Part shown: piece by piece, positions 1 through 45,228 of the stretch | How positions within the stretch are numbered: position 1 is the first letter of the stretch | Layout of the letters: each line of letters starts with the position of its first letter | Source: a virus | DNA length: 45,228 bases | IMG/VR virus record: IMGVR_UViG_3300015371_000075 | Location: 1 to 45,228 of that record | Reading direction: 5' to 3' (one strand) | Translations under genes and position numbers: made by a program | Notes under the pieces: model-generated | What the model was told of the DNA's origin: nothing | What the model saw: only the letters and a program-made list of their open reading frames with translations | Databases searched by the model: none

Positions 1-259
1 CTGGGTCATTATCGCTAGGGAATATCGGCCGATCATTGAAGTTGAACTTTCCCACTTGCTGCTCCCTCTCCCCTGTTTCTATAATCTTGAATGCGGAGGG
101 GGATACAGGGGTTACAGCAGTAGGGCTGTTAAATCGGCAGTATTCCTCTAGAAAGTCTTCCAACATCTGAGGAACGATTGCCAAAGACGCGCTCCACGCT
201 CGCAACATATTCGCTTCGTCTAGACGGGAGTATCTCTCCCTGAATTCTTCAAGCGTCAT
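1..259 (-). CDS. Hypothetical protein, truncated by the window edge
   Basis: Reading leftward from ATG at 259, 86 codons stay open to the window edge, so the C-terminus is missing. The start overlaps the stop of the upstream gene in a TAATG junction, the coupling used throughout this operon. The visible part is mostly helical and acidic, beginning MTLEEFRERYSRLDEANM. I recognise no family. It belongs to the leftward early-type operon. Confidence 0.7.
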   Translation of the reverse strand, partial: MTLEEFRERYSRLDEANMLRAWSASLAIVPQMLEDFLEEYCRFNSPTAVTPVSPSAFKIIETGEREQQVGKFNFNDRPIFPSDNDP

Positions 260-474
260 TAGAAGTGCCTCCCCTGCAGCGCCGTTGAATCCGAAACCCA
301 AATCTCTCCGGAGTCTGCAACCCAGTAACCCAGGAGTGTTTCAAAATCAGACTTCTTTTCGTAGCTAGCGACTCCCTGGTAATCAGCGAGAATCGCTCGG
401 CGGTATTCCTTCTTCCTTTCCTCCCGCATAAATTCCCCGCGCGGAGTGTTAACCGTATGCGCCTTGTCTTCCAC
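259..474 (-). CDS. Small hypothetical protein
   Basis: 71 aa with a GTG start at 474, preceded by GGAGGAAAGA, a good ribosome-binding site. The N-terminal half is basic and the C-terminal half acidic (LLGYWVADSGEIWVSDS). It ends in a TAATG overlap with the next gene. Two inverted repeats lie just upstream (493-511 and 521-542). No family recognised. Confidence 0.7.
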   Translation of the reverse strand: MEDKAHTVNTPRGEFMREERKKEYRRAILADYQGVASYEKKSDFETLLGYWVADSGEIWVSDSTALQGRHF

Positions 475-492
475 TCTTTCCTCCCTCGTTCC

Positions 493-542
493 GCTATCGC
501 CAGTCGATAGCTACAACCCCCTGCCGCGCCGCAATGCGGCAG
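493..542. terminator. Two tandem hairpins between early genes
   Basis: GCTATCG (493-499) pairs with CGATAGC (505-511), and CTGCCGC (521-527) pairs with GCGGCAG (536-542). Both are perfect 7-bp stems in the short gap between two leftward genes. No U-run follows on the minus strand, so these may be processing or mRNA-stability hairpins rather than a full terminator. Confidence 0.45.
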
Positions 543-559
543 GAGATTCTAGCTACCGC

Positions 560-976
560 TTACGCGGCCTGTTCGGCGTTCTCCTGATCTTCGACCTTGC
601 TGACCGGGAGGTAAAGCCTCCAGAGGTAGCGCGTGTCTTTGTTCGCTTTCGTCACGCGACCGGCCTCGTCCAGCTTCTCGCCCTTGCCATTGTCGTAGAC
701 ATTGACCTTCGGCGTAGTGCCGAGAGTCTTCGCTACGGCCTTGGCGTACCGGCGTCCCTCTCCCTGCGCGCGGCTTGCGGTCGCGAAAGTCCGATCCGTT
801 GGCCCGTAAGCCTGCGGCCGGAATTCCCCGTCCACTTCCGCCAACGGCGCTTCCCGCAGAGAAGTCACCAGGGATTCGACGGCCTCCGCGTCACACGGAA
901 TAGCCTTCCGGCCTTGCTGCGAGACTGGCATCACTGAATTGCTGAGTTTCATTTTCTTCCCTTTCTTGACTGGCAT
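560..976 (-). CDS. Hypothetical basic protein
   Basis: 138 aa. The ATG at 976 directly abuts the stop of the upstream small gene (TAAATG). An internal ATG at 952, after AAAGGGAAGAAA, has a better SD and could be the true start. A lysine-rich N-terminus is followed by an Arg/Lys-rich middle (ASRAQGEGRRYAKAVAKTL) and an acidic, Ala-rich tail. The charge pattern suggests nucleic-acid contact, but no family is recognised. Confidence 0.75.
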   Translation of the reverse strand: MPVKKGKKMKLSNSVMPVSQQGRKAIPCDAEAVESLVTSLREAPLAEVDGEFRPQAYGPTDRTFATASRAQGEGRRYAKAVAKTLGTTPKVNVYDNGKGEKLDEAGRVTKANKDTRYLWRLYLPVSKVEDQENAEQAA

Positions 977-1135
977 TTACTCGGCCCTTTCCTTTCTTTG
1001 GAATTCCCTCCGGGTGTCGGCTCCCCCGATCCCCTGGAAGTTTCTTCCTGATTCGCCCGGCGGAAGCGCATATTTGAGGCTTCCGGCTGACGGGCTATTT
1101 CGATGACGCAAGGTCATCATTCCCGAATTCGGCAC
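977..1135 (-). CDS. Small basic protein, first gene after an early promoter
   Basis: 52 codons from GTG at 1135 (MPNSGMMTLRHRNSP...). AGGAGG lies at an 8-nt spacing, and the TAA is immediately followed by the ATG of the next gene. A TAGAAT -10 box at 1156-1161 would start transcription at the SD itself, giving a leader of about 14 nt. The ideal SD, the promoter and the abutting stop support a real gene. It is Arg-rich, with no recognised function. Confidence 0.6.
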   Translation of the reverse strand: MPNSGMMTLRHRNSPSAGSLKYALPPGESGRNFQGIGGADTRREFQRKERAE

Positions 1136-1155
1136 GGTCTAAACCTCCTAAACCT

Positions 1156-1161
1156 ATTCTA
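1156..1161 (-). promoter_or_regulatory. TAGAAT -10 box driving the left end of the early operon
   Basis: On the minus strand TAGAAT is followed after 6 nt by AGGAGGTTTAGACC and then GTG. The predicted transcript starts on its own SD. The overlapping 10-mer CTAAACCTCC (plus strand, 1139-1148) recurs at 10286-10295 in the other early control region. Confidence 0.55.
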
Positions 1162-1251
1162 TGGCGTTTCTGCCAGAAATTTTTCTTGCTACACTTACTT
1201 GCATGGCTTCCAACGTGTTATATGACCAGATGATCTATGTAACTTTCTGAA

Positions 1252-1374
1252 TCATAGTTGGATTTGACTTTTTGCTCGGATAGCAGCCCGCCTTTCTTCA
1301 AATGGATAATCACAAAGAAAATGCAAGAATCTTGGAAACCTACAAACTCGACAGAGACTAAATGGATTCTTCAT
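1252..1374 (-). CDS. Small Cys-containing hypothetical protein
   Basis: 40 codons from ATG at 1374, overlapping the stop of the preceding gene as TAATG, the same junction as at 259, 3542, 4277, 8897 and 9579. The sequence starts MKNPFSLCRVCRFPRF. A CxxC pair and a later Cys hint at metal binding, but the evidence is thin. Downstream, 1162-1251 contains no other credible gene. Confidence 0.45.
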   Translation of the reverse strand: MKNPFSLCRVCRFPRFLHFLCDYPFEERRAAIRAKSQIQL

Positions 1375-1826
1375 TAGAACGGAATATCCTCCGAATCAGG
1401 CTCCATATTAAGAAGCTTTCTTGTTTCATCCATAGCTGCGGCAACTGTTGCAGGAGATTTAGGAATCTTATTTCTTCTTCGTTTAACCTCTCCCTTCTCT
1501 ATCACCGGAGCTAGATCGAGTTCCATCTGAGGAACCCAATACAAGTCCTCCAACTCCGACTTATTCAGACTTTCGATCTCAATCTGTTCATCCCTGAATG
1601 AATCAACTCCTACTAGGCATCCCATTTGTACCTTCCTAGGGCCATAGATTCTAAGAGAGGGCTGTCCATGAGTAAACCCTCTCTCATTCATCTTCGGGAT
1701 GAAGGTCGAGAAAGTCACAGTCCAGTTCGCAGGGAAAGTAACTCTCTTTACCGATCCATCTGTGAATTTACAGATTAGTGTTCTGGTTTCTTCGGCCATA
1801 AGTCTGGAAATGTCTGTATTCGACAT
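1374..1826 (-). CDS. Hypothetical protein
   Basis: 150 aa if it starts at MSNTDISRLMAEE (1826). A later ATG at 1799 (MAEETRTL) would reduce the overlap with the upstream membrane protein and is equally possible; neither has a clear SD. The N-terminal half is beta-rich (FTDGSVKRVTFPANWTVTF). The C-terminal half has a basic patch (KGEVKRRRNKIPKS) and an acidic end (EPDSEDIPF) that resembles the acidic tips of single-strand-binding proteins. Function unknown. Confidence 0.75.
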   Translation of the reverse strand: MSNTDISRLMAEETRTLICKFTDGSVKRVTFPANWTVTFSTFIPKMNERGFTHGQPSLRIYGPRKVQMGCLVGVDSFRDEQIEIESLNKSELEDLYWVPQMELDLAPVIEKGEVKRRRNKIPKSPATVAAAMDETRKLLNMEPDSEDIPF

Positions 1827-1968
1827 ACTTATCAATCAGCCAGCTATAGACAAACCAAACCGGAAGAACAATTCCCAGAAAAAGCCATGCATTTATATTC
1901 AGGGCAAGCTCCCCGAATACAAACATCAGCAAGCCTGCTATCACAGATGAAAAAGAACGCCAATTCAT
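1768..1968 (-). CDS. Small membrane protein with two transmembrane segments
   Basis: 66 aa, with a strong AAAGGAGAT SD upstream of ATG 1968. Two hydrophobic stretches (about residues 8-23 and 27-45) separated by a short turn make a helical hairpin. A charged Tyr/Arg-rich tail follows. It lies downstream of a lipoprotein gene, so this part of the operon encodes envelope-directed products. No specific family recognised. Confidence 0.75.
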   Translation of the reverse strand: MNWRSFSSVIAGLLMFVFGELALNINAWLFLGIVLPVWFVYSWLIDKYVEYRHFQTYGRRNQNTNL

Positions 1969-1979
1969 TTCTATCTCCT

Positions 1980-2387
1980 TTACGGCCTGTCAAAGTTCGG
2001 GATTAGAGTCTCAGGCTTAAAGATCACCCGATACCTAGTAGTTGAAACTTGAGTGGGTTTCAGTTGCTCGACTACAAAAGAGACGTTATCCGAAAGACCC
2101 ATAAAGATCTTCTTATATTTCGCTTTCCCTTCATCGATGACCTTACAAGTAACCTCCAATGCTCCGCCTAAACCTGAATCAGTAGTTTCAACAGAGCAGT
2201 ATCCGACTACCTCAAAGAGGTACTTATCAGTGATGCCATTAATCCCTACGATATGTCTCGGGATTTCAAACTGCTCTGCAGCTACAGATAAGTTATGCGC
2301 TGCTACATCTGCATCTGAAGGGCCACAACCCGAAACAAAAAATGATGATGCTAGAAACAGAACTGCAATCGCAGTAAGAGCTTTCAT
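1980..2387 (-). CDS. Phage lipoprotein of the beta-sandwich type
   Basis: 135 aa. MKALTAIAVLFLASSFFVSGC is a classic lipoprotein signal with lipobox V-S-G-C and lipidated Cys21. The mature part (NLSVAAEQFEIPRHIVGING, later FMGLSDNVSFVVEQL and YRVIFKPETLIP) matches my memory of small phage lipoproteins predicted to be beta-sandwiches and found in many unrelated tailed phages. Start at 2387, 2 nt after the upstream stop, with AAAGGGTGG upstream. The product should sit on the outer face of the cytoplasmic membrane. A role in superinfection exclusion is possible but unproven. Confidence 0.85.
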   Translation of the reverse strand: MKALTAIAVLFLASSFFVSGCGPSDADVAAHNLSVAAEQFEIPRHIVGINGITDKYLFEVVGYCSVETTDSGLGGALEVTCKVIDEGKAKYKKIFMGLSDNVSFVVEQLKPTQVSTTRYRVIFKPETLIPNFDRP

Positions 2388-2389
2388 TC

Positions 2390-2986
2390 TTACCACCCTT
2401 TCTTTACGGCTAGTTCTTGAGCCTGCTTGAACCACTTTTCTGCTTGTTTAGGAGTCAACGGAGAGTCGTTGTATTCAACGACGGAATTCCTCATTTCATT
2501 AAGCGGAACTCCATCATTCCAGTGGCGGTTTTTCATTTCTTCTCGAAACTTATCTGGGATTGAGTAATACAGACACTCGATAGCCCTCTTAGCCCCTGTA
2601 GGAGATTTCTTACCTGTATACACAGCTACTTCTACATAACTGTCAAGGATCTCTTTAGATACCCCTACTAAGCTACAAGAAGCAGAGACGTTGTCTGAAC
2701 GAAGTTTTTCTACTTCGATGTTAGTGTTTTCGATTTCTCCATCCCATTCATCCTCGAAAAGGTAAGCATAGTTTGAAGCTTCAATCTTTACCTTTTCTGT
2801 ATCACCTGCATTCAATGAGACTAGTCCTACTGCACACCCCATCATCTTGTGATTCGGTGCATCACATTTCACCTGCTGAAGCTCGTTACATACCCAGTAT
2901 CCCCCCTGGATATCCTCAATAGCTCCCTGCAAGATTTCAGAAGCCTTCAGCTTCTTAAGCTCTGTCTTTGTGTATCCCTTATACAT
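2390..2986 (-). CDS. Hypothetical protein
   Basis: 198 aa, the largest gene in this part of the early operon. The N-terminus resembles a domain with a Cys pair and Gly-rich turn (GGYWVCNELQQVKCDAPN, then MMGCAVGLVSL). The C-terminus has charged helices (EKWFKQAQELAVKKGW). The part from about residue 110 looks all-helical. No family recognised. The lipoprotein gene follows after 2 nt. Confidence 0.75.
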   Translation of the reverse strand: MYKGYTKTELKKLKASEILQGAIEDIQGGYWVCNELQQVKCDAPNHKMMGCAVGLVSLNAGDTEKVKIEASNYAYLFEDEWDGEIENTNIEVEKLRSDNVSASCSLVGVSKEILDSYVEVAVYTGKKSPTGAKRAIECLYYSIPDKFREEMKNRHWNDGVPLNEMRNSVVEYNDSPLTPKQAEKWFKQAQELAVKKGW

Positions 2987-2988
2987 AT

Positions 2989-3327
2989 TTACCTAATCCC
3001 TACCTCTCGCTCTAGTTCCTTGATCTTTTCTTCCTGCATACGAATCTTATGATTTCTTGGAATATATCCCATTGAATTATTGGAATTGAATGTCTTATAA
3101 ATCAGCAGTGGAAGGAGAATTGGCCAAGCTAATCCGCCAAAAACACCTGCAGCAATTCCTTCAACCCAATCAGATCCTTCGGGTGTAGTTACTGTTCTCG
3201 TTCGATAAGAATATCTATGAATCTCTCTTTCAGTAGGAAGATCTTTCCAAGCAATTTCACCTGAAATTCTCCAAGCTGTATATAGATAAGGCCCAATCGA
3301 AATCACTAACCAGAAGGCAAGCCACAT
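2989..3327 (-). CDS. Membrane protein, two transmembrane segments
   Basis: 112 aa. A TM helix at the extreme N-terminus (MWLAFWLVISIGPYLYTAW) and a second around residues 57-77 (GIAAGVFGGLAWPILLPLLI) flank a polar loop. The tail is a charged helix (RMQEEKIKELEREVGIR). The start overlaps the preceding gene by about 20 nt. Function unknown. Confidence 0.75.
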   Translation of the reverse strand: MWLAFWLVISIGPYLYTAWRISGEIAWKDLPTEREIHRYSYRTRTVTTPEGSDWVEGIAAGVFGGLAWPILLPLLIYKTFNSNNSMGYIPRNHKIRMQEEKIKELEREVGIR

Positions 3328-3542
3328 TCTTCTTCACCCTCCTTGTATCCGCGAAGATAAGCCTCTCTGATTTCTGCTTTCGTATCCTCTCTCCATTCAC
3401 CATGAATGAATTGAGAAAGAGGATCTTCTTTATCTCTCCCCAGGGCTGCATGTAGCAGCCCCAGGGTCTCTCCGATTTCTACTGCCAGTGTTGCATATGC
3501 CTCGTAGATTCTGTTCTTCTGAACTGTTTCTTCGACAGTCAT
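3306..3542 (-). CDS. Small acidic hypothetical protein
   Basis: 78 aa starting at ATG 3542, which overlaps the upstream stop as TAATG. Helical and acidic (EAYATLAVEIGETLGLLHAA, ending GYKEGEEECGLPSG). It resembles other small early proteins here (8897-9214, 29671-29925) that end in amphipathic helices followed by a Gly-Tyr turn. No family recognised. Confidence 0.7.
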   Translation of the reverse strand: MTVEETVQKNRIYEAYATLAVEIGETLGLLHAALGRDKEDPLSQFIHGEWREDTKAEIREAYLRGYKEGEEECGLPSG

Positions 3543-3871
3543 TAAAACGGCCTCTTCCAAGGGCCTTTCAGTCTTCCCCCAGTGAAGGTGTCTACCGCTC
3601 CCATTCCTGCACTGCCTTTTTCCCCGAGGTTAATAACCTTCGCCTCAGGAAGATCCCTTTTGTCTGCGTAATACTTATCGTAAAGCTTCCTACAAATCTC
3701 CTTTACTTCGTCGTGCAACTGAGGCACTGTGTTAGCTACCTCCCTGCCGAATGCCATATAAGCATCAAGCATCATGTATTCCTTGTCAGTCAGAGGCTCT
3801 GGCTTCTGCCCCTCTGAATCCTTCGGATTCTCCTGCTTTGTCTCTTCTTTAAGCTGCTTCCGGCGGAACAC
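3542..3871 (-). CDS. Hypothetical protein
   Basis: 109 aa. I place the start at GTG 3871 because AGGAGG sits 6 nt upstream; the in-frame ATG at 3877 directly touches the SD and is too close to be used. A charged linker (ETKQENPKDSEGQKPEPLTD) is followed by a helical region and a Gly-rich basic tail ending GRLKGPWKRPF. It overlaps the preceding gene by 23 nt. Function unknown. Confidence 0.7.
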   Translation of the reverse strand: MFRRKQLKEETKQENPKDSEGQKPEPLTDKEYMMLDAYMAFGREVANTVPQLHDEVKEICRKLYDKYYADKRDLPEAKVINLGEKGSAGMGAVDTFTGGRLKGPWKRPF

Positions 3872-4277
3872 TGTCATCCTCCTTAATTGTTGTATTCCTT
3901 TCTGAATCCTCAATCGTCGGAAGATCCTTCATTTCCTCAGAGAATTTCTCCGATAGATGATTCCCTTCCATCTCAAGGAATTCATCGATCTGTTCCTCCC
4001 AGAGTTCATCTCCGACTTGAGAATGCCATTCGGAAACCAATTCTTCCAGGATTCCTGCAGGAGTCCTACCTTCCTCGAAATCAGGAAACGTAGGATTATT
4101 CTCTTTATCCTCCGTAGAAGCGTGAAGAGCTAACGCCGTAGCTGCAATCACAATTGTGTCCCGCATCCCGATCAGAATAGTCATCTTCTGTGCTCGACTA
4201 GTTTCTGGATCGTTCAGCGTTCCTGCAATTGCTGCTGCTGCTACAAACGGAGAATACCCGTCACTGTAATTAGGCAT
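3849..4277 (-). CDS. Hypothetical helical protein
   Basis: 142 aa from ATG 4277 in a TAATG overlap. An Ala-rich helical N-terminal half (SPFVAAAAIAGTLNDPETS) is followed by strongly acidic helices. The motif AQKMTILIGMRDTIVIAATALALHA is hydrophobic but interrupted by charges, so I do not call it a membrane segment. No family recognised. Confidence 0.7.
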   Translation of the reverse strand: MPNYSDGYSPFVAAAAIAGTLNDPETSRAQKMTILIGMRDTIVIAATALALHASTEDKENNPTFPDFEEGRTPAGILEELVSEWHSQVGDELWEEQIDEFLEMEGNHLSEKFSEEMKDLPTIEDSERNTTIKEDDSVPPEAA

Positions 4278-4414
4278 TAATCCTCCCCTAATATTTTGCA
4301 GTAGAAGTCCATCAGTCTTCCCTCTTGCTTCCCTGTAATCAACTGATTAATTAACAACGGAATCCCCACCAGGATTGTTAGGATAATCAGTCGGATGTAA
4401 AAGAAGATTCTCAC
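4277..4414 (-). CDS. Single-pass membrane peptide
   Basis: 45 aa from GTG 4414, which overlaps the upstream TGA in a GTGA junction. One hydrophobic helix (residues about 2-24, FFYIRLIILTILVGIPLLIN) is followed by a short polar tail. The coupled start is better supported than the longer upstream reading, which would run through the zinc-ribbon gene. Function unknown. Confidence 0.65.
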   Translation of the reverse strand: MRIFFYIRLIILTILVGIPLLINQLITGKQEGRLMDFYCKILGED

Positions 4415-4542
4415 CGCATCTTCTTTCCGGCTTTGATATCTTCGATTTGAGACTTGGAAAGAGCACCACATTTGGAACACTCTTTCTCTGAATTTAAGAC
4501 CATATATCCACAGTTAAGACAAACTCCATTTTTAACGGTCAT
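4411..4542 (-). CDS. Zinc-ribbon peptide coupled to the VWA gene
   Basis: 43 aa. The ATG at 4542 overlaps the stop of the VWA gene as ATGA, and its own TGA overlaps the next GTG. Four cysteines form two knuckles (CLNCG and CSKCG), a rubredoxin-like zinc ribbon. It ends in DIKAGKKMR, almost identical to the DIKAGKRMR end of the neighbouring VWA protein, and the DNA is similar too. This suggests a local tail duplication or a shared interaction tag. Probably works with the VWA/AAA module. Confidence 0.7.
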   Translation of the reverse strand: MTVKNGVCLNCGYMVLNSEKECSKCGALSKSQIEDIKAGKKMR

Positions 4543-5972
4543 CGCATGCGCTTTCCAGCCTTGATATCAGTCAACTGATGACCGTCATCGAAAGCTCTGT
4601 CGATTAGTCTCCCGCTCTTGATTAGGTCTTTGACATCCCCCACGCGCTCGATTCTACCCTTCCGAATCGCCTTCATAGCACGATGAATTGCTTCTGCGTT
4701 AGGAGTGCTTTCGTTTTGACAAGTAAGAAGCCCATCTGAAATCCAAAGCTTCTTCCCTTCCTTTCTTTGTGCAAGCCACTCCAACGCGGGAACGTCAACT
4801 ACATTAGCGTGACCCATTCCTTTATTCAGATCAGCAGAGAATCGCTTTTCCTCTGCGATTACCCGCAGATATCCGTAATTCCCTCCTGGAGAGGAATACA
4901 ACGCTATTACTGCAGCGGGGCACTGGTGGATAATTGCTTTTACATCTTCATAGGACAACCCCATGCTCCCTGAAACATCCACGAGGATTGCCGCTCCTGC
5001 TCTGCGCTTTCCTTTCCTGCGGAAAATGCGCATATCAGTCGCGTACCGATGCAATCCCACTGGAATAACCCCTTCGTCTGCTGCATTCATTTTCACAGAC
5101 GCAGTCAGCTTGAATTTGATCTGCTTATCAAGCTTAGGGGTTTCGATTTTCAGGGTTCCTGGGTCTCCGTAGTGTTTGTCGTAAGTGAAAGAGGACATCA
5201 ATCCCATTTCACGAGCCTCTTTTGCTTCCTCGTCAGTGATCCCTGTCATAACCCCATCCAAGTGTTGGTCATTACCACCCAACTGGAATTGCGAGGTTAG
5301 ATTCTGAGAATTTCCTAGGGTATCTTCACCCTGTCCCCCTCCGCCCTGCGGCGGCGGTGGCATTCCCGGAATCTCTTCCTTCAATCTCTCGATCAAAGTC
5401 TTAGCTGCATCGAGAGTCGTCTGGAAATCAGGGATTTCTTTATTCTTGTTACTTTCAGCGAAGAACTTCTCAGTGATTTCTTCAACCACTGGAAGAACTT
5501 TTCCTGTCTTGTCTGCTTTCCGGATCATCTCTCTGAGTTTCTGCTCGTTTCCAGTCCCCTGAAAAGCAATCATTGCTTCTGCCTGCCTTTGAGGATGGGA
5601 AAGATCAGGAACCTCAGAGAAAGCTTTTTCGATCTCTCTGTCTGTATACCTCTTTTGATTCGTGTCGATATCGACAACATTCAGAGCGGAATTAACTCTG
5701 TAATCCTCAACCGCCTGAATTGTTACGAATTCCTCGTCAGTTGAAATCTTCTTGATTTCGTTAGGAGTTGGAGAAATCTTAACGTGCATCGCAGTATGCG
5801 CTCTTACCTGCTCTGCACCCTTTCCCCAGAGAAACGGAACTACGAATTCCCTTTTATCGTGATCCACATACGCTGTATGCAAATCCCTGGAATTCCGAAC
5901 TTCCCAATCCTCTCCGTCAAGAATCTCCGGAAGAGGCCGGGAATATTCTCTTTCTCTTTGCCACCACTTCAT
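4539..5972 (-). CDS. VWA-domain (MIDAS) protein, partner of a MoxR-type AAA+ ATPase
   Basis: 477 aa. A VWA domain in the C-terminal third carries the MIDAS motif DVSGS at residues 332-336. A Pro/Gly-rich linker (about 203-216) precedes it, and a helical N-terminal part contains AVEDYRVN, as in CobT-like VWA proteins. Such proteins act with MoxR-type AAA+ ATPases (CobS/CobT, RavA/ViaA) in chaperone or metal-insertion reactions. The matching ATPase lies two genes upstream at 6518-7837. The target is unknown; a phage role in assembly or host remodelling is inference. The last residues (DIKAGKRMR) recur in the next gene. Confidence 0.85.
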   Translation of the reverse strand: MKWWQREREYSRPLPEILDGEDWEVRNSRDLHTAYVDHDKREFVVPFLWGKGAEQVRAHTAMHVKISPTPNEIKKISTDEEFVTIQAVEDYRVNSALNVVDIDTNQKRYTDREIEKAFSEVPDLSHPQRQAEAMIAFQGTGNEQKLREMIRKADKTGKVLPVVEEITEKFFAESNKNKEIPDFQTTLDAAKTLIERLKEEIPGMPPPPQGGGGQGEDTLGNSQNLTSQFQLGGNDQHLDGVMTGITDEEAKEAREMGLMSSFTYDKHYGDPGTLKIETPKLDKQIKFKLTASVKMNAADEGVIPVGLHRYATDMRIFRRKGKRRAGAAILVDVSGSMGLSYEDVKAIIHQCPAAVIALYSSPGGNYGYLRVIAEEKRFSADLNKGMGHANVVDVPALEWLAQRKEGKKLWISDGLLTCQNESTPNAEAIHRAMKAIRKGRIERVGDVKDLIKSGRLIDRAFDDGHQLTDIKAGKRMR

Positions 5973-6482
5973 CTAAGCTCCTTCGTCAGGATCAATGAGA
6001 ACTTCTTCATCTCTCCAGATTTCTTCTGTGTTTTGGAAGACCACAATCTTGACATCATTCTTATCGAAGATTGTGTAATGAGGAATTGCGTGATATCTTC
6101 CTGTATCCTTGCATTGTTGTTCAGCTAGATGGAGAGTCTTGAATTCTCTTACTTTTCTAGTAGAACTTTCTCCACTTCCATACCAGACATCTTCTTTATC
6201 TCCATCTGGTCTGTTAGAGACAAAGATTCTGTATGGAGCTTCGGCTATTACAGTTTCTTCTTCTCCCCATTCTTCTGCTAGTTCTGCTCTGAATGCTGCA
6301 TTTTTTCCGTTAAAGTTATATTCATAGAAGTTAAGAGGATCTCTAGATCCCCACCAAGAATCTTCTTGTGGCACACATATGCAGAGATTCTCAGAACTTT
6401 TCTCTATTACGTCTACACAACCCCAATCTTCTTTATCCGGTCTAATTCCGTCATCAGGAAGACGGAACATCCGAATTTTCAT
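5973..6482 (-). CDS. Hypothetical protein between the AAA+ and VWA genes
   Basis: 169 aa, with ATG 6482 preceded by TAGGA. Acidic and Trp-rich, apparently alpha/beta (EDWGCVDVIE, EDSWWGSRDPLNFYEY). It ends IDPDEGA next to the VWA start. It is the only gene between the ATPase and the VWA gene, so it may be part of the same complex. No family recognised. Confidence 0.75.
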   Translation of the reverse strand: MKIRMFRLPDDGIRPDKEDWGCVDVIEKSSENLCICVPQEDSWWGSRDPLNFYEYNFNGKNAAFRAELAEEWGEEETVIAEAPYRIFVSNRPDGDKEDVWYGSGESSTRKVREFKTLHLAEQQCKDTGRYHAIPHYTIFDKNDVKIVVFQNTEEIWRDEEVLIDPDEGA

Positions 6483-6517
6483 TCCTACTTCAAATTCTTG
6501 GAATGAGATTAGGGTTC

Positions 6518-7837
6518 CTATGCTTTTTTTGCTGTTCCCTTTCCTCCCGTAGCGCGAGAGATTTTGATTGTGTTCAAGATCGTCTCAGCCCTATCAGCGA
6601 ATACCGCAGTTGCCGCTGCTCTTTCATCACCAAGCTTCTCACGAAGCTCCGCGAAAGCATTCCAACCGCGAATGGAAACACTCCTAGAAGAATCTCCAGA
6701 AATACCCTTCTTCGCAATCGCATGAAGATCCGCAGGAAGAGCCTTTACTGCCTCTGGATTGACTTTGTCGATATGAATACGAACTGCAAAACGATCCCGC
6801 AAGGCATCCGGAAGGTCATCCGGCTCACCATTCATCGTTGCAATTACATGAAAGTCAGAATGCGGAAAAACAGTAACCGGCTCTCCGCCCTCTTCATACG
6901 GAAGGGTAATCCGCGCGATTCCCGGATCATCCAAAAGAGCATGGCAGAACGTCAGAGCATCACCCGATGCCTTATCGATCTCATTCAAGACGAGACGATA
7001 TCCCTTCTTGAATGCAGTAAGAGCAGGCCCATCAAACCAAACGAATTCCCCACCCTTAGGGACAAAGTGTCCCCTCAATTCCGCTGCAGGAGTTTCCTCT
7101 GTCAAGGTGATATTGCAAACCTTGTTCGGATTCCCGTGGAAGTTTGCAACAGTCGTCTTCCCTGTTCCAGGAGGCCCGAAAAGCAGAGTCAAACGAGAAT
7201 GCGGCAGAACTGCGTTAGTCAACTCCCAAATAGTCATACTTTCTGAATCCTCCTTATTGACTGAGAAATACCGGAAGTACGTTTTATCGAAGCTGTATTC
7301 ACCACCAGATGATCCCTTTTTTCTATCCCTAAAAACACAAACAGAAGAATGTGTTGTTCTGCTTACTTCCCACTCTTTTCCTCCAGCAAATCGGTCTTGA
7401 TAATGTGAATGGGATTTCTTAGCTTTGTCAGTAAGCTCAACAGTGATTACATCAACTGCTGAAATCTCTTCGATAGAAAGCTCAACCGGCTCAGTTTCAA
7501 TCTGAGGGCAAGTCCTTCTGTTATGTCCCTCTTTGCCACAATTACTGCAGCGATACATATTATCTAAATCCTCCCTTGTGTAAAAACAGTGAGACTGATA
7601 ACCGTTAACCGTTACTTCTGGATCAGATGCAAGAGCAGCCCAAACCCAGTAATTTTCTACTGGCTCTCCCGCTGAATGAGGATCTTTATGATTCTTAGGA
7701 CGGAAATCCCCTCCTACTTGGGTAACAATTAGTGTTTGTCCTTTTTGTTCCCAATCCGGAGCATCTGGATGATCCGTAAGCCAGATGTATTCTCCAACCT
7801 CGTAATCCTCTAGTTTTCTGTCTGTTTGCCAACCCAT
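6518..7837 (-). CDS. MoxR-type AAA+ ATPase with an N-terminal CCHC zinc knuckle
   Basis: 439 aa. Residues 97-110 are a retroviral-type zinc knuckle (CSNCGKEGHNRRTC, C-x2-C-x4-H-x4-C). The AAA+ domain has Walker A GPPGTGKTT at 221-229, a Walker B-like LVLNEID at 282-288 (Asn where Asp is common), sensor 1 ATMN near 333, and an arginine-finger region DALRDRF near 344-350. The order and the short AAA+ core fit the MoxR/CobS class. Residues 1-90 resemble a small SH3-like or beta domain. The start abuts the upstream stop (TAAATG). Its likely partner is the VWA protein at 4539-5972. A nucleic-acid-binding knuckle on a MoxR ATPase is unusual. Confidence 0.9.
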   Translation of the reverse strand: MGWQTDRKLEDYEVGEYIWLTDHPDAPDWEQKGQTLIVTQVGGDFRPKNHKDPHSAGEPVENYWVWAALASDPEVTVNGYQSHCFYTREDLDNMYRCSNCGKEGHNRRTCPQIETEPVELSIEEISAVDVITVELTDKAKKSHSHYQDRFAGGKEWEVSRTTHSSVCVFRDRKKGSSGGEYSFDKTYFRYFSVNKEDSESMTIWELTNAVLPHSRLTLLFGPPGTGKTTVANFHGNPNKVCNITLTEETPAAELRGHFVPKGGEFVWFDGPALTAFKKGYRLVLNEIDKASGDALTFCHALLDDPGIARITLPYEEGGEPVTVFPHSDFHVIATMNGEPDDLPDALRDRFAVRIHIDKVNPEAVKALPADLHAIAKKGISGDSSRSVSIRGWNAFAELREKLGDERAAATAVFADRAETILNTIKISRATGGKGTAKKA

Positions 7838-8179
7838 TTAAACCTCGATGAACTCTGAGAGATCTCTCTCCATTTCTACTGCAGTTAGACACCAATCAAC
7901 AGGAAATCCATCTACAGAGAACTTACTCCAACCATCGGAAAATGACTCAATAATTACTCCCCAGACAGTCAACTTTTTTGAGGTTGATCCTGAGATTCCT
8001 GGCTTTAGAGTTTGAAAGCTTAGATCAGAAAGATTAAAACCCTTGTTTTCAAACTCAGAATAATCAGGCATAATTTCTGAAACAGACACGATCCTTACAA
8101 GGCATTCAGCATTTTTATCACCTGACCAATAGATCGTGTAATTCTGTCCCTCGAAATCTTCTGGAGTCTTTTCAGACAT
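7838..8179 (-). CDS. Hypothetical protein
   Basis: 113 aa from ATG 8179 (MSEKTPEDFEG), overlapping the preceding gene by 8 nt. Beta-rich, with aromatic residues (NYTIYWSGDKNAECLVRIV, WGVIIESFSDGWSKFSVDG). Its pattern is like the N-terminal part of the adjacent ATPase, but I cannot show homology by eye. Function unknown. Confidence 0.7.
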   Translation of the reverse strand: MSEKTPEDFEGQNYTIYWSGDKNAECLVRIVSVSEIMPDYSEFENKGFNLSDLSFQTLKPGISGSTSKKLTVWGVIIESFSDGWSKFSVDGFPVDWCLTAVEMERDLSEFIEV

Positions 8180-8345
8180 TTGTGACCTCGATCTGCGGCG
8201 GGACATACTGCTTGTAACACAACTCGATTTGATCGATCTGCTTTCCCTTCAGATTACTCTTCTGCCTAGCCTCTTCACGAGACTGCTCTTCCAACTCTTC
8301 CCGCATTGCTCGCAGGGCTTCACGATCTGATTCAGTGAAAGGCAT
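8172..8345 (-). CDS. Small charged coiled-coil protein
   Basis: 57 aa from ATG 8345, with a near-perfect AGAAGGAGAT SD. Almost continuous charged helix (MPFTESDREALRAMREELEE) ending in PPQIEVTNV. The stop overlaps the next start by 8 nt. The SD and the tight packing support a real gene. Function unknown. Confidence 0.7.
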   Translation of the reverse strand: MPFTESDREALRAMREELEEQSREEARQKSNLKGKQIDQIELCYKQYVPPQIEVTNV

Positions 8346-8347
8346 TT

Positions 8348-8572
8348 TTATCTCCTTCTGTCTTCTAGATCAATGGCAAGGTTTTCTTTAAGATACGAAG
8401 CTATAGCAGGAGCAACCTCCTTCAGGAATTCGTTAATCGTGAGGACAATCCCCTCGATTGCCAACTGTGAAACCTCAGACAGAAATCCTCTCTTCTTATA
8501 CCCGTAGCAAGAGAGAACTTCTTTGATTACTGTCTGAGTGAAATACTCTTGTTGAGATTTCTTAAGTCTCAC
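8348..8572 (-). CDS. Small helical hypothetical protein
   Basis: 74 aa from GTG 8572, overlapping the upstream gene by 11 nt. Amphipathic helices with basic ends (MRLKKSQQEYFTQTVIKEVL ... EDRRR). No family recognised. Next gene 2 nt downstream. Confidence 0.7.
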   Translation of the reverse strand: MRLKKSQQEYFTQTVIKEVLSCYGYKKRGFLSEVSQLAIEGIVLTINEFLKEVAPAIASYLKENLAIDLEDRRR

Positions 8573-8897
8573 GGCTTTTCTTTCCGAGATTGAAACAGAA
8601 AGCTGCGAGATACCCGAGATACGATCCCGCCTCTCCTAGCCCAACCCCTTTCATGCACTCCTGAAGAATGGCTCTATTCAGGAAATTAAGCTTTCCTGCG
8701 TTGTCCACCATTACTTGCAGATCTTCGTCGGTGAGCTTTACATCCTCGAATTCAGGAGGAATAGGAACAGCATTCACCAATTCGTCTACTGAATCTTCTT
8801 GCTCTTGATTCAGGGAATTAGGATCAATGCCGAATTCTTCGTTAAGAGGATTCTTTTTGTCCTTCTTTCCACCGTCCAGCCAATCATTCCACTCCAT
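8562..8897 (-). CDS. Hypothetical acidic protein
   Basis: 111 aa from ATG 8897 in a TAATG overlap. Acidic, low-complexity N-terminal half; C-terminal Gly/Ala-rich helix (GLGEAGSYLGYLAAFCFNLG) resembling the C-terminal helix of the next gene upstream (SFSAGLVMGRQEA). These may be distant paralogues. Confidence 0.7.
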   Translation of the reverse strand: MEWNDWLDGGKKDKKNPLNEEFGIDPNSLNQEQEDSVDELVNAVPIPPEFEDVKLTDEDLQVMVDNAGKLNFLNRAILQECMKGVGLGEAGSYLGYLAAFCFNLGKKSRET

Positions 8898-9214
8898 TAC
8901 GCTTCAAGCTCCTTTCCGAAGTCCTCCATCGCTTTCGCTGCTTCCTGTCGGCCCATCACTAGCCCCGCAGAAAAAGACATCCCGATTACGGACATCAAAA
9001 GAATCTCCGGGCCGCTTTCCTGAGCTACTTGCAAAAGACCTGCTTCATTCGCCCTGAAAATCCTTCTTGCAGCTTCCAGAACTGCCATTTCATCTGTTGC
9101 TGCAAGAGATGCTGCAGGATTAGGATAAGTCTCCTGATCCTCTGGATTCGGATTCGCTTGAAGCGTTTCCTCATTCAGACGCACAAAAAGATCAACGATA
9201 TCGTCAGCGGTCAT
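8897..9214 (-). CDS. Hypothetical helical protein
   Basis: 105 aa from ATG 9214, in an ATGA overlap with AGGAG 8 nt upstream. Ends with a hydrophobic, glycine-containing helix (LLMSVIGMSFSAGLVMGRQE) then EAAKAMEDFGKELEA. Similar in style to the following gene, suggesting a duplicated pair. Function unknown. Confidence 0.7.
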   Translation of the reverse strand: MTADDIVDLFVRLNEETLQANPNPEDQETYPNPAASLAATDEMAVLEAARRIFRANEAGLLQVAQESGPEILLMSVIGMSFSAGLVMGRQEAAKAMEDFGKELEA

Positions 9215-9579
9215 GATTTCAACTCCTGTTCCATTTCTTTCAGATTCAGCCACTTCTCAGTCATCTTCGCGTGGCCCGTATGAGCATCTTCCTCTGTTTC
9301 ATATCGAGCGAAATCCAACTCACAGAAGTCTGTGATTTTTCCCTCGGAATCACAAAGGAAAACCATCGTCTCCCAATCACCAGGAGTTCTTAGATCCGCT
9401 CCAGAAGCTCTGTAATCCTCTGGAGAAATCTCATGCATATCTTCCACCATGTTTATTAGTTCATCCATCGCACGAAGCTCAGGAAGATCCAAAGAAATAG
9501 TGGAAATGACTACATCAGCTACTTGTGTGTAGTACAGAGTCCTGTCGTTTCCCATCTCATTTCGGTCGATGATTTCCAT
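9211..9579 (-). CDS. Hypothetical protein
   Basis: 122 aa from ATG 9579 in a TAATG overlap. Contains VFLCDSEGKITDFCELDFARYETEEDAHTGH, a beta-hairpin plus helix ending in a motif seen in small phage proteins of unknown role. Acidic overall. Confidence 0.7.
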   Translation of the reverse strand: MEIIDRNEMGNDRTLYYTQVADVVISTISLDLPELRAMDELINMVEDMHEISPEDYRASGADLRTPGDWETMVFLCDSEGKITDFCELDFARYETEEDAHTGHAKMTEKWLNLKEMEQELKS

Positions 9580-9818
9580 TAGTCTCCTTTCAATACATTC
9601 AGGATCTCTGAATGCTTTTCGACTTCCTCTTTAAGAGAGAGGATTTCCTCTTTCAATTCCTGAACACTGACTCCTTCCTCGTCATGTGGCATTGCATAAC
9701 CGAATGGATTTTCTACAAAGAATCCTTGCAAACAGTTAAGTGCGCTTGAGCGCACCATCGGGTCTGCATCTTTTTCCACTCTCTCTTGCAAGAAAGCGAT
9801 GTACTCTGCTTTATCCAT
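9579..9818 (-). CDS. Small acidic coiled-coil protein
   Basis: 79 aa from ATG 9818, preceded by GAGG. Residues 50-75 form a likely coiled coil (VQELKEEILSLKEEVEKHS). Function unknown. Confidence 0.7.
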   Translation of the reverse strand: MDKAEYIAFLQERVEKDADPMVRSSALNCLQGFFVENPFGYAMPHDEEGVSVQELKEEILSLKEEVEKHSEILNVLKGD

Positions 9819-10022
9819 TTAGTCCTCGGTTTCCGAATCCAGGCATGAAAAACGCCGAGGTTCAGCTACCCTCGGCGTGAAATACCTATCCGTAAGCCAA
9901 GCTCCCGGATATATGTCGTGGTGACTTCCTCTCTCATGATGCTCTTTCACTTCCGCTGCTGAAAGAGTCACCTTTTGAATCGGAGGAAGATCTTCCTGGA
10001 TTGTTGAAGCGTTAAGCTCCAT
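9819..10022 (-). CDS. First gene of the leftward operon, hypothetical
   Basis: 67 aa from ATG 10022 with AAAAGGAGAAC upstream. His-rich middle (EVKEHHERGSHHDIYPGAW). Being promoter-proximal, it should be strongly made early. The leader runs from the -10 box at 10136-10141. No family recognised. Confidence 0.7.
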   Translation of the reverse strand: MELNASTIQEDLPPIQKVTLSAAEVKEHHERGSHHDIYPGAWLTDRYFTPRVAEPRRFSCLDSETED

Positions 10023-10433
10023 CTTGTTCTCCTTTTTGCTTTAGTAGAAAAATGAGAGAAGTTGTCTCTACAGTTTCCCTCTCTCTCACTTCGTCTCTCT
10101 GTGGTGGGGAGGTACACCATTTCTGCAAGCTCTCAATAATATGCTTGCCAAGAAAAGAGCCGAGACGATTCAACTATTTTCTTTTTTCTATTTAATTTCT
10201 CTTTTCCGCGCCATTTCGCTCGGCTGACGCCTGGGCCGTCGCCCCCTTCGGGGTACACGCGCGTGATACCCGGTTTTATACGATCCTAAACCTCCCCCAT
10301 TAACGAAAATGTCGCTATTTGCGGGAGGTTTCAAAAGTTACACTACGGGGTATATATAGGTATGGATACTATGACTGGATATGACTGTATCGGGGTTAGA
10401 TTGATTCTTTTTTGCATAGCTATGGCGGAGGAG
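10023..10433. promoter_or_regulatory. Inverted-repeat-rich early control region
   Basis: 411 bp without a convincing gene. It holds an inverted repeat GCAAGC/GCTTGC (10125-10130 and 10143-10148) flanking the leftward -10 box; a palindrome CACGCGCGTG within GGGTA...TACCC (10251-10271); and a long inverted repeat AAACCTCCC (10288-10296) with GGGAGGTTT (10323-10331). It also has a TA-rich TATATATA near 10350. A leaderless 38-codon ORF (TTG 10128 to TAA 10012, minus) after TATTAT is possible but weak. A repressor-controlled early promoter or an origin is a reasonable guess. Confidence 0.5.
10136..10141 (-). promoter_or_regulatory. TATTAT -10 box of the main leftward operon
   Basis: TATTAT on the minus strand lies in the centre of the GCAAGC/GCTTGC dyad (10125-10148), as expected for an operator over a core promoter. 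Transcription would begin near 10129 and run leftward with a leader of about 100 nt to the AAGGAG/ATG at 10022. Confidence 0.55.
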
Positions 10434-10640
10434 TCAGGTCAGGTACTCGGATAGCACCAAGTTTTTCAGACTTCCAGCAGAACTCACAGCCTGTTCGCTT
10501 ACAGCAAAAACATATCCACAGTTCTTACAACCAGTGACGATGTATTGCTGGTGGTAAGTAGTTCTTTGTCGAAGCCCACAATGTAGGCAGTAAACCAAGA
10601 CCTCGTCGGGGTCTTTTTCTTTTTTTGAATTACGGGCCAT
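10434..10640 (-). CDS. Zinc-ribbon protein
   Basis: 68 aa. Two CxxC knuckles (YCLHCGLRQ and GCKNCGYVF) 18 residues apart form a zinc ribbon; the N-terminus is basic. The ATG at 10640 has AAAGGA upstream, and that SD is inside a perfect hairpin (10644-10658). The gene diverges from the small terminase gene. Possibly a small transcription or DNA-binding regulator. Confidence 0.75.
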   Translation of the reverse strand: MARNSKKEKDPDEVLVYCLHCGLRQRTTYHQQYIVTGCKNCGYVFAVSEQAVSSAGSLKNLVLSEYLT

Positions 10641-10643
10641 ATT

Positions 10644-10658
10644 CAGTCCTTTGGACTG
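10644..10658. promoter_or_regulatory. CAGTCC-TTT-GGACTG dyad between divergent genes
   Basis: A perfect 6-bp inverted repeat with a 3-nt loop. On the plus strand it sits 2 bp upstream of the small-terminase -10 box (an operator position). On the minus strand it folds over the SD of the zinc-ribbon gene. It could control both genes at once. Confidence 0.45.
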
Positions 10659-10660
10659 CC

Positions 10661-10666
10661 TAAACT
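10661..10666 (+). promoter_or_regulatory. TAAACT -10 box, leaderless promoter of the small terminase
   Basis: TAAACT ends exactly 6 nt before the ATG at 10673, so the expected start of transcription is the A of the ATG. No SD is present. The -35 region is poor. Confidence 0.6.
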
Positions 10667-10672
10667 ATCTTT

Positions 10673-11086
10673 ATGGCCGCTAACAAAGATCGTTTTATTG
10701 AGGCTCTTAGGAAAGGGCATTCTGTAACTAAGGCATGTGAAATTGCGGCCCTGCCACGTCGAACGGCTTACCATACCCGAAGGAATGACCCTGAATTTGC
10801 GGCTGCATGGGAGGACGCTATTGAGTCGTCTGTCGAGATACTTGAGGATGAACTGAGAATACGCGCCCTTGACAGGGAGGATCAGAAAAGTCATCTGCTG
10901 CTTATGTTCCTTATTAAGAAGCACAGGCCGGAATACCGGGATAACTACAAGACCGAACTTACGCTGAATAAGCCGAAGGAGATTAAGGAGTATGACTTCA
11001 CTCCTGATGAAATCGATGAAGCGATGCTGCTTTTGCAGAACGCTAAGAATACGGCCAAAAGCCGCGTTCCTGATACTGCCGAATAA
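10673..11086 (+). CDS. terS: Terminase small subunit
   Basis: 137 aa. The N-terminal helix-turn-helix (IEALRKGHSVTKACEIAALPRRTAYHTR, residues 8-36) followed by EFAAAWEDAIE is the standard phage TerS DNA-binding domain. The central helices resemble oligomerisation helices, and the tail is acidic then basic. It should recognise pac or cos DNA and feed it to TerL at 11857. The start has no SD; a -10 box lies 6 nt upstream. The 3' end overlaps a convergent gene by 44 nt. Confidence 0.85.
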   Translation: MAANKDRFIEALRKGHSVTKACEIAALPRRTAYHTRRNDPEFAAAWEDAIESSVEILEDELRIRALDREDQKSHLLLMFLIKKHRPEYRDNYKTELTLNKPKEIKEYDFTPDEIDEAMLLLQNAKNTAKSRVPDTAE

Positions 11087-11489
11087 CGGCATCCACTTCT
11101 TTCTCCATCGCCTCTGCATCCCAAGGGATCTTACTAGCTGTTTGGCTGTTCTCCTTGTCTGTTTGTAAAGATTTTGTAAAATTTCGCTTCCTCTGGCTCT
11201 CTTTAGGGGGGTTGCTGTCAGGACGGTGAGGCATAGTAATAGATGCGGGTGGGGATATAGCAATGCTGCTATGTAGGGGATGTCTGTAGAGCATCTTCCC
11301 GTAGGGATTCAGGAAGCGGGACTGCCCCTCGGCATTCTCTTCTCTGGAGCAGTAGACGTAGTTCCCATCTGAAGTAATAAACCCATGACATTTATTCTTA
11401 TAGGCGGTTTTAAACCGACCGCAGATGGGGCATCTGTTGGTGGATGTAAAATTGTTAAGAGATGGGGCCACAGGATTTGATGTCAGCAC
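11043..11489 (-). CDS. Primase-type zinc-finger protein without a catalytic domain
   Basis: 148 aa on the strand opposite the packaging genes. Residues 20-52 (RCPICGRFKTAYKNKC ... YVYCSREENA) match the CxxC-x-C-x-C zinc domain at the N-terminus of many phage primases and prim-pols. The rest is a polar, Pro/Ser-rich linker and a short helical end, with no polymerase or helicase motifs. GTG starts at 11489 or 11471 are both possible. It overlaps the ends of both plus-strand neighbours. It may be a primase remnant or a stand-alone zinc module. Confidence 0.55.
   Translation of the reverse strand: MLTSNPVAPSLNNFTSTNRCPICGRFKTAYKNKCHGFITSDGNYVYCSREENAEGQSRFLNPYGKMLYRHPLHSSIAISPPASITMPHRPDSNPPKESQRKRNFTKSLQTDKENSQTASKIPWDAEAMEKEVDAVIRQYQERGFWPYS
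11447..11452 (+). promoter_or_regulatory. TAAAAT -10 box
   Basis: TAAAAT ends 9 nt before ATG 11462; predicted leader is 3 nt (GAG). No SD. Confidence 0.45.
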
Positions 11490-11695
11490 TTTCCGCAGGG
11501 AGACAAACCAACCCTGAAACTACAGCAGCCCTGAGCAGGGCTATTGCCGCTCTGCATGGATACCTCGATTTGGAGCAAGACCCTCAGAAGCGAAGCACAG
11601 CCACTCAATGCCTCTCCCGTTTGGAATCCCTCAGGAGTAACCATATGCGTCCTCCTACTCAGGGAGGCGGTCAGGGTGGCGGCGGAGCGTATTAA
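11462..11695 (+). CDS. Small hypothetical protein with Gly-rich tail
   Basis: 77 aa. A helical body (PETTAALSRAIAALHGYLDL) is followed by a low-complexity tail (PPTQGGGQGGGGAY). It sits between the two terminase genes and could be a packaging or capsid accessory. ATG 11462 fits the near-leaderless promoter; ATG 11480 is an alternative. The stop overlaps the convergent zinc-protein gene by 4 nt. Confidence 0.65.
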   Translation: MGPQDLMSALSAGRQTNPETTAALSRAIAALHGYLDLEQDPQKRSTATQCLSRLESLRSNHMRPPTQGGGQGGGGAY

Positions 11696-11841
11696 CGAAT
11701 AGCCTTAGGATCACTTTTAATCTCTGATTGGCAAACAGGGCATCTCTCAATCCAAGAGTAAGGTCTTTCTCCGTCTTCTCTGATGTAAAACATCCATACA
11801 TTTTCTAGGTTGCATTTACACCACTTCTTAGCTGAAGCCAT
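11692..11841 (-). CDS. Small zinc-binding protein
   Basis: 49 aa on the minus strand between the terminase genes, from ATG 11841 with AAAGGAGAC upstream. Begins MASAKKWCKCNLENVW and later has ERCPVCQSE: a CxC and a CxxC pair 24 residues apart form a likely zinc ribbon. Its SD region lies opposite the TerL promoter. Clear SD and cysteine spacing support it as a real gene. Confidence 0.7.
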   Translation of the reverse strand: MASAKKWCKCNLENVWMFYIREDGERPYSWIERCPVCQSEIKSDPKAIR

Positions 11842-11843
11842 GA

Positions 11844-11849
11844 TAGTCT
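11844..11849 (+). promoter_or_regulatory. TAGTCT -10 box of the large terminase gene
   Basis: TAGTCT ends 7 nt before GTG 11857; the predicted transcript has a 1-nt leader. It overlaps the SD region of the divergent zinc protein. Confidence 0.5.
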
Positions 11850-11856
11850 CCTTTGT

Positions 11857-13248
11857 GTGAAGTTACGCCTCTCGCCTTACTGCCCTAATAAGCCCACAGT
11901 CAAACAAATGGCCTTCCTAGCGTATGACGGCCTAGAGGCGTTCTACGGTGGAGCCGCTGCAGGAGGGAAGTCAGACGCGCTCCTGCAGGCTGCTCTCCAG
12001 TATACCGACATCCCCGAGTATGCTGCTATGCTCTTCCGGAAGACCTACGCCGACCTTGCCCTGCCAGGGGCGCTGATGGACAGAGCACACCAATGGCTGA
12101 AACCTCATAAAGATGTACGCTGGGATCGTGATACGCATACCTTCATCTTCCCGAGTGGAGCTAAGCTCTCTTTTGGATATATCGCGTCTCCTAACGATAA
12201 GTGGAGGTATCAGTCGTCAGAATTACAGTTCATCGGGTGGGACGAGGTTACTGACTTTCCAGACGATGATGCCTATCTCTTTATGTTCTCAAGATTGCGT
12301 CGTCTTGAAGGATCTCCTATCCCTCTTAGGGTTAGAAGTGCATCTAACCCGGTTGGGGTTGGTGCGTACTGGGTCAAAGAAAGATTTGTAGAAGATGGGC
12401 CAAATAGAAAAGGGGTGTTTTTTCCTGCTAACTTCTATGACAACAAACACGTTGATGAAAAAGCTTATCTCCGTTCACTTCAAGAACTTCCAGAGTCAAC
12501 CCAGAAGCGTCTCATTGACGGTTCCTGGGAGGAAATCGAGAACGCAGCTTACCCTGAGTTCAATGAAGGGGTGCATGTCGTTCCGCCTTTCCAGGTGCCC
12601 TATGAATACAAACGCTGGGAGGCTATGGACTTTGGAGTTACCAACCCGACCGCCTGGCTTGCCTCGGCTCTCTCACCGCAGGGGCACACTTTGGTCTATG
12701 ACGAATACTACGCACCGGGCCTAATTAATGAACACGCTTCGGCAGTTCTTACACGTCGTTCTTTTGCATGGGGTGAACCTGTTATTGCGGTTTGCGATCC
12801 GAGCATTAAAGCTCGCACAGGCTTTGGGATCACCGGAGCAGGAGACACTGTTCACAGTGAATTCCAAAAGAACGGGCTGTATCTCGTTCCCGCAAATAAT
12901 GACCGAAGGGCAGGCAGAGTACGTATTAGTCAACTCCTTAAACCAGATCCGAGCCTTCTCTACCCCGACTGGCATGAGAAAGCTGGACAGCTAGGGAGTC
13001 CAAGAATCTTCTTCACAACTCAATGTATAAATACCATCAAACAGTTGAAATTGGCTCCTATTGACGCTAAAGAGGGAGATATCGTAGATCCTTTTTGGGA
13101 ATCCAGAAGGGGTCACGCAGTAGCAGCGTTGAGATATCTCACTACAGCAAGGATCTATCCCAGAGAGCAACTTCAGCAGTTTGGTCAAGGGGGAAGAATC
13201 CTTACCCGTCAGTGGGCAACTTTTCGTGAAAGTGAGCCGTATGGTTAA
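11857..13248 (+). CDS. terL: Terminase large subunit
   Basis: 463 aa, slightly short for the family but complete. Walker A-like GGAAAGGKS at residues 31-39, Walker B and catalytic Glu in FIGWDEV (124-130), and an RNase H-type nuclease domain starting with EAMDFGVTNP (Asp258) with CDPSIK later. It cuts concatemers and pumps DNA through the portal. GTG start without SD, using the upstream -10 box. Followed by a separate promoter for the next gene. Confidence 0.95.
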   Translation: MKLRLSPYCPNKPTVKQMAFLAYDGLEAFYGGAAAGGKSDALLQAALQYTDIPEYAAMLFRKTYADLALPGALMDRAHQWLKPHKDVRWDRDTHTFIFPSGAKLSFGYIASPNDKWRYQSSELQFIGWDEVTDFPDDDAYLFMFSRLRRLEGSPIPLRVRSASNPVGVGAYWVKERFVEDGPNRKGVFFPANFYDNKHVDEKAYLRSLQELPESTQKRLIDGSWEEIENAAYPEFNEGVHVVPPFQVPYEYKRWEAMDFGVTNPTAWLASALSPQGHTLVYDEYYAPGLINEHASAVLTRRSFAWGEPVIAVCDPSIKARTGFGITGAGDTVHSEFQKNGLYLVPANNDRRAGRVRISQLLKPDPSLLYPDWHEKAGQLGSPRIFFTTQCINTIKQLKLAPIDAKEGDIVDPFWESRRGHAVAALRYLTTARIYPREQLQQFGQGGRILTRQWATFRESEPYG

Positions 13249-13257
13249 GCGCCCTTC

Positions 13258-13263
13258 TAAACT
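13258..13263 (+). promoter_or_regulatory. TAAACT -10 box
   Basis: TAAACT ends 8 nt before ATG 13272, giving a leader of about 2 nt (AC). The hexamer is identical to that of the small terminase promoter. Confidence 0.5.
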
Positions 13264-13271
13264 TAATTCAC

Positions 13272-13766
13272 ATGGCCGAATCGAAGGTTGATAGCACTAG
13301 GGATGAATCTGCCGAGAAGGTGAAGAAGAGTGGTGGCACTCTTCCGGTCGCAGTACCGGATAAAGATAACGTCGCTGCTCAGGATCGTGCCCTTCAGGCA
13401 TATAAGGTCACTGGTGTTACAGGAGATTATGTCGATCCGACTAGGGATCAGGAATGGGACATCGCACCGGAGTTTGGCGTTGCACCGCACCCGGAACTCC
13501 ACAATGTAAGCCCCTCGAAAGAGCAAGCTGGTAAGGTTGGTTTGGGTCAGCCTGCTCCGGTCGATGACGCCCGGTTTAAGGGTTTCTCTACTGCTGATAA
13601 GGTTCTCCCGCTTGACGAGAAAGAGAAGCGAGCGAAGGAAGCTGCAAAGGATCGTCCCGACAACGAGGCCGAGGCACTCGCCGCTGGTCGCCCAGACCTC
13701 CGTGGTAACGCGGAAGTCGCCAGGGCCAACGAAGAGGCTAAGGACTCCGACAAAAAGGATAAGTAA
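13272..13766 (+). CDS. Charged hypothetical protein
   Basis: 164 aa, almost entirely hydrophilic: Lys/Asp/Glu/Ala-rich, with repeated DK and EA runs (DEKEKRAKEAAKDRPDNEAE, ending EEAKDSDKKDK). Probably largely disordered or coiled. Placed between terminase and portal, where phages often keep accessory head genes. The stop overlaps the next start as TAATG. Confidence 0.7.
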   Translation: MAESKVDSTRDESAEKVKKSGGTLPVAVPDKDNVAAQDRALQAYKVTGVTGDYVDPTRDQEWDIAPEFGVAPHPELHNVSPSKEQAGKVGLGQPAPVDDARFKGFSTADKVLPLDEKEKRAKEAAKDRPDNEAEALAAGRPDLRGNAEVARANEEAKDSDKKDK

Positions 13767-13846
13767 TGAGTCCTGTTATCACTGAAATTGCTATCGTCGT
13801 AACCGCAGTTTGCGCTGTGATCCTCACTGTCCATTTTGTACTGTAA
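13766..13846 (+). CDS. 26-residue membrane peptide
   Basis: ATG 13766 overlaps the previous TAA (TAATG). One hydrophobic helix covers nearly the whole peptide (ITEIAIVVTAVCAVILTVHF). The stop TAA is the first part of the TAAGGT box for the next gene. Small single-TM peptides like this are typical of phage lysis or membrane-interference genes, but function is unknown. Confidence 0.5.
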   Translation: MSPVITEIAIVVTAVCAVILTVHFVL

Positions 13847-13849
13847 GGT
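13844..13849 (+). promoter_or_regulatory. TAAGGT -10 box overlapping a stop codon
   Basis: TAAGGT ends exactly 6 nt before ATG 13856. The first three bases are the stop of the 26-codon gene. Alternatively AAGGT could act as a weak SD; the two readings need RNA data. Confidence 0.4.
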
Positions 13850-13855
13850 GCTGTA

Positions 13856-14275
13856 ATGGCTGAATTCGTATGGAAGCAGAACGTAAACGAAGGGTGCATC
13901 CTCTGCATGGCCTCAGTCTGTGAGAGAGGCTTTGTGGACTGTATCTCTGATGTAATCGTTCGTAGAGACGCGCATGAAATCGTCGGAATCGTAGATATCA
14001 ACATCTGCGCTATCTGCGCGGAGCAAATCGCTAGGTTCGTAGGGTCTGCTACCCAGCAGGACACTATGGAAATGGCTCAGAAGATGATGGATCAAGATGG
14101 TGAAATCGATAAACTTAAAGACGAGGTTCAGTCATGGAGCCAGAGGTTCCAGAATCTCGTAGACGCAGTTACAGGAGGTTTTGATCTTGATAGTGTTGAC
14201 CGCGCTGTCTCTCGTTCTGAATCTAGCCCTAACGTGGTTGTTGGTGCTGGAAGTCAGAAGCCGAGAGAAGGGTAA
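13856..14275 (+). CDS. Cysteine-rich hypothetical protein
   Basis: 139 aa. The N-terminal half has CILC, CERGFVDC and CAICAE, a spacing compatible with two zinc sites. The C-terminal half is a charged coiled coil (QDGEIDKLKDEVQSWSQRFQ). Layout is zinc module plus coiled coil. No family recognised. The last 89 nt overlap the next gene in another frame. Confidence 0.65.
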   Translation: MAEFVWKQNVNEGCILCMASVCERGFVDCISDVIVRRDAHEIVGIVDINICAICAEQIARFVGSATQQDTMEMAQKMMDQDGEIDKLKDEVQSWSQRFQNLVDAVTGGFDLDSVDRAVSRSESSPNVVVGAGSQKPREG

Positions 14276-14468
14276 TCACAAACAATGGCGCAGGGAACAG
14301 GCTTACGAGGCCCGTATCTCTGAGCTAACAGACAGGATCATGGTAATGAAGGGTTACAGGGAATACGCCCCTTCTAGCTTCGTTTCTCCAGAGAATCTCC
14401 CAGAAGAAGTAGAGCTTGATACTGAAGAGCAAGAGCGACTTGAGGAAGGATTTCAGCAATACACATGA
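14187..14468 (+). CDS. Membrane-anchored coiled-coil protein
   Basis: 93 aa. I choose TTG 14187 because AGGAGG is 8 nt upstream; TTG 14181 is too close. An N-terminal TM helix (LTALSLVLNLALTWLLVLEV) is followed by a charged helix and an acidic end, the topology of an inner-membrane spanin. A spanin role is doubtful if the host lacks an outer membrane. The stop is coupled to the glycosidase gene. Confidence 0.65.
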   Translation: MIVLTALSLVLNLALTWLLVLEVRSREKGNHKQWRREQAYEARISELTDRIMVMKGYREYAPSSFVSPENLPEEVELDTEEQERLEEGFQQYT

Positions 14469-15475
14469 GTGAAATCGGAGACAAGATCAACTTTGCATGG
14501 GAGAACCTCATGCAGACCACAATCACAGGTAAGCAGTACGCCGCTAAAGGCCAACCAGACACAGGCAAATGGGGAGAGGCAAAGAGGCTCCTACAGGAAG
14601 CAATTAACCTCTCTAACCCTGCCCCTCCTGCCCCTATTCCCTCTGTAGTTCCACAGAAGGGACTGGCAGCAGGTTCTCCTGAGTTTGTAGTTCAGTACCA
14701 CGGAGGCGACTTCTCAAGATATGCAGATATCGCTTTCTCTGTAAAGCCTCAAGTCCTTAGGTTTGACTTCCAGTCAGGCTCAGGGACATCATTTAAGAAG
14801 CTTTATGACCAGTGCAAGATTCTTGGAATTGATGTTCTTCCAATCTTGATGATTACGGGAACTAAAACTCTTCAGCAGGTAAAAGATGAAGCTACTTACC
14901 TAGCTAATAACTATTCAGTTAAAAAGGTAGAGCTAGGGAACGAAGTTAACAGGAGCAATGGCTGGAAGACTACTCCGGATTATGCTGATTATGTCACTAA
15001 GGCAGCAGCAGCTTCGATAATCCTGAGACAAAAGGGCATCTTTCTTTGTGCATCAGGTCTTTCTCAGGGAGGAGGGTTGGTTTCAGCCCAACAGTATCTC
15101 CAGGGATGCCTTAATGCAGGACTGGATAACTACGTTGACGCCTACGGGGTTCATGCCTACGGAGAGTGGGGAAGGCACACGTTTCTTCCTGGGATCAGAT
15201 CCACTCTGGGGATTAATAACATCACTAAGAAGATCTGGGTAACTGAGTGTGGGAGTTCAACCACAGGAGCTATTACTGAGCAGATGCAATCAGACGAAAT
15301 CTCTGCAATCTTTAGGGAGTTTGAGGCCCTTGGGTATGTAGATGATTTTCACGTCTACTCAGTAATCGACCATAACTCAGGTGGTACTAACGTCGAAGAC
15401 AACTACGGCCTGTTTACTACGGGTGGAACAAGTAAGATTGCTGCTAGTACATTTCTTGATGCAATTCTCAAATGA
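14465..15475 (+). CDS. Clan-A-type glycoside hydrolase
   Basis: 336 aa. After a helical, Pro-rich N-terminus (1-65) comes a (beta/alpha)8-like domain. GNE (Glu160 after Asn159) and VTE (Glu261) fit the acid/base and nucleophile of clan GH-A glycosidases, and YGVHAYGEWG resembles the strand-6 region. No signal peptide. It could be a virion-associated or released enzyme acting on host surface glycan. Location between terminase and portal is unusual for a depolymerase. ATGA overlaps on both sides show it is in the same operon. Confidence 0.75.
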   Translation: MSEIGDKINFAWENLMQTTITGKQYAAKGQPDTGKWGEAKRLLQEAINLSNPAPPAPIPSVVPQKGLAAGSPEFVVQYHGGDFSRYADIAFSVKPQVLRFDFQSGSGTSFKKLYDQCKILGIDVLPILMITGTKTLQQVKDEATYLANNYSVKKVELGNEVNRSNGWKTTPDYADYVTKAAAASIILRQKGIFLCASGLSQGGGLVSAQQYLQGCLNAGLDNYVDAYGVHAYGEWGRHTFLPGIRSTLGINNITKKIWVTECGSSTTGAITEQMQSDEISAIFREFEALGYVDDFHVYSVIDHNSGGTNVEDNYGLFTTGGTSKIAASTFLDAILK

Positions 15476-15840
15476 GCAAAATGTCTATATGGTCAAAGAG
15501 AGCTAAAGCCCTTAACCGTGGAAAACTTGAAAAAGTTACATCAGAAGATTTACAATCAGTCATCGCTATATGGGGGGAAGAATGCTTCTACTGTGGTGCG
15601 GCCCTTGATTTCTCTGAGAATAATGGGTGGAGCACGTTCGATCATGTTATCCCTGCCGCGAGAGGACGCAACACCAAGCGCAATCTCGTCCCTTGTTGCG
15701 CTCTTTGCAATCGAGAAAAGGATGAAAAGAGGGTTGTATGGGACAGGAAAAGAGGAATATTGACCTTCACCTGGGCAGGAACTCCTAAGATTTCTGGCTT
15801 TAATTCCACTATTGCGGCAGCAAGGAAGAGGAATAGCTAG
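15472..15840 (+). CDS. HNH endonuclease
   Basis: 122 aa. CFYCGAAL and CCALCNRE zinc pairs flank FDHVIPAARG, with NLVPCC: the standard HNH signature (His in DH, Asn in RNLVP). ATGA overlap with the glycosidase. HNH proteins next to terminase and portal genes commonly assist DNA packaging by cutting with TerL; a homing function is the alternative. Confidence 0.9.
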   Translation: MSKMSIWSKRAKALNRGKLEKVTSEDLQSVIAIWGEECFYCGAALDFSENNGWSTFDHVIPAARGRNTKRNLVPCCALCNREKDEKRVVWDRKRGILTFTWAGTPKISGFNSTIAAARKRNS

Positions 15841-15843
15841 AAT
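15838..15843 (+). promoter_or_regulatory. TAGAAT -10 box of the portal gene
   Basis: TAGAAT ends 7 nt before GTG 15851; its first three bases are the HNH stop codon (TAG). The hexamer is part of the small palindrome TAGAATCTA. Confidence 0.55.
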
Positions 15844-15850
15844 CTATTAA

Positions 15851-17977
15851 GTGCCTCAGCCTGAGAAGATCACTGTAGGGGATGAAACTCTGGATGTCAA
15901 AGACACCCTTCAGCCCTGGCTTGATCGTCTTGAGGAATCTGAGAAGCACAGAGGGGAGTTTATTCCCCAGGTTCAAATCAACAGGAAATTTGCTGCTGGT
16001 AAACAACACGTAGATATTCAGCCCCGAGACGGCCGTGTTTTGGAGATCCGCTATAGAACTATCGGAGGGGTTAAAACAAAGATGCAGACCTCCGATAGAC
16101 TGGCGCAGTATATCCAGGCTGCTGTCGGTCGTCTTGGGAGCAACGACTACAGGCCGAACTTTCTTTCGGCCACAATGGACGAGAATGCTAACCAGATTAC
16201 GCAAATGCTTAATGATGCTTTCGGGTGGGGGTGGGACAATGAGTGGGACGGCGACAGGAAAAAACTTGCGTTGCTCAGACTCCTTGCTATCGACGGAACC
16301 GCAGCTATTAGGTGTCGTTATGACCGAAAGTATGGTGAAGTCCTTGGTGACATCCCCTATAAAGACGGTAGACCTCTTACTGGTGAGGAAGGTCGTAAGT
16401 ATGTCGCAGAAGCACAGGCAAAGGGAGACCGAGTTGCTTTTGGAACGCTACGCGAGGGGAAGGTCTGTTGGGAAGTCCTAAGCATCGAGAATATCCTCTG
16501 GCCTGTAGGTCTTGACGATCCTCTTGATTGGCCTTGGGAGATTGTTGGGAAGGCTATCGACCTCCGTGAAATCCATAAGAGATATGGCAAAATGGCTGAT
16601 GGGGTTGAAGAGGAACCTCTTGAAAGCGCAGGTAGCCTTACCTCAGGACTAGGCTTCTCCGGGGAACAGAAGACCCGGATGAAGGGAAAGGCAATGGTCT
16701 TCACCGCTTATGAAAAGCCGACGAGTAAGTACAAAAAGGGCAGGACTATCGTGTTCACTAGGACTAACCTCCTTGACGTTATCCCGTCACTACCATACAG
16801 CGATCACCCTAAAGGCCCCCGGTCGGGTGTCCACTACTTTCGGTGGCAAATTATCCCCGGTCGCTTTCCTGGCAGAGCTTTTATCGAAGGAGGTATTGGC
16901 CCGCAAATCATCCTGAACAAGCGTGTTACGCAGATCGACACCATCATCGACAGGAATATGCCGAAGACGTATATTGAGGAACAGTCGATTGCGCGTCCCA
17001 AGACAGGTGAGCCTATGGAAATCATTGAGGTTCGCCCTGGCTCTCCGCTTCCCCAAACAGTTGCAGGGCTTCAGCCTGGTAACTGGATGAATGATGACAT
17101 CAAGCTGCAGGAATCCAGTATTGAATCTGCTCTTGGAATGAAGAGTATTACCCTGGGACAGCCCCCACAGGGAGTCTCAGCGTATTCAGCTATGGCTTTG
17201 CTTTCAGAGAATGATGCTTTGAAGCTCGATCCGATTGCCCAGGATATCCGTCTTGGGTTTACTGAGTTAGCATGGGACACGATGGAATCAATGAGGAATT
17301 GGCCTAAGAAGAAGATCATGGATATCGCTGGCCCTGACGGCGCTCTCCGCTCGTTTATCTTCTCGTCTAACGAAATCCCTGAGCGGTATGTTGTTGATGT
17401 GCCTAATCAGGGTGCATTGCCTCGTTCTCAGGCGGCAGAATTGCAGAAGATTAATGACATCTGGAATGCTGCAGCTTCAGTGGGGCAGCCTCTTCCGTTG
17501 GATTGGTACGTCACTTCTCTGAACGCAGGAAAGGCGCAGGATCTTCCTGCAAGCCTTACGAATGTTTCCAAGCATAAAGCAGAGCTTGAGAACATCGTTA
17601 TGTTCCATTCCAAGCAGAGTGTTCCGGTCAGTCCGGAAGACGATGACTTGGCGCATGTTGAAATCCACCGTTCCTTCCAGATGCAGCAGAGAGCTATCGC
17701 TGACCAGGGCGATGCAGAAGCGGAAGCTATCTGGCAGGCGTTGGAACAGCATTGTCAGGAGCATCTTGCCTCAGCACAAAATCAGCAGCAGCCTAATCCG
17801 GGTGAACCTACAGGAGGAATGGAAACCACTAATTCAGGTGTAGGTCAACAGCCTGGGTCTATGGGGCCGACTCCGGGTACACTTGGCGCAGGCACTTCCC
17901 CTGAGGGCACAGCAGCTAACGCTGGTGTCGCTACCCCTCCGTGGCTTTTTAGACCAGTACCAAAAACCGGACTCTAA
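15851..17977 (+). CDS. Portal protein
   Basis: 708 aa, the size of P22/SU10-class podovirus portals. N-terminal KITVGDETLDVKDTLQPWLD and QVQINRKFAAGKQH, a central WDTMESM region, and a long Gln/Pro/Gly-rich C-terminus (about 640-708) fit this group. It forms the dodecameric DNA channel, binds TerL and later the adaptor (36970). GTG start without SD, just after a TAGAAT box. Confidence 0.92.
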   Translation: MPQPEKITVGDETLDVKDTLQPWLDRLEESEKHRGEFIPQVQINRKFAAGKQHVDIQPRDGRVLEIRYRTIGGVKTKMQTSDRLAQYIQAAVGRLGSNDYRPNFLSATMDENANQITQMLNDAFGWGWDNEWDGDRKKLALLRLLAIDGTAAIRCRYDRKYGEVLGDIPYKDGRPLTGEEGRKYVAEAQAKGDRVAFGTLREGKVCWEVLSIENILWPVGLDDPLDWPWEIVGKAIDLREIHKRYGKMADGVEEEPLESAGSLTSGLGFSGEQKTRMKGKAMVFTAYEKPTSKYKKGRTIVFTRTNLLDVIPSLPYSDHPKGPRSGVHYFRWQIIPGRFPGRAFIEGGIGPQIILNKRVTQIDTIIDRNMPKTYIEEQSIARPKTGEPMEIIEVRPGSPLPQTVAGLQPGNWMNDDIKLQESSIESALGMKSITLGQPPQGVSAYSAMALLSENDALKLDPIAQDIRLGFTELAWDTMESMRNWPKKKIMDIAGPDGALRSFIFSSNEIPERYVVDVPNQGALPRSQAAELQKINDIWNAAASVGQPLPLDWYVTSLNAGKAQDLPASLTNVSKHKAELENIVMFHSKQSVPVSPEDDDLAHVEIHRSFQMQQRAIADQGDAEAEAIWQALEQHCQEHLASAQNQQQPNPGEPTGGMETTNSGVGQQPGSMGPTPGTLGAGTSPEGTAANAGVATPPWLFRPVPKTGL

Positions 17978-17985
17978 GGAGATAA

Positions 17986-18207
17986 ATGGCTAAAGAATGG
18001 TGGAAAGAGAAACAGGCTAATCTAGTCGAGACTCTTCCTTGGCTTCAAGAGCAGTATTACAGGAAAGATGTAGGCCCTATTCCTACTGAATATCCTCCTG
18101 GTTCTGACGGGTATTTGCAGTACACTTATAACCCTAGGACTAAGGAAAGCAGGAATTATGCCGCGAAGATCAAGAAAGAATTTCGACTACGGGAGAAACC
18201 GCGCTAA
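17986..18207 (+). CDS. Small hypothetical protein
   Basis: 73 aa, with AAGGAG 5 nt before ATG 17986. Aromatic and basic (MAKEWWKEKQANLVETLPWL), with a Pro/Tyr-rich middle. It follows the portal by 8 nt and is presumably head-related. Its end overlaps a basic peptide gene. Confidence 0.7.
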   Translation: MAKEWWKEKQANLVETLPWLQEQYYRKDVGPIPTEYPPGSDGYLQYTYNPRTKESRNYAAKIKKEFRLREKPR

Positions 18208-18268
18208 GAAAGCTCGCCATAAGCGTGAACTCCGCAGAGCGGAGAGTCTCTCCAAGGAGAGAACCTAA
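18158..18268 (+). CDS. Arg/Lys-rich 36-residue peptide
   Basis: Starts inside the previous gene at ATG 18158, after AGGA, in another frame. About half the residues are basic (MPRRSRKNFDYGRNRAKKAR). Such a peptide could bind nucleic acid. Its TAA is the first part of the TAAGAT box for the next gene. Confidence 0.45.
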   Translation: MPRRSRKNFDYGRNRAKKARHKRELRRAESLSKERT

Positions 18269-18271
18269 GAT
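18266..18271 (+). promoter_or_regulatory. TAAGAT -10 box
   Basis: TAAGAT ends 9 nt before GTG 18281, with a predicted 3-nt leader. It shares its TAA with the upstream stop. Confidence 0.4.
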
Positions 18272-18280
18272 TAAAAGAGC

Positions 18281-18514
18281 GTGGCATGGTTCGGGGAAAT
18301 TATGGACTTCAAGCTGAGGACTGATTCCTGGAGTCTTCAGGTGGAGTATTACGACGACTCAAATCCGACTAGAAGGATTCCTAGAACTATCGACCTCCCT
18401 ATTACTACGACTAAGCCAGAAGCTATCCAGACCATCAAAAGCGTAGGAGCCGAGATTAAGAATAAGGCTACCCTGAATACCAGCAATATCATCGGGACTA
18501 TCGTGACTATCTGA
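18281..18514 (+). CDS. Small beta-rich hypothetical protein
   Basis: 77 aa with GTG start. Alternating beta pattern (FKLRTDSWSLQVEYYDD, then RTIDLPITTTKPEAIQTIKS). The size and its position between portal and scaffold suggest a capsid decoration or accessory protein; that is inference only. Confidence 0.65.
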   Translation: MAWFGEIMDFKLRTDSWSLQVEYYDDSNPTRRIPRTIDLPITTTKPEAIQTIKSVGAEIKNKATLNTSNIIGTIVTI

Positions 18515-18523
18515 TTTTTCTGG

Positions 18524-18529
18524 TATAGT
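18524..18529 (+). promoter_or_regulatory. Extended -10 TGGTATAGT of the scaffold gene
   Basis: TATAGT with an upstream TGG extension ends 7 nt before ATG 18537, giving a 1-nt leader. No SD. Confidence 0.55.
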
Positions 18530-18536
18530 CTCGGCA

Positions 18537-19166
18537 ATGGCCGAAGAGAATGAGAACTACGAGGGCGAAGAGTCCGAACAAGTAGAACAAACACCGACCT
18601 GGGCACTTTCTCAGGATGACTGGAAACAGCTTCAGCAGAATCAGATTGAGCTAACCAATATGGTTAAGTCTCTATTTGAGCCTGAGGAAGAGTATTACCC
18701 TCAGATGCCCGAACCGGGACAGTTTGATCTAAATGATCCGCGTCAGTTGGCTGCGCTAGTGGGCGCTGTAGTGGATGATCGGATGTCCACTATTTCTCCG
18801 TATGTCCGTAATGCAGCACAGGATCAGGGCAAGAGAGAGATGTACTCGATGTTCGATGGTTTTTCAGATCAGTGGAAGGAAGAGTTTCCTGATGGGTTTG
18901 ATAAAGACTTGGCTGAAAGAACTGCTCATTACTTTTTTGAGCAGACTGGTGACGCTGCTAAGTCCGTTGAGGAAGCTGCTAGGTATGCCGCCACGATCCG
19001 TAAGAGCGACCGTGAGGCCGCTGTAGATGAAGTCCGGTCACGGGCTACCCGGAGGGGCTACGGGGCTACAGACGAACCAGGAGGCACTACAGCCGTCCCT
19101 GCGAGGGAGCCTGCCGGAAGCTACGATGAAGTCATCGAGCGGTACACTCACCAGACCGAATTGTAA
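18537..19166 (+). CDS. Scaffolding-like protein
   Basis: 209 aa. The N-terminal acidic region (MAEENENYEGEESEQVEQ) then Gln/Pro-rich helical segments, with basic residues near the C-terminus (RSRATRRGYG), are the composition of phage scaffold proteins. The order portal then scaffold is the usual head-gene order, though the capsid gene is elsewhere (42999). Its own near-leaderless promoter suggests high, separate expression. Confidence 0.65.
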   Translation: MAEENENYEGEESEQVEQTPTWALSQDDWKQLQQNQIELTNMVKSLFEPEEEYYPQMPEPGQFDLNDPRQLAALVGAVVDDRMSTISPYVRNAAQDQGKREMYSMFDGFSDQWKEEFPDGFDKDLAERTAHYFFEQTGDAAKSVEEAARYAATIRKSDREAAVDEVRSRATRRGYGATDEPGGTTAVPAREPAGSYDEVIERYTHQTEL

Positions 19167-19204
19167 AGATTCTGTTAAGAAGGTTTAGACTCTCTCAGAT
19201 CGGG

Positions 19205-19210
19205 TATACT
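19205..19210 (+). promoter_or_regulatory. TATACT -10 box with a structured leader
   Basis: TATACT is followed by a leader of about 60 nt containing the hairpin GACGC...GCGTC (19215-19231) and the strong SD AGGAGGT at 19264-19270. This is one of the few promoters here with a conventional leader. Confidence 0.5.
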
Positions 19211-19276
19211 GACTAGACGCTTCGCAGGCGTCACTATTAACCCTTTCCAACGGGGAAATCGAAAGGAGGTAAATAC

Positions 19277-19717
19277 TTGAATACAGAAACCATCACAGTA
19301 GAGGATGTCTCAGGGCCTAACGCCAACGGTTGGCGCGAGGTTACGTTTGAAGACGGACGTAAGGCATCCACTAAGGATGAAGACATCGCTAAGGAAGCGT
19401 TTCAGTCTCGGGGCAACCCGGTCGAGGCGGTAATCAGCGTGTCTAAGAATGGTAAGTTCACTAACACGTATCTGAATCAGATTAATGGTGTTGGTGAGGC
19501 GAAGCCTAAGGGCAGGCCGTCCAGTAATGGCGGCAGTAAGACTGCTTCTAGGGGTCGCACTCCTGCTGAGAATGAACGGATCGCCCGACAGTGGGCCTAT
19601 GGCCGCGCTGTCGAGTTGCTGGTCGGTTCAGGAGCGGAGTTCGCTTACCCGCTTGATGATGCCACTCTGTCAATGATTAAGACTCAGGCAGAGTCGCTTC
19701 TCAACGCAACAAAGTAA
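19277..19717 (+). CDS. Hypothetical protein, leadered, TTG start
   Basis: 146 aa. TTG 19277 lies 6 nt after a perfect AAGGAGGT SD. The N-terminal part is beta-rich (VSGPNANGWREVTFEDGRKA), then a Lys/Gly/Ser-rich linker (KPKGRPSSNGGSKTASRG), then a helical end. The layout recalls a small single-strand-binding-like protein but no motif proves it. The strong SD next to leaderless genes suggests different translational control. Confidence 0.7.
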   Translation: MNTETITVEDVSGPNANGWREVTFEDGRKASTKDEDIAKEAFQSRGNPVEAVISVSKNGKFTNTYLNQINGVGEAKPKGRPSSNGGSKTASRGRTPAENERIARQWAYGRAVELLVGSGAEFAYPLDDATLSMIKTQAESLLNATK

Positions 19718-19719
19718 GG

Positions 19720-19725
19720 TATAAT
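19720..19725 (+). promoter_or_regulatory. Consensus TATAAT box of the tRNA gene
   Basis: TATAAT ends 6 nt before 19732, so transcription would start at the first base of the tRNA. It is a perfect -10 consensus. Confidence 0.6.
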
Positions 19726-19731
19726 CTACAA

Positions 19732-19800
19732 CGCCGGATAGAGCCAGGGGTTCGCTGAGTTTCATATGCTCAGTAGGAGGTTCGAGTCCTCGTCCGGCCC
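19732..19800 (+). tRNA. tRNA with CAU anticodon (Met or Ile2 type), compact
   Basis: A cloverleaf can be drawn by hand. The acceptor GCCGGA (19733-19738) pairs with TCCGGC (19793-19798), leaving a C1-C72 mismatch. U8 A9 are present. The D stem GAGC/GTTC has a 5-nt loop, the anticodon stem is CTGAG/CTCAG, and the anticodon CAT is at 19763-19765. The T arm GAGG-TTCGAGT-CCTC has one mismatch at its base. No CCA is encoded. A11-U24 and the mismatched 1-72 pair are initiator-like; only two of the three anticodon-stem G-C pairs expected of initiators are present. tRNA-Ile(CAU) is an alternative. Confidence 0.65.
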
Positions 19801-19805
19801 TTAAT

Positions 19806-20447
19806 ATGAAAGCAATCTGGAGAGCTAATCCATATGGGCCTAAGTGGCCTCCTTGGGATAAATTTAGAGCCAAGGGAGTTACGGACATCTATTTCCCTAC
19901 TCGTCGTCTTGAGTTTTCAACTGGGAAGTACATCCGTAATGATCTACAGCTTTATTTTGATTACAAACAGGGAGTAGAGTCCCAGGGATTTGGTTACAGG
20001 CTTTGCCGTGATCCTTCCTGGGACTCTATTTTTGATCCCATTCAACTAGTTAGTTCTGCTGTCTCCGATATCCGCTCTGTATCTACGGGGTATATCCCGT
20101 ATATGTTTGACATCGAGTATCACAACCCAGATTATGTCGAGACTACCTTTAAAGAGTTTCGGAAGGTATTCCCAAAGGGGCCTGTCGCCTGGACGCTAGA
20201 ACCGTTCCAGGCTGGTTGGTTTACAGACAGTCTCATTGACACCTTGAATAACGACATCAATCTGGTTGTAGTCGTACAGAACTTCTTCGGGAACATGGCT
20301 CCTGCAGGCAAGAGGAATGGAAGAACTCCCGCAGAAGAGTTGCTTGATGCAGGTATCAGCACTAACAGAGTGAAGACGTTTTATGACGGTCAGCTTGCTC
20401 TGCCTGCTGGATGGGATGGAACCATCCTCTCTGAAGAGAGAATCTGA
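19806..20447 (+). CDS. TIM-barrel-like protein, possible glycosidase
   Basis: 213 aa following the tRNA by a few bases. Alternating beta/alpha pattern with acidic residues at strand ends (YMFDIEYHN near 100-108, VAWTLEPFQAGWF, VVVVQNFFGNMAP, VKTFYDG). This resembles phage proteins I recall with a predicted TIM-barrel glycoside-hydrolase fold, but no catalytic pair is certain. No signal peptide. It shares its transcript with the tRNA. Confidence 0.6.
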   Translation: MKAIWRANPYGPKWPPWDKFRAKGVTDIYFPTRRLEFSTGKYIRNDLQLYFDYKQGVESQGFGYRLCRDPSWDSIFDPIQLVSSAVSDIRSVSTGYIPYMFDIEYHNPDYVETTFKEFRKVFPKGPVAWTLEPFQAGWFTDSLIDTLNNDINLVVVVQNFFGNMAPAGKRNGRTPAEELLDAGISTNRVKTFYDGQLALPAGWDGTILSEERI

Positions 20448-20579
20448 GTGTTTAGCATTACTTGGAATGAGATGGGTTATTCCAGATCACTTAAAGTCCC
20501 CGAAAGACTTCTTGGGACTCTTTGTGAGATTCTCGTTTTTAATGGAATAGAATCCTTCACAGTGAATAAGATAAAATGA
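20448..20579 (+). CDS. Small hypothetical protein, coupled on both sides
   Basis: 43 aa. GTG 20448 directly follows the TGA of the upstream gene, and its own TGA overlaps the ATG of the nuclease gene (ATGA). Sequence begins MFSITWNEMGYSRSLKVPER. Both junctions argue for a real gene. Function unknown. Confidence 0.6.
   Translation: MFSITWNEMGYSRSLKVPERLLGTLCEILVFNGIESFTVNKIK
20548..20553 (+). promoter_or_regulatory. Possible TAGAAT -10 box before the nuclease gene
   Basis: TAGAAT, followed by a leader of about 16 nt without SD before ATG 20576. It lies inside the upstream 43-codon gene. Confidence 0.35.
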
Positions 20580-21328
20580 CCCTTCCTCTTGACCATCTCT
20601 CAGCTTCTTCAGTCTCTCTCTTCCTTCGCTGTCCTCGGCAGTTTCAGGAACAGTACATTCGTGGAAGTCGTGGCCCTTCTAATTCTGCACTTGTCATTGG
20701 GAGTGCTGTTCACCTTGCTCTTTCTAGGGAGCTTAAGGGTGAGCCTCGTGGAAAATACTTCAAAGAAACCGTTGATCGTGCTATGGCTGAGAATGGAGAA
20801 ATTGAGTGGAAGTATCCTGAGTCGTACTGCCAGAAGAGAGCGCGAACAGCGGTAGATATGTACATGAAGAGGGTTGCTCCGAGTCTGAACGTCCTAGAGA
20901 CTGAGAAGGAAATCCTAATCGAGCTTCCCGGTATTGATATCCCTATCTTGGGATATGTAGATATCGTCACAGACCGTGGTGTTATCGACATCAAGACAAC
21001 GGGGTATGTAAACAGGAAGATCAGCATTCAGCCTGCATGGAAATTGCAGATGAATGTCTACCAGTTGGAGTACCCAACACATGGGGAATTTCATGTGATT
21101 ACTAACTCCGCTTCCTATCCTCTTGTCATCCCCGATTCCAGGGATCATCCGTTCTGCGTAGCTCCTGTGGACAACATGGAGCTTATGCTTTACTTAGCGA
21201 GGATCTATAAGGTCATGGAGTCTTACTACGAGATGTTTGGTGAAGAGGATGATTGGCCTGGTAATGTAACGCACGACTGGGCAGCTAAGTATTGCCCGTT
21301 AGGAGAGAAGTGTTGTCAGAGAATGTAG
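20576..21328 (+). CDS. PD-(D/E)XK nuclease (Cas4/RecB-like)
   Basis: 250 aa. The N-terminal LSASSVSLFLRCPRQFQEQY is the helix typical of RecB/Cas4 nucleases. GSAVHLAL is the conserved His motif, and ILGYVDIVTD plus VIDIKTTG give the catalytic Asp and D-x-K. QMNVYQLE is the Q-x-x-x-Y motif. Cys residues near the C-terminus (CPLGEKCC) may hold an iron-sulfur cluster as in Cas4. Role: DNA end processing in replication or recombination. Confidence 0.9.
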   Translation: MTLPLDHLSASSVSLFLRCPRQFQEQYIRGSRGPSNSALVIGSAVHLALSRELKGEPRGKYFKETVDRAMAENGEIEWKYPESYCQKRARTAVDMYMKRVAPSLNVLETEKEILIELPGIDIPILGYVDIVTDRGVIDIKTTGYVNRKISIQPAWKLQMNVYQLEYPTHGEFHVITNSASYPLVIPDSRDHPFCVAPVDNMELMLYLARIYKVMESYYEMFGEEDDWPGNVTHDWAAKYCPLGEKCCQRM

Positions 21329-21597
21329 TCAGACAAGTACATGAGTCTTCAGAGGCTCTACATATCCCATCTACAGGTTGGTATGTTTTAGAGCTTGAAA
21401 AAGAGGGAGGAACTCCTGATGCTTCTTGGGGGCCGTATGCGGAGAAAGAATTCGCTGATAGAGTGAAGCAGTACCTCGATGAAGAAAACTTCGAAGAGGC
21501 TAAAGCATACGATGAAGTCTACGAAGAAAACAGGGAGGAAATCCAGAAGTTCCTTGAAGCGGCAAAAGCATCGGGACTTATTAAACCAACACCGTAA
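21310..21597 (+). CDS. Small acidic hypothetical protein
   Basis: 95 aa from GTG 21310 with AGGAG just upstream, overlapping the nuclease end by 19 nt. Beta-rich start (STGWYVLELEKEGG) then acidic helices (EENFEEAKAYDEVYEENREE). Found between two nuclease genes; function unknown. Confidence 0.65.
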   Translation: MLSENVVRQVHESSEALHIPSTGWYVLELEKEGGTPDASWGPYAEKEFADRVKQYLDEENFEEAKAYDEVYEENREEIQKFLEAAKASGLIKPTP

Positions 21598-21829
21598 GCA
21601 TTATGAGGATTATGTTGAGATCCAGGGCGCGGAGGAATGCGCTATTTGTGGAAATCCGCCGCTTAAGAGGAGGCTTTGTATCGACCACGATCATAAGACT
21701 ATGCGGATACGAGGTCTGCTTTGCTTTCGTTGTAACAGCATCCTTCGCCATTACCTCACGCCGGATAGACTAAGGCGTATGGCTGATTACTTGGAGAACC
21801 CTCCCCTTGATCCTGTCAATAATCTTTAG
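21554..21829 (+). CDS. Recombination endonuclease VII-type HNH nuclease
   Basis: 91 aa from TTG 21554; longer starts exist to 21479. CAICGNPP, then LCIDHDHKTMRIRGLLCFRCN and ILRHY match phage T4 endonuclease VII homologues (zinc CxxC pairs and DH-D-H catalytic motif, RGLLC-x2-CN). Resolves branched DNA and debranches replicative concatemers before packaging. Overlaps genes on both sides in other frames. Confidence 0.88.
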   Translation: MKRQKHRDLLNQHRKHYEDYVEIQGAEECAICGNPPLKRRLCIDHDHKTMRIRGLLCFRCNSILRHYLTPDRLRRMADYLENPPLDPVNNL

Positions 21830-22286
21830 CTTTTTAAGCATCGCTGCTTCCCCTGCGCCTGATCTACAGGAGCGTATGCCTTCTCCTGTGCCTGTGTATT
21901 GCGTGGAATCTCAGGATGAATGGAATGCAGGCCCCTTCTTGGGATTTGCTATCGCTTATACGTATATCTCTACGAGGGAGATATTCCTCTCCCCTGATAT
22001 GTGTAGGAGTCTGAGGGACAGGAAGATGAACTCTGATTTCGGTATGTATTCAGCAGCGTTGTATCACGAATACATCCATTCAGCCCTTATGGATAACGAC
22101 GAGGGAGAAGCAGAGTGTTTGTCTCTGTTTGCTTACAGGTATCTGATGGAGAAGTATTGGGGTTTCACCCCATCCCAGTCTAAGAGGCTGTATAGGTGGG
22201 CTTGGATTGCTCATGTAACTAGAGGCTTCGCCTACCCCGCTTATGTTGGTACCTGCAAAGAAAGGGACTCCTTCCGGAGTCCCTAA
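21807..22286 (+). CDS. Secreted HEXXH metallopeptidase-like protein
   Basis: 159 aa from TTG 21807. Residues 1-15 are a signal peptide (MILSIIFSFLSIAASPAPD). HEYIH (87-91) is a zinc-protease HEXXH motif, and Glu in GEAECLSLF (about 101-103) could be the third ligand. It would act outside the cytoplasm, perhaps on envelope protein or in release. No known phage protease family recognised with certainty. The stop lies within a strong hairpin (22264-22283). Confidence 0.65.
   Translation: MILSIIFSFLSIAASPAPDLQERMPSPVPVYCVESQDEWNAGPFLGFAIAYTYISTREIFLSPDMCRSLRDRKMNSDFGMYSAALYHEYIHSALMDNDEGEAECLSLFAYRYLMEKYWGFTPSQSKRLYRWAWIAHVTRGFAYPAYVGTCKERDSFRSP
22264..22283 (+). terminator. Strong hairpin at the end of the nuclease operon
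   Basis: GGGACTCC-TTCC-GGAGTCCC is a perfect 8-bp stem with a 4-nt loop. No long U-run follows on the plus strand (TTTCTTT follows on the minus strand), so it may be a weak terminator or 3' stabiliser. The next promoter is at 22400. Confidence 0.5.
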
Positions 22287-22399
22287 CAGAGTTAATAGCA
22301 CTTCTGCTATCTGCCCCTCTGCATTAACGATTATACACACACTGAGGACGGACAGGGCATCCTTAACACAATCCTTACAATTTCCTTACTTCTCTGCAG

Positions 22400-22405
22400 T
22401 AGTAT
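22400..22405 (+). promoter_or_regulatory. TAGTAT -10 box of the ATPase operon
   Basis: TAGTAT ends exactly 6 nt before ATG 22412. No SD. It opens the long operon that runs to the endolysin. Confidence 0.55.
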
Positions 22406-22411
22406 CCCTGC

Positions 22412-23143
22412 ATGGCAGAGGTTCATATCCCGCTGCTGGAGCCAGAAGCTTGGATTGAGCAAGTTGAGTCCACAGACAACGGAGAGCCGCTACCAAACCT
22501 CTTCGATGGATTCATGCCCTCTCTCACCAAGGGTCGAGCGATGTTGCTCGGTGGCCCTCCTGGTGGAGGCAAGACGGCGCTAGCTCTACAGTTATGGAGG
22601 CACTGCTTGGAGTATGATAAAAAAGCAGCCTTCGTAACACTTGAGATGACTCCAGCAGATTTGTTTGAAAGATTCGCAAGACAGTTCGGAAGCGAAGAAG
22701 AATGCAAGCAATGGATCAGAGAACACAACGCTGTAGTAACTGAGTCTTATATTTCAGCACCAGAGATTGAACAAATCATTCGCAGCAAAGAATACGACTT
22801 AGTAGTAATCGACCACCTACATGAACTCCAATACGAAGATAGGATGCACCTTGAAAGAGAGGTTAAGAAGCTTCTCTCAATGGCTCCCGCGAATAACGTG
22901 GCTCTATTGGCCTTGGCCCAACTACGGCGTCCAGACCCCCAATTCCCTAAAGAACCTTCTATGCACGATTTCAAAGAGTCGGGTGTCTTTGAACAAAAAG
23001 GGGCGGTATTGCTCAGTATCTATCGGGAGGATGAACATTCTGATTATGCTCAGATTTGGACAGTCAAGAACAGATTCGGAGCGAAGCACGAACCTCTCGA
23101 TGTAAAGCTAAATAAATCTAGGGTAGTATTTGAGATGGTTTGA
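22412..23143 (+). CDS. RecA/DnaB-like ATPase
   Basis: 243 aa. Walker A GGPPGGGKT near residues 47-55, then AAFVTLEMTPADLFERF (the DnaB motif 1a region), Walker B DLVVIDHLHEL, and LLALAQLRRP as DnaB motif 3. Only the RecA-like core is present: there is no DnaB N-terminal domain and no separate primase domain. It may act as a replicative helicase-like motor or in recombination. Leaderless promoter. Confidence 0.85.
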   Translation: MAEVHIPLLEPEAWIEQVESTDNGEPLPNLFDGFMPSLTKGRAMLLGGPPGGGKTALALQLWRHCLEYDKKAAFVTLEMTPADLFERFARQFGSEEECKQWIREHNAVVTESYISAPEIEQIIRSKEYDLVVIDHLHELQYEDRMHLEREVKKLLSMAPANNVALLALAQLRRPDPQFPKEPSMHDFKESGVFEQKGAVLLSIYREDEHSDYAQIWTVKNRFGAKHEPLDVKLNKSRVVFEMV

Positions 23144-23460
23144 ATGAAAAAATCCCTGCGAAATACCTCAAAGTTATCTACCACGAATGGGTCAAAAACT
23201 ACGGGCCGACGTTTCCGCTATATGGTAATAACACCGTCCGTCATGATATTTCAGGATCGGTTCGACCGCTCTTATCTTCAACTGAAATTTCGCATACCAA
23301 AGTTCTTGCCGAAAGGTCTGGTATTTCTAAGAAAACGATCCAGCGCATCCTTGAAGACCCGGAATACGGAGTCCTCTTCGACTTAGCAGATCAGCTTTTG
23401 ACCTCTATGGATATGGAGTGGAAATGGTTCGAGCCACCGCTACAAGACTACTATCTCTGA
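23140..23460 (+). CDS. Helix-turn-helix protein
   Basis: 106 aa from TTG 23140, overlapping the ATPase stop (TTGA). KVLAERSGISKKTIQRILED (about 66-85) is a clear HTH, and the C-terminus has Trp/Phe-rich residues. Likely a DNA-binding regulator or replication accessory co-produced with the ATPase. Confidence 0.75.
   Translation: MNEKIPAKYLKVIYHEWVKNYGPTFPLYGNNTVRHDISGSVRPLLSSTEISHTKVLAERSGISKKTIQRILEDPEYGVLFDLADQLLTSMDMEWKWFEPPLQDYYL
23449..23454 (+). promoter_or_regulatory. TACTAT -10 box
   Basis: TACTAT ends 10 nt before ATG 23465, with a leader of about 4 nt. It lies inside the end of the HTH gene. Confidence 0.4.
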
Positions 23461-23464
23461 TAAA

Positions 23465-23695
23465 ATGACCAATGAGAACTACATGAACAAACCCTGGTAT
23501 CAAAACCCTGATCTTTTGAAAGCAGCACACAGAGAATATGGGACACTTGAAGCAGCAGCATCAGCTTTGGGTTCTCATAAAAGCACTCTGGCGTACTGGT
23601 GGAAGAGGCACGGGTTTGAAAAACTTCCTAGAGGGCCGAAGACCTCAGTGAACGAAGAGGCTCTTAGGAAATTGCATAAGAGCGTCTATGGATGA
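23465..23695 (+). CDS. Homeodomain-like HTH protein
   Basis: 76 aa. EYGTLEAAASALGSHKSTLAYWWKRHGF is a resolvase/homeodomain-like HTH as found in small phage DNA-binding proteins; the tail is basic. Overlaps the phosphoesterase start. Probably sequence-specific DNA binding. Confidence 0.75.
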   Translation: MTNENYMNKPWYQNPDLLKAAHREYGTLEAAASALGSHKSTLAYWWKRHGFEKLPRGPKTSVNEEALRKLHKSVYG

Positions 23696-24440
23696 ACTAA
23701 CTAGATTCGGAATCATTCCTGATGTTCACAGGCCGTATCACAACAAGAAAGCCTGGAACCTCGCTATAACAGCGTTGAAAGACTTCAAGCCTGATGTACT
23801 CATTCACCTAGGGGATCACTGTGACTTCTACAAGATCAGCAGATTCATCAAAGACCCCTCACGGGAATTCAACTTTGAAGCCGAGATTAATGACTGTAAT
23901 CTTGGACTTGATGAACTCGATGAAATCGGAGCCTCTAGAAGAATCTTCATCGGAGGAAACCACGAAGACAGACTAACGAGGTATCTCCAGCAGACCGCTC
24001 CTGAGTTGTTTGGGTTGGTAGATGTTCCTAAGTTGCTTAAGCTTGATATCCGAGGTTGGGAATATGTGCCATACAGAGAACACATCAAGATCGGAAAGCT
24101 CTACGCTACGCATGACGTTGGTGTTGCCGGAAAGTATGCTATCTTCCGTGCGGCATCGACGTTCCAGCATCCGGTTGTTGTTGGACATACGCATATGTAC
24201 GCGTGTACCATCGAAGGAGACGCGCTCGGCAAACATTACCCTGCCTGGTCTTTCGGTTGGCTGGGAGATGTAGAGAAGGTTGATTACATGCACAAGATTA
24301 AAGTTCGTAGAAACTGGAGTCTAGGTTTTGGTGTTGGTTTCCAGAATCCTGCGAACGGAGTAGTTCACTTGCAAGGAATCCCAATCGTTAACACAGGCGG
24401 TTACTCATGTGTGGTCGCCGGAAAGGAATACAGTGTATGA
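23688..24440 (+). CDS. Calcineurin-like metallophosphoesterase
   Basis: 250 aa. IIPDVHRPY (D-x-H), LGDHCDF (GD-x-x-D), GGNHEDR (GNH-E) and later VGHTHMY (GHTH) make the full five-block di-metal phosphoesterase signature in order. Phage members may act as phosphatases or nucleases in DNA metabolism. Start overlaps the upstream gene. Confidence 0.92.
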   Translation: MDELTRFGIIPDVHRPYHNKKAWNLAITALKDFKPDVLIHLGDHCDFYKISRFIKDPSREFNFEAEINDCNLGLDELDEIGASRRIFIGGNHEDRLTRYLQQTAPELFGLVDVPKLLKLDIRGWEYVPYREHIKIGKLYATHDVGVAGKYAIFRAASTFQHPVVVGHTHMYACTIEGDALGKHYPAWSFGWLGDVEKVDYMHKIKVRRNWSLGFGVGFQNPANGVVHLQGIPIVNTGGYSCVVAGKEYSV

Positions 24441-24760
24441 ACGATCCAGTTAATCCGAATCACTACAAAGATCTAGGTGAGTTCTCTGCAGTTCACGTCA
24501 TCCCTAAATGGGGGCTTGGTTTTGAACTAGGAACTGCAGTGAAGTACATCCAGAGAGCAGGTAAGAAACCAGGAGAGCCTGAGAACCAGGATCTTAAGAA
24601 AGCTATCTGGTACTTGCAGAGAAAGATTCACTTGAATGATCCAGAAAACGAACCAGATCCAGCAGCTAATAGAGAGATTGCACCTAAAACACTGCCTATG
24701 CCAGATCATGAATTTAGATGGAAAGAAGAACCCGAAATTAAGGATGGTTTAGGACTATGA
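24437..24760 (+). CDS. DUF3310 protein
   Basis: 107 aa from ATG 24437 (ATGA overlap). MNDPVNPNHYKDLGEFSAV and FELGTAVKYIQRAGKKPGEP with DLKKAIWYLQRK match the DUF3310 phage family, whose role is thought to be in nucleotide metabolism but is not established. The C-terminal extension is Pro/Glu-rich. Followed by the HD phosphohydrolase, which fits a nucleotide-pool role. Confidence 0.9.
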   Translation: MNDPVNPNHYKDLGEFSAVHVIPKWGLGFELGTAVKYIQRAGKKPGEPENQDLKKAIWYLQRKIHLNDPENEPDPAANREIAPKTLPMPDHEFRWKEEPEIKDGLGL

Positions 24761-25311
24761 AAGACTCAATAACTATGGTTAAGTCAGACGGAATGATTAT
24801 CACTGCAAGCGGTCATTGGTTTAACGTCCTTGACCCCAACCCTGATGAAGTACGCATCGAGGATATCGCTCATGCTCTTGCTAATCAGTGTCGCTTCACA
24901 GGGCATACCAGCCAGTTTTATTCAGTGGCGCAGCACAGCGTCTTGGTTAGTTGGCATTGTGATCCAGAAGACGCTCTTGCGGGGTTGTTGCATGACGCCT
25001 CAGAGGCGTATCTGTCTGACATCGCAAGGCCGGTGAAAAAGCATCCTGACTTCGGGCCGTTCTACTTGGCCGCAGAAGAGAAGCTGACCGCCGCTGTCTA
25101 TAAGCACTTCGGGCTGGATATCACTGCCCCTCCTGCATCTGTTAAACTCGCTGACGATCTTATGCTGCGCACAGAAGCAAGGGACTTGATGCCAGATGAA
25201 TTCCCTGTATACGAGGGAGATACTCTACCCGCCGCTATCAGTGGGATCAGTCCACAGAACGCATATATCGGTTTCATGGACAGGTTTGAACAACTCTATG
25301 GCGACAGGTAA
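24757..25311 (+). CDS. HD-domain phosphohydrolase (YfbR-like)
   Basis: 184 aa. SVAQHSVLVSWHC, LLHDASEAYLSDI and PVKK in this order are the HD signature of 5'-deoxynucleotidase YfbR and related phage enzymes (metal ligands His60 and His79-Asp80). Probably hydrolyses deoxynucleoside monophosphates or adjusts dNTP pools. ATGA coupling with DUF3310. Confidence 0.9.
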   Translation: MKDSITMVKSDGMIITASGHWFNVLDPNPDEVRIEDIAHALANQCRFTGHTSQFYSVAQHSVLVSWHCDPEDALAGLLHDASEAYLSDIARPVKKHPDFGPFYLAAEEKLTAAVYKHFGLDITAPPASVKLADDLMLRTEARDLMPDEFPVYEGDTLPAAISGISPQNAYIGFMDRFEQLYGDR

Positions 25312-25558
25312 AAGACCCGATAAAGAGAACAAATCCTTTTCCTCTTTTGCCGAGATGGTTTTAACAGGAGGATCTTCTGGAGGATATGGAGGGACATATC
25401 CTTTGGCTTCGCCTAACAGCGCTCCACCACCAGTGCAACACATCAATTACACAGATGGAGAAACGAAGGAGCTATTAAGACAACTAATTATGGCTGTAAA
25501 TATGAATACAGAAGTTTGTAAAGAAATCGTAAAGAAACTAGGGAGTGGTCTTGACTGA
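25298..25558 (+). CDS. Small hypothetical protein
   Basis: 86 aa from ATG 25298, overlapping the HD gene by 14 nt. Polar, with a Gly/Ser/Pro-rich centre (GGSSGGYGGTYPLASPNSAP) and a C-terminal helix. Function unknown. Confidence 0.65.
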   Translation: MATGKRPDKENKSFSSFAEMVLTGGSSGGYGGTYPLASPNSAPPPVQHINYTDGETKELLRQLIMAVNMNTEVCKEIVKKLGSGLD

Positions 25559-25745
25559 AGTATGGGTTCATCATGCTTTTCTGTTTGCCACAGGCTTCGG
25601 CCTTGGCTTCCTGCTAGGATGGATAGTTAATGAGATATTTTATCGCAGTATTGATCGTAACCGCTCTGATTCTCGCCGGGTGGACTTGGGATTGCAGAGG
25701 CCAAGACTCCGTGGGTGGAGCAGAGGCCGTACCGGCCCACGTTGA
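25551..25745 (+). CDS. Membrane protein with basic tail
   Basis: 64 aa from TTG 25551 (GTG 25545 is an alternative). One TM helix (HHAFLFATGFGLGFLLGWIV) and an Arg-rich tail. A second membrane gene (25630-25773) starts inside it in another frame, a nested layout like Rz/Rz1. Confidence 0.55.
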   Translation: MTEVWVHHAFLFATGFGLGFLLGWIVNEIFYRSIDRNRSDSRRVDLGLQRPRLRGWSRGRTGPR

Positions 25746-25773
25746 CGGCCCTTCTGACGGTGCAGAGATTTAA
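25630..25773 (+). CDS. Nested small exported or membrane protein
   Basis: 47 aa from ATG 25630 in a different frame from its host gene. An N-terminal hydrophobic helix (RYFIAVLIVTALILAGWTW) is followed by a Cys and an acidic tail. There is no clean lipobox (WTWDC). Real translation depends on data; the TM helix and the overlap with the next start are the support. Confidence 0.5.
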   Translation: MRYFIAVLIVTALILAGWTWDCRGQDSVGGAEAVPAHVDGPSDGAEI

Positions 25774-26035
25774 CAAAAACCAGGAAGCTCTAGGAAAGAG
25801 GATTCTTGAGCTAGCTCAGAAGGGCACACGTGGAGAGCGTGTGGGTGGGGCTAGAGCAGCAGATGTAGTAATGGAGCAGTACTGCAATCTTCCAGACAAC
25901 CCTAAGGACTTCCCTACAGATTACAAAGAAAGATACCTTTCACATCTGCAACAACAGGGAGATAGATACTCTCTCGAAATGAGAGAGGCAATCATTAAAG
26001 GAGAGAAACTTGAAGAAGATCCGTGTGGTACCTAA
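25760..26035 (+). CDS. Hypothetical charged protein
   Basis: 91 aa from GTG 25760; GTG 25715 would add 15 residues but overlaps more. A basic N-terminal helix (QEALGKRILELAQKGTRGER) then polar helices. Ends by overlapping the next gene. Confidence 0.6.
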   Translation: MQRFNKNQEALGKRILELAQKGTRGERVGGARAADVVMEQYCNLPDNPKDFPTDYKERYLSHLQQQGDRYSLEMREAIIKGEKLEEDPCGT

Positions 26036-26306
26036 GGGTGCCAAAGTAGAAGTTCTGCATTACAGAAAGTGGCAAGACCCAGATTACGGCTTTACTTACT
26101 TTTCAGACATTCCTCTGAGCAAGGATGATGTCCTTCTTCCTAGGGGAGGAAAAACAGAAGCCATTATCTATAAAAAGAAGAACAAACGAGTTCTTGCTCA
26201 CACACTAGCTCGCTGTTCAGAGCGAGATAACTACAACAAGAAGTTGGGGAGAATGATTGCAGTTGGACGAGCACTCAAGCAGCTTGAGACTGCGGGAAGT
26301 CGCTAA
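26010..26306 (+). CDS. Hypothetical basic protein
   Basis: 98 aa from TTG 26010, with GGAG upstream. Beta-rich start (MKKIRVVPKGAKVEVLHYRK), Lys-rich middle (AIIYKKKNKRV). Function unknown; neighbours are DNA metabolism genes. Confidence 0.65.
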   Translation: MKKIRVVPKGAKVEVLHYRKWQDPDYGFTYFSDIPLSKDDVLLPRGGKTEAIIYKKKNKRVLAHTLARCSERDNYNKKLGRMIAVGRALKQLETAGSR

Positions 26307-26853
26307 TCACTCCTGCCGTCTTTGTCCTCTTCATCTAGAAGCAAAAAGTGTATGCGTAAGTGGAGAAGGCGGGGATCGTCTTTCTGTGATGATCCTAGGA
26401 GAAGCTCCAGGACGTGACGAAGACTCAATGGGTAGGCCGTTTGTAGGAGCCTCAGGGAAGCTGCTTCGTGTAGAGCTTCAGAAAGCTGGTCTTCCACTAA
26501 AACAATGCTATATCACAAACACAGTGAAATGCTTTCCACATGGAACACCTGACAAAGAGCAGATCAATAAATGTTCCTCTTCCTATCTTAAAGAGGAAGT
26601 ACAGATTCTCAATCCGACTTACATACTCGCAGTGGGGGGAATCGCTTTGGGAGCCGTTCTCCCTGGGTACAAAATCGGTGAAGTTAGAGGCACAGTTAAC
26701 CCCTCGTGGATCAGCGATGGGTTCGTCTTCCCTATCTGGCACCCCGCTTACATCCTACGAAACAGAAGACGACTACCCGAATGGCGACTAGACCTAGAGA
26801 ACTTCGTGGCTCTAGTCGCTGTGGATGGAGGCAAACTTGAAGCTGTATTGTAA
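26257..26853 (+). CDS. Uracil-DNA glycosylase, family 4-like
   Basis: 198 aa; a later TTG at 26284 may be the true start. CRLC near the N-terminus and a second Cys pair (KCFPHGTPDKEQINKC) supply an iron-sulfur site. GEAPGRDED and RPFVGASGKLL are the catalytic motif, and HPAYILR is motif II. Removes uracil from DNA, or in some phages processes modified bases. The Fe-S UDG clade is well known. Confidence 0.9.
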   Translation: MQLDEHSSSLRLREVANHSCRLCPLHLEAKSVCVSGEGGDRLSVMILGEAPGRDEDSMGRPFVGASGKLLRVELQKAGLPLKQCYITNTVKCFPHGTPDKEQINKCSSSYLKEEVQILNPTYILAVGGIALGAVLPGYKIGEVRGTVNPSWISDGFVFPIWHPAYILRNRRRLPEWRLDLENFVALVAVDGGKLEAVL

Positions 26854-27229
26854 AACGGCTGAGTTAAGGAAGATGCTTCCGGTGGAATTCTCTACCCATG
26901 ACTTAGAGAGAATGACAGGCATTGAAGAGAGGATGTGGTGCCGGGTAAGGAACGTCGAGTATTTCAAGACCTCAGAAGAGACAGCAGATAGGCTGTTAAC
27001 AGCCCTTGGAACCCCACATCTATATCATCAGCTTGATTTTCACCCGTGGTCTTATTTCAAATCACCGCATGGTCTTACTGGGTATAAAAAGATGGGATGC
27101 CGTTGCAGTATTTGTGTGGCTGCTAACAAACAGGCCGCCTGGAGACACAGGAGGAAGAAAGGTGTTAAAATGAGAGGCAATGGCACCTATAAAACCCTGG
27201 TGGACAATCCTACCCCCTCTTCACGTTGA
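26825..27229 (+). CDS. HTH plus cysteine-motif protein, actinophage type
   Basis: 134 aa. The N-terminal part looks like an HTH (SVDLERMTGIEERMWCRV-like: HDLERMTGIEERMWCRVRN). The C-terminal HGLTGYKKMGCRCSICVAAN followed by RRKKG is a motif common in actinobacterial phage proteins. Supports an actinobacterial host. Probably DNA binding. Start overlaps the UDG gene. Confidence 0.7.
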   Translation: MEANLKLYCKTAELRKMLPVEFSTHDLERMTGIEERMWCRVRNVEYFKTSEETADRLLTALGTPHLYHQLDFHPWSYFKSPHGLTGYKKMGCRCSICVAANKQAAWRHRRKKGVKMRGNGTYKTLVDNPTPSSR

Positions 27230-27737
27230 GCTATCTCCTAATAGATCTGCGAGGAAAGCCGGAGTGCGTCTTGTCGTTGTACACGACCCTGAAGGCAATT
27301 ATGAAGGGACAGTGGCATTTATTGGACGACGAACCGCGCAGGTTTCTTATCATGTACTCGGAGATTTTGAATTCAAGCGAGTAACCCAATTCGTCCCTTG
27401 GGGCGAGAAAGCGTGGAGTTGTGCCGCATTTAACTCTTACTCTGACAATATCTCCATCGCGGGATTCAAAGGAAACTCGTGGAGCTATGCCGCACTTAAT
27501 CGTCTCGCTAGAGCGGTTGCTTTTAGACTCAATAAGCGGGGGCTACCAGCCACATTTATATCTGCGCCGGTCGCCTTTCCGCCGCCTAAAGGGTTCACCT
27601 TTCACAGTGAACTTGGTAGTAAAGGCGGGGGGCATACCGATCCGGGTCTAACTGGAGCGAAGAAGTGGTTCTTCATCAGCGCGGTGAAGTTCCACCGAAA
27701 AGTAGGTGGATTCCGGAAGGTTTGGGGAGTAGAGTAA
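27180..27737 (+). CDS. Endolysin: N-acetylmuramoyl-L-alanine amidase (Amidase_2)
   Basis: 185 aa. VVVHDPEG (His35), GFTFHSELG and GGHTDPG supply the two His and the Asp/His zinc site of Amidase_2. QVSYHVL and the WSYAALNRL helix also fit. No signal peptide and no separate cell-wall-binding domain. It cleaves the peptide from the glycan in peptidoglycan. It is the last gene of the rightward operon. Confidence 0.9.
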   Translation: MAPIKPWWTILPPLHVELSPNRSARKAGVRLVVVHDPEGNYEGTVAFIGRRTAQVSYHVLGDFEFKRVTQFVPWGEKAWSCAAFNSYSDNISIAGFKGNSWSYAALNRLARAVAFRLNKRGLPATFISAPVAFPPPKGFTFHSELGSKGGGHTDPGLTGAKKWFFISAVKFHRKVGGFRKVWGVE

Positions 27738-27738
27738 G

Positions 27739-28269
27739 TTAATTCAGATTAAAGGGAAACTTATCTTTAAGCATGTGTTCTTGAACCCTAGTAGGTCTAT
27801 GGATTCCCTGAAGAATTCTCAGTAGATCCTGAAACTCCTGTTGATTTCTCCACTCGTATTGTCCTCTAGCTCTCATGAATGGATTTCGTACATCTGAATT
27901 CATTCCTGAGTTTCTCATTAGATCCAAAAGAAACTCTTCTTCATAATCGCTTGGTCGTGCGGTAGCAGGATTTGCGTGAAAATCTGTCATCTCCCCACGA
28001 TGTTTACCAAAGGGGATTCTATTAAGAGCAGGCTTCTGAAAGAAATTAGGAAACTCCATTCTCCCACCAGGATTTTGAAGTCTTCTTATAGGGTGAGCAG
28101 CACCTCCTAATCCAAGGGCAGAAAGCAACCCTTGCCCTAGTCTGATTCCAGAGCGGTGAGTAGATTTAGTAACCCGCCGAGAGCGAGCAGCCCTAGCTGA
28201 AGTCTCTTTAGCCAGAGCTTCTTCGATGGAGACTTTCTTGCCCCTCGTTGCCTTCCTTGTGTCTCTCAT
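27739..28269 (-). CDS. Hypothetical basic protein, virion-associated by context
   Basis: 176 aa from ATG 28269 in an ATGA overlap with the hydrolase gene. Arg/Lys-rich N-terminus (TRKATRGKKVSIEEALAKE, then ARAARSRRVTKSTHRS) resembles the basic start of the 743-residue protein at 29879. C-terminal half is polar and Asn/Gln-rich. Possibly packaged with DNA. Confidence 0.65.
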   Translation of the reverse strand: MRDTRKATRGKKVSIEEALAKETSARAARSRRVTKSTHRSGIRLGQGLLSALGLGGAAHPIRRLQNPGGRMEFPNFFQKPALNRIPFGKHRGEMTDFHANPATARPSDYEEEFLLDLMRNSGMNSDVRNPFMRARGQYEWRNQQEFQDLLRILQGIHRPTRVQEHMLKDKFPFNLN

Positions 28270-29153
28270 TTCAGTCCTCCCGCAAGGATCTTGTAAAGAC
28301 GGGCCATAACCTGAGGCTTACCGGAGACATCAACAGCTTCTCCCAAACGCCTACCGTTATATCTCCCAGGGAAGGTTCTGTAATGGAAAGAGTTTTTGAC
28401 GTGAACTGGATCTACGGGGTCTACGTATGGGTTTTCAGAGACTCTTAAACCAAGCCTTCTAGCAAGTGCCAAGGCCCTCAAAACCTGTTGTGGGTTGTTA
28501 TAAGCGAAATGCAAATGATCTGAATGACCCCCAATAGGAGCGATTCTCTTCCCGTATTTAATCGCTCCAAGAGGGTCGTAGAATAGCTCTGCCGGGACTC
28601 CGTATCCCCCAGGGCCTCCGAGGGGCTGAGAAGGGCTTACAGCGCCTCCTAGAGGCATAGGGGCAGGTGGACGGAATACCGACATAGGCAGTTCCCCTCC
28701 TGCTAGGATTGCCTGTAGCAGGCCGGTGCTGGAGGGAGAACCTGCAACTGACTGGTTCGCCAGGAGGGGTTGGTCAGTAGCCCCTCCCCCTCCACGCTGG
28801 TAATACGCCAGAGCTTTAGCAATCTCAGCGCCAGGGTTAGCAGGTCTTTCAAATTGATTGACGATAGCCCTGATCGCTGCATCCCCTGATTTATTCCCTG
28901 CTACCCTTTTAATCTGTGACAGGGCATACAGAAGACCCGGTTTACTCCAAGCCCATGCCTGACGATTACCGCGAATATGCTGAGGAAAAGCGCCTCCGAC
29001 GTGAAGTTGGAAGGGGCCGAAAGAAGTACCTGAATCGCCAATACCACCTCCGAGGCCCTCTTGCGCGGCAACTGAGAGGACTGCCCTTGGGTCACGAATT
29101 CCGATTTGTCGGGCGAGTTGAAGAATTAGATTAGCTCGGTTATTCCGGGGCAT
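28266..29153 (-). CDS. Virion peptidoglycan hydrolase: transglycosylase-like plus M15-like domain in permuted order
   Basis: 295 aa from ATG 29153. Residues about 5-60 resemble a lytic transglycosylase (AVLSVAAQEGLG, GTSFGPFQLH). The C-terminal part has M15-type zinc motifs. Here the ELFYDP and GGHSDHLHF block (189-215) comes before the SFHYR...GEAVDVSG block (255-278), the reverse of the usual SxHxxGxAxD then HxDHxH order. It should degrade the wall during entry. Gly/Pro-rich linker between the domains. Shares its promoter palindrome with 29174. Confidence 0.75.
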   Translation of the reverse strand: MPRNNRANLILQLARQIGIRDPRAVLSVAAQEGLGGGIGDSGTSFGPFQLHVGGAFPQHIRGNRQAWAWSKPGLLYALSQIKRVAGNKSGDAAIRAIVNQFERPANPGAEIAKALAYYQRGGGGATDQPLLANQSVAGSPSSTGLLQAILAGGELPMSVFRPPAPMPLGGAVSPSQPLGGPGGYGVPAELFYDPLGAIKYGKRIAPIGGHSDHLHFAYNNPQQVLRALALARRLGLRVSENPYVDPVDPVHVKNSFHYRTFPGRYNGRRLGEAVDVSGKPQVMARLYKILAGGLK

Positions 29154-29156
29154 CAA

Positions 29157-29166
29157 CTATAGTTTA
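29157..29166. promoter_or_regulatory. Palindromic bidirectional promoter
   Basis: The core AACTATAGTT (29155-29164) is a perfect palindrome. On the minus strand TAAACT (29161-29166) ends 7 nt before ATG 29153. On the plus strand TATAGT (29158-29163) ends 10 nt before ATG 29174. Both -10 boxes share the same bases, so the two directions should exclude each other. Confidence 0.55.
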
Positions 29167-29173
29167 AAAGGAG

Positions 29174-29365
29174 ATGCTGGATTGCTACAAATTCCAGGCC
29201 CAGGTAACAGCCGTTAGCTATAACGGCCCCCAGGAAATCCCTGTGAATTTCTGCCTGGTATTGAATCCAGAGGCAGACGAATGGAGAGTCCAACAGGCCC
29301 TAAGGGCGCTTACTTCTTTTTATGTCGAAGATGCTACTATGGATGTAGATGTCAGCCTCAACTAA
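29174..29365 (+). CDS. Small hypothetical protein
   Basis: 63 aa from ATG 29174, with a 4-nt leader GGAG. Beta-rich (MLDCYKFQAQVTAVSYNGPQ). Overlaps the holin start by 17 nt, so they are probably expressed together. Function unknown. Confidence 0.65.
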   Translation: MLDCYKFQAQVTAVSYNGPQEIPVNFCLVLNPEADEWRVQQALRALTSFYVEDATMDVDVSLN

Positions 29366-29594
29366 ACAGTTCCTTAAGGAATGCGTCCGAGTCTTTGCCT
29401 TCGCTTTCGCAGGCGCTTTTCTGCCAGCTATCTCCGGAGTGTGGGTGGCTCCGAATTTCGATGCTGCTAAGGCAGTTGCAGTCTCCGCTCTTATCGCCTC
29501 TGTGGCGACAGCAGCTAAGGCTGTTCTGGACTTCCTTACTAAAGGTGTTTCTCCCGCGCCTTCTGTTGGTGTCCTTCCTGAGAGCGTAAAGTAA
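29349..29594 (+). CDS. Holin
   Basis: 81 aa. Two hydrophobic helices (about 13-33 and 40-62, including AFAFAGAFLPAISGVWVAP and AVAVSALIASVATAAKAVL) with a short polar turn and a charged tail match small class II-like phage holins. It would open the membrane for the amidase at 27180. It follows a small gene and is separated from the endolysin by 1.6 kb. Confidence 0.75.
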   Translation: MSASTKQFLKECVRVFAFAFAGAFLPAISGVWVAPNFDAAKAVAVSALIASVATAAKAVLDFLTKGVSPAPSVGVLPESVK

Positions 29595-29652
29595 AAAAAG
29601 AGGACGGAGCCAATTAAAAATGCCGACGAAGTGCGGCGGACTGCCCGTCCTC
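29594..29652 (-). terminator. Terminator for leftward transcripts
   Basis: GAGGACGG (29600-29607) and CCGTCCTC (29645-29652) form an 8-bp stem with a small internal hairpin. On the minus strand the stem is followed by a run of T (complement of 29593-29599). It would end transcripts coming from the internal-virion genes. Confidence 0.6.
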
Positions 29653-29655
29653 ATT

Positions 29656-29661
29656 TAGAAT
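29656..29661 (+). promoter_or_regulatory. TAGAAT -10 box
   Basis: TAGAAT ends 9 nt before ATG 29671, with a 3-nt leader. It sits right after the terminator stem. Confidence 0.45.
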
Positions 29662-29670
29662 AGTAGCAGA

Positions 29671-29925
29671 ATGTCTGTCTACAAAGAACAGAATCGACTG
29701 GAGGCTCTTAACGCTGATATCGATATGCGTATGTGGGAGCTTGTAGTAGAGATTCTTAACTGCGAAGACCTAGATCATTCAGTTGTTCTTGCGTATATGC
29801 GCGCTGCTTACGGGAAGGGATACTCAGATGCCATTAATGACGAAGGTAAACTGATTAAGGATCATTACTTGAAGATTCCTAAAAACCCCCTGAGCGAGAG
29901 CGATACTTCCTACGACGCCGCTTAG
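29671..29925 (+). CDS. Small helical hypothetical protein
   Basis: 84 aa. Acidic helices with VVLAYMRAAYGKGYSDAIND, similar in style to early proteins such as 3306-3542. Convergent with the 743-residue gene; the last 47 nt overlap it. Confidence 0.65.
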   Translation: MSVYKEQNRLEALNADIDMRMWELVVEILNCEDLDHSVVLAYMRAAYGKGYSDAINDEGKLIKDHYLKIPKNPLSESDTSYDAA

Positions 29926-32110
29926 TACGACCGAATTTACCTTCACGCTTTGCCTGCTTGTTTAGCTCCTTATGTATAGGCATCCTAGGAATGAAACCAG
30001 GCCCCCAAAGTTCCTGATTAAGTGCATCTAGAAGATCACCCTTCTTGTAAGAGCGAAGGTGTGGACTCAACCCAGCAGCAGAAGTTACGGTTGAGGCCCA
30101 AGGAAGACCTCTCAGATAATCAAGAGAAGCAGCCACAATAGCTCTGCGCTGCCAGTCAGGCATACCCTTTCTAATAAGTGGGTATCCAGTCTGAATATCT
30201 TTACCCGTCTGCATTGCGGTAAGCAACTGAGGAAGTGGGCCGCTCTCCTGCAGGAGGTTAAGTCCAGGAATAGGCCCACCCAAACGGAAAGGCTGTGTAA
30301 TTTGTTTCCCGACATCAGCGGCAGGCTGAAGTGAATAGATATTTGCAGGGTTAAGAACTGCTGAGGTTCCCCTCTTAGCGTTAGGATCACCTGCCTGAGT
30401 AGGGATAAGATACTGCGCCCAGAACGGAAGATCACCAAGAAGTCTGTTCTGTTCCTTTTTCCCTTCTTTTCCTGCGGAAAGCAAAGCTGCAGAAGCAATT
30501 GAATGCTCTGAGGGGAAACGAACGCCCAGGCGCGTAAGAGCCTTAAACATTGGATAGAAGATCGGGATTTGTGTACGCATAAACTGGCGCTCTCCCTGGA
30601 AGATGCGGCCAAAGGCACCCATTTCCTCTTCAGCCCTTCGGAGGGGAACGAAGTATTTAGAAGTAACTCCCTTTACTTTGATGTCCTGAATTGCAGCCTG
30701 AATTTTCTCAGGAGAATCAAGGCCCATTCTGCGAAATTCATTAAAGGCAGAAAGCTTTCTGATGTGACTCTCAGGAATGTTTGCAGCATGGCCTACAGTT
30801 CCCTGGATACCACGCTTCTCAAAAGACTCAGCAAGTCTTACTCTTTTTCCAGTGATCCTCTTTCCACGCAATTTCTTGGCTGCAATCCCAGCCATGCGTC
30901 CAGATTCAAGACCTTCAGCAATAGATCCAGCCTGTGCTTCACCAAGAGCCTTACGAAACATCTCAGCTTCCTTAGGATGTTTAATTGCGTCCTTAGTTGA
31001 CTTCACTGTCCGAATAGGATGGGTACCGAACAACTGCCCCGTCTGAACCATGTTCTGCAAGTAATATCTTGGCCTAGACCACATACCCATGCGCAAGAGG
31101 GCCATAGGAATCCCGATAGTCTTACCAATAGCTCCAGAAGAAGCTTCAATAGCCTGTTCAAGTTCGCCAGGTAGACGGCTCTCATTCTTAGAGATGTTTT
31201 CAAGGCGGCGGGAAGTCCGCTTGTTAATACCAATTCCCATATTCTCTGCAAAACGCTCTCGCGTTCTGATCTCCTTAAGGAGTTCTCTCTGAGCAGATTC
31301 CTTGCTTCGTACTTTTTCTCGACCCTTGCGAAGAGTTCTGAAGAGAGGATTAGGAGAAGTAGGTACATCAAGATAACCACCCTTAAGACGCCTGTTGTAA
31401 GTAGGCTGCTTCATAGCCTCTCGTCCAAATGCTCGTGCAGCCTGACGTGCGTTATATGCCTTATTGAGGTTTGCTCCACCCTTTGTTCTCTTAATAAATG
31501 ATTTAGTGTTAGTTCTCTCAGCCTGAAGGCGTCCGTACTTCTGTTCAAAGGCCGTTACTTCCTTTCGTGTTACTCCGTATCTCTTAAGCTGAGTTGGAGA
31601 CATCTTTTTTCCCATACCACGCTCTGCCTCATGGACTGCAGCGTGCATAGGATTAACTTTCCCCTTCTGAAGATCACGAGCAGCCTTCAAAGCTCTCGAT
31701 CCCGCGCCTAGACGCGCTGCAGCGCCACCGCCTGCAGAGAGCAAGGCGAGGACATCAAAAATAGGAGCAGAAAGATCCCCTCCTTTACCTACGTTTCTCC
31801 AGGCGTTGTATTCGCCAATGGCGATGTTCTTACCAAGCTTTGTAGTGCGCCTAAACGGGCGTCTAAGAGGATGCCTTCCTAGATCGTAAGTGTCCTTCCC
31901 TACCGCCCTTCCTGTCATATAGGCAGCAGTAGGAATTCCTGTAATTCCGTGGTACAGACCCTTTCCAGTACCGCTTACATACTTTCCGATCTTTCCAAAG
32001 CCCTTAGCCTGTGGAGCGCGCTTAGAACGGATACGGCTCCTAGCAGCCCTACGAGAGGTCTGTTGGGCGATTCTTTGTTCCCTAGCGATCCTGGGGTCGA
32101 TGACCGGCAT
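29879..32110 (-). CDS. Large basic internal-virion or ejection-type protein
   Basis: 743 aa. Strongly basic at both ends (TSRRAARSRIRSKRAPQAKG; end GRTKRRRRKYRSRSGGF), with long helical stretches and a few hydrophobic, glycine-rich segments (APIFDVLALLSAGGGAAA; IGKTIGIPMALLRMG). Position beside nozzle, fibre and hydrolase genes suggests a protein carried in the capsid and ejected with DNA, as T7 gp16-class proteins are. No enzyme motif seen. Leaderless ATG with the box at 32117-32122. Confidence 0.6.
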   Translation of the reverse strand: MPVIDPRIAREQRIAQQTSRRAARSRIRSKRAPQAKGFGKIGKYVSGTGKGLYHGITGIPTAAYMTGRAVGKDTYDLGRHPLRRPFRRTTKLGKNIAIGEYNAWRNVGKGGDLSAPIFDVLALLSAGGGAAARLGAGSRALKAARDLQKGKVNPMHAAVHEAERGMGKKMSPTQLKRYGVTRKEVTAFEQKYGRLQAERTNTKSFIKRTKGGANLNKAYNARQAARAFGREAMKQPTYNRRLKGGYLDVPTSPNPLFRTLRKGREKVRSKESAQRELLKEIRTRERFAENMGIGINKRTSRRLENISKNESRLPGELEQAIEASSGAIGKTIGIPMALLRMGMWSRPRYYLQNMVQTGQLFGTHPIRTVKSTKDAIKHPKEAEMFRKALGEAQAGSIAEGLESGRMAGIAAKKLRGKRITGKRVRLAESFEKRGIQGTVGHAANIPESHIRKLSAFNEFRRMGLDSPEKIQAAIQDIKVKGVTSKYFVPLRRAEEEMGAFGRIFQGERQFMRTQIPIFYPMFKALTRLGVRFPSEHSIASAALLSAGKEGKKEQNRLLGDLPFWAQYLIPTQAGDPNAKRGTSAVLNPANIYSLQPAADVGKQITQPFRLGGPIPGLNLLQESGPLPQLLTAMQTGKDIQTGYPLIRKGMPDWQRRAIVAASLDYLRGLPWASTVTSAAGLSPHLRSYKKGDLLDALNQELWGPGFIPRMPIHKELNKQAKREGKFGRTKRRRRKYRSRSGGF

Positions 32111-32116
32111 ACCTAA

Positions 32117-32122
32117 ATCTTA
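32117..32122 (-). promoter_or_regulatory. TAAGAT -10 box within a dyad
   Basis: On the minus strand TAAGAT ends exactly 6 nt before ATG 32110. The surrounding ACCTAA-GAT-TTAGGT is a perfect 6+6 inverted repeat, a possible operator. Confidence 0.55.
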
Positions 32123-32124
32123 GG

Positions 32125-33465
32125 TTACTTGCCCTTTTTAGGCTTCCGCTTACCAGGTCTGACGTAAGTTCCATTGCCTCCGACGATTTCCCGTCCTGAG
32201 ATAGTGGACATCACGTAGTTGAAGATATTCTTCCCTGCGTTAGAGGTGGGATCAATTCCTGCGGCCCTAATTGCAGCATTAATCTTCTTCATAACAACGG
32301 TATCTCCATATTTCACTAGATACCGAACCAAACCGTCAGGACGAAGAACTGCAGCAAGAGCATTCTTTCTTGCTCTTTCTAGAGCAGCACTGTTAGGAGC
32401 TTTAGCCCCTCCCTGAGTCTTAGCACTAGCCGCGATATTTGCTGATTCAACCCTAGCCCCTGCAGCGATGTTTGCAGCTTCAATGGTTGTCGCACTCCTA
32501 ATCCCGGCGACAGTCTGCTGTGCCTGAGCCTTCTCACGCTCCATCTGAACCTTAATCTTGTTAGCAGCCTTCTTATCCCTGGAGGCAACAGCAATCTCCC
32601 AACGACGCTGCAAGAGTTCCTGACGCTTCCAGTAATTCTCCCAATATCTATTAACTGCATCTTCCTTGACCTTATCCAGACGCTCCTGTTCCTGCTGCTT
32701 CTGGCCTGTTTCATATTCAAACTTATTCATGGTGTATTCATTGCGAGCAGAAGCCTGATCCTGTCTGATCCCGAATTCCTGCTCTGAATATGCAGCGAGA
32801 AGATCTGCGACATCCTGCGCGTATTGAGCTTCAAGTTCCTGGGCAACAATTGCAGGCTGTTTCTGAGCGTATTCCTTTTCCTCAGCCTGGCGACCGATAA
32901 GTCGCTGAACATCACCCTGATCCATCGCGTAATTTGCCCCACCAAGACCGGAGTAATACTGCGAAAGATCCCCAGTTGCTTTATCGGTTGCAGCCCCAGG
33001 AGCGTTAATCAAAGAAAGACGAGAGAGAAGATCTGCCTTAGCCGCAGAGCCTTCGCCCTTCAACTGATTAAGAACTGCATCGTTAACAGCAGCGGATTCC
33101 TTGATTGCCTTCCCGTAGTTAGCTTCAATCAAGGGATTCTGTCCTGCATAAAGCTGTCTGATTGCCTCTTCCCTTCCAGTGAGATTCCCCTTTAGCATCC
33201 CGAGGTCTGATTGACGCCTAGAGGCGAGCATGTTTAGAAGTTCTGAATAGCTGTCGGCAAAAGCTGGATAACCGGAAGAGGAAGATGAACTCCCGCTTGA
33301 AATACCGGCAAGGCTTCCACGGACTCCTGAATTAATCCCCAGGGGGTGAGTAACCCCTCCTGTCCCGTAAGGCGCAGAGCGCCCGTAGAGGCTTCTAGGG
33401 AGTATTGTCCTAGCCAATCTCGGCTTGTTATACAGGGAGGAATTAGGGCCGTAGTAGGTAGCCAT
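32125..33465 (-). CDS. Coiled-coil internal-virion-type protein
   Basis: 446 aa. A Gly/Ser/Tyr-rich N-terminus (ATYYGPNSSLYNKPRLARTI), then long heptad-like helices rich in Gln, Glu, Lys (about 190-330), and a basic end (GKRKPKKGK). Fits a capsid core or ejection protein acting with the 743-residue protein. Alternatively a tail-shaft component. Its promoter (TATCAT, 33474-33479) interleaves with that of 33486. Confidence 0.6.
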   Translation of the reverse strand: MATYYGPNSSLYNKPRLARTILPRSLYGRSAPYGTGGVTHPLGINSGVRGSLAGISSGSSSSSSGYPAFADSYSELLNMLASRRQSDLGMLKGNLTGREEAIRQLYAGQNPLIEANYGKAIKESAAVNDAVLNQLKGEGSAAKADLLSRLSLINAPGAATDKATGDLSQYYSGLGGANYAMDQGDVQRLIGRQAEEKEYAQKQPAIVAQELEAQYAQDVADLLAAYSEQEFGIRQDQASARNEYTMNKFEYETGQKQQEQERLDKVKEDAVNRYWENYWKRQELLQRRWEIAVASRDKKAANKIKVQMEREKAQAQQTVAGIRSATTIEAANIAAGARVESANIAASAKTQGGAKAPNSAALERARKNALAAVLRPDGLVRYLVKYGDTVVMKKINAAIRAAGIDPTSNAGKNIFNYVMSTISGREIVGGNGTYVRPGKRKPKKGK

Positions 33466-33466
33466 T

Positions 33467-33479
33467 TAAACTAATGATA
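33467..33479. promoter_or_regulatory. Interleaved divergent -10 boxes
   Basis: Plus-strand TAAACT (33467-33472) serves ATG 33486 with a 7-nt leader AGGACAT. Minus-strand TATCAT (33474-33479) ends 8 nt before ATG 33465. The two start regions overlap. Confidence 0.5.
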
Positions 33480-33485
33480 GGACAT

Positions 33486-34499
33486 ATGGCCTATCTCAGT
33501 AATTATCTCTCTTCAAGGGGCGGAACCAGCGGAAGTCGGTATTCAGGAGCCTCCTATGCCTTGCCCAGGAAATACTCTCCGTATGAGGTTCCACGGAGAG
33601 GGGTTAATCCTATTGAGCAACAGCAGAGTCCTTATGCTGGACAGGATTTGAATTCAGCCCTGCTTATGCAGAAGCAGATTTCTCAGCAGTCTAGGCCGTC
33701 TAATCAGTTTGGGAGCACTTATGACTACGATCCAATCCTTTCTAAGATTCAGGCTCTTTCAGGTCAGTCCGTAGCGAATGCGAAAACTAATGCAGGACAG
33801 CTTCGTAGAGAGGCTGTAATCGCCTCTGGTGCCGTTCCTGTTGCTAAAGAGCTTGGATTCCAGGATGCTGATATCTCTGCCGCTCAACAGAACCCTGAAT
33901 CAGAGCTTGCTGCTCTGCAGAGAGAATTTGAAGCTAGAAAGGCACAGCTAATTGAGGCTCTTAACAGTCAGAATCTTATGTACTCCGGAGAATACGTCCA
34001 GAGCCTTGCTGATCTAGGTCAGGGTAGAGCTAGTGCTGAGGGGCAGATCGGCTCGCGCCTGCGTGAATTGCTTGGTGGAATTGATGCCGGTGTCTTGGAT
34101 TCCGAGGAAGCTGCAAGACAGGCTGAATTGGAAGCACAACAGGAAGAGGCTCTTAGGCGACAGTTTATGACGCAGCCTGTTTACGATCCTGTTACCGGAC
34201 AGTACACCTACCCGACTGGATGGGATCATGGTGCTGCTTCTGGTGTTGGTGGCGGCGGTACTCCTACATGGGTAGATGAAAACGGCAACTTCCGTTCAGA
34301 TCCTATTCCTGCCGGGTATATGCCCTCTGGTCAGGGAGGGAATTACAACGGCCAGATTATTCCGTCTTACGCTCCATATACGCCTACATACGCACCGTCT
34401 GGAGATACGAGTGCAACGGTTCCTCCGTTTTCTGCGCCACCTGATCCTCTCACTCTTCTTTTGGGTGGCTCTGATTTGATTAATAGATACAGAGGTTAA
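33486..34499 (+). CDS. Structural-type protein, Tyr/Gln/Gly-rich
   Basis: 337 aa from ATG 33486 (an ATG at 33474 lies inside the promoter). N-terminal Tyr/Ser/Arg-rich region (MAYLSNYLSSRGGTSGSRY), a coiled coil around 150-220 (LAALQREFEARKAQLIEALN), and a Pro/Gly/Tyr-rich tail. Layout resembles the divergent 446-residue protein, so they may be distant relatives. Probably a virion protein. Confidence 0.6.
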   Translation: MAYLSNYLSSRGGTSGSRYSGASYALPRKYSPYEVPRRGVNPIEQQQSPYAGQDLNSALLMQKQISQQSRPSNQFGSTYDYDPILSKIQALSGQSVANAKTNAGQLRREAVIASGAVPVAKELGFQDADISAAQQNPESELAALQREFEARKAQLIEALNSQNLMYSGEYVQSLADLGQGRASAEGQIGSRLRELLGGIDAGVLDSEEAARQAELEAQQEEALRRQFMTQPVYDPVTGQYTYPTGWDHGAASGVGGGGTPTWVDENGNFRSDPIPAGYMPSGQGGNYNGQIIPSYAPYTPTYAPSGDTSATVPPFSAPPDPLTLLLGGSDLINRYRG

Positions 34500-35422
34500 G
34501 CGTACTCTGTAACAATAATTACTCCAGCCCCGCCTGCTCCACCTGCTCTTGTGGTTGCATTATTCTGCCCAATTGCGCCACTGCCACCTCCACCATACTG
34601 GCCTCCTGCGGCACCAGCAACACTAGCTCCTGTGGGAATTGAAGGAAGAAGTGCTCCCTGTCCTCCGCGAGCAGCATTACCGCCCTGGCTACATACAGAG
34701 AAAGTATTTCCGTTGTTATGACCGACATTTCCTTTCTGACCGTCTAGTTTTACGTCTCCAGTACATCCAGAAGCAGCGCCGCCAGCGCCTCCTGCAACCG
34801 TGGCAACACCTGAGTTTCCTACAGAACCTCCTAGTCCACCTTTTGCAACTACAACTGTAGAGTTAAAAGTTGAATCTCCACCGTTACCACCATTGGCATT
34901 ATCGTTTGCTGTGCCAGCGGCACCGGCAGAATAAGAAACACTAGAGAATCCTGATGTTACAAGCTTTAAGGCATACGCCCCTCCACCTCCACCTCCACCT
35001 GAGGTGTTAACTCCGGTTGAGTTTGGAACTCCACCACCACCGCCTCCAGCCCCAATACACTCAACGATGATTTTGTTGGTTCCTGAAGTAGGGGTATAAG
35101 TGCCAGATCCAGTAAGAACCTGAACTCCAACAATTGTTGAAGAGGAAACAGTCTGCCATGTTTGATCCTCTCTAAGGAACTTCGTAGAGCCACCAGAACC
35201 AGAGCCAAGGCTTGAAGCACCGATACGGGTTGAGGAAGATCTAGCAAACTGGGTACCAGCCCAAACCACAGTTTCACCAGAAGCAAGGGCAGGCTGTCCT
35301 TTGAAATTATTCCCGTCGATGCCCCCGTTTAGGGCATTCCTAAGTTCCGAGTTATTCGTAGCAATAAGACCAGAGGCTACGGTAGTGCCAGTGGTTGGAT
35401 CTGTGAGAGTTACTGTGCCCAC
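34496..35422 (-). CDS. Glycine-rich tail fibre or adhesin
   Basis: 308 aa. The middle has KFLREDQTW, a fibre motif seen near knob domains. The last 180 residues contain long Gly runs (AGGGGGG, SGGGGGGG, GGAGGAG) like the polyglycine-sandwich adhesins of some phages that bind host receptors. It should be the receptor-binding tip. GTG start from a leaderless promoter. Convergent 4-nt overlap with 34499. Confidence 0.8.
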   Translation of the reverse strand: MGTVTLTDPTTGTTVASGLIATNNSELRNALNGGIDGNNFKGQPALASGETVVWAGTQFARSSSTRIGASSLGSGSGGSTKFLREDQTWQTVSSSTIVGVQVLTGSGTYTPTSGTNKIIVECIGAGGGGGGVPNSTGVNTSGGGGGGGAYALKLVTSGFSSVSYSAGAAGTANDNANGGNGGDSTFNSTVVVAKGGLGGSVGNSGVATVAGGAGGAASGCTGDVKLDGQKGNVGHNNGNTFSVCSQGGNAARGGQGALLPSIPTGASVAGAAGGQYGGGGSGAIGQNNATTRAGGAGGAGVIIVTEYA

Positions 35423-35428
35423 AGATTT

Positions 35429-35434
35429 ATTCTA
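35429..35434 (-). promoter_or_regulatory. TAGAAT -10 box of the Gly-rich fibre gene
   Basis: TAGAAT ends exactly 6 nt before GTG 35422 on the minus strand. No SD. Confidence 0.6.
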
Positions 35435-35457
35435 GGTTCCTGAATCCTCCGGATTCC

Positions 35458-36960
35458 TTACTTCATGCCAAGGTCAAAAGTAAGGAAGGAGATATAAGCC
35501 AATTCCCAGGCCCCTACTTCTGTAGGAACGGTTCCACCCGCAACAGTCTGTCCTGCATAGCTGAGGGAAGATGTTTCTGTAATCGTGCAGGAAACAGCCC
35601 TGTAAACCCCGATTGAATAGAAGTCCTGATAAGACTGGAAATACAGAGGCCCCCAGAGAGTATCTGGGTCATCCCACTCATAAAGGGGATCATCCCAGAT
35701 TGCCCCACCAGGATTAAGAGAGACATCCAATGCTCCACGGGAAGCTCCATTCTGGTAATCCTTATAGATATCTACAGAGAAATCTCCGCGTCCTACGACG
35801 CGAGCCATACGAAGACGAGCCTTCCGGCTCTCTGCCGGTTCTGCCCATCGAGTCTGAAAGATGGAAGTAATAGCTGTACCTGCATCAGTTCCGCCCTTCC
35901 CGAAGTTATAAATCCTTCCGTTTGACGTAGGTGAACCGAAGATCATATCGGTGTTCGTTTCGTTGATTGCTGCATACGCAGAACCAGCATTCGTATGCAC
36001 GGTTAGCCATTTAGCATCTGGGTTGAATTCTAGGGCGATTGAGTTCGCGGTAGCACCCGCGCGAGGGAGAGAGAAGTAAAGCCTGTCCTGGTATCTACCA
36101 GCGCAATACAAGTCGCTTCGCGTCTGGTTAATCTGCGCTTTATGAAAGAGAGGCTCCATCAGACGGCTTTCTTCCCTCATAGGGTTAAGACCATCTGTTG
36201 AGTAGATGCCCCTCGTGCTAATTACATATGTTCGTCCGTAAGCTGAGACACCACCAATGTTGCTACCGCAACCGATGGAGGGGTCAATAGTCTGGTAGGC
36301 TCCAGTCGATGGATCGTTGACGCGGTAAGCAGAGGCATCCTTAAAGACAAGCAAACCCGGTCGCCCGGCGATATCGAGGCCGGAAGCCCCAGCAAGGAGA
36401 GTAATTCGGGCAGAATCTTTCTCCCGCAGGTCAACGAAAGAGTTGACCCCGAAGGTAGATGGATTTCCAGCATCACTTCTCCAGAGTCTTGCAGGAACGA
36501 GGACATCATTTACCCAAACCTTATTCTGCCATGTCGCACATGTAGTGCCTTTCGGCGCTGATGCGACGGCGGATACCGTTGTTCCATCGTATACATAAGA
36601 TCCATCGGTGGGGTGCGTGAAGAAGAGGTTTCCTCCAAACTCACAGATACCGGCCCTCTCGCTGGTGGTGAAAGTCTTGAATGCAGCCGCAGATCCTCTA
36701 TGAAGTCCTGCACCAATCTGCTGGACAACTTCCCCTTTGGTAGCCCAGTAGAAAATGTTACTAACAAGTCCAGTCCCAACCTGAGTTCCATATCTGTCTT
36801 CATAACCAAGGCGCTTCATAGCATACCCGCGCTCGTCAATAGTTACGTTGCTTGAATACGGGAATTCGTTAGGAGCAAGCTCAGAGGGCCAGTCACGGGC
36901 ATTAGTCCCTCCACTGAAGTCCCTGAAAACTAGATCCCTAGGCGGTCTGCTTTTAGCCAC
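35458..36960 (-). CDS. Tail nozzle / stabilisation-type protein
   Basis: 500 aa. N-terminal VFRDFSGGTNARDWPSEL and the pattern N-V-x-D-x-x-G-x-x-x-x-R-x-G (NVTIDERGYAMKRLGYED) are typical of podovirus nozzle, tubular B or P22 gp10-like beta-propeller proteins. Rest is beta-rich with many Gly/Thr. Joins the adaptor (36970) to the fibres. GTG start, leaderless. Confidence 0.8.
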   Translation of the reverse strand: MAKSRPPRDLVFRDFSGGTNARDWPSELAPNEFPYSSNVTIDERGYAMKRLGYEDRYGTQVGTGLVSNIFYWATKGEVVQQIGAGLHRGSAAAFKTFTTSERAGICEFGGNLFFTHPTDGSYVYDGTTVSAVASAPKGTTCATWQNKVWVNDVLVPARLWRSDAGNPSTFGVNSFVDLREKDSARITLLAGASGLDIAGRPGLLVFKDASAYRVNDPSTGAYQTIDPSIGCGSNIGGVSAYGRTYVISTRGIYSTDGLNPMREESRLMEPLFHKAQINQTRSDLYCAGRYQDRLYFSLPRAGATANSIALEFNPDAKWLTVHTNAGSAYAAINETNTDMIFGSPTSNGRIYNFGKGGTDAGTAITSIFQTRWAEPAESRKARLRMARVVGRGDFSVDIYKDYQNGASRGALDVSLNPGGAIWDDPLYEWDDPDTLWGPLYFQSYQDFYSIGVYRAVSCTITETSSLSYAGQTVAGGTVPTEVGAWELAYISFLTFDLGMK

Positions 36961-36966
36961 ACTTAG

Positions 36967-36972
36967 ATTTTA
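36967..36972 (-). promoter_or_regulatory. TAAAAT -10 box of the nozzle gene
   Basis: TAAAAT ends exactly 6 nt before GTG 36960. It overlaps the end of the adaptor gene, so the nozzle has its own promoter. Confidence 0.6.
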
Positions 36973-37569
36973 GGGCCAGGAGGGATACGTGTCCCCGAAA
37001 GTCACTACCTTAGTGAGATAATTCGCCTTCATATCTGCGATGCCCCGCTGCCAGTCGTCCTCAAAAGATTCCCAAGAGGGATCATTCTCCAGGCGGAGGC
37101 CGTGAGAAGCTGCACCTGAAGCCAAAACCAAGTGGAATTCAGAAGGAATTGCCGGGATGTCTCCATCTGCAGAAAGAGGAGTGAAAACCACCTCTGAAAG
37201 CAGTTTGAATGTCCTATTCTGGCCCATCGGCCTATCAAAGATGATGTTATTCCCTACAACCGTCCAGTTATAAGGTGTTCCGGAGGTTTCAGAGGCCAAT
37301 TCATAGAAATCCTCTGGACGAATAGGGGATGTGACATCAAAATTTGTGTTTGTAGAGTCCCAAAGACCGATAACCCTGACTCCAGAAGCAAGAGTGTAAG
37401 TAGAGGCGTTGAGATTCACTGCGATATCAGAGACAGCCAGCTTAAAAGTCCACGGCTCCATCCCCCAAAGCCGTCCGTAACGGTAATTCAGCCAGTTTTT
37501 AGCGTTAGGGCGTTTATCCGACCCGAATCTGTCTGAGAGAACCTCATTCTGTAGCTCTAGAAAGGTCAT
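36970..37569 (-). CDS. Head-tail adaptor (SU10-adaptor type)
   Basis: 199 aa. MTFLELQNEVLSDRFGSD, NWLNYRYGRLWGMEPW and the beta-rich middle (VVGNNIIFDRPM) followed by AASHGLRLEND match the podovirus adaptor that sits under the portal. ATGA overlap with the upstream membrane gene. Confidence 0.85.
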   Translation of the reverse strand: MTFLELQNEVLSDRFGSDKRPNAKNWLNYRYGRLWGMEPWTFKLAVSDIAVNLNASTYTLASGVRVIGLWDSTNTNFDVTSPIRPEDFYELASETSGTPYNWTVVGNNIIFDRPMGQNRTFKLLSEVVFTPLSADGDIPAIPSEFHLVLASGAASHGLRLENDPSWESFEDDWQRGIADMKANYLTKVVTFGDTYPSWP

Positions 37570-37895
37570 TCCTTACAGTCTAATAGTCTCATAGTTTTAA
37601 GGGTGAGTTCATCTCTACGAAGTCCATCCTCAATTAGATCCTTTGAGACCCCTGGAATCCTCCCTCCAGCATCCAAGAAGGCTTTCGTAGATCTCACTCT
37701 CTGTTGAAGGTTGTCCTGTTGGGCACACAGAAAGACCACTGCAGTTCTGTTCTTCTCAATCTCACTCTCGATCTTTGCATTCTGCTGCCTAATAATCACT
37801 CCATAGATACACAGAACAATCCCCATGCTGACCACAAAGATGGATAGGGCAACTCTAGCTCCCCTAGTGATAGGGAAGCGATCTTTAAGAGCCAT
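37566..37895 (-). CDS. Membrane protein with Cys-containing coiled coil, third of a cassette
   Basis: 109 aa from ATG 37895. TM helix (RVALSIFVVSMGIVLCIYGV) then a periplasmic-type helical domain with Cys in FLCAQQDNLQQR and LLDCKE. The layout is that of small actinophage membrane proteins near lysis genes. Could support membrane or wall disruption. Overlaps the 59-residue gene by 11 nt. Confidence 0.65.
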   Translation of the reverse strand: MALKDRFPITRGARVALSIFVVSMGIVLCIYGVIIRQQNAKIESEIEKNRTAVVFLCAQQDNLQQRVRSTKAFLDAGGRIPGVSKDLIEDGLRRDELTLKTMRLLDCKE

Positions 37896-38064
37896 TTTTA
37901 TTTCCGTTACTCTTCCCATAAAGAAATCCTGTCACAATAAGCATAACTGGCGTGATGATGCTCAGGGCTGTGTAGTCCTTAAGGAAGAGAGACACCAAGG
38001 CGACTGCAACCCAACACCCAGAAACGAGGATGGAAATAAGAACAATTAGCTGTTCTCTGTTCAT
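37885..38064 (-). CDS. Small two-TM membrane protein, holin-like
   Basis: 59 aa from ATG 38064, with AAGGA upstream. Two helices (LIVLISILVSGCWVAVALVS and ALSIITPVMLIVTGFL) and a short basic tail. Second gene of a three-gene overlap cassette; its ATG overlaps the stop of the 30-residue gene. Confidence 0.65.
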   Translation of the reverse strand: MNREQLIVLISILVSGCWVAVALVSLFLKDYTALSIITPVMLIVTGFLYGKSNGNKNGS

Positions 38065-38153
38065 CGGCAATTCCTTCCCACTAAGAACCCCAATAAAAAG
38101 CAGATGGGATAACTCAGAATGATTAAAGTGGTTGTTATTGCCAAAAAAGACAT
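38061..38153 (-). CDS. 30-residue membrane peptide, first of a cassette
   Basis: ATG 38153 directly follows AGGAGG, too close for good use; an in-frame TTG 9 nt downstream (38144) is the more likely start. One TM helix (TTTLIILSYPICFLLGFLVG). Its TGA overlaps the next ATG (ATGA), supporting expression. Confidence 0.5.
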   Translation of the reverse strand: MSFLAITTTLIILSYPICFLLGFLVGRNCR

Positions 38154-38206
38154 CCTCCTTTCAGTATGACAGATGTAAAATGCAGACTATCTCGACTTCA
38201 CTCAGT

Positions 38207-39814
38207 TTATATCTCGATCCATCTGACACTTACAGTCCACTGATCTACAAGAGCGGTATGAGCAACTACACGCTCGCAGTCAATAGAGATGCCTGAAGCT
38301 GACCCCCCTCTAAGAATGATTCCGTTACCCGGATTACTTGCCTGAAAAAGTGGTTCAGAAACACGAGTACCAATTGCCTGAGTTGCGTGCCACATCTCAA
38401 CTCTTTTGAATGTGGTTCCTATTGCCCCGCCACCCGTCTTAACGGCCATAGTGTTAGTTAGTGATGCTCCACCTGCCCCGCTGACATCCACCTTTGTAAG
38501 TTCTGTCCCGCCTGTAGGAGCAGAGGTAATAGTGGAAAGCCTGCAAGTTGTTCTACCTCCTGTGGTAGATGCTGTAGTTACCAATGCAGTAAGCCAGATT
38601 TCAACGATGTACTTATCCTTTGTTTCACCAGAACCAGCCCAAATTGCCAATAGCTCTTTAACCCCAATAGTGATTGCAGGAGCAATTTCTGCAGTGACAG
38701 TGGAATAAGTAGCAAGACGATTAGGGATGTCAAAGATCGCCAGCGCCTTCTCTGTAGTTGCAGGCTGAGTTCTTACTGGAATTACTGTCGCTTCATCTGT
38801 CCCGTCAGTGATCTGAACTGAACCAATCCTGTTAGTTCCTGTTGGAAGTGCAGGAAGGGTGACTACATCCACATCGCCAATATTGTTATTCCCCGCCGGA
38901 ATTGAGGGGAGAGTTAAGACATCGACATCCCCGATGTTGTTCGTACCAGCCGGGAGTGCTGGAAGCGTTAAGACGTCTACATCACCGATGTTATTTGTGC
39001 CTGCTGGAATAGCTGCAGCAAGAGAAACAGAGCCGTCTACTGTAAGTGATCCGGCCCCATCATCAACAGAAATCACATTCCCTCCGTCCTGAACGGTCAC
39101 TGTGCCTGTTGACACTGGAAGAGGATTCGCGGAACCTACAAGAACTGCTCCCCCTGATTCTGCTCTTACCAGTCCAATTACGGCCCGAGTGTCTGTCCCT
39201 GCTCCTGTATCGAGGTCAGCGGTAGTAAGTTCTGTGTCTACTGCACCTGAAACTCCTACAGTTCCATCGACAGTAATTGAGTTTCCACCGTCCTGAATAT
39301 TTACTGCAGATGCGCCAGCAGCGTTATTAATAGTTATATCACCGATGTCTACTCCAGGCTGTGCTGATGCCGTAACAGTTCCGTCCACGGTGATACTGCC
39401 TCCACCATCCTGCACAGTTACGGTGCCGTCAACTGTCAGAGATCCACCGCCGTCTTGTGCTGTTACCGTTCCGCTTACTGGAACTGGAGAGGCACGAAGT
39501 TCTGTGTCTGTAAGCCCTGAAGCTCCTGCGGGAACTACTACCCGCAATCTGCCAAGGCTATCTACCTGCAATTCAGTTCTGTCACCGTCTGCATCTACCA
39601 GCGAAGCTGCAGCGTCCTTTCGGACAACTCCAGCCATAATTACTTTCTCTGCGGCTACTGAAGCCGTATCTTCCTGGTAAGTAGGATCTGCTCCCCCTCC
39701 GCCAATTGAACCAGATTCAAGAGCTACAACCTCTGCATAAGTTCCATCCCCTACATCTTTGTATTTACGAGGAATAGCGTGAGCAGAGTTTTCCTGTCTG
39801 ATTTCATCAGCCAT
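38207..39814 (-). CDS. Repeat-rich tail fibre
   Basis: 535 aa. Repeats of VQDGG-x-S-TVDGTV in the N-terminal half, then four 20-residue repeats with AGTNNIGDVDVLTLPALP, then a beta-rich C-terminal domain (about 380-535). Triple-stranded beta-helix or beta-prism fibre is likely. Leaderless ATG. A structural tail or head fibre. Confidence 0.7.
   Translation of the reverse strand: MADEIRQENSAHAIPRKYKDVGDGTYAEVVALESGSIGGGGADPTYQEDTASVAAEKVIMAGVVRKDAAASLVDADGDRTELQVDSLGRLRVVVPAGASGLTDTELRASPVPVSGTVTAQDGGGSLTVDGTVTVQDGGGSITVDGTVTASAQPGVDIGDITINNAAGASAVNIQDGGNSITVDGTVGVSGAVDTELTTADLDTGAGTDTRAVIGLVRAESGGAVLVGSANPLPVSTGTVTVQDGGNVISVDDGAGSLTVDGSVSLAAAIPAGTNNIGDVDVLTLPALPAGTNNIGDVDVLTLPSIPAGNNNIGDVDVVTLPALPTGTNRIGSVQITDGTDEATVIPVRTQPATTEKALAIFDIPNRLATYSTVTAEIAPAITIGVKELLAIWAGSGETKDKYIVEIWLTALVTTASTTGGRTTCRLSTITSAPTGGTELTKVDVSGAGGASLTNTMAVKTGGGAIGTTFKRVEMWHATQAIGTRVSEPLFQASNPGNGIILRGGSASGISIDCERVVAHTALVDQWTVSVRWIEI
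38830..39020 (-). repeat. 60-bp tandem repeats within the fibre gene
   Basis: Four imperfect copies of a 20-codon unit encode (P)AGTNNIGDVDVLTLPALP variants. Silent changes between copies show they are kept by selection on the protein. Confidence 0.7.
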
Positions 39815-39820
39815 AGCTAA

Positions 39821-39826
39821 ACCTTA
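39821..39826 (-). promoter_or_regulatory. TAAGGT -10 box of the repeat fibre gene
   Basis: TAAGGT ends exactly 6 nt before ATG 39814. AAGGT may also serve as a weak SD, as at 13844. Confidence 0.5.
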
Positions 39827-40066
39827 CATATACAGGCGTCTGCCGCCTCCACCACCCCCAGGGATTGGAGGAAGCTTTGGGAGCGGAGGTAGCTTGATAT
39901 TAGGGATTTTGATATTCGGAATCCCAGGCATCGGAGGATGCCAGTTAACATTCGGCCTCTGAGCTAAGGCCATAAGCAACGGGGAAGCTGCAGGGGCCAA
40001 GGGCCTAGTTGGGGCCTTCATTCTTGGCGCTATTGGTCTTGGGCCGCCTGGATAAAAGATGCTCAC
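39824..40066 (-). CDS. Proline-rich small protein
   Basis: 80 aa from GTG 40066. Pro-rich repeats (PNIKIPNIKLPPLPKLPP) and a Gly-run then basic end (GGGGGGRRLYM). Likely an extended structural or linker peptide, adjacent to the fibre gene. Leaderless promoter shared with 40089. Confidence 0.65.
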   Translation of the reverse strand: MSIFYPGGPRPIAPRMKAPTRPLAPAASPLLMALAQRPNVNWHPPMPGIPNIKIPNIKLPPLPKLPPIPGGGGGGRRLYM

Positions 40067-40072
40067 CCAATC

Positions 40073-40082
40073 ATTATAAAAT
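40073..40082. promoter_or_regulatory. Overlapping divergent leaderless promoters
   Basis: Minus-strand TATAAT (40073-40078) ends exactly 6 nt before GTG 40066. Plus-strand TAAAAT (40077-40082) ends exactly 6 nt before ATG 40089. The two -10 boxes overlap by 2 bp, so 22 bp of DNA serve two leaderless genes. Confidence 0.65.
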
Positions 40083-40088
40083 TAAGTA

Positions 40089-40493
40089 ATGCCGCTTCCA
40101 GGTCAAACAATTCAGACACGAGTGATTTCCTCTGCTGACCCTGCTGCTGGAGCAGAAATCTCATATACTGCAGACGATGACATGATCGTTTATTCGGCTA
40201 GATTTACCTTCGTTACTGATGCTAACGTAGCTAACCGTAACCCATCTTTGATTGCTGATGATGGAACTACTCAGTTCCTAAGAATTAGAGATGCTGGCGC
40301 TAGAACTGCTTCCGCAACATGGGAATACTTCTTCGCTCCTGGTATCACAGCCTATTCAGTGGATGGTGGGTTTCCTCTTCCTACTCCAGGAGTATTTCTC
40401 AGAAAGGGAGACAGACTTAGAACTTCTACTACCAACCTCCAGGCGGGAGATAATTACTCTGCAATGGTTCTACTAGTAGAATACGTATCGTAA
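40089..40493 (+). CDS. Beta-rich fibre-type or decoration protein
   Basis: 134 aa. Jelly-roll-like strand pattern (MIVYSARFTFVTDANVANRN, FLRKGDRLRTST). Similar small proteins occur beside phage fibres or as head decoration. Leaderless ATG. The stop abuts the next ATG. Confidence 0.6.
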   Translation: MPLPGQTIQTRVISSADPAAGAEISYTADDDMIVYSARFTFVTDANVANRNPSLIADDGTTQFLRIRDAGARTASATWEYFFAPGITAYSVDGGFPLPTPGVFLRKGDRLRTSTTNLQAGDNYSAMVLLVEYVS

Positions 40494-40825
40494 TGGATTC
40501 TCTTCTTTCAGATAAAGAGCGAGAGGTTGCCGCTGAGGTTTCAGCTAGAGCGATGATGTCTGGTTGGGATACCGCTATCGGTTGGGCTGCTAGACAGTTC
40601 GGAGTATCCCAAATGGATATCCGAGTAATCCTTGATAAAGCCTCTCGGCATAACGACTCTGCCGATCCCTCAATGAGGATTGATGAACTTGTTGACTGGA
40701 ATAGAGAGAAGAGGGGCAGGTCTGAGCGTTCTCAGGAAAGCCGCCTCCACAGGCTTTCGCCTGGGCTTCGGAAGTACATGGAAGATAAAAGACGGGCTAA
40801 GGTTACGGCAAGTTCGCCCGATTAG
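40493..40825 (+). CDS. Hypothetical charged protein
   Basis: 110 aa from ATG 40493. N-terminal helices with an HTH-like pattern (AIGWAARQFGVSQMDIRVIL), basic C-terminus (RKYMEDKRRAKV). Function unknown. Overlaps the convergent gene by 23 nt. Confidence 0.6.
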   Translation: MDSLLSDKEREVAAEVSARAMMSGWDTAIGWAARQFGVSQMDIRVILDKASRHNDSADPSMRIDELVDWNREKRGRSERSQESRLHRLSPGLRKYMEDKRRAKVTASSPD

Positions 40826-41192
40826 ACCAAGGCCCGTAAATTCCAAGCCGCTTACGCGATTTATCCATCCACTCTAGGCGTTCCTGGAGATCGTCAGCGA
40901 GATCGGTGTTGATTCTATTTCTCCGAATAGCGTTAGCGACAGTGGCTTGTTTGATAGCTTCACGAATGTCACCTTCTTGCCGCCTGACCACGCCCACGAT
41001 ATCGAGTGAAAGAGGCAGAGGGCCGTCAACTGTTCTCCAATGTACGCAGGTATGGGGTTCCTCCCCGAGACCTGCAGGATATCTAACAGCGTAATAAACA
41101 TACTGACCATCGCGGTCATAGAGTTTATCGAGGAAGAGTTCGGGATCTACTGATTTTAGCTCTTCGTTAACCTGTTTTTCCTGGAGTTCCAT
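40803..41192 (-). CDS. Hypothetical protein
   Basis: 129 aa from ATG 41192, inside the end of the epimerase gene. Alpha/beta (YYAVRYPAGLGEEPHTCVHW), with an Arg-rich helix (ANAIRRNRINTDLADDLQER). Presumably follows the sugar genes. No family recognised. Confidence 0.65.
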   Translation of the reverse strand: MELQEKQVNEELKSVDPELFLDKLYDRDGQYVYYAVRYPAGLGEEPHTCVHWRTVDGPLPLSLDIVGVVRRQEGDIREAIKQATVANAIRRNRINTDLADDLQERLEWMDKSRKRLGIYGPWSNRANLP

Positions 41193-42003
41193 TCTGCTTA
41201 TACCATTCTACAGTTTTGCTCAACCCGTCATACAGATTAGTAGGACACCTGTAATTAGTGATTAGTTTTCTCCGAGAAATACCGTCGATAACCCTCTCAG
41301 GGATGTTAACGACTTCAAGCTTTTGGGTAAGGACATCTTGAAGGACTGTTACCAGATCATTCACTGAAACCTCAGCCCCTCTGGAGATATTCTCAGTCCT
41401 GTTATCCATACTCAGGGGGCCTAAAAGGATGTTGATTACGTCATCTACATAGGTATAGTCCCTGGTCTGATGCCCGTCACCAATTACGGTAATAGGACTA
41501 CCTTCAAGCGCCTGAGTGATGAATTTGCCGATGACCCCACAATAGGGGTTATCTGTGGTCTGGAAGGGGCCGTATACGTTACTCAGACGAACAATGGAAT
41601 AGTTACAACCAGAGGTCTTTACAAAGTGTTCTCCAGCAAGCTTGGCAATCGCGTAGTCTGTCTTGGGGTTTATCTCGGCGTCCACAGGGGTTGCGATATG
41701 CTGAGATTGACCGTATACTGATGCAGTGGAGGTATAGACGAGATGCGCCCCATAGTACTTAGCCTGCATCGCAGCGTACCTGGCTCCTTCGATATTGACC
41801 TTAAGATTCGCGGCCGGTTTGATGACCGCTTCCTCCTGATTCACACAAGCGAGGTGGTAGATCACGTCACAGCGCGGGAAGCTACCGAACATATCCGTCC
41901 CGCTCTTAGTGTCCATCCCGTACACCTCGTCACCCGCAGCCTCCAATCTCTTGCAGAGATTCCTGCCGATAAAACCTTCTGATCCTGTGACTACTACTTT
42001 CAC
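41167..42003 (-). CDS. NAD-dependent nucleotide-sugar epimerase/dehydratase
   Basis: 278 aa from GTG 42003, coupled GTGA to the glycosyltransferase. Rossmann GSEGFIGRNL, STASVYG and the catalytic Y-A-I-A-K place it in the extended SDR group of UDP-glucose/galactose epimerases. RDYTYVDDV also fits. Supplies a sugar nucleotide, probably for the neighbouring transferase. Confidence 0.9.
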   Translation of the reverse strand: MKVVVTGSEGFIGRNLCKRLEAAGDEVYGMDTKSGTDMFGSFPRCDVIYHLACVNQEEAVIKPAANLKVNIEGARYAAMQAKYYGAHLVYTSTASVYGQSQHIATPVDAEINPKTDYAIAKLAGEHFVKTSGCNYSIVRLSNVYGPFQTTDNPYCGVIGKFITQALEGSPITVIGDGHQTRDYTYVDDVINILLGPLSMDNRTENISRGAEVSVNDLVTVLQDVLTQKLEVVNIPERVIDGISRRKLITNYRCPTNLYDGLSKTVEWYKQNGTPGKTG

Positions 42004-42833
42004 AGTGTTAAGAAGAATCCTCCCTTGTTCCCGTGATCGTACTGGCAACCCCATTCATGGGTGTCAGTTCTCTCAGGCCAGATGACGGTATTAATGATGT
42101 GCCCTAGGGACATATCCAGATCCGCGTGGATCTTAAAACCCGCCTGTTGGGCGCGTCTACAGAAATCCAAGTCCTCACCCCAGTGTCCTACTCCGAGGCG
42201 GAACCAGGGCGGCTCAAGAGCTTCTAGGACACGTCTGCGGACGATCATTCCTGCCGATCCTGCCCCATCTACCTCAATCAGCCCTCCATCGGGGAAAGCA
42301 TTCAGATTCAGAGGGTAGAGAACTTTATCTTCGTTCTCGTCGTAAGCGTATTTAGAGAGGTCAACTCCAGGCTTCATCTCTCCGTACTTATAAAGAACGG
42401 GAGTCGGGGGGAAATCTCTCTTGAAACAGACAGGGGCAATGATGTCCAGATCATCCCGGTACATCAATGCTAGGAGTTTTAGGGCTAGATTAGGTGGAAA
42501 AGCGTGGTCATCACCCATGAACATAATCCAATCTTCCTGCGGGAGCATCATTGAACAAGCTCTGTTGCAGGAATCTACGACGTAACACCCCGTATGGAAT
42601 CCATAACGGGAACCGTAGGGGAGAATCAGACTCATAGTTGAGGCGTGGAAGATCGTATACCGGGCGGATTCGTTAGCGATAATGGCGACTACACCACCAG
42701 GGAGCTTTTCGCAAAGTTCATTCAGGCGTGGATCGTTGAAGTCAAACTGCTCATGGGTTCTAGGCCCTAGAGCGGCTACCTCATGCGGAATGGCTTTCTT
42801 ACTGGGATGCTGTCCTTTTTTATTTCTCGCCAC
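42000..42833 (-). CDS. Glycosyltransferase (GT-A type)
   Basis: 277 aa. MGDDHAFPP is the metal-binding DxD region. GHWGEDLDFCRRAQQAGF is the conserved W-x-x-E-D-x-x-F-C/RR motif of GT2-like transferases. IIANESARYTI resembles the N-terminal strand. Target may be the capsid, a fibre or the host surface. Near-leaderless GTG start. Confidence 0.85.
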   Translation of the reverse strand: MARNKKGQHPSKKAIPHEVAALGPRTHEQFDFNDPRLNELCEKLPGGVVAIIANESARYTIFHASTMSLILPYGSRYGFHTGCYVVDSCNRACSMMLPQEDWIMFMGDDHAFPPNLALKLLALMYRDDLDIIAPVCFKRDFPPTPVLYKYGEMKPGVDLSKYAYDENEDKVLYPLNLNAFPDGGLIEVDGAGSAGMIVRRRVLEALEPPWFRLGVGHWGEDLDFCRRAQQAGFKIHADLDMSLGHIINTVIWPERTDTHEWGCQYDHGNKGGFFLTL

Positions 42834-42840
42834 GGGCGGG

Positions 42841-42846
42841 ATAATA
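42841..42846 (-). promoter_or_regulatory. TATTAT -10 box of the sugar operon
   Basis: TATTAT ends 7 nt before GTG 42833 on the minus strand; 1-nt leader. Confidence 0.5.
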
Positions 42847-42857
42847 CCACGCCGAGC

Positions 42858-42980
42858 TTACTTACCGAGAGTAGCGCCCTTCTTCTTCTTGTACTTCCCG
42901 AGCTTTTTAGGGCGCATAGGCTCGTCTTCTTTGTTGGTCTCGTTAACACCGTGCTTGGTGTAGTAATTCTTCTCGGCCAT
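42858..42980 (-). CDS. Lys-rich 40-residue protein with its own promoter
   Basis: ATG 42980 to TAA 42858. Begins MAEKNYYTKHGVNETNKEDE and ends in Lys-rich KKLGKYKKKKGATLGK. It lies between capsid and sugar genes and has TATACT ending 7 nt upstream, so it looks independently transcribed. May be a small capsid-associated or nucleic-acid-binding protein. Confidence 0.6.
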   Translation of the reverse strand: MAEKNYYTKHGVNETNKEDEPMRPKKLGKYKKKKGATLGK

Positions 42981-42987
42981 TTCCGTA

Positions 42988-42993
42988 AGTATA
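42988..42993 (-). promoter_or_regulatory. TATACT -10 box
   Basis: TATACT ends 7 nt before ATG 42980 (1-nt leader). Confidence 0.5.
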
Positions 42994-42998
42994 GCTTA

Positions 42999-44189
42999 TT
43001 ATGAAGCCTGGTTGAGTCCCTGCATTCGGACGAGGGCGTTAGGCTGGTGAATACCAAGCTGGATGAAGTCCACAAGCCATGCCTCAACAGGCAGGGAGCG
43101 GTTGAATCGGCGGAAACGATTGCCGTCCATGTCATCCCAGTCCGGGCCTCGACCAAAGCCGTAGAGAGTAATAGCTGACTTATTGATGCCGTAAAGCTCG
43201 TTCGGTGGAACATCGAACTCAGGAATCAGAGGCGTACCTCGATAGTCGATGCCTTCCCAGCCTGTATCCAGGCGGGTAATCTTCGGCTGCCAACGGAACT
43301 GACCAACCAAACCCTGACCAAACTTATCGATAACCGCAGGATCGCCAATCCAGAAGTCCGGGGATTTACCCGAAGCCTGCATGACGCGCCTGTAAGCACC
43401 GTCCATGATGGACATAGTGAGGTCTGCAGCGGCGGTAGTACCGCGTCCGTCAATAGAGCGGAAGCCAATCACCGAACCAAGATCGACACCCTCGAAAGTA
43501 CCGGAGGTAGCAAACGGCTGACGAATACCCTGTGTAGCGTTACCGAAGGTACCCTCGATGTAAATTGCAGTACCCGTAGTAGCAGTCACAGCAGCGTCAA
43601 GCGTTACGGAAGTCGTAGTAGCGGAGACAATCGTGCGGGAGGTAGAAACTGAAGTACCACCCGTCTGGAAGAGATCGATAATGCGACCCGGATAAAGCTG
43701 GTAATAGTTCGCAGCAGTACCGACGACAACCAGGGTGGTGTTTGTAGTAGCTGAGGTGACTGGGCCTGCAAGGAGGCCGGTTCCTTCACCACAGAACATC
43801 TCATTCTCAACGCGGGAGAGGGCGACTTCTGCCTGCTCCATGTGAAGCTTAAGTGCAGAGCCAGCCGCGACAAAGTTGTCACCCTCAGCCGCCTTAATGA
43901 GGTCTACTGAAAGCTCGATTGCGTGAGTAACGCGCGCCATAGTGATATACGCAGCGCGGTCATCAAGCTGTCGAGCGATATTCAGCGTACCTGTCTGGGC
44001 GATTCCACCCGTACCCTGCTTGGGCGTGAGCAGAAGCGGAACACGAACCTGCAAACCACGGAAGTTCTCCCGGCGGGTATTTCGCTTCAACTCGTCGCTG
44101 AGGACTGTGCGCTTCGGGAAGGACTCCTGAAGCGGTGCGATCATATCCGTGAGGAAGTTTGATAGAGAGGTTGTGGTTTCCGCAGTCAC
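42999..44189 (-). CDS. Major capsid protein
   Basis: 396 aa. HK97-fold type: N-arm region (LTDMIAPLQESFPKRTVLSD), a beta-rich E-loop (QVRVPLLLTPKQGTGGI), ALSRVENEMFCGEGTG, and P-domain parts (DFWIGDPAVIDKF, WEGIDYRGTPLI). Near-leaderless GTG start, TAAACT box upstream. It is far from portal and scaffold and on the other strand, an unusual arrangement. Only capsid gene in the window. Confidence 0.9.
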   Translation of the reverse strand: MTAETTTSLSNFLTDMIAPLQESFPKRTVLSDELKRNTRRENFRGLQVRVPLLLTPKQGTGGIAQTGTLNIARQLDDRAAYITMARVTHAIELSVDLIKAAEGDNFVAAGSALKLHMEQAEVALSRVENEMFCGEGTGLLAGPVTSATTNTTLVVVGTAANYYQLYPGRIIDLFQTGGTSVSTSRTIVSATTTSVTLDAAVTATTGTAIYIEGTFGNATQGIRQPFATSGTFEGVDLGSVIGFRSIDGRGTTAAADLTMSIMDGAYRRVMQASGKSPDFWIGDPAVIDKFGQGLVGQFRWQPKITRLDTGWEGIDYRGTPLIPEFDVPPNELYGINKSAITLYGFGRGPDWDDMDGNRFRRFNRSLPVEAWLVDFIQLGIHQPNALVRMQGLNQAS

Positions 44190-44198
44190 TCTTACTAG

Positions 44199-44204
44199 AG
44201 TTTA
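44199..44204 (-). promoter_or_regulatory. TAAACT -10 box of the capsid gene
   Basis: TAAACT ends 9 nt before GTG 44189, with a 3-nt leader AGA. Same hexamer as the terminase promoters. Confidence 0.5.
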
Positions 44205-44246
44205 GAAGCCTGACAACAGTTTGAGTAATCTTCGATTGTAAATCGA

Positions 44247-44252
44247 TAGAAT
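44247..44252 (+). promoter_or_regulatory. TAGAAT -10 box with upstream dyad
   Basis: TAGAAT ends exactly 6 nt before ATG 44259. CGATT-GTA-AATCG (44233-44245) lies directly upstream. Confidence 0.55.
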
Positions 44253-44258
44253 CTCAAT

Positions 44259-44555
44259 ATGCCGGAAATCCCACACAGAAGAAATCCCGGCGAACCCGGT
44301 GATCCAATGGATGACGGTTGGGCTGAAGTAGGCCACATGGGCCAATGGGGATACCAATTAATTTACGAGAAAGCGAGGAAAATTAAGAAGAACCCGATTG
44401 GGTTCGCTTTGCCTTCTCCCGACGAGCAGAACACTGAGGCCAATCCTCCACTTTGCAGTAATGATTCTTCGTCCACCGAGAATACGGAATCTTCCCCGCC
44501 AGGAAATCCTTCTGCCGGATCGCCGCGCCGCAAGCGCCGCAAATCTTCCGCTTAG
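44259..44555 (+). CDS. Hypothetical protein, overlapped by an antisense gene
   Basis: 98 aa with a leaderless ATG. First half looks folded (MDDGWAEVGHMGQWGYQLIY), the second half is low-complexity Ser/Pro/Arg-rich. The last 173 nt overlap the minus-strand zinc protein, so the C-terminal half may be constrained by that gene. Function unknown. Confidence 0.5.
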   Translation: MPEIPHRRNPGEPGDPMDDGWAEVGHMGQWGYQLIYEKARKIKKNPIGFALPSPDEQNTEANPPLCSNDSSSTENTESSPPGNPSAGSPRRKRRKSSA

Positions 44556-44574
44556 GGGGCCTACCTTTCTTCAT
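44383..44574 (-). CDS. Small Cys-rich zinc-type protein
   Basis: 63 aa from ATG 44574, overlapping the end of the upstream zinc protein. CGACGAAI and later HYC and PQC give a possible zinc finger; basic ends (MKKGRPPKRK, REKAKRTQ). Overlaps 44259-44555 in antisense. Confidence 0.55.
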   Translation of the reverse strand: MKKGRPPKRKICGACGAAIRQKDFLAGKIPYSRWTKNHYCKVEDWPQCSARREKAKRTQSGSS

Positions 44575-44758
44575 GACTCAAGGTGATACTCATACTCTTA
44601 CTGCAGATGGGGCAGATGATCTTTGTTCCTGCTGTCGGCCTTGGGTACTTGGGGTCAGAGGGAATCATTTCGCCAGCCTTGATAACAGAACCCACCCCGA
44701 CATTAGGCTGAGTGTAAATAACTCCATGCTCCGGGCATTCGATTATTCCAGTCCCCAT
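44561..44758 (-). CDS. Zinc-ribbon-like protein
   Basis: 65 aa with leaderless ATG 44758. CPEHG near the start and CPICSKS near the end form a zinc ribbon. Probably a regulator or accessory. Operon with 44383. Confidence 0.65.
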   Translation of the reverse strand: MGTGIIECPEHGVIYTQPNVGVGSVIKAGEMIPSDPKYPRPTAGTKIICPICSKSMSITLSHEER

Positions 44759-44764
44759 CTAAAT

Positions 44765-44770
44765 ATCCTA
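44765..44770 (-). promoter_or_regulatory. TAGGAT -10 box
   Basis: TAGGAT ends exactly 6 nt before ATG 44758. Two direct repeats (44791-44811) lie about 20 bp upstream. Confidence 0.55.
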
Positions 44771-44790
44771 TATCTACTTTAATAGATCGT

Positions 44791-44811
44791 CTTAACAATT
44801 TCTTAACAATT
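44791..44811. repeat. Direct repeat CTTAACAATT x2
   Basis: Two perfect copies of the 10-mer, 44791-44800 and 44802-44811, separated by one base. Spacing of one DNA turn suggests a protein-binding site upstream of the zinc-protein promoter. Confidence 0.55.
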
Positions 44812-44969
44812 CAGATCGCCTTCATAAGGGCAATCATTCCTTGCACAAACTTCTCTTTGCACTCAGGGCTGCAGAAGGCTAGCTCGTCTTCCTCTCCGTC
44901 GAGTTCACAAAGCAGGAAAACGTCTGTAGGAGCGGCCTCACCGCATTTAGCACACTGCCCCTCTGGCAT
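44811..44969 (-). CDS. Small zinc-finger protein
   Basis: 52 aa from ATG 44969 (MPEGQCAKCGEAAP); a longer start at 45023 is possible. QCAKCG and FCSPECKEKF are two Cys pairs in the style of MYM/FCS zinc fingers. Function unknown. Confidence 0.6.
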   Translation of the reverse strand: MPEGQCAKCGEAAPTDVFLLCELDGEEDELAFCSPECKEKFVQGMIALMKAI

Positions 44970-45228
44970 GAAAATCTCTCTGGCAGACACAGTCAGAAAG
45001 GTACCATACGTGTGCAACGGCATGGAGGTTCCTAGGCTCAGATAATTGTTGAGGGTACCGCTCCCTTCGGTCGCCCCCCGGCCAATTTTCTCGGCTTTCT
45101 CTAAAACTTTGGATATCGCATTCCGCGAGTCATTCGGATTGCGCTAGGTGAATCCGCTATGGAATGTGTTTTTAATTCTCATTCCTCATTCCTTTCTGCT
45201 TTTGCCGCTGGTGTGCGGGACTGTGGGC
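44970..45228. other. Right end, no convincing gene
   Basis: Contains an open minus-strand frame that would extend the zinc-finger gene upstream to 45145 but lacks ATG, GTG or TTG, and a plus-strand ORF starting ATG 45161 that runs off the window (MECVFNSHSSFLSAF...). Neither has a good promoter or SD. Confidence 0.4.

Follow-up and report, generated by a model that had tools for sequence, protein, structure and literature searches.

The initiator tRNA has been described by two major features, the mismatch at positions 1x72 and the three G-C pairs of the anticodon stem (3GC pairs), and the latter are described as strongly conserved among the initiator tRNAs of every domain of life and are said to matter when the 30S initiation complex passes into the 70S complex (PMC7949028). 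The pairs G2:C71, C3:G70 and A11:U24 assist formylation, to which the 1x72 mismatch has also been tied (PMC7949028). When the 3GC pairs of an E. coli initiator are mutated, charging and formylation persist, but the tRNA is inactive in initiation (PMC10486304). Most initiation on leaderless mRNAs takes place on 70S ribosomes, and extra fMet-tRNA is reported to boost their translation strongly (PMC9031893). VapC toxins cleave tRNA-fMet between A38 and C39 (PMC4105405), and a recent study that proposed nuclease evasion as a role of phage tRNAs holds that tRNA-fMet is generally avoided by phages (PMC10264068).

How does a phage tRNA with the CAU anticodon, lying between a promoter and a start codon, compare with these systems? 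Here, we analysed a virus record of 45,228 bases, and the window in what follows is this whole stretch of DNA. We give a probability of about 0.6 to the reading that its tRNA is a phage tRNA(CAU) of initiator type, from a class in which the 3GC pairs have been replaced, and not an elongator tRNA-Met or tRNA-Ile2. In our best reading, the element would be a diverged initiator-type tRNA, and its class is undescribed in the open papers searched. Going by its sequence, it is not a canonical initiator, since the 3GC pairs are replaced, A73, CCA and a normal D-loop are absent, and the Rfam tRNA model RF00005 misses it.

The tRNA gene and its promoter

The only tRNA that ARAGORN predicts in the window is tRNA-Met(cat) at 19733-19800, and when the whole window is dinucleotide-shuffled, it predicts none (0/60 shuffles). 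RNAfold gives a clean cloverleaf of -30.6 kcal/mol (z -3.1 against shuffles), and the compact CAU tRNA proposed in an earlier note on this DNA is thereby upheld. With position 1 at C19732 and position 73 at C19800, the element has 69 nt (19732..19800, plus strand, as are all features of this locus), and CCA is unencoded. The 5' strand of the acceptor stem reads C1 G2 C3 C4 G5 G6 A7 (19732..19738) and the 3' strand, in the covariance-model alignment, U66 C C G G C71 C72 (19793..19799), which gives C.C at 1-72, G-C at 2-71 and C-G at 3-70. After UA follows the D arm GAGC-CAGGG-GUUC (19741..19753) with A11-U24 and a loop of 5 nt (CAGGG) that is without A14 or A21. A single G leads to the anticodon arm C-UGAGU-UUCAUAU-GCUCA-G (19755..19773), which has six pairs, the anticodon CAU at 19763-19765, U31.G39 and also U38, and UA leads on to the T arm GGAGG-UUCGAGU-CCUCG (19776..19792), whose loop is canonical and whose outer pair, G49.G65, is mismatched. 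The discriminator is C73 (C19800), with A73 absent, while acceptor pairs 2-7, the anticodon loop and the T-loop are intact.

All the formylation features, that is, the 1x72 mismatch, G2:C71, C3:G70 and A11:U24, are found in this tRNA (4/4), and the A11-U24 pair, the 5-nt D-loop and the unencoded CCA that the earlier note had reported are all present in the register starting at 19732. The same note had credited the anticodon stem with two of the three G-C pairs, which needs correction: the three diagnostic pairs are A29-U41, G30-C40 and U31.G39, and G30-C40 is the only G-C pair (1/3). This set of pairs is the typical one in the phage class described below.

The C1xC72 mismatch depends on the register. 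All three covariance models described below (3/3; R1, R2 and R3) pick 19732 as position 1, and the mismatch claimed earlier holds there, but it is lost in the register favoured by ARAGORN and RNAfold, which is shifted by one base to start with G19733 paired to C19798, and has a terminal U.G. The idea that the mismatch is a mere register artefact was dropped, since three covariance models put C19732 at position 1 and C1xC72 is also found in L183, a canonical cyanobacterial initiator. On the window record, RF00005 has no match even at E 10 (its cut-off is 29 bits), and the Rfam search by gathering threshold and E-value yields at best tRNA-Sec, whose 20.4 bits fall short of the cut-off of 47. An exact 26-nt piece of the tRNA is absent from the viral contigs searched.

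The -10 box TATAAT (19720..19725) lies 6-7 nt upstream of the 5' end of the tRNA and two bases past the stop codon of an upstream gene of about 146 aa (19277..19717), which is conserved in the related contigs L002, L003 and L017. Leaderless-type starts are common in this phage, as the earlier note had held: a -10-like box lies 5-9 nt before the in-frame start in 18/59 ORFs, most often at 6 nt (7 cases) or 7 nt (6 cases), compared with 45/1272 for ATGs anywhere in the window genome. For example, a -10-like box is followed 6-8 nt on by a gene start at 18537, 40089 and 44259 on the plus strand and at 36960 and 40066 on the minus strand. Based on this spacing rule, transcription from TATAAT is predicted at C19732 (6 nt) or G19733 (7 nt), in agreement with the proposal that the tRNA starts where the transcript would.

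The tRNA is followed by a 5-nt spacer, UUAAU (19801..19805), and then by the ATG of a gene of 213 aa (19806..20447), just before which there is no Shine-Dalgarno stretch. This gene has no Pfam or PHROG match. Its product contains conserved aromatic and acidic motifs (WPPW, YMFDIEYHNP and WTLEP) and looks like a glycoside-hydrolase-type barrel.

From this arrangement, we infer the following course for an initiator-type tRNA. Transcription would begin without a 5' leader from TATAAT, and the transcript of the 19806 gene would probably open with the tRNA. The 3' end of the tRNA would be trimmed and CCA added by a host enzyme; the tRNA would then be charged with methionine and formylated, and act as an additional or substitute initiator in the infected cell. 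Charging and formylation are plausible, since the acceptor and D-arm features are kept, whereas use in canonical initiation is less certain, since the 3GC-mutated E. coli initiator is inactive (PMC10486304).

A class of CAU tRNAs in phages

The stretch GAGUYUCAUAWGCU is common to the tRNA of the window and that of L022, a related viral contig, and a pattern made of it and the T arm has matches in at least 119 viral contigs. The arm pattern of the class, GAGUYUCAUAWRCU, was derived from these two tRNAs, and the fit of the window tRNA to it, with U31.G39, is therefore circular by itself. Among the matches listed, nearly all lie within ARAGORN tRNA-Met(CAU) genes, and many of the phages carry further CAU tRNAs. 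In bacterial and archaeal genomes, of which 257 billion bases were scanned, a stricter pattern has only 26 matches. Relatives annotated as tRNA-Met are also present in isolates, such as Gordonia phage GMA2, Synechococcus phage S-CRM01, Stenotrophomonas phage Moby, Roseobacter phage DSS3P8, Mycobacterium phage Bongo and Streptomyces phage Patelgo.

At L027, L033, L068, L112 and other viral loci, the same anticodon arm occurs with odd D arms or acceptors, and ARAGORN misses or misregisters these copies; consequently, the class is probably under-counted in annotations. In addition, the genome of the bacterium Methylocucumis oryzae (L157, L187) contains, besides a canonical GGG/CCC initiator, an initiator-like tRNA of the GAGU/GCUC kind, which may lie inside a prophage.

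Class features were counted on 89 well-aligned unique copies among the matches listed, some of which are related in sequence. The 1-72 position is mismatched in 62/89, A-U or U-A in 26/89 and G-C in 1/89, while G2-C71 is found in 86/89, C3-G70 in 76/89, A11-U24 in 49/89 and U31.G39 in 74/89; A73, the usual base for Met, in place of which the window has C73, is found in 74/89. Pair counts on 40 aligned class copies agree, with strong covariation. The controls are 29 further CAU tRNAs from the same phages, with G-C at 1-72 in 27/29 and C11-G24 in 29/29, and no control CAU tRNA among those scored has a GGG/CCC anticodon stem (0/39). By these counts and the hallmarks listed in the review (PMC7949028), the class is an initiator body without the 3GC pairs. 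No earlier description of phage initiator tRNAs with altered stems was found in the open-access literature, which is weak evidence of novelty, since open papers alone were searched.

Three covariance models were used for class scoring: R1, a phage initiator-like model of 40 class copies with the window and L022 left out; R2, an elongator Met/Ile2 model of 29 CAU tRNAs of the same phages; and R3, a canonical bacterial initiator model of only 7 sequences gathered by the GGG/CCC pattern. The window tRNA scores 42.9 bits with R1 (E 1.7e-8), 29.4 with R3 and 22.4 with R2, and the L022 tRNA 43.3 with R1, 22.9 with R2 and 22.4 with R3. Since R1 was collected by the arm pattern and is to that extent circular, R3 was added and the anticodon arm was removed for rescoring. 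The arm-less score of the window tRNA, with positions assigned by hand in the register starting at 19732, is +25.8 bits for the class versus the elongator controls. With one sequence left out at a time, 40/40 class members are positive (8.8 to 77.4) and 29/29 controls negative (-69.7 to -18.1), and L022 in the standard register reaches 2.0 bits only. In phages with multiple tRNAs, class copies score higher with R3 than with R2, and the other CAU tRNAs score far lower with R3 than with R2: R3 versus R2 is 67.5 versus 52.2 at L031:4369 and 57.2 versus 45.4 at L050:8714, but 50.1 versus 82.6 at L040:4474.

These scores make it highly improbable that the element is an ordinary elongator tRNA-Met or tRNA-Ile2 (CAU), aiding internal AUG or AUA codons. 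The CAU anticodon would suit such a tRNA, and ARAGORN and the deposited annotations say tRNA-Met. However, R2 is the lowest of the models at 22.4 bits, and the window tRNA is without the G1-C72 and C11-G24 pairs seen in 27/29 and 29/29 of the controls. The earlier note had set an elongator or Ile2 identity against its own proposal, and when this was tested, the elongator/Ile2 model fell behind both others (22.4 versus 42.9 and 29.4 bits). Its initiator-type assignment is borne out by the class scores, but not as a canonical initiator, with the 3GC pairs absent and the element too divergent. Counted against the initiator-type reading are the missing 3GC pairs, C73, the 5-nt D-loop, the G.G outer pair of the T stem and the RF00005 miss, as well as the near-equal R3 and R2 scores (22.4 versus 22.9) of L022, the only close relative with a tRNA.

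The altered pair 31-39 lies exactly at the VapC cut site A38/C39 (PMC4105405), with U.G in 74/89 copies among the matches listed. The tRNA could then be a toxin-resistant replacement, in which G39, and in the window also U38, would sustain initiation when VapC-type toxins cut the host tRNA-fMet. The class would also change the picture of phages said to avoid tRNA-fMet (PMC10264068). However, neither these phages nor their hosts have been linked to a VapC, and we consider this explanation unlikely, although it is compatible with the initiator-type reading and does not exclude it.

As for the link between the window tRNA and leaderless mRNAs drawn in the earlier note, we find it a reasonable conjecture. 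Nevertheless, leaderless use is not the general reason for the class, since the class is common in many other phages, some of which (for example, L115) have a Shine-Dalgarno-like sequence before the next gene. More speculatively, and with considerable doubt on our part, the class may be a widespread phage initiator tRNA in which the features for charging and formylation are kept and the 3GC pairs checked on the 30S route are dropped, which would suit direct 70S initiation on leaderless-type mRNAs and be insensitive to toxins acting at position 39. The altered stem would fit 70S leaderless starts, given the role of the 3GC pairs in the passage from 30S to 70S and the leaderless-type starts of this phage, and it would fit toxin escape, given the VapC cut at 38/39 and the G39 of the class.

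Relatives of the phage and the gene gap

Searches with the portal and exonuclease proteins gathered a small family of viral contigs. No relative of the window was found at the DNA level in the phage collection, and searches with the downstream protein and the terminase gave few or no further relatives, with none among genome contigs. The nearest annotated proteins, at about 25% identity, belong to phages of actinobacteria.

In L022, the corresponding gap between genes is occupied by a CAU tRNA, after a TACAAT box that lies 8 nt before G58. This tRNA ends 6 nt (UAAAAA) before the ATG of a 216-aa gene, and no Shine-Dalgarno stretch is found just before that ATG. A hairpin, AUCAGGGGGAGG...CCUCCCCCUGAU (L022:1-44), lies directly 5' of the -10 box, like the stems in L002 and L003, and is perhaps the terminator of the upstream operon.

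The upstream proteins of L002 and L003 differ at a single residue, and neither contig has a tRNA in the gap; the window tRNA is therefore not essential to the phage family. Other strong structures are found there, and the orthologue of the downstream gene begins 6 nt after the -10 box TACACT. In L003 (13530-13610; the same in L004), an H-type pseudoknot-like element, GUCCGA..GCCACG..UCGGAC..CGUGGC, is followed by a strong G-rich hairpin, while L002 (3695-3783) has a different, very stable branched stem, AUCAGGGGG...CCCCCCUGAU, with a z of -5.4 for the gap. Between these two contigs the flanking proteins are nearly identical, and the gap and the downstream gene strongly different, as if the RNA element and the gene had been exchanged together as a cassette. 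L017 lacks the downstream gene, and the stop codon of its upstream gene is followed by a terminator-like hairpin. The idea that the gap is a mere site of variable structured RNA, such as the L002 stem and the L003 pseudoknot, was dropped, since L022 has a CAU tRNA at the same place.

The position of the tRNA could also be explained if it were chiefly a tRNA-shaped 5' leader, cut by host tRNA-processing enzymes after position 73 to leave a near-leaderless mRNA (UUAAU-AUG), for which charging would be unneeded. In the window and in L022, only 5-6 nt separate the tRNA from the ATG, with no Shine-Dalgarno sequence just before that ATG, and the tRNA-less L002 and L003 place the same gene 6 nt after the -10 box. 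Such tight spacing is rare in the class, an ORF starting no more than 10 nt past the tRNA in 6/105 copies among the matches listed, two of which are the window and L022. However, genes close to tRNAs are frequent in compact phage genomes, and a leader of this kind leaves the kept initiator-type identity positions unexplained; on balance, it is an improbable account.

We regard as quite unlikely a further alternative, that the element is a functionless, decaying copy of an initiator-type tRNA that is losing its D-loop, a T-stem pair and A73. The low scores with general tRNA models, the G49.G65 mismatch, C73, the tiny D-loop and the tRNA-less relatives L002 and L003 would be in keeping with decay, but acceptor pairs 2-7, the anticodon loop, the T-loop, the promoter spacing and the place before the ATG are all intact, the fold is stabler than that of shuffles (z -3.1), and L022 keeps a diverged tRNA at the same place.

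Comparison with known systems

Found widely in phages and annotated as tRNA-Met, a tRNA that combines an initiator body with the absence of the 3GC pairs bears on both the described conservation of these pairs (PMC7949028) and the stated avoidance of tRNA-fMet by phages (PMC10264068). It would prompt one to ask whether phages seize translation initiation or shield it against host toxins, and isolates that carry the class, such as Gordonia phage GMA2 and Synechococcus phage S-CRM01, would allow a direct test.

With bacterial tRNA-fMet, the window tRNA shares the CAU anticodon, a mismatched 1-72 position, G2-C71, C3-G70 and A11-U24, and the cyanobacterial initiator L183 has the same C1xC72. Unlike bacterial tRNA-fMet, the window tRNA has no 3GC pairs, U38, C73, a tiny D-loop and no CCA.

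In the tRNA punctuation of mitochondria, tRNA processing releases the adjoining mRNAs. There, as in the window, a tRNA abuts the start codon of a leaderless-type mRNA, whereas the window tRNA stands at the promoter start and its cleavage is putative.

In arm and body, the window tRNA resembles the phage tRNA-Met(CAU) with the arm GAGU-YUCAUAW-GCUC, found in at least 119 viral contigs, and its cousins in isolates, which, as in the window, have this arm or U31.G39 together with an initiator-type body. Compared with that class, the window copy, at 69 nt, is the shorter one; it has a 5-nt D-loop, C73, and C4-G69 where G4-C69 is usual, and it is located directly before an ATG.

Follow-up and report, generated by a model that had tools for sequence, protein, structure and literature searches.

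We examined a 45,228-base virus record (IMG/VR IMGVR_UViG_3300015371_000075, positions 1 to 45,228; hereafter the window), in which the minus strand at 28266–29153 holds an uninterrupted frame (295 codons and a stop) for a predicted two-domain peptidoglycan hydrolase. Residues are numbered from the ATG at 29153; an alternative TTG start at 29156 gives a 296-residue product (28266–29156, minus strand). The AF2 model and VIA-align comparisons delimit an N-terminal lysozyme/transglycosylase-like domain at approximately residues 1–123 (28785–29153), followed by a low-complexity linker at approximately residues 124–186 (28597–28784), with pLDDT below 50 for residues 123–182. The remainder matches a profile of canonical-order relatives with the LAS metallopeptidase fold, which is common to lysostaphin, VanX-type enzymes, and Sonic hedgehog. 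The match falls into two parts: block B, which in LAS domains usually forms the C-terminal half (28503–28595), and block A, usually the N-terminal half (28278–28487). Between them lies a new junction, YNNPQ (approximately residues 218–222; 28488–28502), where the model shows a strand at 214–217 and then a helix at 221–233. Directly upstream and in the same direction is the gene for a 743-residue protein (29879–32110, minus strand), and an Amidase_2 endolysin is encoded on the opposite strand at 27180–27737.

Block B contains ELFYDP, beginning at E189, and GGHSDHLH at residues 208–215 (H210, D212, H213, and H215). From N to C terminus, block A consists of a helix, GLRVSEN, H251, SFHY (from S255, including H257), an insert, GEAVDVSG (with GEAVD ending at D275), and a further helix. 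These residue positions bear out the initial annotation, which had placed ELFYDP and HSDHLH ahead of SFHY and GEAVDVSG. Scanning the window with the degenerate DNA pattern DHxH–gap–SxH–gap–GxAxD gave one match, against none in 100 dinucleotide shuffles. That the order exceeds chance follows mainly from profile tests in both directions and from the recurrence of the same module in 16 further contigs.

For the first direction, a profile was built from 52 canonical modules, near-copies included, out of 54 loci listed; the other two failed the motif expression. The permuted test set comprised the window protein and 14 others, leaving out L134 (a duplicate module), L139 (cut), and L195 (on the contig of L206). 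In all 15 proteins the canonical-only profile gave two matches with the halves swapped, model positions of approximately 46–99 coming first and approximately 8–69 second. Every half scored between iE 2.4e-13 and 2.5e-5, whereas none of 315 decoys, made by shuffling or reversal, did better than E 0.46. In the window protein, profile positions 67–99 fall at residues 187–218 (block B, iE 6.3e-12) and positions 13–59 at residues 228–290 (block A, iE 2.8e-6). When the profile was applied to 63 canonical sequences (the 54 loci and nine named-phage modules), 61 gave a single in-order match across both blocks; the remaining two gave one match each that fell short of both blocks by the limits set. In the second direction, a permuted profile matched 15/15 permuted proteins end to end. 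Against the canonical set it produced 30 two-part matches, every one swapped, and 33 one-part matches, with none in the permuted order. Among solved structures, the canonical profile found hedgehog (E near 8e-4), VldE (0.34), and 1lbu (0.76), and the permuted profile matched VldE weakly, in two swapped pieces (whole-sequence E 0.016, best piece iE 0.61). LAS zinc peptidases carry the H..D motif before HxH; in the window protein and the 14 others this order is reversed, so we file the module as a permuted LAS variant, not as an ordinary member.

Besides the window, the permuted module is present in 16 IMG/VR contigs, one of which (L139) is cut at the contig end; the other 15 have open frames with both halves readable. 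Both halves have homologues, as the canonical-profile matches attest, and the swapped arrangement has relatives of its own. It is not the normal one for the family. Block orders were read from printed translations, and of the 45 loci that a search with the permuted module retrieved, 32 were canonical and 13 fell in the permuted group (12 readable; L139 was assigned by block A alone). Canonical order was also read in 9/9 genome contigs matched by the permuted module, at 10 of 15 loci from a further search, and, by eye, in 10/10 named-phage modules (L002–L005, L007, and L185–L189), none of which carried the permuted form. The five permuted loci of that further search comprised L194, L195, and three contigs already known; another search returned 15 permuted among 25 loci, the new ones being L206, on the contig of L195, and L207. 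Pattern scans yielded 72 and 51 stretches, including seven permuted members, the remainder being chance or unrelated; a shorter-spacing H-x6-D pattern recovered only three known permuted contigs and five chance or canonical stretches. L006 had matched by chance within hypothetical genes, and no module was recognized in L190; both were dropped.

Among bacteria, the permuted profile was searched against four chosen genomes and then against 396 and 282 genomes sampled from two phyla. Matches were found in 4/396 and 2/282 of the sampled genomes, three of these six being among the four chosen. All five bacterial genomes with two-part matches were canonical, with order taken from coordinates, and two others matched in one part only; across the chosen and sampled genomes, no two-part match had the permuted order. 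Tblastn of the module against phage records matched 27 with the window module as query, 21 with L131, 41 with L141, and 23 with L140, none covering 80% of the query, and the whole window protein found nothing in the same type of search. Single-protein scans of viral contigs found no relative. The whole protein had one PHROGs match (E 0.5, to a tape measure protein), and its phmmer matches among PDB sequences were unrelated, at E 0.8 or worse. It has no match at the Pfam M15 cut-off, below which the canonical and permuted members tested also stay. Profile libraries can miss such enzymes: neither Pfam nor NCBIfam has a model that matches this one.

Six residues of the window module (E189, H210, H213, H215, H257, and D275) are invariant in 12/12 permuted modules, and their counterparts are invariant in 25 canonical modules. 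D212 is kept in 11 of the 12 and is Asn in L142. The closest characterized comparison is VldE (Spr1875), whose C-terminal MT3 domain is a LAS L,D-endopeptidase (9flm, 9flh). H257, D275, and H215 align with its zinc ligands H301, D308, and H375, and H210, D212, and H213 with H370, D372, and H373. All six of these VldE residues, which its activity requires (PMC11667670), have window counterparts, although the two halves are swapped and, by eye, R294 of VldE has no arginine counterpart in the window. Between the H and the D lie x17 in the window module and x6 in L141; in M23 enzymes, too, the spacing is described as variable (PMC9662197). The initial annotation had likened the module to phage D,D-peptidases. 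The M15-like, LAS part of that assignment stands; the nearest group supported by our comparisons is Mt3/VldE, and a D,D-peptidase identity is not clear.

Structure prediction gave a consistent picture. With 12 sequences, AF2 modeled the window protein at a mean pLDDT of 69.8 and a pTM of 0.45. Within the module, ten-residue blocks over 191–240 and 271–290 reached pLDDT 87–95, and those over 241–270 reached 65–76, with the block holding H257 (251–260) averaging only 65. The predicted elements are strands at 189–217, a helix at 221–233, a strand at 237–241, strands at 260–277, and a helix at 280–291. As a canonical control, L152 was modeled with 25 sequences at a mean pLDDT of 91.6 and showed an H-E-E-H-E-E topology (helix 3–17, strands 20–24 and 48–52, helix 55–72, strands 73–77 and 100–104). 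The window module is predicted to have the same elements in rotated order (strands-H-strands-H). The L152 model aligned with VldE 9flm (Z 9.8, rmsd 2.9, 93 aligned), with the M15 enzyme 1lbu (Z 6.7, rmsd 3.1, 85 aligned), and with hedgehog (Z 5.8) and ChiX (Z 5.7); two haloacid dehalogenase-like chains at Z 7.2 rank between VldE and 1lbu. The earlier claim depended on an M15 core, and such a core is recognizable in the canonical relatives: the LAS structures that their model matches include an M15 enzyme. For the permuted model, neither Foldseek nor VIA-align, both sequential, returned a LAS structure among PDB rows, and Foldseek gave no match at E<=0.001 in PDB or BFVD. This outcome is expected when a sequential aligner meets a rotated chain and is not positive proof of permutation. 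The best VIA-align rows for the permuted module, microcompartment shell proteins at Z ~5, were read as generic likeness and set aside.

The proposed fusion behind a transglycosylase-like domain is supported by the N-terminal model, which VIA-align matched to 3csq (Z 7.9, rmsd 3.4, 112 aligned), 3csr (Z 7.8), the transglycosylase MltE (6gi3, Z 7.1), and goose lysozyme (1gbs, Z 6.8). The 3csq and 3csr scores lie just below the tool's "clear" level, and mid-domain pLDDT is 53–58. E32 is a candidate catalytic acid. Elsewhere, the permuted module has various glycan-cleaving domains as fusion partners: it lies behind SLT domains in L141 (Pfam E 2e-22) and L194 (1.1e-26), follows a weakly Glucosaminidase-like domain, below the Pfam cut-off, in L137 and L138, and lies inside an 846-residue frame (4195–6732) with further sequence on both sides in L131. 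The modules of L141 and L143 are 98% identical, but their N-terminal regions are visibly different; near-identical modules behind unrelated-looking N-terminal regions suggest recent domain exchange. The same observation extends to L191 and L192.

We consider it very likely that the window protein is a two-domain cell-wall hydrolase in which the peptidase half is a LAS domain of the Mt3/VldE type that has undergone circular permutation. The circular permutation of an M15-like zinc peptidase, as first suggested by the initial annotation, is supported by the profile tests in both directions and by the rotated predicted topology. That uncultured phages carry a naturally permuted LAS domain is well supported at the sequence level and consistent with prediction. 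In the proposed arrangement, the part with ELFYDP and the HxDHxH motif (zinc and base), which usually closes the LAS chain, comes first. A short turn would link block B to the helix that normally opens the domain, and the old connection, from the helix after DVSG to ELFYDP, would be open and provide the new chain ends. Going by its homology with VldE, the domain would bind zinc through H257, D275, and H215, use H210 as general base, and cut a stem-peptide or cross-link amide. The N-terminal domain is similar to the phi29 gp13 lysozyme domain and would probably cleave glycan strands.

Judged from its gene neighborhood, the hydrolase is most likely a virion enzyme that breaches the wall so that DNA can enter, since it lies beside virion-type genes and apart from the separate Amidase_2 endolysin. 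The neighborhood of hydrolase and 743-residue protein is common to the window and four other phage contigs: homologues of the hydrolase over most of its length occur in L132–L136, and L132–L135 (the tblastn matches of the 743-residue protein) also encode homologues of that protein and of a 446-residue protein upstream, in the same direction as the hydrolase. The 743-residue protein itself is arginine/lysine-rich, is kept in the four related contigs, and has no Pfam or PHROGs match. The Amidase_2-type gene converges on this structural block. We nevertheless give some weight to the hydrolase being a lysis enzyme, an alternative that concerns its role and leaves the permutation untouched. The gene is near the amidase gene, and fusions of glycosidase and peptidase occur in endolysins too. 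Against this, the window already encodes an endolysin on the other strand, the hydrolase follows the 743-residue protein in the structural block in all five contigs, and in named phages most of the canonical homologues belong to tape measure proteins. Fusion partners and setting together make an entry role likelier, and we regard a lysis role as unlikely.

The remaining alternatives question the permutation itself. Sequence order alone would be compatible with two leftover half-domains, block B from one module and block A from another, that a deletion joined and that either work solely as a domain-swapped dimer or have no function. However, both halves and their catalytic residues are conserved across the 12 permuted modules, of which the other 11 are 41–62% identical to that of the window; conservation over this range indicates that selection keeps a working unit. 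The module is also modeled confidently as a monomer outside one loop, and the junction spans only a few residues, which together make this origin very improbable. We give still less credence to the swapped order being the old, ordinary state of a LAS subfamily from which the usual order derived. Our unrooted tree does not separate gain from loss, but VldE, 1lbu, hedgehog, and ChiX all align with the canonical-order model, the bacterial two-part matches are all of the usual order, and no more than a small set of phage contigs shows the permuted form. An assembly artifact or chance motif match has virtually no standing, given the readable open frames in 15 further contigs and the empty shuffles of the DNA pattern.

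How often the permutation arose was approached with a tree of 65 rows and 80 columns, from which identical rows and the one-block rows L007, L168, L169, L185, and L187 had been dropped. The best trees require three changes of order and put L140 among canonical rows, and 0/200 bootstrap trees have a single change. An AU test on 15 versus 48 rows, with the long rows C_L186 and C_L172 left out, did not reject a single permuted clade (p 0.12). We tentatively propose, with more doubt than conviction, that this is the first known natural LAS permutation, that it arose at least twice (in the main group and in the L140 lineage), each time with the chain opened at one and the same place, between ELFYDP and the helix that follows DVSG, and that the rotated module is exchanged whole between unrelated glycan-cleaving domains. 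The canonical proteins L150, L151, and L181 stop just after DHVHxA, where the permuted proteins continue into the block A helix.

Several known systems share features with the window protein. Motif 3 (mt3) of the mycobacteriophage TM4 tape measure protein is reported to be muralytic and to aid in infecting stationary cells (PMC1796659), and the MT3 domain of VldE takes its name from it (PMC11667670). Like the window module, mt3 is a phage-encoded muralytic motif; unlike it, mt3 is embedded in a tape measure protein and, by analogy through VldE, would have the canonical order. The Streptomyces albus Zn D,D-peptidase (1lbu, M15), with which the canonical relatives align, differs from the window module in order and has low sequence similarity to it. 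The protein phi29 gp13 (3csq), which the N-terminal model of the window protein resembles, joins a lysozyme-like N domain to a LAS-superfamily endopeptidase and is a tail-knob hydrolase and tail-tip entry enzyme (PMC9662197); its peptidase, however, is M23, whereas that of the window is homologous to the Mt3/VldE group. Permuted NlpC/P60 proteins (YaeF/LRAT-type) are an earlier example of circular permutation in a wall-peptidase fold (PMC6403190), but these are cysteine peptidases of another fold. In the open-licence literature searched, which included PMC12419801, PMC3314691, PMC6403190, PMC11667670, PMC1796659, and PMC9662197, we found no earlier report of a permuted LAS peptidase.

Natural circular permutations of enzymes reveal which chain connections of a fold are dispensable, and this apparently unreported case belongs to a superfamily with members as different as wall-cutting enzymes and hedgehog. 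Because canonical and permuted relatives are close in sequence, the tolerance of the LAS fold for new ends is directly testable. Elsewhere in the window, neighboring genes at 4539–5972 and 6518–7837 carry DVSGSM and GPPGTGKT motifs, and by eye we take them to encode a VWA protein and an AAA ATPase, a MoxR-like pair. Two genes at 41167–42833, presumably sugar-nucleotide epimerase-like and glycosyltransferase-like from their motifs by eye, adjoin the major head protein gene.
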